From a virus: DNA of 45,376 nucleotides. Position numbers and translations under genes: made by a program. Below are positions 1 to 45,376 of this stretch, piece by piece. Where the stretch lies: the IMG/VR virus record IMGVR_UViG_3300045789_000176, positions 1-45,376 of that record; one strand, written 5' to 3'. Each line of letters starts with the position of its first letter. The stretch's first letter is position 1. The notes beneath the pieces are model-generated. The model saw only the letters and a list, made by a program, of their open reading frames with translations, made no database searches and had not been told where the DNA came from.

Positions 1-68
1 TCAGCGGTCAGAAGTCGTGCACCAGTAGCACCGATCATCGAGTTGATAATATCGAGTCGTGTGTACAT
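1..68 (-). CDS. Tail tubular protein A, 5' part (duplicate of 45250-45317)
   Basis: Bases 68 down to 1 encode the first 22 codons of the tail tubular A gene, cut by the window edge. The complete gene is at 44718-45317. This fragment exists only because the contig ends overlap and should not be counted as a second gene. An AAGGAGA Shine-Dalgarno site lies just upstream of the ATG. Confidence 0.9.
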   Translation of the reverse strand, partial: MYTRLDIINSMIGATGARLLTA

Positions 69-127
69 AGTCGTCTCCTTTGCTTGCTGGTATACACGGA
101 GTGCGTATACGAGTAAACAAAAAAAAA
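1..127. repeat. Contig-end overlap, copy 1
   Basis: These 127 bases are identical to 45250-45376. The repeat starts inside the tail tubular A gene and stops in the run of nine A before the capsid terminator. That is not a sensible place for a biological terminal repeat. A length of 127 is the usual maximum k-mer of de Bruijn assemblers, so I read it as an assembly overlap of a circular (or circularised) contig. Confidence 0.9.
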
Positions 128-158
128 GCCTCGCCACCCAGTTAAGGGCAGCGAGGCT
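119..158 (-). terminator. Rho-independent terminator after the major capsid gene
   Basis: On the minus strand a 13-bp stem (arms 146-158 and 127-139, two G-U pairs) closes a 6-nt loop and is followed by a run of nine T (127-119). It lies between the capsid gene stop and tail tubular A. This matches the place of the major T7 late terminator after gene 10, which reduces transcription into the tail genes relative to capsid. Confidence 0.93.
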
Positions 159-176
159 ATGGTAGCTTAGGTTAGA

Positions 177-1205
177 TTAAACGTCGTTAACTGCGTCGTA
201 TGTGAACACAGCGCCCGTCATGTCAGGGCGGCGTGGTGCAGCAGCGAAGGACAGGTACGAGTCGATGTACCAGCTAAGACGCAGTGGGTTCCAGTGGACG
301 TTCGAGGTCAGCGGGATGGTTTCAGCACCCAGCAGAGTCTCAGGGTGCATCAGCAAGCCGACACAGCCGAGTTCAAACGCGGTTGGCACGTAGTTAGAGC
401 CACCAGTCATGATGGACAGGTCCACGTTTGGATCGGCCAGACGTGAAGTCGATACCAGTGGGACACCCATGAGTGTCTTGATAGTGCCGTTAGCGAAGTC
501 GCCGTTGTCGCGGGAGAAGTCCCGGTTGATCAGCTTGTCGTTGTTCAGCAGCACGGCGTGTTGACGCGGGCGCAGGAAGATCGCCATTTCGTCAGTGTCC
601 GTGTCTTCTTCTTGCATGTCAACAATGACGCTCTCGAACATAGCGTACAGCGCGTCTGGGTCGAGTTCGTCGCCAGCGGTAGCCAATTCCTTGGCATAGC
701 CAGACTTGAACGCATCGCCCAGATCACGGCCTTGGTTGCCACGGATAGCGGCGTCCGCCACACCAGCGGTAACTTTGGACAGTGCGGACTTAACACCCAT
801 CGACAGCAGGGCTGCGTCGAACAGTTTAGCAATCTGCTTGCCGTGGTCCTTGCCGATCATCTGCTTGGCAGAGAAGTCAGTCTGGAACTCGTTCAGCAAT
901 GCACGAGCATCACGAGCGAGGATCACAGTATCGACGGTGACTTGTGCACGGTCGAAGTTACGTGGCGTTGCGGCCATTTCCTGACCTGCTTGGCTGTCGT
1001 TAATGCCTTGCAGAGTCGAGTCACCCATACGGCGGATAGACTTGGTGTCAGTGCCTTTCAGCGTGGGCATTTCCACGAACTGTCGCATGATCGAACCCTT
1101 GGCGATCTGTGCGTCAACGACTCCACCGTACTGCTCGATCATGTCGTCGCGCTCGAAGATGGACAGGTGGCCGTTGTCGGCTGGTAGGGAGGCTTGGGTA
1201 GGCAT
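177..1205 (-). CDS. Major capsid protein (T7 gp10-like)
   Basis: This is the 342-residue main head shell subunit, close to the length of T7 gp10A. The identification rests on overall similarity to T7-type capsid proteins and on position: scaffold gene upstream, tail tubular A downstream across the contig join, and a strong terminator directly after it. The start ATG at 1205 has AGGAG 9 bases upstream. I see no second in-frame extension or slippery site that would suggest a 10B-like frameshift product. The protein would assemble on the scaffold protein into the procapsid. Confidence 0.93.
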   Translation of the reverse strand: MPTQASLPADNGHLSIFERDDMIEQYGGVVDAQIAKGSIMRQFVEMPTLKGTDTKSIRRMGDSTLQGINDSQAGQEMAATPRNFDRAQVTVDTVILARDARALLNEFQTDFSAKQMIGKDHGKQIAKLFDAALLSMGVKSALSKVTAGVADAAIRGNQGRDLGDAFKSGYAKELATAGDELDPDALYAMFESVIVDMQEEDTDTDEMAIFLRPRQHAVLLNNDKLINRDFSRDNGDFANGTIKTLMGVPLVSTSRLADPNVDLSIMTGGSNYVPTAFELGCVGLLMHPETLLGAETIPLTSNVHWNPLRLSWYIDSYLSFAAAPRRPDMTGAVFTYDAVNDV

Positions 1206-1244
1206 AGTTATATTCTCCTAAAGAATGTATGTAAAAGTGGCGTA

Positions 1245-1276
1245 TCCCAGAGAGGACCGTGTGGCTGTCTCTGGGA
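1245..1276 (-). other. Hairpin between scaffold and capsid genes
   Basis: A perfect 9-bp inverted repeat (1245-1253 and 1268-1276) with a 14-nt loop fills most of the scaffold-capsid gap. No T run follows it on the minus strand, so it is more likely an RNA processing or stability hairpin protecting the capsid message than a terminator. That role is inference. Confidence 0.6.
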
Positions 1277-1309
1277 ACTAATCGGTGCGGCTTCAAATCC
1301 GCTGTTGGC

Positions 1310-2185
1310 TTAGATGCCTTGTTTCTTACCCGCAGCGCGCCGTGCTTGCAACTGCTTGAACTCGGCGTCTGTGCCGCCGGTACGGTGGTGCTTCTGTAAC
1401 ATCTGACCGTACTCCAATCGGGTGATCCCTTTGACAGCGGGAGTGGTAGTGGTTGTGTCGCCAATGACCTGAGTGGACCCTGCCGACAATGCGGTGTTCT
1501 TTGGGTCGTCGTTGTATAGGCGCACAATCTCTTGAGAAGCGAACTTGGCTTTTGATCCACCGTGGTCGATCATTTCACGCAAGTCGTTCAGTTCACTTTC
1601 AGACACGTTTGCTCGTGCCCACTCTGCCGCCTTATCCCAGTTCTCTCTACTGCCAGCTACCGTGTCCACAACTGCCCGCACTTCTGCCAGCTTGGTAGTG
1701 TTCTTGGTAGTGTAGTTCTCGATACCGGACATGATCAATACAGCGTTGGCTTTACCAACCTTCTCAATCAATGCGTCACGGTCAACTAGTTTAGGATCGC
1801 CAGCTTCCACCGCATCCCATAGCAATGCCTTAGCATCGTCTGTAGATACACCGGAGTTCTGTAGCACTTGCAGCACGGCGTTGGCTTCTTCATTACCCAT
1901 GTCTCCCCACACCTGAGTGTCGAGTTCATCGGTCTTAGCCTTGTCTGCCTCTGCCTTTGCTTCTTCCGCCTCACGGGCCCCTTTGGCCTCGTCGGTTTCA
2001 GTTTCTTCACCAGCGGGTTCTTCACCCTTTGGTTTAGTTTCGTCATTGACTGCATCGGCCTTAGCCTTTGCATCAGCAGCAGCAAGTGCATCCTCGGCGG
2101 CTTTAGCCCGGTCTGCATTGGTTACAGGCGGCCCACCGTCGATTGGTGCGTTCTTGTCTACTTCGTCAATATTGTCTTCGGCCAT
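1310..2185 (-). CDS. Capsid assembly scaffold protein (T7 gp9-like)
   Basis: The protein has 291 residues, similar to T7 gp9 (about 307). It is very acidic with Ala/Glu/Lys-rich stretches over the first 90 residues, and its C-terminus is basic and ends in KKQGI, the usual layout of a scaffolding protein whose basic tail binds capsid subunits. It lies between portal and capsid genes as in T7. The start at 2185 has AAGGAGAG upstream. It should act inside the procapsid and leave before or during DNA packaging. Confidence 0.9.
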   Translation of the reverse strand: MAEDNIDEVDKNAPIDGGPPVTNADRAKAAEDALAAADAKAKADAVNDETKPKGEEPAGEETETDEAKGAREAEEAKAEADKAKTDELDTQVWGDMGNEEANAVLQVLQNSGVSTDDAKALLWDAVEAGDPKLVDRDALIEKVGKANAVLIMSGIENYTTKNTTKLAEVRAVVDTVAGSRENWDKAAEWARANVSESELNDLREMIDHGGSKAKFASQEIVRLYNDDPKNTALSAGSTQVIGDTTTTTPAVKGITRLEYGQMLQKHHRTGGTDAEFKQLQARRAAGKKQGI

Positions 2186-2196
2186 ATTTTCTCTCC

Positions 2197-3750
2197 TTAT
2201 GTGCCAGAAGCGGCTTTACTGGCAACTGCCACTTCACCCTGCTTCTCCATTAGTTGTTCTTCTTGCTTCTGCTTACGCTCAGCATTGGCTTCCATTTCCC
2301 CCTGCGTATACAGGAAGTCCTCCGCCTCAACTCCGCGGTTACGGAAGATGAATGAAGCGAATTTAAGTGGGTTAATAGTCCCACGGATTTCTTCTGGTAC
2401 AGAGTCAAGCATTTGCAAGTCAGCGATAGCAATACGTAGTGCGTCCAGCTTACCCTCGCGGGATAGGCTTTCCAAACCAGTTGTAACCATCGTCTCGAAA
2501 GTCTGCTCACCGCTGGGCAAGTAACTGTTGAAGTCGATCTGGGCTAACTGGTACTCAGCTTCTTTGCGCTGCCAATCAAGTGCTAGGCGACTGTATAGTC
2601 CACCAAAGGCGCTCTCGATTTCACGGGCAAAGAACCGGATTTCTTCTGCGGTAACTCGCTCGGCATCCCGTACACCTGCACTAGACAGTAGGAACGCTTG
2701 CGCTAAGTCCCGCTCTAGTTTCTCGACCGCTTTGCCGATGAACTGCAACTCTACACCGAACTTAAACTCAGGGACTGTGATGTCCCCTTCTGCGCCCGGT
2801 ACATACTCACCGCGTTTTGCGTTGTTCCAAGCTGACACATCGAAAGAAGACCTGTCGTTCACTAGGAACTTAATGTCTGCTGCAATGCCGATCATGTCGA
2901 TAATGGCCTCGGTCATAACGTCTACGTTGTGGAAGCTAACCGCATAGTCTTCTACCAGACCGCGACCATAGTGGTCACCGCGTCCGAGGTTCCATGTAAG
3001 AACCAGACAAGGGAAGTCAGCTTCTTTATAGCTGGTCGCCGCCTGCGGAAGATCAATCTCGTCAACTGCCTGCCGCATATGCCACTTGCCACCTTTGAAG
3101 TGGTAGTAAGTGAATAGCTCAACTGGTGTGTCGTTATCGAACTTCTTTCCGCCAGAGGTGTTAGCCCGGACAGCTTCTTGAGTTGCTTCATCAAGTGAAC
3201 CGAATGACTTACCATCACGAAGGATCACCTCAAGCAGCTTGCCTGAAATCTCACGTGTTGCGCAGTAGTCTCGAACACTGTACACTACTCGGGAACCATC
3301 TGGCATCCGGTAGATCAGTGCGTTACCTGTTACGATCTGCAATGACAGGGCGTTGACTGCAACTGGGCGATAAGCGGTTAGGTTCAGATTGCGCATTGCT
3401 GCGTTCTCTGCTTCCATGATGCTCTCGTCTAGTGCGGCCTTTTGCTCTGCGTCTGCCGATGCGTTGAACTTTTTCTTTGCTTCCGCTGTTAGGGCGACTG
3501 CGAAGAACGGTTTGTCGTTCGGGAACATCGTATCAACAATGCGGTGAGACAGGTGGTTTACCAGTCGCGCACCAATGGCTACGTTGCCCTTCTCGCTTTC
3601 CTGCGGGGTCTCGGTCCTGTGGTCTTCACCAGCAGGGAACAGTGATGGAATTGTCCACCGAGCGTATTGCTCACTACGTTCAAGTAGATCACCCTTCTTG
3701 CCTGCTAGTTTTCCCCAGTGACCCAGTAATGTTTCACCTAGGTTCATCAT
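2197..3750 (-). CDS. Portal (head-tail connector) protein (T7 gp8-like)
   Basis: The protein has 517 residues (T7 gp8 is 536) and the layout of podoviral head-to-tail connector proteins, with a long helical C-terminal part. It would form the dodecameric ring at one capsid vertex that serves as packaging channel and tail attachment site. The ATG at 3750 overlaps the stop of the upstream gene (ATGA), indicating coupled translation. The scaffold gene follows after 11 bases, as in T7. Confidence 0.93.
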   Translation of the reverse strand: MMNLGETLLGHWGKLAGKKGDLLERSEQYARWTIPSLFPAGEDHRTETPQESEKGNVAIGARLVNHLSHRIVDTMFPNDKPFFAVALTAEAKKKFNASADAEQKAALDESIMEAENAAMRNLNLTAYRPVAVNALSLQIVTGNALIYRMPDGSRVVYSVRDYCATREISGKLLEVILRDGKSFGSLDEATQEAVRANTSGGKKFDNDTPVELFTYYHFKGGKWHMRQAVDEIDLPQAATSYKEADFPCLVLTWNLGRGDHYGRGLVEDYAVSFHNVDVMTEAIIDMIGIAADIKFLVNDRSSFDVSAWNNAKRGEYVPGAEGDITVPEFKFGVELQFIGKAVEKLERDLAQAFLLSSAGVRDAERVTAEEIRFFAREIESAFGGLYSRLALDWQRKEAEYQLAQIDFNSYLPSGEQTFETMVTTGLESLSREGKLDALRIAIADLQMLDSVPEEIRGTINPLKFASFIFRNRGVEAEDFLYTQGEMEANAERKQKQEEQLMEKQGEVAVASKAASGT

Positions 3751-4082
3751 AGTCCGATACCTGCCGACAATTTCTTCTTCTTGCCTAGTCCACCGATACG
3801 GGAACTAACAGCCCCAGTACGATCAGATGCACCACCGGACCCAGCACCTGTGCCAGTCTCTGTGACAGTCGCGTCCTCTCGGCCTAGCTTAACGTCTGCA
3901 CCACCGTCTTCACGGTTGTTGATGCTGGCTTCATTCCGGGCTATTCGTTTCGCCTCGGCTTCTTGTGCTGCCAGTCTGCGCTCTTGCTTCCGTGCTGCGG
4001 ACTTCTGTTGTGATACGCTGTATGCAGTCGCACCAGCACCGATGATAGCAGCACCGATGATAGCAGTTGTTAGTGCTGCCAT
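3747..4082 (-). CDS. Small virion-associated protein upstream of portal (gp7.3-like position)
   Basis: The 111-residue protein begins with a Gly/Ala-rich hydrophobic segment (residues 4-23). A basic coiled-coil-like stretch (about 26-55) and a Gly/Ser-rich, lysine-containing tail ending GKKKKLSAGIGL follow. Small proteins with this Gly/Lys tail occupy the slot before the portal in T7-like phages, where T7 gp7.3 is a tail assembly and host-range protein. The equivalence is inference from position and composition. The start has AGGAG upstream, and the stop overlaps the portal start. Confidence 0.7.
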   Translation of the reverse strand: MAALTTAIIGAAIIGAGATAYSVSQQKSAARKQERRLAAQEAEAKRIARNEASINNREDGGADVKLGREDATVTETGTGAGSGGASDRTGAVSSRIGGLGKKKKLSAGIGL

Positions 4083-4091
4083 AATTGTCTC

Positions 4092-4496
4092 CTAGATTAA
4101 GAGCCTGTGGCTCGTTTCCATTGCTACATAACCCTTCCGTCTAAGGATAGCTGATACTACGTCGTTCACAGCTAATGTGGTCATACGAATCTCGTTTACA
4201 CCGACCTCTCTGGCAATGTCTTCAAAGCGATTGAGCAACTTAATGCCCGATCTACCGGTGTCGTACCAACCGAGTTCAAGCATACACGACCAATGGCGTA
4301 GTGGGTCTTCTACTGTAACACCGATAATGAAACCGGTATCAGATCGAAGTACCACCGTCAGTGGATCGTCAATTACAACCCGCAAATGCGAGTGTGCTTT
4401 ACATAAGCTAATTGGCACATCGTAGTGCCGCTTATTAAACTCTAGTGTCGTTTCAATTAAGAACCCGAGGTCGTCTTGGGTTGCTTCTCTGATCAT
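4092..4496 (-). CDS. GNAT-like acetyltransferase-fold protein
   Basis: The 134-residue protein begins MIREATQDDLGFL, a typical first strand and helix of the GNAT fold. It continues with a central hydrophobic strand (GFIIGVTVED) and ends with RMTTLAVNDVVSAILRRKGYVAMET, like the last GNAT motif in which N..A...YxKxGF is common. T7 gp13 is also a small GNAT-like virion protein, so this may be its counterpart moved ahead of the portal. An enzyme that modifies host proteins is the alternative. It overlaps the upstream gene by ATGA. Confidence 0.65.
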   Translation of the reverse strand: MIREATQDDLGFLIETTLEFNKRHYDVPISLCKAHSHLRVVIDDPLTVVLRSDTGFIIGVTVEDPLRHWSCMLELGWYDTGRSGIKLLNRFEDIAREVGVNEIRMTTLAVNDVVSAILRRKGYVAMETSHRLLI

Positions 4497-4717
4497 CCCT
4501 TGCGTAACTCCATAATGAGGTTATCACATGGGCTACGTGCAAAGGTTTCACCCAGTACTGGCCCGATGATTTCTAGCATGTCTGCCTTAGCCCTTTCATA
4601 TCCAATATGATACAGGTTAGAAGTTTCATCTAGCTTTGCTGGTTTAAGTGTAGCTAGTAACTGGATCAATACCTTTCGATCTAGTAACGCTTTACCTTTA
4701 ATACTTGTTAGTTCCAT
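4493..4717 (-). CDS. Hypothetical protein, 74 aa, first gene of the late block
   Basis: Unrecognised soluble protein with two predicted helical parts and no obvious motif. It is the first gene behind the promoter candidate at 4.94 kb and has a strong AAGGAGAG site before its ATG at 4717. Its stop overlaps the next start (ATGA), so it is co-translated with the GNAT-like protein. Coding is well supported, function is unknown. Confidence 0.8.
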   Translation of the reverse strand: MELTSIKGKALLDRKVLIQLLATLKPAKLDETSNLYHIGYERAKADMLEIIGPVLGETFARSPCDNLIMELRKG

Positions 4718-4865
4718 ATTTATCTCTCCTTATGATAACATGTATATAATACAATTATAGTACCATATATATATAATCAAGTTAATAGTATTAAGTATTG
4801 ATAGTTTAAACAGGTTATAAATAGTATATCTAAAGACAGATACTGCTGAGTAGAAACACTAAAGT

Positions 4866-4900
4866 CCAGCCCGTACACTTTGAAGTGCAGAGGGGCTGGA
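4866..4900 (-). other. Leader hairpin downstream of the late promoter
   Basis: On the minus strand a 7-bp GC-rich outer stem (CCAGCCC with GGGCTGG) encloses an inner CACT/AGTG stem. It starts about 35 nt into the transcript expected from the promoter at 4.94 kb. Only short T clusters follow. It may be a processing or stability element, or a weak terminator for early transcripts. Confidence 0.55.
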
Positions 4901-4928
4901 AATAGGACACAAAACGGGAGAGGCGCTT

Positions 4929-4950
4929 CTTGTCTATATATGGGCAGGTC
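4929..4950 (-). promoter_or_regulatory. Phage RNA polymerase promoter candidate (structural genes)
   Basis: The minus strand reads ACCTGCCCATATATAGACA, with the G of TATAG at 4934 as likely +1. The 16-base core (4931-4946) is identical to the site at 27007-27022 and differs by one base from that at 34964-34979. All three lie between genes and face the genes. The TATAG start resembles T7 and SP6 promoters (CTATAG). It lies just after the RNA polymerase gene and before the structural genes. Confidence 0.75.
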
Positions 4951-4974
4951 ACATTTCCCATATAAATCAGTGGT

Positions 4975-7425
4975 TTAACCGAAGAAGAAATCCGATTTTA
5001 ACACGCCGGATAAGTCCAGTGTGCCGACTGCGGGTAGGTCCGGCAGGGCAATTCCGGTGCGTTCTTCCTGCTGATCACGGAACTCCCGCAGGATATCATG
5101 CTCAGTGTGCAGCCTTACGAACTGCTCTCGTATGATAGCGTGCCAGCGGTCGATGTAGCAGGCATGGGTTCCGAAGTCGTCGTGGATCATGGCAAAGTGC
5201 GTCATGCCTTCCTTGGCACCCTGCTCTACCACCATGTGCATGTGTGCGGCGTCAACGCTGTGTACCAGATTAGGGCTGCTGCCGTTGGCCGCGCCGTAGG
5301 TATCAACACCGGGCAATTCCTTTCGGACCTGCACCTTGATAGAGCCACCGATCTGTGCGTGAATACGCTTAGTGTCCATCAGCGGGCTGAACTGCACCAT
5401 AGGAAAGCCTACGGGTGTGGTGTAGATGATCGGCTCGTTGTGCTTGGCCAGCTTGCGGGCGCATTGCTGCAACCACTTCATAGCTGCTCGGGCCGCAATA
5501 ACGACCTCCCCGATACTCTCCCACATGACGCGGGACAGGAACACACTGTGCTGAAACGCTGTGCCCTTGGGTAGATACTCGTCTTTAAGATCGAGATACC
5601 AACCATGCACCGTCTGGGTACACGTCTGTAGTGTGCTGCCATACGGTAGGGTCATAACTGGCTTCTTCGCCAGCTTGCGGTTCATCTTGCCGTCGGTGTG
5701 CTTCTTGAATACTCCTAGCCAATTAGCTGCGAGCGCGTACTCCGGGTGGCTTGGGTCTGTGACGATTGACAGCAGCTTTTCTGTGGCAACATTTGCCACG
5801 TCCTGATAGATGTCCGAGGGTCGCGCACTTGGAACCAAGTTGACAGATCGACCTCCAACTTCATCGCGTAGCATTGCAGAGAAGTGCTGTAGACCATTGC
5901 ACGATCCGTCAAGTGCAACAGGCAGTCGGGACACAAAGTGCTTAGCACCGCCGGGGTGAAGACTAGCAGAAGCGAACTCGACACAGAAGGCAAGGAATTG
6001 ATACGGTTTGTCTGCACCTTTCCATACATCAGTGTTCGCAAGTGGGTCTGTTCCTGCGGCGATAAGCTGCTCGGTTCTACCGTCCACCCAAGCCACTCTG
6101 CCGTCATAATCGTCTTTGTCGTATCCATACTTATTTGCCCCGTGTACTTTCAACCAATACAGCCCGCGCTCTCCTAGCACCGTGCCCTCACCGAAGTGTA
6201 GCATTGCCTTGGATACGTCGGACCCTTGTGGACTAACTCCATTTGTTGTAGTGTATGTTCTGCTGCGGAAGTCCAACTGGTACACTAGCCAGAGTAACTC
6301 CATCGGCTTCAACCGGTCGGCCATTCGCATGGCACGGACCACGGACATAAGCCCTGCTTTCCGTTCGCCTTCCAGCCCATGTAAAACGCGGGCCTCGGCC
6401 TTCCAATCATCGAACCTGACCTTAGCTGGCCCAACCAGATCACCGGGCTTCTTGCCCTCTGGGATTGGCGCTGACGGGATTTCATAAGGGACGCTGCGGG
6501 GCATCCCGATTTCCAGTCCGCGTTTCCATACCTGCTGCACCACTTCAAGGATAGGCTGGTTCACAGTCCACGTAGTGTTCTGCATGGCGTTCACGCTGTT
6601 CAAGATCGCGGGCATAGCCACGGTATCCAGTAGCGGTGCCTGTGTGTCGCGCTGCTGGCCAGATCGTGTCTTTACCAGCGGTGTCAGGTTGTTAAGTCGG
6701 CGTGTGTGGAAGCCACCGTCTTTCCAGTCCGTCCACTCTACAGGCTGTACAATGCACGGCATCCGGTCAGGTAGCATGATTTCGATGCTGTCGTCGTGGT
6801 TGTTGATCCACTCTAGCACTTCATCGGATGGTTCGATTGTGGTGTTCCCGTCCTTCTTGCCACGCTTGATCAGATCAGATGCAGCCTCGGCGGCACCCAG
6901 CAATACAAGGCCGACACCTACATGCGTTTCGTTTGTCCATGTAGTCCACTCGACCTCCTTGTCGTTCATCTTCTTGACTAGTACGCGGTGTCGGTGGGTG
7001 TAGCTAGTGCTGTGCCGGTTGTCTAAGTCGCGCTGCACGGCATTGTAATACTCGGGCAACTCAATCTCAAACTTGCTGAACCGGAGTTCATCTTCGACCA
7101 TCTTGCCAATAGACGCCGCAACACGCTGCACTGTACCGGGCTTGTATACGCACTCGATAACTCGGTACAACGTGAACATCGCCAGCTTGTCAAAGTCGAT
7201 ACCCTTGAGTAGCTTTAGATACATGTTGCGGCGTCTCGGGTTGTTCACCTCGTCGCTGATCGCAGCACCTACTTGAGACAGGTACACACGCAACAGGCGA
7301 CCACCAGCGGAGGTGTCGGTGAACCGTTCACCTTTCTTTGCGTTCTCTTGTTGCGCTCGGAACCGTGCAACCCCTAGGGCTGTCATGTCCTTTTCCCAGT
7401 TCTTTTGGTCTGCGATAGTTGGCAT
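4975..7425 (-). CDS. T7-type single-subunit DNA-directed RNA polymerase
   Basis: The 816-residue enzyme transcribes the phage late genes. The palm motif A is LPVALDGSCNGLQHFSAM with metal-binding Asp506. Motif B is KKPVMTLPYGS with Lys587 and Tyr595, matching T7 Lys631 and Tyr639. Motif C is MIHDDFGT with Asp749, matching T7 Asp812. The C-terminus SDFFFG corresponds to the T7 end DFAFA. All catalytic residues are present. The start has AGGAG 6 bases upstream, only 2 bases after the endonuclease VII stop. Placement after DNA metabolism and directly before the structural genes is phiKMV-like, not T7-like, so phage-driven transcription should be confined mainly to late genes. Confidence 0.97.
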   Translation of the reverse strand: MPTIADQKNWEKDMTALGVARFRAQQENAKKGERFTDTSAGGRLLRVYLSQVGAAISDEVNNPRRRNMYLKLLKGIDFDKLAMFTLYRVIECVYKPGTVQRVAASIGKMVEDELRFSKFEIELPEYYNAVQRDLDNRHSTSYTHRHRVLVKKMNDKEVEWTTWTNETHVGVGLVLLGAAEAASDLIKRGKKDGNTTIEPSDEVLEWINNHDDSIEIMLPDRMPCIVQPVEWTDWKDGGFHTRRLNNLTPLVKTRSGQQRDTQAPLLDTVAMPAILNSVNAMQNTTWTVNQPILEVVQQVWKRGLEIGMPRSVPYEIPSAPIPEGKKPGDLVGPAKVRFDDWKAEARVLHGLEGERKAGLMSVVRAMRMADRLKPMELLWLVYQLDFRSRTYTTTNGVSPQGSDVSKAMLHFGEGTVLGERGLYWLKVHGANKYGYDKDDYDGRVAWVDGRTEQLIAAGTDPLANTDVWKGADKPYQFLAFCVEFASASLHPGGAKHFVSRLPVALDGSCNGLQHFSAMLRDEVGGRSVNLVPSARPSDIYQDVANVATEKLLSIVTDPSHPEYALAANWLGVFKKHTDGKMNRKLAKKPVMTLPYGSTLQTCTQTVHGWYLDLKDEYLPKGTAFQHSVFLSRVMWESIGEVVIAARAAMKWLQQCARKLAKHNEPIIYTTPVGFPMVQFSPLMDTKRIHAQIGGSIKVQVRKELPGVDTYGAANGSSPNLVHSVDAAHMHMVVEQGAKEGMTHFAMIHDDFGTHACYIDRWHAIIREQFVRLHTEHDILREFRDQQEERTGIALPDLPAVGTLDLSGVLKSDFFFG

Positions 7426-7427
7426 TG

Positions 7428-7823
7428 CTACTCCTGTGCTTTCTTCAACTTAGCCCTTTTGAGCCTTGCCTTCTTGTTAATAGCTAAACGCTTCTCGGCG
7501 TCCGTCTTGTGAGTGTGGTGAAGGATACCACCGTGTTGCGGCGTCTGGTGCCGAGCTAAGTACTCGACTAGGCGGGACAACCAGTTCAGTTCCGTGTCTT
7601 TACCCCTAGCGCGTCTTGCTAGATTGAATACCTTACCCTCTATGCCATTGCAGTTTATGCAAAGGGCGTCCCGTATGTATCCGGTTGTGTGGTCGTGATC
7701 TAAGGCTGGCGTTTTCGCCGCACCCAGCACTCCATTGCACAAAGGACACTTCCTGTTTTGAGTTTTAACCAGAAGCGCACGTACCGCAGCGACTTCACTT
7801 GCTTTAAGCCGCCGTGCTGGCAT
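7428..7823 (-). CDS. Recombination endonuclease VII family nuclease
   Basis: The 131-residue protein has the zinc-binding and His-Me-finger layout of phage endonuclease VII: CPLC (26-29), then LDHDHTTGYIRDALC with D42, H43, D44 and H45, then CxxCN (55-59). This family cuts Holliday junctions and branched DNA, and would resolve replication intermediates before packaging. It sits between exonuclease and RNA polymerase genes as in phiKMV. Its ATG lies 20 bases inside the end of the preceding small gene, suggesting coupled translation. Confidence 0.92.
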   Translation of the reverse strand: MPARRLKASEVAAVRALLVKTQNRKCPLCNGVLGAAKTPALDHDHTTGYIRDALCINCNGIEGKVFNLARRARGKDTELNWLSRLVEYLARHQTPQHGGILHHTHKTDAEKRLAINKKARLKRAKLKKAQE

Positions 7824-8016
7824 AGGCTAAGCGCTTCTCTAGTTCCGCTGCCCAGAAGGCGTATTCCTCTTGCAGTTCATCAGCAGGTGCATTGAGGATT
7901 GGCGGGTCAGTCTCAGCATCGGGGTCTTTGATCTTGGTCATGATATCTGCTTGGATAGCAGCACACACGGCCTTAATCTCCTCGGTAGTGAGGTGCTCTA
8001 CAGCGTATTTGCTCAC
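7804..8016 (-). CDS. Hypothetical protein, 70 aa
   Basis: Small acidic helical protein with no recognised motif. The start is GTG at 8016, chosen because AAGGAG lies 9 bases upstream and the GTG overlaps the exonuclease stop as GTGA. It overlaps the endonuclease VII gene by 20 bases. Its place within the nuclease genes suggests a role in DNA metabolism, but that is only context. Confidence 0.75.
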   Translation of the reverse strand: MSKYAVEHLTTEEIKAVCAAIQADIMTKIKDPDAETDPPILNAPADELQEEYAFWAAELEKRLAYASTAA

Positions 8017-9128
8017 TTCAATGTCTCCTTGATCCAGTTCAATACATCGTCTGTGTTACGCTCTCGGCGCATCCACAGTAGCCGCATTTCAGACAGCATG
8101 GCCTGTGTAGGCGTCACGCGCTTGTCTGTTTTCCAGTGGTGGTATTCGTAACCATGCTCTGTGTTTGCACGTACATAGCAGGCTCTAACACAGAGGTAGC
8201 ACTCTTTGTCGTTCTTGCAGTCGTCAAGAATAGCCATTGTGAGAACTGGTCCGCACGGCTTGGTCTTGGCTTGCAGCTTCTGCAAGCGCACCTCGATCTT
8301 GGCAGCGTCCTCAGGTTCTTTGGCGTTTATCCACTGGTTGTACAGGTCTTTGTACGCGGCTGTGCCTGATACTTGCTGCCATACACTACCGGGACACTGT
8401 GGTAAGCCGCTGATGTTGTCGGCACCGTCACCCATGAGCAGTTGCGCCCAGAAGAACTTAGTGCCACGTCCGATCACCTTACTGCTGTACTTCTTTCCAG
8501 TAGTCGGGCTGATCATTTCTTTTAGGTCGATCCACCCGAAGTGGTCTTTGAGGTCCGTGATCTCATACGTCGTCATGTCAAGCCGCAGGCCCGGCACCAT
8601 GTCCAAGTCTTTGTCTGCGCTGCACACGATTGCGTTCTCGAAGTCTGCATAAGCAGCCTGCGTCATGCCGTCGTCAGCCTCTTGATCCATGTGGTTGTGA
8701 CCCGTTAATACCCCTGTGGTATCCCCTACTCCGTCACCTAGGAAGGCGCGGATTAGTTCTAAGTTCAGTGGCTTGTTGTCGCGGTCTTTTCGGTTTGCCT
8801 GATACTCTTTAAGAATTGCGTGATCGTCACGGCCTCCTTTGTCTGAGTTCTGGGTGGTGTGAAGCACGGCCCGCTCAGCACCAGCCATACGGCGAATGAA
8901 GTCCACAGCTTCCTTAGCGTTGTGGCGCATGTCTTCAAGCGACTTACGAGGTGTTGGATCATCTTGGTCTAACTCCGCTTTGCTCTCTGCTGATACTTGG
9001 TAAGCCATGAAGTCAGCGTCGATGTGTGCTACCCGATTGGGTACTTGCTTTGGATACTTAGTTGTATCGTGCGAAATGGACGCAGCTTGCGCTGCATCCA
9101 CTCCGAACTTGCTTAGGTCGATACCCAT
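8013..9128 (-). CDS. 5'-3' exonuclease (T7 gp6-like, FEN/PIN fold)
   Basis: The 371-residue protein has the acidic metal-binding motifs of the FEN-type family in order: HIDADF (D37, D39), MDQEADDGM (E150, D152, D153), SADKDLDMV (D172, D174) and MGDGADNISGLP (D234, D237). It would degrade host DNA and remove RNA primers. The ATG overlaps the previous stop by one base (TAATG). The last 140 residues are probably the helical DNA-binding region and contain a Cys pair near CYLCVRACY. Confidence 0.92.
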   Translation of the reverse strand: MGIDLSKFGVDAAQAASISHDTTKYPKQVPNRVAHIDADFMAYQVSAESKAELDQDDPTPRKSLEDMRHNAKEAVDFIRRMAGAERAVLHTTQNSDKGGRDDHAILKEYQANRKDRDNKPLNLELIRAFLGDGVGDTTGVLTGHNHMDQEADDGMTQAAYADFENAIVCSADKDLDMVPGLRLDMTTYEITDLKDHFGWIDLKEMISPTTGKKYSSKVIGRGTKFFWAQLLMGDGADNISGLPQCPGSVWQQVSGTAAYKDLYNQWINAKEPEDAAKIEVRLQKLQAKTKPCGPVLTMAILDDCKNDKECYLCVRACYVRANTEHGYEYHHWKTDKRVTPTQAMLSEMRLLWMRRERNTDDVLNWIKETLK

Positions 9129-10090
9129 TATTCTGGCTCGTCTTCCAGACCCAGATCAGCGAACGGGTCGCCAGACTCATCCTCCGGCTCGTCAGCGGGT
9201 GCCTTTTTGGTTTCCTCACCATCATGCCCGCCGAGGTCGTCTTCGTCTTCCAGCACGTCGCCGTCGTCCGTGCCACCCGTTTCACCGGACATATCTGGCA
9301 GGTCGCCCTCGACCGTCTGAACGATCACCTGCATACCAGAACCATCCCAATCAAGTGCTTTCTTGCACTCGTTCTGCATCCAGTTGTTGCTGATAGTGCG
9401 CTCTTTCTCACCTTCGCCAACAGTGCGCTCACCAGCGATGTGGATAGAGTTCCACTGCTCAATAGCTGGGGCATCCCATAGCAACAGGCGTTCCTCTACT
9501 GTGGCCTTCGGAACCTTGTACGGCTTAGGCTCACCATCGTCGTCAACCCCGATTGGTGCACTGACATTCCAGCCGTTGCTACCGCGGATATTGGCATAGG
9601 TAATCTTGACCTTCTTGCCGTTGACTTCCTTCTCGACTTCGTTGTGCTCTACGTTGATCATAAAGCCCTCACCCAGCATGAACAGCATGTTGGTGATACC
9701 TTCGCGTCCAGCCTTCATAGCATTGAACAGCTTGAAGAACGTAGCCTTAGCAGACAGCTTGATCGGAATACGCTCAGTGACGATTGGGTAGATGGTCTTG
9801 GTCTGGGTCTTACCATCCTTGTCCTTGAACTCAATCTCTTTAGCGTGCTTTTTACCAAGCAACTCGAACTGGATGATAGCCTCGCGGCACGGTGCCTTTG
9901 CTTCACCGAGGTACGATTGCGGGTGGTCGCCCACTTCCACGTAGGTCACGAACCGTGCTAGGCAGTTGCCCTTAGCGGGTGGGACGTACTCGAATCCGCC
10001 AGATGTTTCCTCTGACTGGTCTGCCAGCTTGGCTGCGTTGGCTTTCGCCGCTGCGATCATCTTTTCGGCCATTGTCATTTCTTTAGTCAT
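9128..10090 (-). CDS. Probable single-stranded DNA-binding protein
   Basis: The 320-residue protein has a globular, strand-rich middle (about 35-230). The last 60 residues are extremely acidic and end DPFADLGLEDEPE. A disordered acidic C-terminal tail is the hallmark of ssDNA-binding proteins such as T7 gp2.5, where it contacts polymerase and helicase. It lies between DNA polymerase and exonuclease. No sequence motif proves the OB fold, so the call rests on tail, position and length. ATGA overlap with the upstream gene. Confidence 0.7.
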   Translation of the reverse strand: MTKEMTMAEKMIAAAKANAAKLADQSEETSGGFEYVPPAKGNCLARFVTYVEVGDHPQSYLGEAKAPCREAIIQFELLGKKHAKEIEFKDKDGKTQTKTIYPIVTERIPIKLSAKATFFKLFNAMKAGREGITNMLFMLGEGFMINVEHNEVEKEVNGKKVKITYANIRGSNGWNVSAPIGVDDDGEPKPYKVPKATVEERLLLWDAPAIEQWNSIHIAGERTVGEGEKERTISNNWMQNECKKALDWDGSGMQVIVQTVEGDLPDMSGETGGTDDGDVLEDEDDLGGHDGEETKKAPADEPEDESGDPFADLGLEDEPE

Positions 10091-10416
10091 ACTAATCTCT
10101 CCAGTAGTTGTGTGTTAATTTGGTATTTCTCGATTGCCCGGTAGTTCATACCTAGCAGTTCGTCTTCGATAACTAGTCCTCGGAAGCCTGCCCAGTTGGA
10201 ATAGGCCAGCTTTACAGCCAGCACTCCGGTGTCTCCGTAGGTGAGTCGGTCGCGGCACTTTATAACGGCCTTTCCGTATGATATGCGATACAGTTCGTCG
10301 CAGACCAGCTTGTATTCTTGGTGGTTTCCCACTGCGAAATACACCTGCTTCCCGCCACTGGCTGCTAACATAGCGGTTAGGCATTTGCGGAACGTGCGTC
10401 CCGTTGCTCTGTCCAT
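10087..10416 (-). CDS. Hypothetical protein, 109 aa, between polymerase and SSB
   Basis: Unrecognised. The N-terminal part (LTAMLAASGGKQVYFAVGNH) looks like the first helix and strand of a nucleotide-binding fold but lacks a Walker lysine context, so no activity is claimed. The ATG at 10416 is preferred over the in-frame GTG one codon upstream because AAGGAG lies 5 bases before it and it overlaps the polymerase stop (TGATG). It is coupled to the SSB gene by ATGA. Confidence 0.75.
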   Translation of the reverse strand: MDRATGRTFRKCLTAMLAASGGKQVYFAVGNHQEYKLVCDELYRISYGKAVIKCRDRLTYGDTGVLAVKLAYSNWAGFRGLVIEDELLGMNYRAIEKYQINTQLLERLV

Positions 10417-12782
10417 CACTTCTCCTTTGGCACCCAGTGGTGCATGTCTAACATGTCACGTCCGACTTCCACGTCCACAGGGAACGGGACAGGACTTATT
10501 ATCCCAAAGAACTTCTTTAGGAAGTACGGAATAGCTTGCATGATCTTGTTCATACCGGCGGCTACTCTGTCTCTAACGTGCGGGTGGCAGTCTGCCCATA
10601 CACAGTCGTGGACCGTGTTGCACAAGAACGCCATGTTGTTGAAGTTATCGTTCTTAACGAACCACCGCCATAGCTGACCGAGGATCATCTGAACCAGTTC
10701 ACCACCTGTGCCTTGCACTGGGTAGTTCTTCAACTCCGTTGGACTAAACGTGTCTGTTACGCCACGCTTCTTCATCCACTCCGGTGCATCGTAGCTGCGG
10801 AAGGTGTACAAAGTACCTGTCGGGGTCTGGTATGTCCCTCGTCGGAACACACGGTTTCCACGTTCCCAGTCTCTGAATGGCTCTGCTGTCTCGTTCACCT
10901 CTGCCTCTACAGCGTTGTTGAACTTAGTGATACCTGGGTATTCCTTTTCCTCTACCTCGATCAGAGCCTTGACTTCATCAATGTCCATGCCAGTTTCAGC
11001 CGCGATAAGTGCAGCACCTGCACCGTATGCCCGCTGGAATGAGAAGATTTTACACTTCGTGCGTTCCTTCTTCCACTTAGCGTGTTCTGGGTGGTCTTCG
11101 TTCTTGCAGTACTCTAGTGCTTCCTCGTATGTGATGTCATTCTTCAATGCCACCCGCTTACAGTGGAAGTCCACGCGGTTAACAAGGTCTCTGCACAGGT
11201 TCACGTCACCTGATAGCAGACCCTGCACCACAACCTCTAGCTGGCTGTAGTCGATTTCGATCATCTGCCCCGCCACACTTCCGTCGTCTTCATAGACAAC
11301 AGGTAGATCGTGCAGTGTGCAATACTTCTCGTCAAAGCGGCTAATGAACATACCCTTAACCTCTGACTTATACAGCCCTGTAACAGAGTCGAAGTCGGCC
11401 CGAGTAAGGTTCTGCAAGTTAGGGTCCGAGGAGGACAGGCGGCTAGTAATCGTGCTGCTGTGGTTCAGCTTAGGGTGGATGATGTGGTCCCACGGTTGTA
11501 CGCAGGTCAGCATCCCAGTCTTCTCCCCGTTCTTAGGGTTGACCTTCAAGTAGTACGTGCCCAACTCCTTGTTAAGCCTGTTTACCGTACCCAATGCCTT
11601 AGTGAACGGCATGTTACGCTTAGTCAGCGTCTCGATAACGTCACTGTTAGTGCTGTAAACCGGGCCGTCTAGGCCGTCAGTCTGTGAGCCTAACCACTCG
11701 TCAAGCGGGATGGTGTATCCCGTGCACTCATGGAAGAAGTCTTGGAACTTTACCTTCAACTCGCCCTGCACGGTCACGTTCTTGAACTTAGGCTCACCAG
11801 CTTTCTTACCACCTTTGAAGGTGTCTTGCACAAGCTGCCCGAAGGTCAGTGGGTGATCTTCTGTCTCACCGGGTGAGCACCTACGGGGATCGACTGCAAC
11901 CTTGTTAAACAGCGGCCAGGCCTCTGTAGCGTTAAGCCGTGCTAACTCCCCAGTCTTTTCATCAATGTATGTTTCCTGTCTGCTGTACTTGATGTTACCA
12001 CCAAAGATCAGGCAGGATTTCATTATCGGGCTGTTCCAGTTGAACACTAGACCGTCCGGCATGTCTGTGATGTACTGGTCTAGTTCCCGGTTGGCTACCT
12101 CTAGTTCTACGGTTCGCTTAGCGAAGTCGCCCTTTGCCCGCTTCATGTCGATGCGCAGACCGTTGAACTCCATGTCAGCAGTGGCACACAGCCCGTCCAT
12201 CCGAACCTTGATAGCTGTGAGCATACCGAGTTCTTCTGCGGCCTTGATCTGACCTAAGTAGATCAGTTCAGTGTTACCGATATCGCCGCTGTCCCGGCCT
12301 TCTTCCTCTGTGCCGATCAGGTAGTCCAGAACCATGTCTTTAGGAATGTCTGCGGTTTGTACCCCAGCTTCCCAGAGTTCTTTCATTCCGTCGATCTTGG
12401 TGCGGCCACCGTAGGTAGGTGCCGTGTCGTCCAAGCTGTTCATGTGGTACTTCTGCTGCTGTGCGTTCAGCAGGTACTCAGCGTACTGGGTACACCAGAT
12501 GCGGCCACCTCGCTTAAAGAACGCCTGCATTTCATCGCGACTGAACCGCCACTCGTACAGTAACTCGAACTTAGCGTTGTGGGCCACAATGACCGTGCAG
12601 TTCTTCGGGATGCGGAACGGCTTAACGCTGTCGGCGTCCTTGTAGAACTCTGCACTGCAACGCGGATCACCCTCGTGCTTCCACCCCCGTGCCACGATGT
12701 AGTTCTCTGGCAGGAATGGGTTGGCCTTTCTTTTGAACCGTTTGTGGATTTGGGTTTCTTCATCAAGAATGGTGTAGGTCAT
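10416..12782 (-). CDS. Family A DNA polymerase with 3'-5' exonuclease domain
   Basis: The 788-residue replicative polymerase has an exonuclease domain at the N-terminus (DxE at residues 7-9; VAHNAKFELLY at 67-76). Polymerase motif A is IDYSQLE (Asp511). Motif B follows the pattern R574-x3-K578-x7-YG (586-587). Motif C is VHDCVW with H725 and D726. Length and layout match T7 gp5-like enzymes. AGGAAG lies 6 bases before the ATG, and the gene follows the nucleotidyltransferase by one base. Confidence 0.97.
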   Translation of the reverse strand: MTYTILDEETQIHKRFKRKANPFLPENYIVARGWKHEGDPRCSAEFYKDADSVKPFRIPKNCTVIVAHNAKFELLYEWRFSRDEMQAFFKRGGRIWCTQYAEYLLNAQQQKYHMNSLDDTAPTYGGRTKIDGMKELWEAGVQTADIPKDMVLDYLIGTEEEGRDSGDIGNTELIYLGQIKAAEELGMLTAIKVRMDGLCATADMEFNGLRIDMKRAKGDFAKRTVELEVANRELDQYITDMPDGLVFNWNSPIMKSCLIFGGNIKYSRQETYIDEKTGELARLNATEAWPLFNKVAVDPRRCSPGETEDHPLTFGQLVQDTFKGGKKAGEPKFKNVTVQGELKVKFQDFFHECTGYTIPLDEWLGSQTDGLDGPVYSTNSDVIETLTKRNMPFTKALGTVNRLNKELGTYYLKVNPKNGEKTGMLTCVQPWDHIIHPKLNHSSTITSRLSSSDPNLQNLTRADFDSVTGLYKSEVKGMFISRFDEKYCTLHDLPVVYEDDGSVAGQMIEIDYSQLEVVVQGLLSGDVNLCRDLVNRVDFHCKRVALKNDITYEEALEYCKNEDHPEHAKWKKERTKCKIFSFQRAYGAGAALIAAETGMDIDEVKALIEVEEKEYPGITKFNNAVEAEVNETAEPFRDWERGNRVFRRGTYQTPTGTLYTFRSYDAPEWMKKRGVTDTFSPTELKNYPVQGTGGELVQMILGQLWRWFVKNDNFNNMAFLCNTVHDCVWADCHPHVRDRVAAGMNKIMQAIPYFLKKFFGIISPVPFPVDVEVGRDMLDMHHWVPKEK

Positions 12783-12783
12783 A

Positions 12784-13296
12784 CTACTTCCTAATTGGCC
12801 ACGGGTACTTAGCCTGTATCTTACTAACGTACTTATCTAGGCGACCCGCTGACTGCTGGTCCTGACAGGCCCACCGGTTTGTATTCAAGGTGTGCATCTT
12901 ATCTTTGAAGTCCTGATATGCCTGCGGATCAATAGATAGGACACCATTTATGTAGAAGAAGTTGGATACCGCTAGAGAGTGGTACTTAATCATGCTATCA
13001 GCAGTTACTACACCGTCGCGGTATATAAGCTGTACAGGGTACTCGCCCCTAACCAGTATCTCGGTGTCACCTGCCATGAACTCTCCGGTTGGTCCATACT
13101 CGGAGGTTTCGGGCCACTCAGTAAGATTTGTCCACTGCCCGCTGCAATACACTACCAAGTCGATGTCTTTGATAGGTTTACCAAAGAACGCGTCCCGTAG
13201 GCAGCCACCAGCAATAGCATATGGGTGGTGGCTGTACTTAGCAACCTCAGTGCGTATGTCTTTGATTAGGTCGAATACGTCTCCTAACCCCGACAT
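12784..13296 (-). CDS. Nucleotidyltransferase-fold protein
   Basis: The 170-residue protein carries the polymerase-beta-type nucleotidyltransferase signature AIAGGCLRDAFFGKPIKDIDLVVY: GG (30-31), R34, D35, and the metal-binding pair D44 and D46. This resembles the head domain of tRNA nucleotidyltransferases but lacks their C-terminal domains. A protein of the same type sits before the polymerase in phiKMV-like genomes. Its substrate is unknown. TAATG overlap with the upstream gene. Confidence 0.8.
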   Translation of the reverse strand: MSGLGDVFDLIKDIRTEVAKYSHHPYAIAGGCLRDAFFGKPIKDIDLVVYCSGQWTNLTEWPETSEYGPTGEFMAGDTEILVRGEYPVQLIYRDGVVTADSMIKYHSLAVSNFFYINGVLSIDPQAYQDFKDKMHTLNTNRWACQDQQSAGRLDKYVSKIQAKYPWPIRK

Positions 13297-13529
13297 TACT
13301 GCTGCTTATCCGGCATGTGCTGCAACCACTGGTGTGCTTCACGCCACTCTGTGATGCCGCGTTCAACGACTTCACGCTGGCTCTTGGGTACATTCAGCAG
13401 TATCAGTGTTCCGTACAGCATGTCTGCGTCGTCTGCTACACTGTCTGTGAACAGGCTTGCCCCTAGGCCACCACGTGCTGCGGTGGTTAGGGCTGCCTTA
13501 ACAGTGTGGATGATTACGTCTTCTTTCAT
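13296..13529 (-). CDS. Hypothetical protein, 77 aa
   Basis: Unrecognised small, mostly helical protein. The ATG has GGAG upstream and overlaps the previous stop (ATGA). Its own stop overlaps the nucleotidyltransferase start (TAATG). Tight coupling on both sides supports coding, but nothing shows the function. Confidence 0.75.
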   Translation of the reverse strand: MKEDVIIHTVKAALTTAARGGLGASLFTDSVADDADMLYGTLILLNVPKSQREVVERGITEWREAHQWLQHMPDKQQ

Positions 13530-13822
13530 CGAAATATCTCCAATTCAGCAGTACGTTTAACAACACCACTGTAATGCTCGCAGGCCAGCTTTAACTTGCC
13601 CGCTTGCAGTAGTTCACTGGCTATCTGTTTGGACATCTCCCTATTGACGTGATCAGAGTACCTATCGTCAGTTGCATACGGATTAATTACCTTGTCAGTA
13701 AGGTTCTCCACGTACACTCTAGCAGTCAACCCGCGCCGTCTAACCTCGTCAAGCAGGGCGCTGTCTAGAACCCCGTCGAACTCGCGACTGTACGGCATGT
13801 AGTTTACGATGGTTTTAAGCAT
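13526..13822 (-). CDS. Hypothetical protein, 98 aa
   Basis: Unrecognised protein, basic in its second half. The frame stays open well upstream, but the start is placed at ATG 13822 because AAGGAGAC lies just before it and the upstream part is a shadow of the ligase gene. It overlaps the ligase 3' end by 8 bases and the next gene by ATGA. Confidence 0.8.
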   Translation of the reverse strand: MLKTIVNYMPYSREFDGVLDSALLDEVRRRGLTARVYVENLTDKVINPYATDDRYSDHVNREMSKQIASELLQAGKLKLACEHYSGVVKRTAELEIFR

Positions 13823-14720
13823 CGGGTGTCTCCTTATCATCCCGCCACATCTGGAAGGTTGGTTCCCGAAGTGCGTCGTAGGTTTCATCGCCCTTGTGCT
13901 GGATTTGAGCCATGCGTTGCCACTGGGTATCCTTGTAGCCCGATGCGATTGCACCCTGCCACTGTTTCCACTCCTGCCACAATTCTGTGCGCTCTGCGTG
14001 GGACAACTTACCCGGCCCGATACCGATCTTTTTACCATTGTACATAGCCAGCAGTCCTCCAGCCATGCCCTTGAGATCACCGTACTTGTCCACGGCTTCC
14101 TCTACACCGACGATGAACAAGTCGATCATAGGCTTCTTGAGCATTTTCTGGTATCCCCAGCTACGGCCACTTAGGCTGTACCCGTCGTCATGACTGCGGG
14201 CTACACAGCCCTCAATCCGGGGGTTAAGTGCTTCGGTGCACTCCCAGAAGTCTGTCAGCTTGTCCTCTGTTGTGCAGAACTGCTGTTCTACCACTAGTAC
14301 TTGTGGGTGCACATCAGTGAACGTCCGGTTCATGTAGTCCAAACGGCTGGCGAACGGCTTGTTTACACTGCACTCGAAGATCATCAGCATCAGACCATCT
14401 TGTGGCTCTTGGCGTCGAATGATCCCACCTGTCTTGCGGAATGGTGCAAACGGATCAGCAGCCTGCACCACCTCCCCAACGATGTCCAAGTCACCAGCAG
14501 GTAGCAGGTACAACTCGCGCAGCTTACTCACAAATGCCGCAACTAGTGGCCCCACTGAGCCAACCGGCTTATCTTGGCGGGACACAATCGAGTGTAGCTT
14601 ACCGTCTACGATACGGATACGAATAGGCATACCGTCGTATTTAATGCTTGCGTACACTGGGAAGTTCAGCTTGCTCGGTGTGAACTTGCTCTGGGCCAGC
14701 GGGATAGTTGCGACACCCAT
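13815..14720 (-). CDS. ATP-dependent DNA ligase
   Basis: The 301-residue protein has the covalent nucleotidyltransferase motifs. Motif I is SIKYDGMPIRI with adenylated Lys27. IVGEVVQ is near motif III, EGCVAR is motif IV, and YQKMLKKPMIDLFIVG is motif V. The C-terminal part should be the OB domain. It would seal nicks in replicating and recombining phage DNA. Start ATG 14720 overlaps the stop of the small upstream gene (TAATG). Length is somewhat below T7 gp1.3 (359). Confidence 0.94.
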   Translation of the reverse strand: MGVATIPLAQSKFTPSKLNFPVYASIKYDGMPIRIRIVDGKLHSIVSRQDKPVGSVGPLVAAFVSKLRELYLLPAGDLDIVGEVVQAADPFAPFRKTGGIIRRQEPQDGLMLMIFECSVNKPFASRLDYMNRTFTDVHPQVLVVEQQFCTTEDKLTDFWECTEALNPRIEGCVARSHDDGYSLSGRSWGYQKMLKKPMIDLFIVGVEEAVDKYGDLKGMAGGLLAMYNGKKIGIGPGKLSHAERTELWQEWKQWQGAIASGYKDTQWQRMAQIQHKGDETYDALREPTFQMWRDDKETPDA

Positions 14721-14926
14721 TACGGTGCAGTCAGTGCTGTGATGCGCTCTGCAACTGCTCGTGCATGGGATGCCTCATTGAGTGCTGCGTTACGGCGTTC
14801 CTTAGCATCTTCCATTTCCTTGTCTGCCAGTTCCGCCTCTGTTTCCTTCCTCTGGGATACAGACAGCAGGGTTGCAGTTGCTTTGTTCAGTCCAGCCAGT
14901 GCGGACTCTAGTGTAGGTTTAAACAT
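14720..14926 (-). CDS. Small coiled-coil protein, 68 aa
   Basis: Almost wholly helical, with charged heptads between residues 25 and 62 and an N-terminus MFKPTLESALAGLNKA. Similar small helical proteins occur in the DNA metabolism block of other phiKMV-like phages, as far as I recall, without known function. GGAG lies 9 bases before the ATG. TAATG overlap with ligase. Confidence 0.75.
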   Translation of the reverse strand: MFKPTLESALAGLNKATATLLSVSQRKETEAELADKEMEDAKERRNAALNEASHARAVAERITALTAP

Positions 14927-14940
14927 CTTTGCTCTCCAGC

Positions 14941-15549
14941 TTAAAAGTTTGATTTAACGTACAGATCAGCTTGGTCGTAAACCGAGGCCATATCTGTGGT
15001 GTGTATTGTGATGCCGTGCATCATGTCGATCTGATTGCGGGTCTGAAACTCGCAGCTTGTGGAGTCTTCTTTCGGCATACCCTCACGCTCGATCCACAGG
15101 GACTTAACTCGGAAGCCCTCATTGCGCAGGCTGTTAATCATAGCGGTGTGTTCGCTGATGTTGCGGTGGCCGCAGTAGATGTCGCTAACCTGCATGAACG
15201 CTGTCCATACTTCTGGGTTCTTCTGTGCAGTCAGTCGCATCATATGATACCACATTTCCCGCCGATTAACCCGGTCGTTGTAGCAGTCCTCTACGCAACT
15301 GTACGCGCCGGGAAAGGCGGGCATTACTACCTTTTCAGCGTACCACATGGAGGCGTTCAACTGCTTTAACCGCATACGGCTTGCCAGAGCATCAGCAAAG
15401 GTGTCCTTGCCGTGCTGTGCCCAACCGTTAATGATGTACTTGGTTTTACTCAACTCGTTCTCCTGTATTGCTCTCTTATGTTGACTCTGTGCGTACTGCA
15501 CCTGAGCATCTGGGCGCATCATGTTGTTCCATGCGTCTGTTAAACTCAT
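14941..15549 (-). CDS. Deoxynucleoside monophosphate kinase-like P-loop protein
   Basis: The 202-residue protein has a P-loop GWAQHGKDT (about residues 42-50) preceded by a hydrophobic strand (TKYIING). Later come a DRVNRREMWYHMMR helix and IEREGMP, typical of phage dNMP kinases of the T4/T5 type. It would make dNDPs for DNA synthesis. The open frame extends to 15585, but the start is set at ATG 15549, which follows AGGTGAG at the end of the metallophosphoesterase gene. The longer start would overlap that gene by 34 bases without a clear ribosome site. Confidence 0.82.
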   Translation of the reverse strand: MSLTDAWNNMMRPDAQVQYAQSQHKRAIQENELSKTKYIINGWAQHGKDTFADALASRMRLKQLNASMWYAEKVVMPAFPGAYSCVEDCYNDRVNRREMWYHMMRLTAQKNPEVWTAFMQVSDIYCGHRNISEHTAMINSLRNEGFRVKSLWIEREGMPKEDSTSCEFQTRNQIDMMHGITIHTTDMASVYDQADLYVKSNF

Positions 15550-15551
15550 AC

Positions 15552-17180
15552 TCACCTGTACGCTTTTCCATTGCTGATGGTGCAAATAGTGCGCTTGCCG
15601 TTCGCATACGTCACGATGAAACTATGTGACCAGCTTGACAAGCCCTTGTTGTAGCCCATGTTGAGCCAACCGAACACACCCGCTGTGTAAACACCCTCGA
15701 CAATCCCAGCACTGTGCGTATGGGCTGTGTTAGCCTTACCAGCAGTGCGTAGGTTCTTGGGTGATCCCCGTGACCCGTTTGGCCCGAGGTGGCCATGCAG
15801 TCCGTGTTCAATACCCACGATTTGCAGGCTGTCGTCTTCATGCACAACCTTGCAGCGGAACCGCTTAGAAATGCTGTCCATCATCAGGTTAGCAAACGGG
15901 TGACGAGGCAACTTAATACGCCGACGTACCGCCATTTTATGGTTCAGTTCCAGCCACAACTCCATGTTGTCCCAGTCCTTGAACCCGTCTATGTTACGCA
16001 GCCAACCCTCGATTGCTTGGTCGTGGTTGCTGGTGATGATGTGGTGGTTACTGTAGCCGCGCATCAGGTACTTTTCCATGATCCTACCGATGTACGTGAA
16101 CTCGTCCCGAACTGAGGACTTGCCTTCCATATGCATCTGATGTAGGAAGTGTGGGTCTTTGATGTTATGGTGGTTACGCGGCTGGAAGTCCACTGTGTCG
16201 TGGAACACCTGATGCACTGGTCGTAAGTGGTTCACAACTCCCTGCATAACTTGCATGATACCAAGATCAACCTTGTTGCCGTGCAAGTCACCGTGCGTTA
16301 GCACTTCAATCTCTGCATTGCTTTCGATCTTACCATCTGGGTAATACACGTCTGTCAGGTCATATACCACACCGTCTGTGTCAGCGTTAAGCTGCCGTGC
16401 CCACCACGTACCGTCCTCACCGACCTCAACCAACAAAGCACCGTAAACGTGGTGCAAGCTGGCCTTCTGCCCTGCGGCTTTCTCGATGTAGTTCCGTGCG
16501 GTCACTGTGCCTGTGCTGTACGCCAGTTGCGCCTTGCGGTGCATCATGGTAGGCACTGACTTCATGGCCATGCGTGTATGCGGTACGATAACTGATGCAC
16601 CGCGTCCGTGCTGCTCAAAACCGTTGATCGGGTCAACCCGCGTTGGGATGATGTTCAGATCACCGAACCAGATCAGGTCAGGAGTAATCTGTACACTCTG
16701 GTCAGACACATATGGTGCAATCCGTGGATCAAACCATAGGTCATCTTGGTCGCTGGCCTTGGCACTACCCGGCTTGATCGACTGCTGGCCGTGGTTCTGC
16801 TTGTTGTACGTGATCTGGCTGATATGCAACTGTGCATTCTTATCTTTAACTAATGACATCAAGCTGGCCCAGAACTGCTCGTTCAGCAGCGTGTTGTTCT
16901 GAGCGCATGTGAACACAAAGGTGTCGCCCACTGCTACAGGCCTATGATCCTCTGGTGCAGCAATCGTGCCAGTCACTACAGGCTCAGCGGGTGCAGGCTC
17001 TAGCTGCATTACGTGCTGCTTCTGCCATTGATCCAGTAGCTTAGCAAGCCGTGCCTTGTGGCGCTTCGGGTTCTTACCTGTGTACGGGAAATGGCTTACC
17101 ATACCCTTGATACTCCCGCCATACGGCACAGTTAAGTCCAAGTACGCGAATACCTCTGAGTTCTTTAGGTAACTGCTCAT
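15552..17180 (-). CDS. Large calcineurin-like metallophosphoesterase
   Basis: The 542-residue protein has the metallophosphoesterase motifs in the C-terminal half: LTHGDLHGN (297-302), TSNHDQ (384-388), HGLHGHLG (459-466) and AHTHSAG (486-492). The N-terminal 280 residues are of unknown fold. phiKMV-like phages carry a metallophosphoesterase in this block, and T5 A1 is a related-type enzyme linked to host DNA degradation, so a nuclease or phosphatase role in host takeover is possible. The ATG at 17180 overlaps the upstream stop (ATGA). An in-frame TTG at 17192 is a less likely start. Confidence 0.82.
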   Translation of the reverse strand: MSSYLKNSEVFAYLDLTVPYGGSIKGMVSHFPYTGKNPKRHKARLAKLLDQWQKQHVMQLEPAPAEPVVTGTIAAPEDHRPVAVGDTFVFTCAQNNTLLNEQFWASLMSLVKDKNAQLHISQITYNKQNHGQQSIKPGSAKASDQDDLWFDPRIAPYVSDQSVQITPDLIWFGDLNIIPTRVDPINGFEQHGRGASVIVPHTRMAMKSVPTMMHRKAQLAYSTGTVTARNYIEKAAGQKASLHHVYGALLVEVGEDGTWWARQLNADTDGVVYDLTDVYYPDGKIESNAEIEVLTHGDLHGNKVDLGIMQVMQGVVNHLRPVHQVFHDTVDFQPRNHHNIKDPHFLHQMHMEGKSSVRDEFTYIGRIMEKYLMRGYSNHHIITSNHDQAIEGWLRNIDGFKDWDNMELWLELNHKMAVRRRIKLPRHPFANLMMDSISKRFRCKVVHEDDSLQIVGIEHGLHGHLGPNGSRGSPKNLRTAGKANTAHTHSAGIVEGVYTAGVFGWLNMGYNKGLSSWSHSFIVTYANGKRTICTISNGKAYR

Positions 17181-17353
17181 GCCGCTACCCAACCTAGTTT
17201 CTCTGCAACTTCCAACGGGGTGTTGTTAACCCACAAGTCCCGACCACCGTCCACCCCTACAATGGTGTTGCCGTTACGCGCTGTGCGAATTGTTACTACT
17301 TTGTCCACCCGAACAAAAGCCGGTGTGTTGTCTGTGTTTGTTAGCTGGATCAT
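17177..17353 (-). CDS. Small FlbD-like beta protein, 58 aa
   Basis: A 58-codon gene begins at ATG 17353, overlapping the helicase stop as ATGA, and ends in TGA overlapping the metallophosphoesterase ATG. The protein starts MIQLTNTDNTPAFVRVDKVV, then has a short strand pair around NGNTIVGVDGG and ends with a helix TPLEVAEKLGW. This layout resembles the small FlbD family. The resemblance is by eye and the function is unknown. Coupling on both sides makes coding very likely. Confidence 0.8.
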   Translation of the reverse strand: MIQLTNTDNTPAFVRVDKVVTIRTARNGNTIVGVDGGRDLWVNNTPLEVAEKLGWVAA

Positions 17354-18624
17354 TCTGGTTCTTCCTCTATTTCACTACCGTCGTCAACTAGGTCAGTGTA
17401 GCGGGCGATCTGTGGCTTGTAAGCAACGCAAGCCTTTGGGTCACCGTCTGCGCCCTCTCGTCGTAGCTTGTTCTTTGGTACACCGATAAACCGTGCAGCT
17501 TTGTAGCCGGGGTCTTCTAATGCACCGATCATGATGATGAAGTCACAAGCACCCTGCTTACCAGTCTTGCTGTCTTTGAGCATGTGGTCTGCTGGGAACT
17601 GCATGTCCGCACCGTCTACGCTGATCTGTGATGTGGCGATACCAGCGAAGTCGTATTTCACTGCTAGTAGCCGCGCCCATGAGTACATTTGCTCAAGGCG
17701 TTCATCCGTTCGACCCGCAGCAGGGAAGCCCCGCACGTTGTCGATCATGTCGAACACCACCAGTGACGGGTTCTGGCTTTCAATGATCCGTTCCACAGCA
17801 TAGGTGTCCATGCCATGAATATCGAACACTCTGATTTTCCACTGGTCCCCCTGAACTGCTTCTTCGTACTGCGGGATCAACTGCTTATTTCGGTGCAGGT
17901 CGATCAAGCCCGACATAGGAAGCCCCAGAGCCGCCTGCCAGAGCCGTGTGTAAATCCGGTCTCCCGGTCCCTCGTTATTCAACCATATCACAGGGCGGTC
18001 TGTTTGCGCAGCCAGATACGTGATTTCGGAGGCTAGGAACGTCGTCTTACCGCGATCAGGTCGCCCTGCCACGATACCGAAGTCGCCGCCACGTAGTCCA
18101 CGCATACTGTCGTTCAGGCAGTTAAGCCGGAAGCGCATACCCTCGTCGTTGATCTCTTGGTTAAGCAGGTCTTCAACAACTACCCGTACAAAGTCGATAC
18201 CAGATACACCGGCATCCATACGGAAGCTAGTCATGATGTTGTCGAAGTCGGCATTGAGGTTATCTATCTCACCTTCATCGAACTTCATCAGTAGTGCAGC
18301 CATGTCCGCACTGAGGCGGAGTTCCAGCAGGTTATGCAGGATTACTTCGCGCTCTTTCTCGTCAATGTCTGTTGCGACCTTCTTGAGTATCTTTGCGTAA
18401 GCGTGTTTGTTCTCCACGGTCAGCTTAGGGTGCCAACTGCCGAACAACGGCGCGAACGTCTGCAAGTCGATCTTCTTGTGGTCAGGGAAGCGGTCGAAGT
18501 ACTTGCCGAAGTCTTTCAGGATAAGCACTGTTGACTTGTCCATAGACTCCATAGGTACTCTACCGATTACTTTGAAGTATTCCTCCCTGTACTTGAGGAT
18601 TTGGAGTAACTTCTGGTCAATCAT
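17350..18624 (-). CDS. Replicative DNA helicase (RecA/DnaB fold)
   Basis: The 424-residue protein has a helical N-terminal domain (1-150). A RecA-type core follows, with Walker A GRPDRGKTT (187-195, Lys193) and Walker B PSLVVFDMID (D292). Later motifs include ATSQISVDGADMQFPADHMLKDSKTGKQGACDF-like segments typical of DnaB-type enzymes. It would unwind the fork for the family A polymerase. Primase is a separate upstream gene, unlike T7 gp4. Start overlaps the previous stop (ATGA). Confidence 0.93.
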   Translation of the reverse strand: MIDQKLLQILKYREEYFKVIGRVPMESMDKSTVLILKDFGKYFDRFPDHKKIDLQTFAPLFGSWHPKLTVENKHAYAKILKKVATDIDEKEREVILHNLLELRLSADMAALLMKFDEGEIDNLNADFDNIMTSFRMDAGVSGIDFVRVVVEDLLNQEINDEGMRFRLNCLNDSMRGLRGGDFGIVAGRPDRGKTTFLASEITYLAAQTDRPVIWLNNEGPGDRIYTRLWQAALGLPMSGLIDLHRNKQLIPQYEEAVQGDQWKIRVFDIHGMDTYAVERIIESQNPSLVVFDMIDNVRGFPAAGRTDERLEQMYSWARLLAVKYDFAGIATSQISVDGADMQFPADHMLKDSKTGKQGACDFIIMIGALEDPGYKAARFIGVPKNKLRREGADGDPKACVAYKPQIARYTDLVDDGSEIEEEPE

Positions 18625-19010
18625 AGTGCTGCCAGATACTCTTTAACCGCAGTAGAGTTCTTTTCACCGTCGTCGTCGTACCCACCAGTAGGCAGGTAGA
18701 AGTTGTCGGACTTCAAGTACTCTACTTCTGTAGCCTCAATCTCGCCCTGTCCCTCAAATCCGTAGCAGGAACAATGGGCACCGCTGATAACGCCGTAGTC
18801 ACCAGATGTGTTTACCAGCAAGTACCACGAAGAACTGTCGCAACCCCAGTTACCTACACTCTCGTAAGCTACTAGCACTTTCCAGCCTTCTAGGGATTTG
18901 CGCATAACTGAGCTGTCTTTGTCGGTGTCTTCGCTATACGCCACAGAGAGGTGTTCCAGAACGGCTTCTTCACTGTCACCTTCCATGTCTTCTAGGTATA
19001 ATGTTTTCAT
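18621..19010 (-). CDS. Hypothetical protein with HCSCYGFEGQ motif
   Basis: The 129-residue acidic protein has a conserved-looking core WGCDSSSWYLLVN...GDYGVISGAHCSCYGFEGQ at about 55-90. The three cysteines and one histidine could bind metal. Similar motifs occur in unnamed phage proteins, from memory, and none has a function I can state. AGAGGA lies 9 bases before the ATG. It overlaps the primase stop and helicase start by ATGA on both sides, so it is translated with the replication enzymes. Confidence 0.78.
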   Translation of the reverse strand: MKTLYLEDMEGDSEEAVLEHLSVAYSEDTDKDSSVMRKSLEGWKVLVAYESVGNWGCDSSSWYLLVNTSGDYGVISGAHCSCYGFEGQGEIEATEVEYLKSDNFYLPTGGYDDDGEKNSTAVKEYLAAL

Positions 19011-19795
19011 CTTGCGTCCTCTATATACTGTGCGATCTGGTCTAAGCCATACCGCTTTGGGTCCATGTCTGTCTGTATCCGCTTAGGTTCTATGCCAAAC
19101 GGCCCGAGCGCCTTGCGAAGTTTAACGTAACCGTTACGGCCTGCTGCATCACCATCGAACCAGCCCATAACTTCACGTCCATCAAGCATCACTGCTTGCT
19201 GCTGACTGACACTTGTGCCGAGTACAGCTAGGGCGTCGTATCCTGCTTCTGTGCATCGAATGGCTGATAGTACATCCTCGACAACGATAACAGGTGTTCC
19301 TCTATCGTCTCCCAGCTTGTACCACATAGCACCAACCGACCCACCGGGCATGAGGTACTTAGGCTTCCGTCCGCTGTCTGCTCTACCGGCCCATTGTCCG
19401 GTTGGGTTGCCATTATGAAGGATTGGAATGACGACTCTGCTGCTCTTAGCCGACCAGCTAACACCGTATAGTTGTGTTGCTCTCTCTGGAGTGATTCCCG
19501 CTCTGAGCGTGAAAAGGCGTGCCCAGCTTGGAACTTCTTCGGAGTCGAGAGGCACAACTGTAGGGTAAGGTGCTGTAACCTCTGCTTCATCGTGCTTACG
19601 CATTTCCAGAATGTCATGTGCGGACAGTCTGCCATGTGGCTCGAACTCGCTTTCTCCCGGACCCATGCAGCGGAAGCAGTGCATTGACACACCCTTGGGA
19701 TTGTTACTGATGTATGCTGATGCATCAGGCGTGCAGTGCGGTATTTTCCGCTTCTGGCCGAGCCGCAACTTCTTCGCTTGGTCCTGCCATTTCAT
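19007..19795 (-). CDS. DNA primase (TOPRIM, stand-alone)
   Basis: The 262-residue protein starts with a short zinc-binding region (HC at 20-21, CFRC at 40-43). A TOPRIM domain follows: VIVVEDVLSAIRCTEAG with Glu173, GWFDGDAAGRNG with Asp214 and Asp216, and TDMDPKRYG. It makes RNA primers for lagging-strand synthesis. As in phiKMV it is separate from the helicase. The start at 19795 lies 71 bases inside the preceding gene, but the conserved N-terminal zinc region requires it, and AGG lies just upstream. Confidence 0.92.
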   Translation of the reverse strand: MKWQDQAKKLRLGQKRKIPHCTPDASAYISNNPKGVSMHCFRCMGPGESEFEPHGRLSAHDILEMRKHDEAEVTAPYPTVVPLDSEEVPSWARLFTLRAGITPERATQLYGVSWSAKSSRVVIPILHNGNPTGQWAGRADSGRKPKYLMPGGSVGAMWYKLGDDRGTPVIVVEDVLSAIRCTEAGYDALAVLGTSVSQQQAVMLDGREVMGWFDGDAAGRNGYVKLRKALGPFGIEPKRIQTDMDPKRYGLDQIAQYIEDAR

Positions 19796-20087
19796 ACTTA
19801 CCTGCTTTCACCTGTTCAATGCGGCATGTTCCAGTGATGTGGTGCACACTGGAGGCATCGAAGTGCTGCGGTGCACCATACGGCAGGATAGCGATGAACG
19901 CTGGGCGCTTAGCACGACTTGACATATCGTACAAACGAACAACGCGGTCTTTATCTGGGTCAACTGACACCTTGATTTTCTTCTCAAGCATCATGTCATG
20001 GAACAACTCTACTCTGTGGTCGAAGTCCTCTACTGTTAAGTAAAGCGCCACTGCAAACCCACGCAGCAACTTACTGTCAGTATTCAT
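19725..20087 (-). CDS. Hypothetical protein, 120 aa
   Basis: Unrecognised globular protein. The ATG at 20087 has AGGAGAG just upstream and is preferred over an in-frame start at 20120 without a ribosome site. The last 23 codons overlap the primase start in another frame, so its C-terminus (Glu/Ala-rich) is constrained by, or an extension over, the primase zinc region. Function unknown. Confidence 0.8.
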   Translation of the reverse strand: MNTDSKLLRGFAVALYLTVEDFDHRVELFHDMMLEKKIKVSVDPDKDRVVRLYDMSSRAKRPAFIAILPYGAPQHFDASSVHHITGTCRIEQVKAGKYEMAGPSEEVAARPEAENTALHA

Positions 20088-20148
20088 AGTTTCTCTCCTG
20101 TGGTTAATACTAGGCGACACCGAAGTGCCGCCCAGAGTTAATTACAGA

Positions 20149-20574
20149 TTACTCGATACCGAGGCCAGCGAGTGCGTCTTCGTCGTCGGTGTTCACGTCG
20201 TCGGTGTTCACGTCGTCTTCTTCTGTGGACTCAGCGGCCTCAGCTTCTGCATCAGCAACGTCGGACTCAGCAGTCCAGTACGACTGGCGGGAAGGCTTGC
20301 CGATGTCACCGTTGTCACGTGCACGGTTCAAGTAGCCACGGATCGTGGTGTCAGCAGGCTCGGACTCCATTGCGCCCATCTTGTACAGGACGAAGATCAC
20401 CTGCTTCATGGTCAGTGCCTTTGGTGCACCGGACACAGCGGCCACAACAGCAGCGTACAGTGCTTCGTTCAGACCAGAGACGCGCTCTTTGTTCAGCGAG
20501 GCGACAACATCGTCAGGGACGCCAGCGGTGTCAGAGAAGTTGTACAGGTCAGCGGTGTTTACGGAAGTGTTCAT
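20149..20574 (-). CDS. Acidic protein with possible winged-helix region
   Basis: In this 141-residue protein residues 52-90 (LTMKQVIFVLYKMG... and TTIRGYLNRARDNGDIGK) read like a helix-turn-helix or winged-helix DNA-binding unit. The last 35 residues are strongly acidic with a DDVNT repeat encoded by a 15-bp tandem duplication at 20181-20210. CTAGGAGAG precedes the ATG. A transcription regulator, or a DNA-mimic tail on a DNA-binding head, are possibilities. Neither is shown. Confidence 0.75.
   Translation of the reverse strand: MNTSVNTADLYNFSDTAGVPDDVVASLNKERVSGLNEALYAAVVAAVSGAPKALTMKQVIFVLYKMGAMESEPADTTIRGYLNRARDNGDIGKPSRQSYWTAESDVADAEAEAAESTEEDDVNTDDVNTDDEDALAGLGIE
20181..20210. repeat. 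Two tandem 15-bp units
   Basis: CGTCGTCGGTGTTCA occurs twice in tandem with a partial third copy (20211-20217). It is in frame and encodes the DDVNT repeat in the acidic tail of the 141-residue protein, a likely replication-slippage site. Confidence 0.9.
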
Positions 20575-20639
20575 TAGTCTCTCCTAGAGATATATGTTGT
20601 GCCTTGCAGTTCATCTACTCGGTCACGGTTACGGGCTGA

Positions 20640-20737
20640 TGTGCCCAACAGGATGCAGCAGGTGGTAAGCCAGCCTTTAAAGGGGAGATACCACTCTCCA
20701 ACTCTACTCGGACTGCCACTGCACCCTGTTGGGCACA
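20640..20737 (-). ncRNA. 98-nt structured RNA element candidate
   Basis: A perfect 13-bp stem (20725-20737 with 20640-20652) closes about 72 nt that contain further pairings: TGCAG/CTGCA plus TGG/CCA with a bulge, a GGAGA/TCTCC hairpin, and a CCTTTAAAGG palindrome. It lies in the 182-base gap between two early genes. There is no T run, and it does not match tRNA geometry. It may be an independent small RNA or a 5' leader structure for the gene at 20149-20574. Confidence 0.55.
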
Positions 20738-20756
20738 CCGAAGTGCACCCGTTGTT

Positions 20757-21212
20757 CTAACATGCAGCGCCGTTGTATCCAGCGAACATAGCACGGTTTT
20801 CAGGCCAACCCTGCGGCGGTGGGCACCCATCTGGATTACCCTCAACGGTTGTCCAGTACATGCCCAGATCAGGACGGTACGTCCAGCCCTTGCACTGCAT
20901 AGCCTCGTCAGCGGTAACATTCTTCAAGCTGCCGATACCTTCGCGGCGACCATCAGCGTACACCAGCACAGCATACGCCTTGTTGCAGTCGGACACTTCC
21001 AGTACGCAGTCTTGATTATCCGCGTACCCCAAGGGTTTAACCACGAACACGTAGTCCTCAAGATTGCAAAGGAAGCTGACCTCTGTGACGCCCTCCCAGC
21101 TACCGATGCATGGAACAAGGCGGCCCACGGTGTCAGCACCGAAGAACATGCCAGTCAGTTGGTTAACCCGCAGCGGTGTCGGGTTGTCTATGCTGAAAAT
21201 AACGCGGGTCAT
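20757..21212 (-). CDS. Hypothetical early protein, 151 aa
   Basis: Unrecognised protein with mixed strands, seven cysteines and a Trp/Pro-rich C-terminus (GCPPPQGWPENRAMF). A consensus AAGGAGG lies 6 bases before the ATG, and the start overlaps the previous stop (ATGA), so expression should be strong. Followed by the structured element at 20640-20737. Confidence 0.82.
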   Translation of the reverse strand: MTRVIFSIDNPTPLRVNQLTGMFFGADTVGRLVPCIGSWEGVTEVSFLCNLEDYVFVVKPLGYADNQDCVLEVSDCNKAYAVLVYADGRREGIGSLKNVTADEAMQCKGWTYRPDLGMYWTTVEGNPDGCPPPQGWPENRAMFAGYNGAAC

Positions 21213-21583
21213 AGCTGCCCTCCTTCATAACTGATGCTAATCACATCTGGCTTCATTGGGTACGTGTAGAAGATGTACTCCCCCAGTTCATGCCCAATGT
21301 ACGGGCCGTGATCTATGTCCATGCCGTAGGTAGTGGTTGGGTTATGGTAGCCCTCCAGATCGCTAAGCGGGTCTAGCTCTTGCCCGCCACTTGCGTTGTC
21401 TGCGTAGTCTTGCATACCTTTGCGGGTCATGCGGCAGATTGCGAAGAACTCCGCACAGGCCGCCGTGTTGATAAATGTCGGGTCCACAGCGGTACTCGCA
21501 GCAGATTTTATCGCGGCGATAGCTGCGTTAGCTACTGCGCCAATACTCTGGCAGTGCTTTGCGTGATCTTTAGCCCGTTTCAT
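21209..21583 (-). CDS. Hypothetical early protein, 124 aa
   Basis: Unrecognised protein with an Ala-rich helical N-terminal half and an acidic, Tyr/Gly-rich C-terminal half. ATG 21583 is chosen because it follows the upstream stop by one base and has GGGTGG nearby. An in-frame GTG at 21592 is possible and would add three residues. ATGA overlap with the next gene. Confidence 0.75.
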   Translation of the reverse strand: MKRAKDHAKHCQSIGAVANAAIAAIKSAASTAVDPTFINTAACAEFFAICRMTRKGMQDYADNASGGQELDPLSDLEGYHNPTTTYGMDIDHGPYIGHELGEYIFYTYPMKPDVISISYEGGQL

Positions 21584-21584
21584 A

Positions 21585-21764
21585 TCAACCACCCAGTTGG
21601 TTGGTGTGGTGCAGGAAGAAATACGGCATGTCGGTGTTCATCAGCTTACCTAGGCGGCTCAGCTTCAAAGCACGGCGGCGGTTGTGCCGGTTGATAACAC
21701 CCCGAAACTCTTGGTCGTGGCTGTGGTTGAACTCTACTTTGTACGGAAGTTGTGCGTTGCGCAT
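21585..21764 (-). CDS. Small basic protein, 59 aa
   Basis: Starts MRNAQLPYKVEFNHSHDQEF and contains a strongly basic helix INRHNRRRALKLSRLGK, ending FFLHHTNQLGG. AAGGA lies 9 bases before the ATG, and the stop is one base from the next start. The basic helix suggests nucleic acid binding. That is inference, and the family is not recognised. Confidence 0.7.
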   Translation of the reverse strand: MRNAQLPYKVEFNHSHDQEFRGVINRHNRRRALKLSRLGKLMNTDMPYFFLHHTNQLGG

Positions 21765-22365
21765 TGTCTGCGATCCTTGTTGGCTTGCTCATCAGTGCAT
21801 AGGGTGCCACCCTAGTGCAGACACCAGCACTACACTGGTGTTTCGCGGTGCCTTGCAGTTTAAGTACATGCGGCTAGGTCGGGACGATACGACTGCGTAT
21901 CACTTGCGCTTGTAGTTGTATGGTGGGCATGATCAGTGCCACTTTAGACCAGTGCTACTAAGGAAGTGATTACAGCGGAGTTCCCTTTACACGGCTCATT
22001 CGTCCGTTAAGATGCGATCTATCGCGGTGCCATATGTGTTGCCTGCCCAACTGGCTGTGCACAGGGTTAACTAGTTAGACCATTGCTATCTCCTCTGTGG
22101 TATCCCCACTATAGTATTAACAGAACAATCACCGTGGTTTGCTCGTCAGCACAGGTCGCACTGTGAAGCGCCTGTGGACACAGGGTATTGGCTAACTCGC
22201 CGCACCTGTGTTTCGCATGTCTTTCACTCGTCAGTCTAGACCTCGTACCAGCGCAGTTAAGGTGGCACCACTATCCATCGTTGCACCCTTGCTCTAACGG
22301 GTACACTCGGGACCGTCTCTAATTTGGTTGCACACGTTCATGCTGCTACGCGCAGTTGAACTGGT
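21765..22365. other. 600-base gene-poor stretch with hairpins in the early region
   Basis: I find no convincing gene of 20 codons or more here. Visible structure includes an ACACCAG/CTGGTGT hairpin (21821-21841), a small AGGG/CCCT hairpin before it, and several CACAGG/CCTGTG pairings at about 22150-22215. A good ribosome site (GAGGAG, near 22090) leads only to ATG-GTC-TAA. An AT-rich TTAATACTATAGT (near 22112-22124, minus strand) could be a promoter. The region may encode untranslated RNA. Confidence 0.6.
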
Positions 22366-22638
22366 TCATTCGGTGCGTTCGCCGCTGCTGGGCTTCCGCC
22401 TCCCGTTGGCGGGCCACTCGTCGGGCCACCGCCTCCCGGCATCTGACATGCCAGCAATGTTGCTATTCCGAAGTACGGCGTGTTCCAGTTCAGCATAGTC
22501 AATCTCCGGTATTGGGTTACAAGTTAGGCAGGTGCATTTCATGCCCTCTGCCCGGCTTAGCATGATAGCAGCCGCTTTCGCAGAGACTACAACTACAGAC
22601 GACACGTCTTTTACAGGCTTACCGTACAAGTCTTGCAC
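22366..22638 (-). CDS. Hypothetical protein, 90 aa, with Cys motif
   Basis: Start GTG 22638 is chosen because AAGGAG lies 8 bases upstream. An in-frame TTG at 22644 is too close to that site. Residues near 35-41 read CTCLTC, a compact cysteine cluster that could bind metal. The C-terminus is basic and Arg/Trp-rich. It overlaps the previous gene by 20 bases. Function unknown. Confidence 0.7.
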   Translation of the reverse strand: MQDLYGKPVKDVSSVVVVSAKAAAIMLSRAEGMKCTCLTCNPIPEIDYAELEHAVLRNSNIAGMSDAGRRWPDEWPANGRRKPSSGERTE

Positions 22639-22855
22639 GTTCAATACTCCTTACAACTGCGGTTGCACAGTGATCTTTTTCACCTGCTAACCAGTCTATT
22701 AAGATAGTCCACATGCGAGAGTGCGGTGTGATCATTGCTTGCAGCCCCAGTATCCCGCACAGGGTCCAGCCCTCTGGTGTCCCTAGGAACTGCATACACA
22801 TAGCCTCGGATACTCGGGATAGGATTGGCCGACCAGTCATCGTGCGGATCGTCAT
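22619..22855 (-). CDS. Hypothetical protein, 78 aa
   Basis: Start ATG 22855 has GGAG 8 bases upstream and lies 2 bases after the preceding stop. It contains a moderately hydrophobic middle (TLCGILGLQAMIT) and a basic end. No family recognised. The ribosome site of the next gene lies inside its last codons. Confidence 0.72.
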   Translation of the reverse strand: MTIRTMTGRPILSRVSEAMCMQFLGTPEGWTLCGILGLQAMITPHSRMWTILIDWLAGEKDHCATAVVRSIERARLVR

Positions 22856-22857
22856 GC

Positions 22858-23136
22858 CTAGTCTCCCCATATGAGTGTGTAGGCATCGAAGTCCTCGTTA
22901 TCTCGCTCGTTCATGTTCATAGCCGATTGCAGCGCAGATATAACACCATCGGGTGCAGTCATGCGGTGCTCTACAGCCAGCTTCAATAGTTCTGCGGTAA
23001 GCGTGTCCATAGTAGGCTGGTTAAGTCGGGCCACCCTACAGGCATCGCACTCCTCTATAACCGCACCGGATAGTTCATACCCACGGCGCACCGCCTTAGA
23101 GTTGCGGGCAGTTCCGTATTTACATTCACATTTCAT
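22858..23136 (-). CDS. Hypothetical protein, 92 aa, with N-terminal Cys residues
   Basis: Begins MKCECKYGTARNS and has ECDACRVAR near residue 30, so CxC plus CxxC could form one zinc site. The rest is helical and acidic. ATGA overlap with the upstream gene. A small zinc-binding early protein acting on host targets is possible, but no family is recognised. Confidence 0.75.
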   Translation of the reverse strand: MKCECKYGTARNSKAVRRGYELSGAVIEECDACRVARLNQPTMDTLTAELLKLAVEHRMTAPDGVISALQSAMNMNERDNEDFDAYTLIWGD

Positions 23137-23360
23137 AGCCCGAACCTCTCTACGTCGGTGTCCGTGATGATGTGCCGCACCTTGCCGTCAATGAGTGTCA
23201 CTCTGTAACCCTTCATTTCACCTCTATCAGAGAAGCGGCCTACGCTGGCTTTGAAGTCTTTATGGGCAGCGAACCCAAGGCGTTGCACTGCTCGCTCAGC
23301 AGTCTCCCTCTTGATAAACAGAGCGTAGCCACCCTGTTTGCTTACATTCAGGCCGTACAT
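23133..23360 (-). CDS. Hypothetical protein, 75 aa
   Basis: Small alpha/beta protein with a basic N-terminal half (IKRETAERAVQRLGF) and a C-terminal strand pair ending in VERFGL. AAGGAG lies 6 bases before ATG 23360. Its ribosome site immediately follows the TAA of the overlapping membrane ORF at 23372. Function unknown. Confidence 0.78.
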   Translation of the reverse strand: MYGLNVSKQGGYALFIKRETAERAVQRLGFAAHKDFKASVGRFSDRGEMKGYRVTLIDGKVRHIITDTDVERFGL

Positions 23361-23371
23361 CGTGTTCTCCT

Positions 23372-23791
23372 TTAGGCGTAAGGTGCCATGTTATAAATCC
23401 AGTTCCCCTGTGCATCGAACTCAGAACCACGGGAAGTCTTTGAGAAAACCCTTTCGCACTTTGTGTGCTGCATCGCGGTCCAGCTTTTCCATGCGGCGGC
23501 GGGCTTCAAGGTCCATTGCATGAATGAGGTTTGGGGCTTGAAGGACAACCCGCTTGTGGAAGTCTTCAACTTCTTCAACAGGCTTAAAGTTAACGCCATG
23601 ACCAATCCCGACATCACCGCCACCAGCATGCCCGTTAAAGTGCCGTAGAATATCACCCCCATGCCAACCGTGAATAGCACGTCCGTAACCGTGGAGTATT
23701 TGATTAAAGTCGCCAAGCCGAACACCCTCGATGACGTCACTAGGAACGCTAGTACACTGCACAGGCTCATTAGTATGGCTGTAGTCAACAT
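23372..23791 (-). CDS. Membrane protein overlapping the kinase-like gene
   Basis: The first 75 residues hold two to three hydrophobic segments (about 2-25, 36-55 and 55-72) ending in LSLLKKL, a convincing inner-membrane protein. AAGAGG lies 8 bases before the ATG, and a TAA in the same frame lies just before that. The middle (76-120) looks like a frame shadow, while the end GSEFDAQGNWIYNMAPYA again looks genuine and stops next to the following ribosome site. It overlaps the kinase-like ORF in the +1 frame. Either an overprinted gene or a gene broken by frameshifts. Confidence 0.6.
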   Translation of the reverse strand: MLTTAILMSLCSVLAFLVTSSRVFGLATLIKYSTVTDVLFTVGMGVIFYGTLTGMLVAVMSGLVMALTLSLLKKLKTSTSGLSFKPQTSFMQWTLKPAAAWKSWTAMQHTKCERVFSKTSRGSEFDAQGNWIYNMAPYA

Positions 23792-24332
23792 TGCCGTAAC
23801 CTCTTAATTCTCTTTCAGCAGTCCCGCTGATAGGATCAATAACTACTAGGGTGCCGTCTGCACGGAACATGATGTTTCCGGCGTGCAAGTCTCTGTGGCC
23901 CCCGATATCCGCTACCCAAGTGAACAGCATATTCTGCTCAGTGGTGCCCAGCTTGAACTGTGCGCTGAGTAACTCGTTAAAAGCATCACCCATGACACTG
24001 TTTGTTCTATCGTAGGGCAGCAGCCGTTCCATCAGCACCACGGCTATGTTGTCAATTTCCGTTACCGAGTGGATAACCGGAAACAAGTCACCAACTAGTG
24101 TTCCGTCATGCACCGCCTCAATGAAGTCCCAGCAAGCATCAACACGCTTGTCCATGACCTTAACAACCACATCAGGTAGCTTCGGATCATATCCAACAGC
24201 TACTGCATAGAAGCTATCTTCGCCCAGCTTACTAAGCCCGAGGCTTTCAGCTTGGTTACAATACGGCACCCGTCTATAATTAGTTGACAGCGCCTCGGAT
24301 ACTCGGGTTGCTAGTTCATCAATCGGTGTCAT
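23421..24332 (-). CDS. Protein kinase-like protein
   Basis: Residues 1-170 form a small kinase-like domain: VVVKVMD with a probable ATP-binding Lys58, the hinge-like VVLMERLLPYD, catalytic loop HRDLHAGN (Asp148, Asn153) and VVIDP with Asp166 in place of DFG. T7 gp0.7 is an early kinase that modifies host RNA polymerase, so a similar takeover role is plausible. Residues 180-255 are His/Gly-rich and lie opposite the membrane ORF in another frame, so they may not be real. Residues 255-303 look genuinely coding. AAAGGA precedes the ATG. Confidence 0.75.
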   Translation of the reverse strand: MTPIDELATRVSEALSTNYRRVPYCNQAESLGLSKLGEDSFYAVAVGYDPKLPDVVVKVMDKRVDACWDFIEAVHDGTLVGDLFPVIHSVTEIDNIAVVLMERLLPYDRTNSVMGDAFNELLSAQFKLGTTEQNMLFTWVADIGGHRDLHAGNIMFRADGTLVVIDPISGTAERELRGYGNVDYSHTNEPVQCTSVPSDVIEGVRLGDFNQILHGYGRAIHGWHGGDILRHFNGHAGGGDVGIGHGVNFKPVEEVEDFHKRVVLQAPNLIHAMDLEARRRMEKLDRDAAHKVRKGFLKDFPWF

Positions 24333-24356
24333 GGCGTTTCCTTTATCAGGAGGTTA

Positions 24357-24464
24357 CTATGCTGTTAGCTGCATACAAGGCGAACACGGTAAACTGCGAA
24401 GGCTAACTCTGGCTCGCTTGCGGCTCTCGGTTAGTGCTTGAGGTGTCAGGTACCGTGTTGCCAT
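24357..24464 (-). CDS. Possible 35-aa basic peptide
   Basis: ATG 24464 opens a 35-codon frame rich in Arg and Ser (MATRYLTPQALTESRKRARV), ending in TAG at 24357. Only GGGG of the hairpin arm lies at Shine-Dalgarno distance. It fits the gap between the membrane microprotein and the kinase-like gene, but support is thin and it may be non-coding leader. Confidence 0.3.
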   Translation of the reverse strand: MATRYLTPQALTESRKRARVSLRSLPCSPCMQLTA

Positions 24465-24466
24465 GA

Positions 24467-24488
24467 ATACAGCCCCGCAGGGCTGTAT
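24467..24488 (-). other. Perfect 9-bp hairpin
   Basis: ATACAGCCC pairs with GGGCTGTAT around a 4-nt loop, directly after the 43-residue membrane gene. No T run follows in the minus direction. Likely an RNA processing or stabilising hairpin in the early transcript. Confidence 0.6.
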
Positions 24489-24490
24489 AG

Positions 24491-24622
24491 TTAAGTTATG
24501 AAGGCGACGAGGAAAAACACTACAGCTGCTACAGTGCACAGGATGAACATGCGATCTTGCCGCTTGCCCTTCTGTATCGCCTCTTGGCGCTTGCGCTGCC
24601 TGTATTCAGCAGCAGGTTCCAC
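24491..24622 (-). CDS. Membrane microprotein, 43 aa
   Basis: GTG start at 24622 overlaps the previous stop (TAGTG). The protein has a highly charged N-terminal half (YRQRKRQEAIQKGKRQDR) followed by one transmembrane segment FILCTVAAVVFFLVAFIT at its very end, so it should be a tail-anchored inner-membrane protein with a basic cytoplasmic part. Function unknown. Pattern and coupling support coding. Confidence 0.7.
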   Translation of the reverse strand: MEPAAEYRQRKRQEAIQKGKRQDRMFILCTVAAVVFFLVAFIT

Positions 24623-24783
24623 TAGACAGCCCGCTTGAACGCTGCCAGCATATCAGTCTCTTTGATACGCTTACCACGTTGATCCAGTTCAGCTACCTTA
24701 TCGACCCGCGAGGTCACGAGTTGCTTTGCGTTCAGCTTCAACTCAGAAGCGGGTGTCGTGTAATAGTTGCCTTTAGACATCAT
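24622..24783 (-). CDS. Small basic helical protein, 53 aa
   Basis: Begins MMSKGNYYTTPASELKLN, and the rest is a charged helix ending MLAAFKRAV. AGAGGG lies 5-8 bases before the two adjacent ATGs (24783 and 24780). The second has the better spacing. Stop overlaps the next GTG. No family recognised. Confidence 0.72.
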   Translation of the reverse strand: MMSKGNYYTTPASELKLNAKQLVTSRVDKVAELDQRGKRIKETDMLAAFKRAV

Positions 24784-24835
24784 ATAGCCCTCTTTTCAGG
24801 TATGCTCATCAGTGCAGGCTTACCAGTTCCTACAG

Positions 24836-24851
24836 ACAGCCCGAAGGCTGT
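24836..24851 (-). other. Hairpin with UUCG tetraloop
   Basis: ACAGCC and GGCTGT pair around TTCG on the minus strand, giving the very stable C(UUCG)G tetraloop. It lies just after the 24-residue membrane ORF. Its arms resemble the hairpin at 24467-24488. No T run follows, so it is more likely a transcript-stabilising or processing element than a terminator. Confidence 0.6.
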
Positions 24852-24855
24852 TTCG

Positions 24856-24930
24856 CTATTGTTCCCAGTGTTCTAGTGCCCAGAAGAACACCCAGAACAG
24901 TGCAGTGATCGTTACGAAGCCCGCCAGCAT
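24856..24930 (-). CDS. Membrane microprotein, 24 aa
   Basis: ATG 24930 overlaps the stop of the 61-residue membrane protein (TGATG). The product MLAGFVTITALFWVFFWALE plus HWEQ is a single aromatic-rich transmembrane helix. Size makes coding uncertain, but the coupled start and composition are suggestive of a small membrane effector. Confidence 0.5.
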   Translation of the reverse strand: MLAGFVTITALFWVFFWALEHWEQ

Positions 24931-25115
24931 CACCAACGCCGCACAGGTTGTGGCTTTGCGAACATTGCCAGCAGCCCAGCGATCAGCAGCAGGGCCACAA
25001 CAAGGACAAAGCCACCATACAGCGGTAGCAGCACAAGCCACCACGTCCACATGATCACCCCGCCCAGCTTTAGGCCAATGAATAGGACACCGAGTAGCAC
25101 CAAAAGCATGCTCAT
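24930..25115 (-). CDS. Small membrane protein, 61 aa
   Basis: Two hydrophobic segments (about 2-24 and 26-50) separated by a Trp-rich turn, with a short basic end KPQPVRRW. The start overlaps the previous stop (TAATG). It could act on the host envelope, for instance in exclusion of other phages. That is only a guess from topology. Confidence 0.7.
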   Translation of the reverse strand: MSMLLVLLGVLFIGLKLGGVIMWTWWLVLLPLYGGFVLVVALLLIAGLLAMFAKPQPVRRW

Positions 25116-25600
25116 TAGTGCATTACCTCGTATGTGTTGAGTGCCCGCAGCTTCTCGACCATAGCTGGATCAACCTTGCTGTCGGTGCCGCACTCTTTGA
25201 GGTCGCGTTCCATCTTGGCAACCAAGCCCTTGATCAGCGCCAGTGGATCAGTGATAGCCTGATAGTCCTGTTCGGGCTTAAAGGCAGTCCACATAACATC
25301 GGATGCACCTTCTAGGTCAAACTTCTTGCCCTTTTTGTAGATCATCAGCTTGCTATCAGCATCGAACACCACGTTGCCGAACGACTCGACGTATTCACGC
25401 AGTGCATTGACGCGGCTACCCTTATGCATTGCAGCAATCAGGGCATTCAGCAATGATGGATCGTTATGCAGGCTGCTATGCTGCATAGTGGACAGTGCAG
25501 CAATCTGGATATCACGATCCAGCTTGGCACCACGTGTTTGGATGGACCCGATAGCTTTGATCATCAGGTTCTTATCGGTAATCAGTTTATAGTTAGCCAT
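25115..25600 (-). CDS. Conserved early protein, 161 aa
   Basis: Start ATG 25600 has GGAGAG upstream. The frame is open to 25732, but that part lacks a ribosome site. The beginning MANYKLITDKNLMIKAIGSI and the stretch KGSRVNALREYVESFG belong to a family I recall as widespread in T7-like phages, of unknown function. The C-terminal third is helical and acidic. It is the third gene of the early operon. Confidence 0.85.
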   Translation of the reverse strand: MANYKLITDKNLMIKAIGSIQTRGAKLDRDIQIAALSTMQHSSLHNDPSLLNALIAAMHKGSRVNALREYVESFGNVVFDADSKLMIYKKGKKFDLEGASDVMWTAFKPEQDYQAITDPLALIKGLVAKMERDLKECGTDSKVDPAMVEKLRALNTYEVMH

Positions 25601-25665
25601 TGTTACTCTCCAGTTAATAGCGTTGGGTCTTATACAATGCACCACTACAGTGCACTGATTAAGGC

Positions 25666-25887
25666 TCAAAGATACAGCGGGTGTCCTGCCATGATCCGAT
25701 CGGCTTCTAGCAGGCTGAATACACCACGCCACTCCATTGCAGTGATATCCACATCTTTCATACGAAGTTTATGCATACAGTCGATGTAATGATCATACGC
25801 CGTGTTCCAATCAGGGTAGCACCGCGACCACACAGCGTCTTGTTGTGGGTGCTTATAGGCAAAGCGCCATTGAATAACCGTTTTCAT
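25666..25887 (-). CDS. Hypothetical early protein, 73 aa
   Basis: Start ATG 25887 has AGGAGG 9 bases upstream and overlaps the stop of the preceding membrane gene (TAATG). Soluble, with aromatic residues through the first half (WRFAYKHP, CYPDWNTAYDHYIDC). No family recognised. Confidence 0.8.
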   Translation of the reverse strand: MKTVIQWRFAYKHPQQDAVWSRCYPDWNTAYDHYIDCMHKLRMKDVDITAMEWRGVFSLLEADRIMAGHPLYL

Positions 25888-26063
25888 TAGTAGCGGCCTC
25901 CTGTAAGATAGGAAGTGAACGCCATTGCAGCATACAGGATGATAGTGAACGTCCAACCTGCTGTAGATACCAGCAGAAAGAACAGGATAAACCCGACGAT
26001 CATCACAGTGGCGATAATCAGCATAGTAGCAATGTAGCCACGGTTATTCCATAGAAAGTCCAT
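25887..26063 (-). CDS. First early gene: two-helix membrane protein, 58 aa
   Basis: Starts MDFLWNNRGYIATMLIIATV. Two hydrophobic segments (about 11-33 and 37-52) end in a short polar tail TGGRY. AGGAG lies 9 bases before ATG 26063. As the first gene behind the presumed early promoters it should be made immediately on infection, a position where phages often place host-takeover or exclusion factors. Confidence 0.78.
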   Translation of the reverse strand: MDFLWNNRGYIATMLIIATVMIVGFILFFLLVSTAGWTFTIILYAAMAFTSYLTGGRY

Positions 26064-26081
26064 ATCAAGTCTCCTGTTTGG

Positions 26082-26130
26082 GTGTTATAGCGTAAGATAC
26101 ACCTCTCGGATGCACCTAACTCTATAACAC
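26082..26130 (-). other. Leader hairpin before the first early gene
   Basis: Perfect 9-bp inverted repeat (GTGTTATAG at 26082-26090, CTATAACAC at 26122-26130) with a 31-nt loop, 19 bases upstream of the first gene. It could set the 5' end or the stability of the early message. Confidence 0.5.
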
Positions 26131-26466
26131 TAGACTAGGATCAGCTTGTTACACGCTTCACAGCGTCACGGTTGGCCATGCATAGCAACTAAGGTGCCTA
26201 GTACATAGTGTTAGTTTGATTTGTATGGACGCTCTGACCGTCGAGGTGTCAGCTTTGTCCCTGCCCGATAGTCGGTGCCACTGGTTTACTTATCACAGGC
26301 CGGTTCCACGGTAATCCTGTTCACATACGGCGGTTATAGAGCCGCTTATCTCTTTGCACTTTCAGATCGGGCAGCAATCAGCCCTATATCTTTATACCGC
26401 GATCTGTGGCGGTAGCCGGACCGTCAACCTATTACAGCATCAAGTCTTAACCCGTTTCGTATCTAG

Positions 26467-26495
26467 TACCTAGTGCATCGGGTTCTAGGTGTCAA
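26467..26495 (-). promoter_or_regulatory. Early promoter-like repeat A
   Basis: Minus strand TTGACA (26490-26495) followed after 16 bases by CTAGGTA (26467-26473). It is one of three aligned units with an 88-bp period. The -35 box is perfect, but the downstream box is a poor match to TATAAT, so host sigma-70 recognition is uncertain. Confidence 0.5.
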
Positions 26496-26554
26496 CCCCG
26501 CTTAGTAACTTATTTTTAAGACTAGTTAGCAAAGTCTTTCGTGTCTCTATCTCT

Positions 26555-26583
26555 TACCTAGTTGTTATCGGGTTAGGTTTCAA
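26555..26583 (-). promoter_or_regulatory. Early promoter-like repeat B
   Basis: TTGAAA (26578-26583), 16-base spacer, CTAGGTA (26555-26561). Spacer and flanks (CCTAACCCGATA, AGAGATAG) align with unit A, showing common origin. Confidence 0.5.
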
Positions 26584-26642
26584 GTCCCGTTTAGATATTT
26601 TATTCACCGTCTAACTCAGTGCCGTATCTTGTTCGTCTATCT

Positions 26643-26670
26643 TACCTAGTTACCTTTGAACCTATTACAA
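26643..26670 (-). promoter_or_regulatory. Early promoter-like repeat C
   Basis: TTGTAA (26665-26670), 15-base spacer, CTAGGTA (26643-26649), followed by AGATAGACGAA like unit A's AGATACGAA. It is the farthest of the three from the first early gene. Confidence 0.45.
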
Positions 26671-26771
26671 GTCCTAGTCGCTAGTTTATTCTAACAGTCC
26701 CGTTTGTTTTCTTGCCTAGCAAGTATCCCGTTCCTGTTGATTAAGAGATAGGTACTGCCGTTGTGGTTACA

Positions 26772-26942
26772 ATGGTTTATAAGTGATTTATTACTAAGTA
26801 TATGATAAGTGTATGATATGATTGATAAACTAAGTGTAAGATAAGTGTATATACTCTGATTACACCCTAGTTATTACTAAGTATATGATATGATTACATA
26901 ATCGGGTTATAATACAGTTATGATACATGGTTTATAAGTGAT
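26772..26942. repeat. AT-rich block with perfect direct repeats
   Basis: ATGGTTTATAAGTGAT occurs at 26772-26787 and 26927-26942. TTATTACTAAGTATATGATA occurs at 26788-26807 and 26871-26890. Several shorter AAGTGTATGATA-like copies lie between. The block is far richer in A and T than the rest of the genome and lies next to a phage promoter candidate, as T7's primary origin does. Confidence 0.7.
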
Positions 26943-26980
26943 CCAAACAGATAAAACAGTTTAAAAACAGTGGGTTACAC

Positions 26981-26996
26981 CTAAAGACAGATACTG
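26981..26996 (-). promoter_or_regulatory. Shared 16-mer downstream of the phage promoter (pause-like)
   Basis: CAGTATCTGTCTTTAG on the minus strand, identical to 4845-4830. It contains ATCTGTC followed by TTT, close to the ATCTGTT class II pause/termination signal of T7 RNA polymerase used at the T7 concatemer junction. Also pairs partly with the transcript start (GACAG/CTGTC). Function is inference. Confidence 0.45.
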
Positions 26997-27004
26997 AAAG
27001 CTGT

Positions 27005-27024
27005 TCTGTCTATATATGGGCAAG
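27005..27024 (-). promoter_or_regulatory. Phage RNA polymerase promoter candidate (left end)
   Basis: Minus strand ACTTGCCCATATATAGACAGAA with probable +1 at 27010. The 16-base core is identical to the site at 4931-4946. It points toward the early genes, so it may serve DNA replication priming or packaging like the T7 left-end promoter as well as gene expression. Confidence 0.7.
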
Positions 27025-27322
27025 TCGAATAAACCTTTATTATCAAACACTTAGACGGATATGATTTAACTATGATACCCTGAGTGTACACCCTGAGTTT
27101 GTACTGAGTGTGATATAAGTAAATGAAAACAGATAGATACCGCACGTGCCCTTATGTTGACCCCCACCTTGTTAATGATAAGACAGGCGCGTAAATATGC
27201 ATGGCCAGTCAGTGTTACAAGGTGTGGATACATATGTTTTCATGTATGACGATTGTGTATTGACCGTGTACCCTGATTGATATACGGGCGACCCAATGGG
27301 GGAAAGTCTCGCGCGAATGTTA

Positions 27323-27350
27323 TAGATACCCCTACGAAAAATTGTGTCAA
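27323..27350 (-). promoter_or_regulatory. Possible host sigma-70 promoter
   Basis: TTGACA (27345-27350), 16-base spacer, TATCTA (27323-27328) on the minus strand, overlapping TATAAC. Perfect -35 and a fair -10. It faces the early genes about 1.26 kb away, and its role depends on which side of the physical genome end it lies. Confidence 0.35.
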
Positions 27351-27419
27351 AAATCCTTGAACCGCATCTGATACCCTGAGTGGCATAACTGAGCGGGACC
27401 CGTCGTGGGATCAATCGTC

Positions 27420-27487
27420 AGAGCCGTGGAGGGATAAAACCGGGAAATCCGACCTAGCACCCGCAGGAAGCACAACGGCTCTCCACG
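27420..27487 (-). other. Inverted repeat after the holin gene
   Basis: CCGTGGAG (27423-27430) and CTCCACGG (27480-27487) are perfect complements, and GAGCCG (27420-27425) can pair with CGGCTC (27475-27480) as an alternative. It starts 24 bases after the last late gene. It may end late transcription or mark the right genome end. No T run is present. Confidence 0.5.
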
Positions 27488-27510
27488 GGGCTAAAATCAG
27501 GGTCAATAAC

Positions 27511-27948
27511 TCACCGCTTTGCACTGCGGTCTAAGATGTTCTTGGTTACAGTCGTGATGTTACTGTCGGCTACACCGCTTACCTTCTCAAAGGTACGCAG
27601 TCCGCCTAATCCGAGCATACCCATGAGTACAGTCATCAGCGCCTGCATTTCAAACGCAGGTGGGATGAACGGTACGCCTAGGCCGAGTAGGATAACCGTG
27701 ACAACTGGGAGTAGGATGAAGTGCCATGCAAATGCAGCACCGCAGACCCACCCGATGAAGGGCCGCCAACCAGCTACAAAGACATTGCTGCTCTGAGCCT
27801 CTTTCATGTTGACACCGATTTGGGCTAGTTCACCAGATTTCTCTAGTTCTAGTAGTTTCAACTTAGCTGCACTGCGTTCATCGTCTGATGTGAATAGCTT
27901 GTCAATCAGATCGAACAACGGGGCAGTCAGTACTGCGCTAATGTTCAC
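27511..27948 (-). CDS. Holin (3-TM family)
   Basis: The 145-residue protein has an amphipathic N-terminus and a charged stretch (22-45). WRPFIGWVCGAAFAWHFILLPVVTVIL and two further hydrophobic segments then run up to about residue 112, and the tail is polar. The WRPFxGW motif and three membrane segments match the three-TM holin family (GTA_holin_3TM type). It would make inner-membrane holes to release the endolysin. It overlaps the endolysin 3' end by 11 bases and is the last gene of the genome. Confidence 0.85.
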   Translation of the reverse strand: MNISAVLTAPLFDLIDKLFTSDDERSAAKLKLLELEKSGELAQIGVNMKEAQSSNVFVAGWRPFIGWVCGAAFAWHFILLPVVTVILLGLGVPFIPPAFEMQALMTVLMGMLGLGGLRTFEKVSGVADSNITTVTKNILDRSAKR

Positions 27949-28579
27949 AGCGTCCTCCGTTTCTGTTAAGGGTATCGGGCATAGCTGATAGGAAAGTCAG
28001 CGCAGCATCACCAATGGTTTTGCCGTACTTCTTCACGTCGCCGTTCACGATAGGTCGGGCTACATTGTATTCCAGTGGGAAAGCGTAGTCACCCATCTTC
28101 TTAGAAGTGAACAGACCATCGCGCATACCTAGGAAGCAGATATCCAGAGACACGTCCCAATCAAGGGCCAAGTCTGGGTTCTTATCCAGCGGGATACCGA
28201 GCAGGTCAGCGAACTTCTTGTAGTTGTCGTACCAAGTGATTTGCACCAAGCCTCGACCGTAGTACGGTTGCTTGTAAGGACCAGCAGGTAGTGCGTAGTT
28301 CACGCGGATAACACCTTTGCCGTAGATAGAAGCAACAGCGCGTTTAGCACTGGCGTCAGAGTAACTCGGGCCATAGCGCCGGGCACCCTCACGGATAGGT
28401 TCCATCCACTGTGCAGTCTCATGCCAGATAGTAGCGAGTACATAAGCAGTGTCTTCTGCGGAGTAACCCCACTTCTCTGCGTAGTCCATGATGCGGATTA
28501 ACCCGTCTACTTGGCCCTGCGTCATACCACCACCAAATAGTGGACGAACTGTGTCGAAGAAGTGCTTATTTGTATTCAT
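27938..28579 (-). CDS. Endolysin, GH19 (chitinase-like) muramidase
   Basis: The 213-residue protein contains ATIWHETAQW with a probable catalytic Glu at about residue 53, and YYGRGLVQITWYDNY at about 105-119, the signature of glycoside hydrolase family 19 phage lysozymes. It should cut peptidoglycan glycan strands at lysis. There is no signal peptide, so export depends on the holin. Its ATG lies inside the end of the upstream small gene. Confidence 0.9.
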   Translation of the reverse strand: MNTNKHFFDTVRPLFGGGMTQGQVDGLIRIMDYAEKWGYSAEDTAYVLATIWHETAQWMEPIREGARRYGPSYSDASAKRAVASIYGKGVIRVNYALPAGPYKQPYYGRGLVQITWYDNYKKFADLLGIPLDKNPDLALDWDVSLDICFLGMRDGLFTSKKMGDYAFPLEYNVARPIVNGDVKKYGKTIGDAALTFLSAMPDTLNRNGGRCEH

Positions 28580-28739
28580 TAGGAATATCCTCCATCTGGC
28601 TGCGGTAACGACCCATCCACTTTTCGTACTGGGCTTTGCTGATGTCCTTCTTGGCGTAAGCCTTTTCGAGTTCAGCTATGTTTTCTCTGAGCAGCCCGAC
28701 AGCCGCCCGCATTGAAGCGGGCGAGTCGATATCTGACAT
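28566..28739 (-). CDS. Small helical protein, 57 aa, SHOCT-like
   Basis: ATG 28739 overlaps the previous stop (TAATG), and the gene ends 14 bases inside the endolysin. The core IAELEKAYAKKDISKAQYEKWM resembles the short helical SHOCT-type oligomerisation motif. A lysis-cassette accessory is possible from position. The likeness is by eye. Confidence 0.7.
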   Translation of the reverse strand: MSDIDSPASMRAAVGLLRENIAELEKAYAKKDISKAQYEKWMGRYRSQMEDIPNEYK

Positions 28740-29104
28740 TACTCGGCCTCTGTAGCGTCTGGTACGATACCGGCGTTCAGCCGCAGGCGCTTAGCATGTG
28801 CTTCCATAGCCGTGGCCTTTTCCTCAGCTTGACGCTTCAACTTCTCACCAACGCGCACCTTAGCAGCAGCTTGGTTGGTCTTAGCATCCTTACGAGCCTT
28901 GTTGTCAGCTTTGAACCGGGCGATGCCATGCTCTTTGATAACCTCAAGGGTCTTCAAGAACGCAGTCATGCGATCACGGTTGCCGTTCACTCGCTTAGCA
29001 GCGTCGATGCCACCAGCCTTGAGAGTGCGCAGGGCACCCTGTGGATCGGAAGGGAATGGCAGGGTCAGTGCGTTCGTGCCAACTTCTACTTTGTCTTTAG
29101 TCAT
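28739..29104 (-). CDS. Hypothetical protein, 121 aa, basic helical
   Basis: The N-terminal 45 residues are globular. The rest is a long Lys/Ala-rich helix, probably coiled coil, ending acidic. AGGAG precedes the ATG. It sits between large terminase and lysis genes. No signal peptide or membrane segment is seen, so it is not an obvious spanin. Function unknown. Confidence 0.75.
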   Translation of the reverse strand: MTKDKVEVGTNALTLPFPSDPQGALRTLKAGGIDAAKRVNGNRDRMTAFLKTLEVIKEHGIARFKADNKARKDAKTNQAAAKVRVGEKLKRQAEEKATAMEAHAKRLRLNAGIVPDATEAE

Positions 29105-29113
29105 TGTGTTCTC

Positions 29114-30919
29114 CTAGAACTTTCTTCGTACACGGGACAGGGCGGATTGCCCTTGTCTGATGCCGAGTTTCGCAAGTGTGTGTGCAGGCAGTTTAGTGCC
29201 GTCACCCAACGGGTTCTTCATGCGCTCAGCCCACGCTTTCTTGCGCTGCTGGTTCACGACTTTCAAGCTGTCTTGCTTGAGTGCTTGGACCCAATGCCGG
29301 ACTGAACCTGTTAGGGCGTCAATACGGTCGTCGTGTCTTAGGCTGTCTTTATCCCGAGTGATCCGGGATATCTGGTAGAACAGGCTATAGGAAGCCCGCT
29401 TCTCAAGAGGGTACTTCTGACATTGCTGCCAGTCGGACTCGATCAGGCTCTCGCACATAACTAGACGGCCCGAACCGATTACAGGTTCTAGTACGTCGAT
29501 GATGCGCAGTTCTTTCTGACCACTTTCCCACACGTCTTCAATCTCGCAGCGATACTCGCGGAGTAAGCGTGGGGTCCATACGCTAGATAGTGCGCCGTTA
29601 CCGAAGTTCTTCTCGATGTCGATCTTGTTAGGTTGCCACTTCACCGCGACAGCGGTTAGTGCATCTAAACTGTCTTCACCTAAGCCACCGGGTACTGAGC
29701 CAATAGCTACAACGTAAACACGCCCAGCTAAGAACTTAGTGATAGCATAGGCAGTCTCGTCACCGTTCTGACCACCACCAGCAGGGTCAACGTACATGTG
29801 ACACCCAGAGAAGCCGACGTGTTCTCGACCGAACTCCGCAGCGCGGTAGTACTCGTCGTTAACAGGCCAGTCAGCCGGTAGGGTAATCAATGTGCGATCA
29901 CTGTGCTGCACGAACACCTCTAGCGGTGCTGTCTGTTGTGCGACCTGCATGAAGATCAGCTTCTTACTCTTTAGAGGGAAGCGGTCAGCATCAGACAGGC
30001 GGGTGTCAAGCATGTGCTGCAACTGGAAGTAAGCAGCGCCTTGGTCGATCTCTTTCTTGGTTAGCACGTCCTCGGGCAGCAACACTGGGTCAACTGCTTG
30101 GCCGCGATCACCGATAGGCCCACCACCGCTGCGCAGCGACGGATCAGCCGCCATGCGCTTCTGCAATAGTGGCGCTAGGAAGGAACCGTAGTTCAATTCT
30201 TCATCCTGTGTCGGGTAACGCCCCGGCCAGATGCGGATAGAGTATCCACGACTGTACAGGCCGTTGTACACACTGTCGATTGACTGGGGTGTACCGAGGT
30301 AGATGATGTCACCACGCGAACAGATAGACGTGAAGTCTTTCGTTAGGTGGCGCAGACGCTCACGCTGGTGTTCAGTCTGTGAGTTCTTCGTTGACTCGAT
30401 GTCGTCAGCGATCAGGATGTCTGCCCGCTTACCCTGCATGTTAGAAGTAATACCAACACAAGCGATAGACGGGGACTTCTCTGGACCCTTGAGTTCATAG
30501 TGCACATCATATGCCTCTACGCTCTCGCGGTCACCGGCACTGCGGTCAGGCCGTAGGCAAGCTAGTTCGTCCATGTTAGTAATGATCTGAATAACCCAGT
30601 TCGCAATCTCGGTAGCTTGTGTGCCACCGGCAGATACAATCAGGATACGCGCAGACGGGTTGTGGATAAGCCGCCACACCGCATAAGCAGCAGTAATGGT
30701 GGTCTTAGCTTGGCCCCGTTGGGCTTGGATCATGCGTTCGCTTGGACCGTACTCCAAGTACTCTGCGATATCAAGTTGGATATCACTGCACTCGAAGCCC
30801 ATCAGGCCAGTCATTACATCAAAGATAAAGGGTTTAAAAGTTGGGTATTCAGCCCGAAGGAGGTCGAGTTCATCCCAGCGTTCTTCCGGGGTGAACTCGA
30901 TTACATCACGACGTGCCAT
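29114..30919 (-). CDS. Terminase large subunit (T7 gp19-like)
   Basis: The 601-residue packaging motor has Walker A AQRGQAKTT (66-74, Lys72) and Walker B ADILIADDIES (166-176). The C-terminal RNase H-like nuclease domain starts with HMYVDPAGGGQNGDE (Asp378), with HDDRIDALTG near residue 550. Length matches T7 gp19 (586). It cuts concatemers and drives DNA into the procapsid via the portal. It overlaps the small terminase gene by 14 bases. Confidence 0.95.
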   Translation of the reverse strand: MARRDVIEFTPEERWDELDLLRAEYPTFKPFIFDVMTGLMGFECSDIQLDIAEYLEYGPSERMIQAQRGQAKTTITAAYAVWRLIHNPSARILIVSAGGTQATEIANWVIQIITNMDELACLRPDRSAGDRESVEAYDVHYELKGPEKSPSIACVGITSNMQGKRADILIADDIESTKNSQTEHQRERLRHLTKDFTSICSRGDIIYLGTPQSIDSVYNGLYSRGYSIRIWPGRYPTQDEELNYGSFLAPLLQKRMAADPSLRSGGGPIGDRGQAVDPVLLPEDVLTKKEIDQGAAYFQLQHMLDTRLSDADRFPLKSKKLIFMQVAQQTAPLEVFVQHSDRTLITLPADWPVNDEYYRAAEFGREHVGFSGCHMYVDPAGGGQNGDETAYAITKFLAGRVYVVAIGSVPGGLGEDSLDALTAVAVKWQPNKIDIEKNFGNGALSSVWTPRLLREYRCEIEDVWESGQKELRIIDVLEPVIGSGRLVMCESLIESDWQQCQKYPLEKRASYSLFYQISRITRDKDSLRHDDRIDALTGSVRHWVQALKQDSLKVVNQQRKKAWAERMKNPLGDGTKLPAHTLAKLGIRQGQSALSRVRRKF

Positions 30920-31271
30920 ACGATTGCTCGACTAGCGGCACTACTTTTAGGTCCATTAGACCGGCCTTACGGCGGGCTTCGCGGCGTGTAGCAAGTCGGC
31001 GCTCTGTAGAGTTAAGTGCTTCTACTTCGTCACTGTCCATGCCGATGTCATTGTCCTTGAGGAACTTAGAGATTGCACTCAGCATAGCTGGGTTAGGCTC
31101 ACCTACTTCATTCAGTAGGGCGAGTACCATTTCGCCTTCTAGTTCGTCGTGGTTCAAATTGTCGATAGCATCAAGCTGTGCAAGATACTTGTCGAGGGTT
31201 CGTTTGAACACCTTGGCTAAAAGACTGTGAAGCCCGCCTAGTACGTTCTCTGTTGCGGCCCCTTTAGCCAT
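30906..31271 (-). CDS. Terminase small subunit (T7 gp18-like)
   Basis: The 121-residue, mostly helical protein lies directly before the large subunit, as in T7. Central acidic helices and a basic C-terminal segment (STERRLATRREARRKAGL) fit a DNA-binding oligomeric packaging factor. AGGAG precedes the ATG. Sequence alone gives only family-level support, and position makes the call firm. Confidence 0.85.
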   Translation of the reverse strand: MAKGAATENVLGGLHSLLAKVFKRTLDKYLAQLDAIDNLNHDELEGEMVLALLNEVGEPNPAMLSAISKFLKDNDIGMDSDEVEALNSTERRLATRREARRKAGLMDLKVVPLVEQSYGTS

Positions 31272-31280
31272 AGTGTTCTC

Positions 31281-31613
31281 CTATTTAATTGCGTCTTCCA
31301 GAATGAGCATACGCTCTTCCATGTTGAGTATGCGAGAGTCTCTGCGCCCCGCGTCACGTTCCATTTCGTCTAAACGTGCGTTGCGTAGTGCAATAGCGGC
31401 TGTCGCTTCCTTTTGTGTAAAGACTTCATCCTGCTTTGACTCGTACCTGTTAATAACCACTCGCAACTCTGCGATAGCTACATTGGCCTCCATAACGGAG
31501 TTACCAACCCATAGAATACCTGCTGTGGCTACCGCGGACATTACACCCACGATAGCCTTGAAGAAGTCGAATTGCCCCACCGCGTTATGCGTTAGGGTAT
31601 TCATATCTGTCAT
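31281..31613 (-). CDS. Membrane-anchored coiled-coil protein, candidate inner spanin
   Basis: The 110-residue protein has one transmembrane segment at about 18-37 (AIVGVMSAVATAGILWVG) followed by a long coiled coil (40-108), which fits a membrane-anchored periplasmic coil like i-spanin Rz. It lies between tailspike and terminase, not beside the endolysin. No overlapping lipoprotein gene (Rz1) is seen, so it may instead be a holin-like or virion accessory protein. Confidence 0.6.
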   Translation of the reverse strand: MTDMNTLTHNAVGQFDFFKAIVGVMSAVATAGILWVGNSVMEANVAIAELRVVINRYESKQDEVFTQKEATAAIALRNARLDEMERDAGRRDSRILNMEERMLILEDAIK

Positions 31614-31621
31614 TTCTTGCC

Positions 31622-34150
31622 TTATCTAACTTGTATGCGGAAAGTCTGAGTATTACCCGCGTTGTTAACCACACTAATAGCTTGATTAGCTAGGCTTAGG
31701 TTAATACCGAAGTTGCCCGCAGTGACGCCAGCAGTACCTGTTGGGTACGTTGATACGATGTCTACTTTGCTCTTGTCCGGCGCTGCGTTAACAGTACCTC
31801 CAGTCGAGTCTTGAAGAATAGCGTTGATGATGTACGGACGTGCGCCAGTACGCACATTGCACATATCCACCATAGCTGTAGAGGAACCTACTGGGATTCG
31901 GGCGATCTGCCCTTGATCCAGTCTGAAGTACCAAATACCGTCTACCATGATCTTACCACCTACTTTAGGCTCAATCGTTCCCGGTACTCCGAGAAGGAAC
32001 GGCTTAGTAGTAGCGGTGTCTCCAGCGGCCACTGTAACCAGTAGGTTATTGAAGAAGCAGTTGTCCATAGTAGCAGTGCTTGAGTGCGCGATGTACTGGA
32101 ACTCAGTGAGTGCGGTGCCCTCGTTGCTAACCGTGAGGTGCCAGTCCTCGAACACAAGGTTACGCAGATCGGCACCCGTACCCGAAAGTACCACGCCGTA
32201 TTTAGCGATAGCCTTAGCCCGCACGTTGCGTACCGTAGTAGTGACACGCCCAGCGAAGGGGTCCGAGAAGTCGATAAACACGACCTGATCTGGACGCTTA
32301 GAGTTATCAACCGATCCCACTACATGCCGGAAGTCGGCGCTGCGGTCTTGCTCGCTGTACTCGTCGCTGTACACAACACCGTCGATAGTGCTGCCTGAAC
32401 AGTAGTTGATGTTTACAACAGTGTTACATGCGCCGAACTGCGAGTAGTTGTACGCGATTTCCTCTCGCCCTCGCAGGTTAAGTCCGCCGTAGCAGTCAAT
32501 ACCCATGCAGTTGATATAACGAGAGAAACGACCAGAGCCGTGCGAACCAACAACAGTTTGCTGCTGATTACCGCCGGGCCAGTAAGAGAACCCCTCATAG
32601 GTTAGCCCACCGCCGATGCCGACCACGTTAATGACCTCACCGTGCTCTGTATACCCACCTGCACCGGACAAGTCAACAACGCGTCGGCAGTTGCTTCCAT
32701 GCACGTTATGGATACGCGGGTTAGAACAGGTTTCCACACTAACGCCGTACCCAGTGCCGCCGAACAGGCTGTGCGAAAGGTTAGCGCCATACACCTCTAG
32801 GTTATCCACCAGCGGGGCGTAGGATTGGGACAGGTGAATGCCAGTCTCGTTGAACTTCTCGATACGGCAGTTAGTAACTTTAGACATGCTAGTGTACTGT
32901 AGTCGAACACCGCGAAAGCCAAAGTCGTTAGCATTGAAGTCGATCTTGTGGTCACGAGTGAACAGCATACGATCTAGTTCTACAGTTGCTGGCTTGAACA
33001 CATCTACAATGCTTTTCCAAGCGTATGTGTATGTGTCGCCAACCTGTACGCCAGCAGGCCAAGGCCCCCGGTCCCACTCACCTGCAAGGTAGCCAGCGTG
33101 GCGGTGTTGCAAGTTGTTAGTACCCGAGCGAGCAAGGACGAACCTACGCTCACCAGCAGCAGCGCCGCTAGTAATAGTGATTTCGCACTGTGAATCCCGA
33201 CCGTTGCCAGCCAGTGTGTTAGACAGGTCGATCTGATAGCGGTCAAGATCAAAGCCTGTGACTGTACCCGTTACGAACGTGTTAGCACGGCCTGCGTAGC
33301 ATACGCTCTTTTCGATGCGTACATCAGTGGCGTCGATAACGTCCACAACGCGAAGCATTTGACCCTCTCTCCAAGCGCCACGGTTGTCTGTGTCGATAAG
33401 CCGTGAACTCTGTAGACGGAGAATGTACCCCGGTTCGATGATAGAGGTAGACGCCAGTTGAAGTCGTTTGGTTCCAACTGAGATGTCTTGCGTTACGTCA
33501 ATCTCCCCGACTACTTCGCCAGTGAACTCGAATGCAATGTCTGCTTGGAAGCTGCTACCATCTGGAACAGTCTTATTACTCTTGATACTACCGTTGCGCA
33601 GTTTGGTGTCGCCAACGATAGTCATTTTAGAAATCTCGAGTGCCCGACCACCAAGATCGAATGTGTAGCCGTTGTCTGTAGCCCACTGTAGCCAAGTAAT
33701 AAGGCCAGTGGTTTCGTCCGATCCACCGTTCAAGTTACATTGTGCCGCGAATACACTCCCACCGATTGGCTTAGGTTGTACCTTTAGTCCAGAGCCTGTA
33801 ACTAGGAATGGGGTAGAAGATTGGGTTAGGTCCACAGTGTACGGCATACCACCAATGTTAATAGTGGCTTCGCCTGTAGTACCGAAAGCGTCAGTGATCT
33901 GTGTCAGTGTACGGGTGTCTGCATTGAGTGCCTTAACAGCCTCTACACCGAGTGTGCTAACTGCGGCTAGTGCAGAGGATGCATCTTGGGCCGCTGCGTC
34001 GGCAGCTTGTTGGGCGCCTGTGGCTGCGTTGCCGGCTGTGATAGCGGAAGCACTTGCTGCGGCAGTATCCGCCTGTAGGGTGTCTCGGAGTGTTCCAAAG
34101 ATTGTACCTAAGTGGGCAGAGAGTGCAGCGATGTTTGCGTTAATAGTCAT
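31622..34150 (-). CDS. Tailspike, right-handed beta-helix, probable depolymerase
   Basis: In this 842-residue protein the first 75 residues are an Ala-rich trimeric coiled coil, and residues 80-150 form a small linker domain. From about 145 the pattern (LNGGSDETTGLITWLQWATDNG) is the start of a pectate-lyase-like beta helix with many short strand repeats (SKVTNCRIEKFNETGIHLS, NPRIHNVHGSNCRR). Such spikes bind and often cut surface polysaccharide. The start overlaps the adaptor stop (TAATG). It probably docks onto the gp17-like adaptor. Confidence 0.85.
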   Translation of the reverse strand: MTINANIAALSAHLGTIFGTLRDTLQADTAAASASAITAGNAATGAQQAADAAAQDASSALAAVSTLGVEAVKALNADTRTLTQITDAFGTTGEATINIGGMPYTVDLTQSSTPFLVTGSGLKVQPKPIGGSVFAAQCNLNGGSDETTGLITWLQWATDNGYTFDLGGRALEISKMTIVGDTKLRNGSIKSNKTVPDGSSFQADIAFEFTGEVVGEIDVTQDISVGTKRLQLASTSIIEPGYILRLQSSRLIDTDNRGAWREGQMLRVVDVIDATDVRIEKSVCYAGRANTFVTGTVTGFDLDRYQIDLSNTLAGNGRDSQCEITITSGAAAGERRFVLARSGTNNLQHRHAGYLAGEWDRGPWPAGVQVGDTYTYAWKSIVDVFKPATVELDRMLFTRDHKIDFNANDFGFRGVRLQYTSMSKVTNCRIEKFNETGIHLSQSYAPLVDNLEVYGANLSHSLFGGTGYGVSVETCSNPRIHNVHGSNCRRVVDLSGAGGYTEHGEVINVVGIGGGLTYEGFSYWPGGNQQQTVVGSHGSGRFSRYINCMGIDCYGGLNLRGREEIAYNYSQFGACNTVVNINYCSGSTIDGVVYSDEYSEQDRSADFRHVVGSVDNSKRPDQVVFIDFSDPFAGRVTTTVRNVRAKAIAKYGVVLSGTGADLRNLVFEDWHLTVSNEGTALTEFQYIAHSSTATMDNCFFNNLLVTVAAGDTATTKPFLLGVPGTIEPKVGGKIMVDGIWYFRLDQGQIARIPVGSSTAMVDMCNVRTGARPYIINAILQDSTGGTVNAAPDKSKVDIVSTYPTGTAGVTAGNFGINLSLANQAISVVNNAGNTQTFRIQVR

Positions 34151-34947
34151 TAGGTTCGCGCCTCTTCAAAAATATTGATGTAGTCCGAGATAGCAATGTC
34201 AAAGTCAACGTAAGCTAAATTAACAACTGGTAGTACAACAGCGTATTGCAGACCAGTCGCGTAGTTGCCACCAGCCTCGGATACCGTTATAGGTCCAGCA
34301 GCTAGGTCGACTTGCGAAATACTCGTTGGTGTAACAACGCCTGTTGGGCTTACGGTACAAGAGTACTGTACCTGACCACCGTTAGTGATTAGTAGTTCTA
34401 CTTCTTCACTCGGAGTAGACTCAATGTAGACCGCAACATCTGCTGCGTCACAGTAGAAACCCCCAGAGGTGTAGGTCTTTGCACTAGAAGATGTAAGTGC
34501 ACCCTTTACTACAATGTCCTGTTTAAATGTCGCCTGAAATAGGAAGTTACTCAGGGCAGATTGAACTGCCTTATCGACTGTCTCGAATATAACACCGTTC
34601 AAGTCGTCGTAGTCGGAAATCCGACCGTCCAGCATCTCGTGTGCAACATACAAAGCGTGCATTGTTGCAGTAGTCACGTTCTCGCGAGTTACTGTACCAG
34701 CTACGCTGAAGTCAACAGGTAGTGTGGTTTTTGATACTGTACGGATAAACGTGATCTGTTCACCAATGGCCAGGGTGTCCGGGATGATCCGCACCTGACT
34801 GTCTGTAAGCCAGTCGAATTGCAGTGCGCTGTCTGTGGCCCTGTCAATGTAAGCTGACACATCACTCTTGGATGCGTAGCCACCGGCGAAGTTCAGATCG
34901 AAGTCTGTGTCACCAGTGTAGTTAAAGCGTAGTATGGAAAGACCCAC
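34150..34947 (-). CDS. Tail fibre adaptor (T7 gp17 N-terminal domain)
   Basis: Residues 1-130 match the T7 tail-fibre N-terminal domain: LSILRFNYTGDTDFDLNFAG, then IRTVSKTTLPVDF, then MHALYVAHEMLDGRISDYDDL. Start is GTG 34947, with AAGGAG 7 bases upstream. An in-frame ATG at 35004 would translate through the promoter and hairpin and has no conserved sequence. At 265 residues it is only an adaptor with a small C-terminal domain and leaves receptor recognition to the spike gene that follows. Confidence 0.88.
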   Translation of the reverse strand: MGLSILRFNYTGDTDFDLNFAGGYASKSDVSAYIDRATDSALQFDWLTDSQVRIIPDTLAIGEQITFIRTVSKTTLPVDFSVAGTVTRENVTTATMHALYVAHEMLDGRISDYDDLNGVIFETVDKAVQSALSNFLFQATFKQDIVVKGALTSSSAKTYTSGGFYCDAADVAVYIESTPSEEVELLITNGGQVQYSCTVSPTGVVTPTSISQVDLAAGPITVSEAGGNYATGLQYAVVLPVVNLAYVDFDIAISDYINIFEEART

Positions 34948-34961
34948 AGGTAGTCTCCTTT

Positions 34962-34983
34962 TCTGTCTATATGTGGGCAGGTG
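34962..34983 (-). promoter_or_regulatory. Phage RNA polymerase promoter candidate (tail fibre/lysis block)
   Basis: Minus strand CACCTGCCCACATATAGACAGAA with probable +1 at 34967. It differs from the other two cores by one base (C for T). The transcript would begin 20 bases before the GTG of the adaptor gene and include its AAGGAG site. Confidence 0.75.
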
Positions 34984-35003
34984 AGAATTATCCCACCTGC
35001 CCA
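34974..35003 (-). terminator. Hairpin fused to the promoter
   Basis: A 10-bp stem (TGGGCAGGTG, CACCTGCCCA) with a 10-nt loop lies between the internal virion gene stop and the promoter start. Its 3' arm is the promoter's own upstream part. No T run follows, so it may attenuate upstream transcription or be an RNA processing site. Confidence 0.5.
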
Positions 35004-35008
35004 ACGGG

Positions 35009-38000
35009 TTACATGCTGTCCCAGAACCGCTTCATGCCGTAGTAGTTCATAAAGAACATGGCTCTGGCGTTCGTCTTGTCTTCGTAGTCGCCCTCTCCTG
35101 TGAGGACGTTCTTGATAGCACCACCTGATTTAATCAGCTTTTGGGTCTGCTCGAATACCGGTGTGTCGATGTAGGACGAATACCGCCCGTAGGGTGAGAA
35201 GTTAAGATCGTCCATGCCGAGCATAGTCGTGATCGGATCAGTAACCATTGAGATAACGCCCAGCGTTGGGCTGTACGCCGCAGCCAAGCGGCCACGATCT
35301 ATCGCGCTCATTTCTGTACCACCGATTGTCTGTGCCAGTTGAAGCACCGCATACGCGAATCCCATCTGCCATGCAGCAGCACCTAAGAAGTGCGCCTTGC
35401 CGCCGATCATAAGCTGACGTGCAGCCTGCTTCTGTGTAGCCACTAGTGCGAATGTCTTGAGCGAAGACAATAGCTTGCCCACGTCTGTGTTCATCCACAC
35501 TGATGTTTCACCGATGATCGACTTCTGTGTCTGCTGGTGCACCCCGCGCATAATAGCTTGGCCGAAGTTGTCTTTCAACTCGTCTGACCATTTGGATGCG
35601 TCCAGTTCCACTTTGCCGCCCTCTACCTTGATAGAGCCGTTGTTAATCTCCATACGGAGTTCTGCTAGGTCTTCTGGCTCTAAGCCAATGTCACGAAGCA
35701 TGCGGTCTGTTAGGTTCGTCTTTTCTCCTGCAATAGTGCGCAGGACGTTAGTGCTGATAGCCGCAGCCGACACCTTCTGCTGTGCCGCTGTAACATGGAT
35801 CATACCACTGGCGTAGTTTGTAGCCCGTTCAACCGAGTTAAGCCCGTTCTGTGCCATTTGCATTGCCACGTTCTCAGCAAGGTCTGTCTCGTCAATCGAC
35901 AAGTGAGGTGCAAACAGGATATGATCCTGACCGACAACCACCGACAAGCTGCGCAGTTCGTCATTCAACTTAACGAAGTCCGCCTGAGACATAGTGCCCG
36001 GCTTGTCCCACCCTAGCTTAGCCATGATAGGTTCCATAGTACGGGCAAGTCCGTTACCTACGATCTGGTTAGAGAAGTCCATCACCTGAGTAAGCCCTGC
36101 ACGTTGCAGTAGACTTGCTCGTGTCGCCTTAGCCAACATAGAAACCACAGGGTTAACACCGCCAGTAGCTGTGCCCATCATGTAGCCCTTGTGAGCGCCA
36201 CCGCCGAACTGGCTGAATATGGCGTCGAGGTAGTCCTTAGCAAACGGTTCTTCACCGAGGGCCACGCGCTCATAGTTGATCGTCTGCATCATAGTGCGTA
36301 GATCGGCGCTGTCCCGGATACCTTTGCTTGCAAGTGCTGCTGAACCTGCTGCGTCACCGACGTACTGTTGAACACTACGCTCTAAGTCGTCAGATAGCAG
36401 ATCGACAAGTTTGAACTTTGAACCAGCAATGGGTGTGTTCATATCAATGTCAATACGGTCTTTGAGGAAGCCCTTCTTGCTGCGATTACGTGCATCGGCA
36501 GTCAGGCGCTTCGAGATAGCAGCAACGTCTTTCTTGCTTACACCGTTGTCCTTTAGCATCTTCTCAATGCTCACGCGGCTGTCTAGGTCCATGATGCGAG
36601 CATCGGAACCGTCTACACCCAGTCCACGATCTGTGAACCGGCGTACAACTGCTTTAGCAACCTTACGTGCCAGATTAGGGTCAAGCCCAGATGCCCGCAT
36701 GTATCCTTCTTGGAACGCATCAACCATAGCCTTGTTGTTGGTGGCCTTGCGCACACGTAGGAAGTTGCTGCCAGACCAATCGTACCGGAACCAACCGGGC
36801 TTGTGGTCTACGTCCCGCGAACCGCGTACTGAGGTTTCCTCTGTGCGGCCCTTCATGCGGTCTAGGATTTCAGCGTGGGATCGGTCGATACCGTCGATCA
36901 GGTCTTTGAACTCCTTACTCGCTGGTCGCCCTGTACGGTACATAGCATCCATTTCCAGACGCACTGCACGACTAAATGCACGGTGGCTTTCTATGGATAC
37001 TGGGTTAAGTCCCTGCTTAGATATCCAAGCTGACTTGCTGTCTTGCATCAACTGTGCAGAGTGCAGCATAGCCGAGCCGTGGTAAATCTCTTTGTTCAAA
37101 CCAGCGGTACTGCCGCGCCGAACAAGTCCGCTGCCACTCTCTAGGATTTCAGCAGCTACGAAGTTAGCCGTAGGCGCACGGCTGTGCACCATGTTAGCGA
37201 AGTCCCGCTGGCCCATAGTAAATACAGCGCCTGCAACTTGCCCGAGGTCTATCTCGTACCGGCCGCCGTTCAAGCCGAAGCCTGCTACCTTCATACGAGG
37301 TAGGTTAGCACCAACGACGTAGTGGGCACCACCCGTAAGCAGGTTAACAATAGGGTTGCTAGTGTCTTCACGCTTTAGTGCGTCATAGCGGTAGTTCTGT
37401 CGCCACGCCTGCATTTCGATAGACTGGTCGATGATCGACTGGGGTGCCTTCTGTCCTTTTAGGTTCAGGCTGTCTGTTGACACAGCGCGGGGAATAGGGC
37501 CAGCGGCCTGTGCGCCAACACCCTGAGTGTCAACTAGTTCTTCACCGTCGGCATTACGAACAGCGGGCTTACCACCCGATATAACCTCACGACCATCCTC
37601 GTCAAACAAGATTGGCTTTCGAGGTGTAGATGTGTCTGCGTCAGCCTCTGCTGGAAACGGCTCATTGCTGTTTATAGGGTGGGTGTCGTCCATCATGTCG
37701 CGTTGTACTTGGGCTTCAAACTGGCTGGCTACTTTATTGTACTCAGCGTCTGCAACCTCTCCCCATAGACCCCGATCAATCCTGACTGTGCCTGCTGCAC
37801 CGTTTAGGACACCGCCCATAGCGGCACCGGCCAGCATAGAGGCGATGAAGTCTGAGGCGTCGTAGGTGTCCTTGGATACAGCGCCGACGCCCTGCCGGAT
37901 GCTTTCACCGATAACAGCGCCAGACACGCCCACAGCTACGTCACCAGCCAATCGGGCAGCGCGGGTGGACCCAGTTACCGCTTTCACGGATCGGGCCACA

Positions 38001-38521
38001 GCACCTGCTGTCCGCGCCGCCTGATAGGTGCCGCCAGACAGAAATGCCAATGGCAAGTCTACGTCGATCATGCTTGCGCCCATCTGTAGGGCGATAGCGG
38101 AGATACCAGTCTGCTGCGACAAGTCCGTGGCCACGCTGATGTCTTCTAGGATGCGATCACGCCGTGCAGTGGCGCCAGCCTTAGTCAGTGATCCCATCAC
38201 GTTGTCTTGCAAGTGCAGTGGGATATCTTTAGTTAGTTCTTCGCGGAACGGCTCTAGGTCCGCAGTACCGCTGGTGAATAACTCACCAACGGCCTTTGGG
38301 GTGTCAGCAGCCGTTTCAACTGCCGACCAGAAGTAGGATTGATTTAGAGTACCTTCTACGTTTTCTAGTTTGTTGTCAAACTGTGCTTCCTCCGACTGCT
38401 TGTCGAAGAATCCAGTACCCGCCCCCGGTGCGAAGGAGGTAGGTACTCCCGGCACAGCGGGGTTTTGTTGGGGCAACCGCTTTGGAAGTGGGTCGCGTTC
38501 AGTTGCACTACTGGTTTCCAT
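35009..38521 (-). CDS. Large internal virion protein (T7 gp16 position)
   Basis: The 1170-residue protein is last of the three internal core genes. The Pro-rich N-terminus is followed by Gly/Ala-rich membrane-active-looking stretches (GASMIDVDLPLAFLSGG, FIASMLAGAAMGGVLNGAAG) and a long helical body. T7 gp16 is ejected first and forms part of the trans-envelope DNA channel. Unlike T7 gp16, no lytic transglycosylase motif is visible here. AAGGA lies upstream of the ATG. Confidence 0.88.
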   Translation of the reverse strand: METSSATERDPLPKRLPQQNPAVPGVPTSFAPGAGTGFFDKQSEEAQFDNKLENVEGTLNQSYFWSAVETAADTPKAVGELFTSGTADLEPFREELTKDIPLHLQDNVMGSLTKAGATARRDRILEDISVATDLSQQTGISAIALQMGASMIDVDLPLAFLSGGTYQAARTAGAVARSVKAVTGSTRAARLAGDVAVGVSGAVIGESIRQGVGAVSKDTYDASDFIASMLAGAAMGGVLNGAAGTVRIDRGLWGEVADAEYNKVASQFEAQVQRDMMDDTHPINSNEPFPAEADADTSTPRKPILFDEDGREVISGGKPAVRNADGEELVDTQGVGAQAAGPIPRAVSTDSLNLKGQKAPQSIIDQSIEMQAWRQNYRYDALKREDTSNPIVNLLTGGAHYVVGANLPRMKVAGFGLNGGRYEIDLGQVAGAVFTMGQRDFANMVHSRAPTANFVAAEILESGSGLVRRGSTAGLNKEIYHGSAMLHSAQLMQDSKSAWISKQGLNPVSIESHRAFSRAVRLEMDAMYRTGRPASKEFKDLIDGIDRSHAEILDRMKGRTEETSVRGSRDVDHKPGWFRYDWSGSNFLRVRKATNNKAMVDAFQEGYMRASGLDPNLARKVAKAVVRRFTDRGLGVDGSDARIMDLDSRVSIEKMLKDNGVSKKDVAAISKRLTADARNRSKKGFLKDRIDIDMNTPIAGSKFKLVDLLSDDLERSVQQYVGDAAGSAALASKGIRDSADLRTMMQTINYERVALGEEPFAKDYLDAIFSQFGGGAHKGYMMGTATGGVNPVVSMLAKATRASLLQRAGLTQVMDFSNQIVGNGLARTMEPIMAKLGWDKPGTMSQADFVKLNDELRSLSVVVGQDHILFAPHLSIDETDLAENVAMQMAQNGLNSVERATNYASGMIHVTAAQQKVSAAAISTNVLRTIAGEKTNLTDRMLRDIGLEPEDLAELRMEINNGSIKVEGGKVELDASKWSDELKDNFGQAIMRGVHQQTQKSIIGETSVWMNTDVGKLLSSLKTFALVATQKQAARQLMIGGKAHFLGAAAWQMGFAYAVLQLAQTIGGTEMSAIDRGRLAAAYSPTLGVISMVTDPITTMLGMDDLNFSPYGRYSSYIDTPVFEQTQKLIKSGGAIKNVLTGEGDYEDKTNARAMFFMNYYGMKRFWDSM

Positions 38522-38530
38522 AGTTTGTCC

Positions 38531-41500
38531 TTACTTTCTTGTTGAGGTGTACAATGCACCGATTTCTGCGATAGGAAGTTGAATAGAACCAACTCCCGGC
38601 ATCATAGCAACGTATGCTTTGCCTACTCGTTGGACTGTGAAGGATGGGTTGCTGCTGAACAGGCCATTGCTAAACTCGTCAGCGAACCGCCCGTCTAACT
38701 CTGCTGCCGCTGGCGATCCCAACCACTCCACGATTGCTGTGTTGACTGCCGCAGTGTTCTTGACCGTTTGGCCGGGGAACATCTGTGCCGTAACACTTGG
38801 TTCATCAGGACGCGCCATAATGAAGGAACTGCCCATAGCAGCCCCGCGCTCAGTCACGTATGTCCTAGCGATTTCCACAGCATTAGACTGCGAAGTCTCA
38901 GGCATGTACGGTACAACACCCTCGATGAAGTCTACTAGGGCCTTATCGTAAGTGCGGTTGAGTGTATCGTTGTCTGCACTCCGTGCTGCGTTAACGTCTG
39001 CGACATCAAAGGTCGTGCTTGCCATAGCGCCCAGTGTGGACGTAGGAAGCAGCCGGGTAGCCGCATCTGTGGCACCGAGGCCACCGAACAGGCCACCAGA
39101 CAGGTTTCCCCGATCTATCAGCTTGCGGGCATCCGCGATACGCTGGGACTGTTCAACTGGATCAACTGGCTTGTTAGAGGCCAGCCCGACTTGCCGCACC
39201 ACGTCTGCGAAAGCATTAGCGATAGGGTCGTTCTTGTTGTTCAGGTCCACAGCAGCGAACACATCAGAGTCTGGATACATAGCAGTAACCATAGCACTCG
39301 CAGCCAGCATCTTACCCTGTGCCTGAGCATCGGGAACGTACTGGGCAGCTAGGCCCGGATTAGTAGCGTGTAGAGAAGTAAAGGCTTGCAGGCCAGCAAC
39401 AGCAGCGGGGTTAGCCGTACCGTCTGGCTTCACCCAGTTCATAGCCGCAGCTAGGTTGATCTGGGTCTTTAGCTTAGGGTCCACAATACCGTTACGACTG
39501 ATGTACTCTACTTCCATAGAGCGTTGTGCAGCAGCCGCTTGTGCATATGAAGCCTGCGGGTTCTCCGCCTGCCAGTTCTGCATGTCCTGTGGTAGTTGCT
39601 TCTCCATGTACTGCTTGAGTGCACGGTCCTGCAACGGCTGGCTAAGTGTGCCAACGGTGTTAGACTGATCGGCTGCGAGTATCTGTGTGTTTTCACCACC
39701 GGCCACGAATGACCTACGGGCTAGTTTCACACTCTCACGTACAGCGTTACCTGCTGCATCCCCGATAGCTTTGGGGTCGAAGTCCATGCCAGCCTCAACA
39801 TAAGACTGTGTGAAGTTCTCCATGTACTCACCGTTGATATCCTCAAGCGACATAGAAGTGTCACCCTCAGACAAGGCTTTAGTACGGTCTTCACGAAGTG
39901 CTTCTGCTGCGGCGATACCCGTCTGTAGGGCAACCGCTTTCTGACTGTCAACAGAACTCTGTGCAGTATCAAGGGCGGCTTGAATGTTTGCCCCAGCCAC
40001 CTGCCGCATCATGGCCTGCTCTGTGTTCACACGCTGTGCGTCAATAGCGCCGCCCCATGTGTCATAGATGTCATTGCGGTTGGCTCTCCAAGTGTCTTCG
40101 TCAATAGCACGGCGGACATACGCCTCGTCGTTCTGTGCCATATCAGGACCCATGTTCTCCAGCACGTCCAACTGTGCAGCTTCACGGGCATCCTTCAACC
40201 GTTCCTCAGCAGCAATGCGCCGAGCCTTTGGGTCTGGAATGTTGTCGCTGTAGGACTTACGGATTTTAGTCTCGTAGTCCTGAGCCTGCTTCACATCGAA
40301 GTCTGTAGCTTCACCACTGGCGATAGCAGCCTTTAGTGCATCCCAGTCACCGCCGTACTTCTTTAGCTGGTCAGCATTACCTGCACCTGCGTTATAAGCA
40401 ACCAGTGCGAGTTGATCGTCACCACCGTAGCGTTTCAGCATAGTGGTTAGGTACTCTTTACCCATAGCTGCATTAACATCAGGGTCGCGCATAAGTGCTT
40501 GTGCAACTGCCTCAGTCTCAGCAGGTACTGCCATACCACGGTCGCGTGCGACTTGGAAGATGTTACGAACACCGAAGCCGGGATTCATTGCTGTAGCTGG
40601 CATCAACTGCATGATACCTACTGCACCTGCCGAAGACACCGCTTGGGAGTCTCCACGGCTCTCCTGATGGATCACCGCGTCCTGCATTAACTCAGCTTGC
40701 AGATTGAAGTCACCGGACACACCAGCGGCTTGAATGTTAAGCCCGCGTGTGCCTTCCTCGATTTCAACACCTGCACGAGCGCGGTCATAAATCTGATTGC
40801 CTTCTGAGGCGCTCATGTTAAGCCCGTGGTTGCCCATGATCCGAGCCTGTTCTTCTGCGGCCTCGAACGGGTTGATTTCCCCACTAGCGATCTTGTCGTC
40901 TAATGCAGTGAGTTCCTCTTTCATTTCACCGTTGTACTGCTGGCGCAGACGGCCCTCGTAAGCATGCTGTGCCTGCTGTAGCTGCCCGATCTGGGAAGCC
41001 GTCATGTTCTCTGTGTTCAGGAACCCGGCGGCCTCCAACCGTGCATAAGCTGCTGGGTTGTTGTTTGCGAAGGAATTGATCACACCCTGCACCACGGCAC
41101 CGCGACGGCGCTCAATGGACAGGCCAGCGGTCACACCGCTTTCACCAGACGCGAAGTCCAGCAGGGCCGGTGCGTTATCTGGATCACGGGAGATAGTGTC
41201 TACGCTGTTAGCCAAGGCGTCGAAGTTCTGCTGCTCTTGGAAGGACAGGTTCTGTTTCATGTGAGCATCCACCAGCTTAGGTGCCTGTTCCATCAGACTG
41301 TCACGAGCCAACTGCCGAGTACGTTCATCTGGAATACCAGCGGTCATGCTGTCGATGCGGTTGACCAGTGTGTCCCGATACTGCTCTGGAGACTGCTCGT
41401 AAGCACCCTGTGCGATATCCTGCTCTTGTGCCCGAAGTAGCGAAGCACTCATAGTCTGTGCAGTGACGACACGCCAGCCTTCTAAGGCCCACTTGTCGCC

Positions 41501-41773
41501 ACCCATTTCAACATTCTCAAAGGACTGCCCCTGCATACCTGCAATTTGACCATCCAGAGTGCTACGCTCTTGACGTGCCTTCTGAATGGTCTGTAGGCGT
41601 TCACCAGCAAACTTGTTTACTTGCTGTGCGATCTGTGAGCCGAAGCTAGTGTCGGGTGTGTTTGGTGTACGCGCAGTGCTTACACTGGGTACACTTCGAG
41701 TTACTGGGTTCACCGCCGCCTGCCCCCGCAGGTTGTCTTGCGGCTGTGCCCGACGTTCTAGTCCTACGGCCAT
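38531..41773 (-). CDS. Internal virion protein with lytic transglycosylase domain
   Basis: The 1080-residue protein has a helical N-terminal 350 residues. An SLT-type domain follows: AVIHQESRGDSQAV with catalytic Glu371, SAGAVGIMQLMPATA, and LALVAYNAGAGNAD at about 456-468. The helical remainder probably builds the inner core. It would open peptidoglycan during DNA entry. In T7 this activity is at the N-terminus of gp16, whereas here it sits mid-protein in the gp15 position. AAGGAG precedes the ATG. Confidence 0.93.
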   Translation of the reverse strand: MAVGLERRAQPQDNLRGQAAVNPVTRSVPSVSTARTPNTPDTSFGSQIAQQVNKFAGERLQTIQKARQERSTLDGQIAGMQGQSFENVEMGGDKWALEGWRVVTAQTMSASLLRAQEQDIAQGAYEQSPEQYRDTLVNRIDSMTAGIPDERTRQLARDSLMEQAPKLVDAHMKQNLSFQEQQNFDALANSVDTISRDPDNAPALLDFASGESGVTAGLSIERRRGAVVQGVINSFANNNPAAYARLEAAGFLNTENMTASQIGQLQQAQHAYEGRLRQQYNGEMKEELTALDDKIASGEINPFEAAEEQARIMGNHGLNMSASEGNQIYDRARAGVEIEEGTRGLNIQAAGVSGDFNLQAELMQDAVIHQESRGDSQAVSSAGAVGIMQLMPATAMNPGFGVRNIFQVARDRGMAVPAETEAVAQALMRDPDVNAAMGKEYLTTMLKRYGGDDQLALVAYNAGAGNADQLKKYGGDWDALKAAIASGEATDFDVKQAQDYETKIRKSYSDNIPDPKARRIAAEERLKDAREAAQLDVLENMGPDMAQNDEAYVRRAIDEDTWRANRNDIYDTWGGAIDAQRVNTEQAMMRQVAGANIQAALDTAQSSVDSQKAVALQTGIAAAEALREDRTKALSEGDTSMSLEDINGEYMENFTQSYVEAGMDFDPKAIGDAAGNAVRESVKLARRSFVAGGENTQILAADQSNTVGTLSQPLQDRALKQYMEKQLPQDMQNWQAENPQASYAQAAAAQRSMEVEYISRNGIVDPKLKTQINLAAAMNWVKPDGTANPAAVAGLQAFTSLHATNPGLAAQYVPDAQAQGKMLAASAMVTAMYPDSDVFAAVDLNNKNDPIANAFADVVRQVGLASNKPVDPVEQSQRIADARKLIDRGNLSGGLFGGLGATDAATRLLPTSTLGAMASTTFDVADVNAARSADNDTLNRTYDKALVDFIEGVVPYMPETSQSNAVEIARTYVTERGAAMGSSFIMARPDEPSVTAQMFPGQTVKNTAAVNTAIVEWLGSPAAAELDGRFADEFSNGLFSSNPSFTVQRVGKAYVAMMPGVGSIQLPIAEIGALYTSTRK

Positions 41774-41783
41774 TGATTACTCC

Positions 41784-42350
41784 TTAAAGTAAGTTCTTGT
41801 CATTGACTCGCCCACCATTGGGTCCGAGTATTCGACTGCCCTCCGGTTGGTGGCTGTCGTAGATGTTTAGAAGATTAGTGCCAGCACCCAGTAACGCCGA
41901 GCCGATAGACGGCTTAGGGATAACTTGAATGTCCTTGTTCAGCACTGAGTTGATAGCGATGGACTTTCGGTCCTCCCGCATTTCAGACAGTGCTTGGCTA
42001 GTCTGGCGCTTCTGTGCATAGCTTGCACGACCAGCCGAAGCCTTTAGGTCGTCCATAACCATCTTCACACTGTTTCCAGTTGTGCCGGATGCTGCTGCTT
42101 CCATTTCTACCCGGCCCTGATCTTGTAGGGCTTGTCGTTGCATCATGGCGTCCGCAATAGTCGCTGCGTCCACCGTCCGAGCCTCGTTCACCTGTACGGC
42201 GTTAGTTGCTCGGGCGGCGCTCAGCTTAGACATAGTGTTGCGGTAAGCCTGCATCTTTTCTTCTAGGCCAGCTTGTATTCTCGCAGATGCGAACTCTCCC
42301 AAACTGCTAGTAAGGGACATAGCCATTTGGGAGTACATAAGCGCACTCAT
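41784..42350 (-). CDS. Internal virion protein B (T7 gp14-like)
   Basis: The 188-residue protein (T7 gp14 is 196) is mainly helical, with a hydrophobic N-terminal stretch and a Gly/Ser-containing membrane-active-looking segment SALLGAGTNLLNIYD near residue 155. In T7 this protein forms the outer-membrane part of the ejection channel. AGGAGG lies upstream, and the ATG overlaps the tail tubular B stop (ATGA). Confidence 0.88.
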   Translation of the reverse strand: MSALMYSQMAMSLTSSLGEFASARIQAGLEEKMQAYRNTMSKLSAARATNAVQVNEARTVDAATIADAMMQRQALQDQGRVEMEAAASGTTGNSVKMVMDDLKASAGRASYAQKRQTSQALSEMREDRKSIAINSVLNKDIQVIPKPSIGSALLGAGTNLLNIYDSHQPEGSRILGPNGGRVNDKNLL

Positions 42351-44707
42351 GCGCGTCCTCCTCTTGATTTAAGTGTTTGACCGATCCACTCAACTTCGTG
42401 GATAGTAACTGGTCTGATGTCTGTGCCGGTAAGCGTCAACTCTGACCAGTCTGCCCGCTCTCCCCACGGAATAGGGTACGGCCCAGTGTGCAACCCAATC
42501 CTATTCAGGTCTAGTGGCTCGTTGTCCAGTGGGAACTCTTTTGCTTCGTACTCCCATGCGTCTCCGTAGGGGCTGGTCCCGGCTGCAAGGAACGAACCAC
42601 TTTGATCGACGTGTATGATGTACTCCTGAATTGTCAACTTTTGGCTTGTATCAATGCGGCCTTGGTAGTCCTTAGCAAACACCCTAGTAGGGGTTAGCGA
42701 CCACGGGACGTTAATACCGTAACTAAGAGTAGCACCTAGTGGCACCGTCTCAGTATCAAAAGTGTACACCGTAGTGCCTGGCCCTGTGCGTACTGTAGTA
42801 GTAGGCACAACCTCTAATCCCGGAGACTCGCACCCGATACCTTGTAGGAATCGTGCACCAGTGTACGGTAGGGTTATAGAACCGCTTACTGTAGATACAT
42901 CGCGGCGGTCAAGCATTTCGTGGTAGCCGTGTTCACCTAGCGGTCTGTTGAGGTCCATGTATTGCACGAACACACCGCCGTCAATATCTTGGCAGATAAA
43001 GTACACTTGACTGTTGCGGAAGAACATGTGTTCCACCCGGTCATTGAACACCCACTTACCCCAAGCGGACTGTAGGATTTCTCCCCCGTCCCATAGGTAC
43101 TTGTACACCCACACTGTCTTACGATTAGTGTCTGTGCGGAACAAAGCTAGGTTAAAGTTCTGGCTAACTGCCATACCCGTTACTGCACCAGTGATGTAGC
43201 GGTCTTGGGTCTCCGTCAAGCTGTTAGCGGCGTTGGCCGCGTTATCGCTGTCTGTGTAGAACTCCTTGATACCACTGTATTCACCAGTGCTAAACGGAAA
43301 TAAGATAGTCCGCCCAGTAGATACCGGGGGTGTATTTCCAGAACTGATTTCAAACTCGGTCGTCAGAACCATACTCGCAGTGCTTGGGTCAACACCCCCG
43401 CCACGAATGACGAATTGACTGTCGCCGGGGTCTGCCATAATAAACATGTCACGATCAAACGGTACGAACCAGTCTAGCTTCAAATCATCTTTCTTGGATG
43501 AACTGATGTCAACTGGGTCGGTTGCAGAGATAACTGTTGCGCTTTCACGCCACAGGTCAAACGGCTCGTTAGTCCGCGTCATTACCACGCTGTCTGTAGA
43601 CAACAGTGCCATGCGGCTCTCGAACCCGTCTATGTCACGCAACTTATTACCAACGATTGACGGGAACGGTGCACTACCGCTGTCACCAACGGAACGCCGT
43701 GCCCACGGTCCCTTTGTCAGCTTGAAGCCCGCACCCTCGGGAACTAGGGTGTGCGGCATAGTGTGTAGTTCAAAGCCTGTAGGCTCGTAATGATCATGGC
43801 TTTCAAACCAGATACCCTCAGTGCCGAAGCCCGCTGTGCCGTTCTCGGCTGTAACACCGTCGGCCTTGAACTTCAACCAGTAGTCGTCTTCGTCTGCCTT
43901 ACTAGTGGCAACCCGAACGATTGTACCGTTGGGTGCGTACCGTGGGAGGTCTGTGATGTCTTTAACACTAGACGACACGCCCCGCAGGATTTCACCACCC
44001 TCGCCGTCCGACACACCTACCGTGATAGTCTGTGTTGGGTGGTTTACTGAAACCACGTCGTAGGCCCGAGTTACGAAGGTGCCTGATGGTAAGTTAGGTG
44101 CAGCTAGTACAGCGTCGTACAACTTAGTCACAATCCACTCGGAGGAAGTCTTAGTACCGTCACTGGCACCAGTACCGTCTGGGGTGCTGTAGGATACGTT
44201 CACAACGGCCCCGTCACTCCATTTCAGGTTAACGGCATATGTCTTCAAGAACTGCCCGCCAACTGCATGGAATAGAGCGCCACGCCAACCGGGTAGGTAC
44301 AGCGCGTTGCTTTTCTCTACTGTCACTTCGCGGTTAAGCAGCACGATCTTGTTGTCCACTACGTGCATACGCATGTCAGTGCCGATGTAGTCAAACGGGA
44401 ATGTAACGCCAGTAGTTTCCTGCGTCAGTGTTACCTGCTCACCAGTCAACTTCCACATGTACATAGCCCCGGCCTCGAAGCCGAGGATGTAGTCTGTACC
44501 TGCGTATTTAATGTCGTGATAGACCATACCGTCTGGTGCGTTGGATAGTACTGGTCCTTGGGACGTAGCGGGTCGTGTGCTAAGTCCTAGGCTGACGTCG
44601 GATACCAGATTGATCTGCTCTGTGACCTGACCCTCAAGCCGTACTCGGGCAGGCTGTTGGCTTACCCCCTGTAGGAGTGAACCAAGTGATCCTGATTTAA
44701 GTCCCAT
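42347..44707 (-). CDS. Tail tubular protein B (T7 gp12-like)
   Basis: The 786-residue nozzle protein (T7 gp12 is 794) is strand-rich throughout. Its N-terminus SGSLGSLLQGVSQQPARVRLEGQ is characteristic of the family, as is the mid-region DLWRESATVISATDPVDI. It forms the distal tail tube under the portal/gatekeeper ring and holds the fibre adaptor. AAGGAGG precedes the ATG. Confidence 0.94.
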   Translation of the reverse strand: MGLKSGSLGSLLQGVSQQPARVRLEGQVTEQINLVSDVSLGLSTRPATSQGPVLSNAPDGMVYHDIKYAGTDYILGFEAGAMYMWKLTGEQVTLTQETTGVTFPFDYIGTDMRMHVVDNKIVLLNREVTVEKSNALYLPGWRGALFHAVGGQFLKTYAVNLKWSDGAVVNVSYSTPDGTGASDGTKTSSEWIVTKLYDAVLAAPNLPSGTFVTRAYDVVSVNHPTQTITVGVSDGEGGEILRGVSSSVKDITDLPRYAPNGTIVRVATSKADEDDYWLKFKADGVTAENGTAGFGTEGIWFESHDHYEPTGFELHTMPHTLVPEGAGFKLTKGPWARRSVGDSGSAPFPSIVGNKLRDIDGFESRMALLSTDSVVMTRTNEPFDLWRESATVISATDPVDISSSKKDDLKLDWFVPFDRDMFIMADPGDSQFVIRGGGVDPSTASMVLTTEFEISSGNTPPVSTGRTILFPFSTGEYSGIKEFYTDSDNAANAANSLTETQDRYITGAVTGMAVSQNFNLALFRTDTNRKTVWVYKYLWDGGEILQSAWGKWVFNDRVEHMFFRNSQVYFICQDIDGGVFVQYMDLNRPLGEHGYHEMLDRRDVSTVSGSITLPYTGARFLQGIGCESPGLEVVPTTTVRTGPGTTVYTFDTETVPLGATLSYGINVPWSLTPTRVFAKDYQGRIDTSQKLTIQEYIIHVDQSGSFLAAGTSPYGDAWEYEAKEFPLDNEPLDLNRIGLHTGPYPIPWGERADWSELTLTGTDIRPVTIHEVEWIGQTLKSRGGRA

Positions 44708-44717
44708 GTGGTCCTCC

Positions 44718-45317
44718 TTATACGAACTTGATTAAGCCGTTATTGGCGCTAGTTGTCGTGTAACCCCGGCGCAGCTTGTTAACTGTGTTGCTCGGGTTGT
44801 CGTACATGTTTTCTTGACGGTTCCTGATGTTTTCCTTGTACAGCGTCTGCCAGCCAGTGTCCCGCTCGTTGCGGTAGTTGGACAGCTTCGGGTCTGTACC
44901 GTCTTCGGACAAGTAGTACTCGTAAGTAGCGCGTGCACGTAGGTACTCTTTAGCTGAGATAGGCATGTCGTCTAAGTCGATGTCAAAGTGCATGTTCATG
45001 CGAACCGCACCCCCAACGTAGAACGAGCCTGTGTTTAGGTCGTACATCTTAGAGCCGCGCAGTGTTAGGTTGTAGTGGCGGTCTGCTGGGTCCGCCTTAA
45101 TGCAGTTCTGGGGTACAGTTATTGTACCGTCTTCTTGTGGATCAATTACTCGGCACTCGGTGTTAAACCACAACCCTGACGACTGAATAGCTACCCGTAC
45201 ACGGTTAAGCATACGTTCTGCTTTCATGTAGGAAGGGTGGCGGTCTTGTTCAGCGGTCAGAAGTCGTGCACCAGTAGCACCGATCATCGAGTTGATAATA
45301 TCGAGTCGTGTGTACAT
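44718..45317 (-). CDS. Tail tubular protein A (T7 gp11-like)
   Basis: The 199-residue gatekeeper protein (T7 gp11 is 196) starts MYTRLDIINSMIGATGARLL, typical of the family. It forms the dodecameric adaptor between portal and nozzle. AAGGAGA precedes the ATG. On the circular map it follows the capsid gene and its terminator, so it depends on read-through from the 4.94-kb promoter. Confidence 0.94.
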   Translation of the reverse strand: MYTRLDIINSMIGATGARLLTAEQDRHPSYMKAERMLNRVRVAIQSSGLWFNTECRVIDPQEDGTITVPQNCIKADPADRHYNLTLRGSKMYDLNTGSFYVGGAVRMNMHFDIDLDDMPISAKEYLRARATYEYYLSEDGTDPKLSNYRNERDTGWQTLYKENIRNRQENMYDNPSNTVNKLRRGYTTTSANNGLIKFV

Positions 45318-45376
45318 AGTCGTCTCCTTTGCTTGCTGGTATACACGGAGTGCGTATACGAGTAAACAAAAAAAAA
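45250..45376. repeat. Contig-end overlap, copy 2
   Basis: Exact second copy of bases 1-127. Joining the two copies puts the major capsid gene and its terminator directly upstream of the tail tubular A gene, the order expected for T7-like phages. Confidence 0.9.

Follow-up and report, generated by a model that had tools for sequence, protein, structure and literature searches.

One stretch of DNA in a T7-like phage most likely makes two proteins. A kinase gene appears to have been extended at its 3′ end into the neighbouring membrane-protein gene, with both proteins probably made from separate starts. Both frames are open over the same DNA, and each has its own plausible ribosome-binding site and start. 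The membrane-protein gene has homologues in eight phages and contigs, the kinase frame is open to residue 303, and codon choice, with moderate support, favours the two frames together. Of the two readings offered by the original prediction, true overprinting or a gene split by indels, these observations better support the former.

The window analysed here is virus record IMGVR_UViG_3300045789_000176 at its whole length of 45,376 bases, with its genes on the minus strand. Its terminase, DnaB-like helicase, DNA polymerase, and tail and internal virion proteins have counterparts in T7-like podophage families, and the closest named relatives found by protein are MedPE-SWcel-C56 (genus Kafavirus) and the Paracoccus phages ParMal1 and ParKuw1, all Autographiviridae. 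The window is a contig of a Kafavirus-like Autographiviridae phage. Several of its early genes (window 20000–27000) have a codon usage unlike that of the rest of the genome (own-codon z −1 to −3.8). Overlapping frames also occur elsewhere in the window. Two minus-strand ORFs at 13526–14080 and 13815–14720 overlap by 266 nt; the longer is a DNA ligase homologue with full-length matches, and the shorter, with weaker matches to ligase-gene regions in relatives, is probably partly a ligase shadow. A 165-codon ORF at 19228–19725 lies wholly inside a primase-like gene (19007–19795) and is also open in several relatives, its similarity being accounted for by the conserved gene that contains it. Positions 22803–22818 and 24292–24307, at the starts of two different genes, share 16 identical bases (RVSEA codons), a match at chance level (E 0.036).

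The two frames of the overlap have the arrangement originally described. ORF1 (23421–24332, minus strand, 303 amino acids) starts at ATG 24332, with AAAGGA upstream, and comprises a kinase domain (residues 1–180; 23793–24332) containing the motifs DLHAGN (148–153) and VVIDP (163–167), followed by a C-terminal extension. ORF2 (23372–23791, minus strand, 139 codons), which encodes a small early membrane protein, lies in the +1 frame relative to ORF1 and begins at ATG 23791. The sequence preceding its start is gaatTAAGAGGttacggca, in which the ribosome-binding-like site AAGAGG (23796–23801) directly follows an in-frame TAA. The overlap spans 371 nt (23421–23791). At its downstream border, the ORF1 stop codon TGA arises inside conserved Ser-Glu codons of ORF2 (TCT GAG). 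ORF2 itself ends in GSEFDAQGNWIYNMAPYA-TAA and is followed at once by the next ribosome site (AAAGGAG, ATG 23360), also as predicted.

ORF2 consists of a membrane part (residues 1–74; 23570–23791) with hydrophobic stretches at approximately residues 1–31 and 38–75, a linker (residues 75–122; 23425–23569) and a conserved C-terminal motif, SEFDAQGNWIYNMAPYA (23375–23425). In a tblastn search, ORF2 matched C56 (E 5e-16), ParMal1 (5e-12) and ParKuw1 (9e-12) over residues 1–138, and the membrane part was also matched in contigs L016, L051, L053 and L054 and in Stappia phage SI01. Among the eight distinct homologues, five carry the terminal SE(F/Y)..G.W(I/V)YNQAPY in frame with the membrane part, as ORF2 does. 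ORF2 also matches PHROG 19152, a family without an assigned function, and its hydrophobic N-terminal part holds the motifs T.DV.FT and GT.TG. The sole difference lies in the linker that joins membrane part and end motif, which is roughly 15–30 residues longer than in the relatives and for which no homologue was found in either frame. The gene order in L016 and L051 (a phrog_1448 gene, the ORF2 homologue and a homologue of the 75-aa gene of the window) is that of the window without the kinase, and no kinase match was detected near ORF2 homologues in the homologous loci or in 16 related records. Judged by these homologues in eight phages and contigs, with the C-terminal motif included, and by the conserved gene order, ORF2 is a real gene and older than the overlap. 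ORF2, whose first 75 residues had been called convincing from the sequence, has full-length homologues with both ends in one frame.

ORF1 matches PHROG 15752 (T7 gp0.7 kinase; E 6.5e-10) and contains the catalytic motifs D.H..N and then V.DP together with a kinase fold. BLASTP aligned KP32 gp0.7 with ORF1 residues 148–180 (DLHAGNIMFRADGTLVVIDPISGTAERELRGYG). An AlphaFold model, built from a shallow alignment with eight distant kinases from viral contigs, has pLDDT values of 57–88 up to about residue 170 and below 50 for residues 169–270, which are predicted to be disordered; a single-sequence model was uninformative (pLDDT 37). The Foldseek hits of the ORF1 model were phage protein kinases, the best at E 3.6e-10, and, below threshold, solved kinases in the PDB (E 2.5e-5). 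By homology, then, ORF1 is a kinase of the T7 gp0.7 family, as its first 180 residues had suggested. For ParKuw1_00025 (L004 6148–6819, 223 aa), which faintly resembles a kinase N-lobe, a relationship to kinases was not supported: it matched no family, and its similarity to ORF1 was not significant.

Ten of the 17 kinase-family members inspected end 1–12 residues after the V.DP motif, corresponding to ORF1 residues 168–180, and the remainder, gp0.7 included, carry on with unrelated C-terminal parts. The kinase domain is therefore complete just where ORF2 begins, at residue 181. Beyond residue 180 there was no alignment with KP32 gp0.7, and so no sign of a gp0.7-like C-terminal shut-off domain. 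No homologue of residues 181–303 was found, and no source of the 256–303 segment was found in phages, the window or the fetched loci. Since the kinase homology ends at about residue 180 and stand-alone relatives stop near there, residues 181–303 are a lineage-specific extension. Alignment of both frames to homologues, as had been proposed, thus gives full-length relatives for ORF2 and homology that stops at residue 180 for ORF1, the opposite of a 303-residue frame conserved throughout with no membrane-protein matches.

The first part of the extension, ORF1 residues ~181–255 (23567–23790; pLDDT 27–44), was originally described as a His/Gly-rich shadow, and comparison with relatives bears this out. 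Codons for membrane segments carry T at their second position, so the kinase-frame shadow rarely has stops. This frame is stop-free over the membrane part in five of eight kinase-less relatives, where the shadow is likewise rich in His, Gly and Arg. The simulated chance of its openness is 0.2 given the ORF2 protein and 0.46–0.58 for the relatives; the opposite shift contains seven to nine stops in each of five genes checked. Openness of residues 181–255 was accordingly dropped as evidence of coding after this control, and the segment is an ordinary shadow of membrane codons. More generally, when the shadow frame of membrane-protein codons is open, this alone is a poor sign of coding, because most relatives that lack the kinase have it open too. 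L016 17185–17748 is a clear instance of a long shadow frame: although no kinase lies upstream, the frame that is one base ahead of the membrane gene has no stop for 187 codons and continues in register into the gene that follows.

The second part, ORF1 residues ~256–303 (23421–23567), is charged, includes the peptide VVLQAPNLIHAMDLEAR and is predicted to form a single long helix (residues 266–299; pLDDT 66–77). To compare the frames, we used a codon model trained on 21 long genes of the window and took the kinase-frame minus the membrane-frame score (A−B). This value is +96 for ORF1 residues 1–180, a strong kinase-frame preference; +4.4 over 74 codons of the membrane part, which is undecided; +8 to +9 over 43–48 codons of the middle (ORF1 residues ~255–303), favouring the kinase frame, where membrane-only controls never exceed −4.3; and −16.4 for the last 16 codons, favouring the membrane frame. 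Coding sense thus does switch frame along the region, and the last 50 or so residues of ORF1 do look coding, both as first noticed. The best kinase-frame stretch, residues 256–303, falls on the linker of the membrane protein, which is not conserved. Over the whole 121-codon overlap, A−B is +13.6, which lies outside both single-frame distributions (kinase alone, 75 ± 16.5 with a 1% point of 31; membrane alone, −89 ± 17.7 with a maximum of −31.5). For 73 membrane codons, the kinase-frame minus own-frame score is +6.3 in the window, compared with −19.5 to −41 in five kinase-less relatives.

Synonymous resampling gave a signal in both directions, in two frame tests that share data and are not independent and whose figures are uncorrected for the several segments scored. 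With the ORF2 protein fixed, the kinase frame has z 3.2–3.3, reached by 0 of 77–83 control windows (mean −0.39, s.d. ~1.07, maximum 2.8), and the chance of that frame being open at all is 0.007–0.02. With ORF1 fixed, the membrane frame has z 4.0–4.8, reached by 0 of 77–83 controls (mean 1.1, s.d. 1.0, maximum 3.6–3.7), and the chance of its being open is ~0.001; the calibration weakened the first, uncalibrated form of this result, because in that shift control genes score above zero on average. The atypical codon usage of this phage's early genes tempers the dual-frame signal, although early-gene codon weights leave it in place. Within-gene codon permutation is weaker than resampling, with z 1.7 from ORF2 to the kinase frame (controls −0.45 ± 1.03) and z 2.5 from ORF1 to the membrane frame, exceeded by 10 of 75 controls. 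Together, these comparisons give moderate support for coding in both frames over the overlap.

These data bear on what the 123-residue tail is. The overlap may be real and the tail still a neutral by-product of stop loss that is under no selection, perhaps tolerated or clipped, a reading we regard as possible and the most serious of the alternatives. It is consistent with the lack of any homologue of the tail, the predicted disorder of residues 169–270, the resemblance of the His/Gly-rich part to any such shadow and the weak permutation tests. Against it, the kinase-frame codon choice lies beyond that of all 77 controls and is unlike that of the five relatives, and the last 34 residues are modelled as a confident long helix, albeit from a shallow alignment.

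The split-gene reading explains the same region by compensating indels, introduced by sequencing error or recent mutation: the true middle of the membrane protein would be the kinase-frame VEEVEDFHKR...KGFLKDFP, lying between two frameshifts, and a third would end the kinase near residue 180. The last element survives in part, as the kinase domain does end near 23795–23815. The middle, moreover, fits the kinase frame far better than membrane-only controls allow, with a score that one coding frame alone could give (1% point 6.7), and the ORF2 linker has no homologue in either frame. However, two or three exactly compensating events would be needed in one small gene, and a comparison of the proteins of eight relatives and contigs with the window gave 173 minus-strand matches, none of which revealed a frameshift on that strand (four plus-strand pairs were shadows of real genes). 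The segment borders have no long homopolymer. The membrane frame is also open through the middle, for which the chance is 0.011–0.021 given the ORF1 protein, and its score there was exceeded by 0 of 221 controls under one weighting and 7 of 221 under the other. Because the ends of ORF2 are already in register, as in its relatives, and the contig is free of coding-strand frameshifts, the indels are not supported, and we consider this explanation improbable. That ORF2 is not a gene, leaving the 303-residue kinase as the sole product, could be argued only from the weakness with which codon usage favours the membrane frame, and is refuted by the homologues with their C-terminal motif and conserved gene order.

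The simplest history is that the upstream gene, here the kinase gene, lost its stop codon and was lengthened at its 3′ end; long same-strand overlaps of this phase arise mostly in this way (PMC3887535). The membrane gene would be the older partner, which acquired a stand-alone gp0.7-type kinase gene as its direct upstream neighbour. Near residue 180, where the kinase naturally ends, a stop codon would have been lost or have been absent from the outset, and translation would continue for 123 codons, in the +1 phase, through the membrane gene to the TGA supplied by the Ser-Glu codons. Translation to residue 303 is expected because ORF1 has no earlier stop. The membrane protein would be initiated at its own AAGAGG and ATG, and both proteins may come from one transcript, on which ribosomes translating the kinase would pass the ORF2 start in another frame. 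Constraint may be split along the overlap, with the membrane helices and final motif held in ORF2 and the 256–303 helix in ORF1. No relative sharing the overlap was found by single-protein scans of viral contigs with ORF1 and ORF2, by DNA similarity to phages or by a genome-contig scan; alignments of the terminase, helicase, membrane-family, kinase-family and phrog_1448 proteins found relatives of the phage, none with the overlap.

A stronger form of this history, which we hold only tentatively, is that overprinting of the membrane-protein gene has recently given the kinase a de novo C-terminal domain that is functional, with constraint divided between the membrane helices and end motif on one side and the new long helix on the other. 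Should both frames be translated and under selection, this would be a young overprinted domain whose ancestral state, the membrane gene alone, is kept in several relatives, and the pair would illustrate how a gene already under constraint takes on a second frame. The de novo tail would then parallel the second domain of T7 gp0.7, though built from other material.

Comparison with known systems places each partner. In T7 gp0.7, a kinase is joined to a distinct C-terminal part of ~10 kDa that shuts off host transcription (PMC4858673). The kinase motifs of T7 gp0.7 and KP32 gp3, D-H-GN-M and V.DP, align with ORF1 to residue 180, and by analogy ORF1 may phosphorylate host proteins. ORF1 likewise has a kinase part and a C-terminal part, but the latter is unrelated in sequence and encoded over another gene; a gp0.7-like shut-off role for it is speculation. 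Stand-alone small phage kinases (Vibrio phage R16F_249, NVP1170O_126 and IMG/VR loci L043–L049) share the fold core and motifs of ORF1 and stop 1–12 residues after the DP motif, whereas ORF1 runs on for 123 codons. The Kafavirus-type small membrane proteins (MedPE-SWcel-C56 cds4, ParMal1_00019 and ParKuw1_00021; PHROG 19152) have the membrane part and W(I/V)YN.APY end in common with ORF2, which differs in its longer linker (by 15–30 residues) and in the kinase frame that crosses it. The pair as a whole is a gene overlap of a kind that is known, though uncommon. As in the long phase-1 same-strand overlaps described previously, for which this phase predominates, the upstream gene extends 3′ into its neighbour (PMC3887535); at 371 nt the overlap in the window is long by comparison, and it covers nearly all of the conserved membrane part of the downstream gene.
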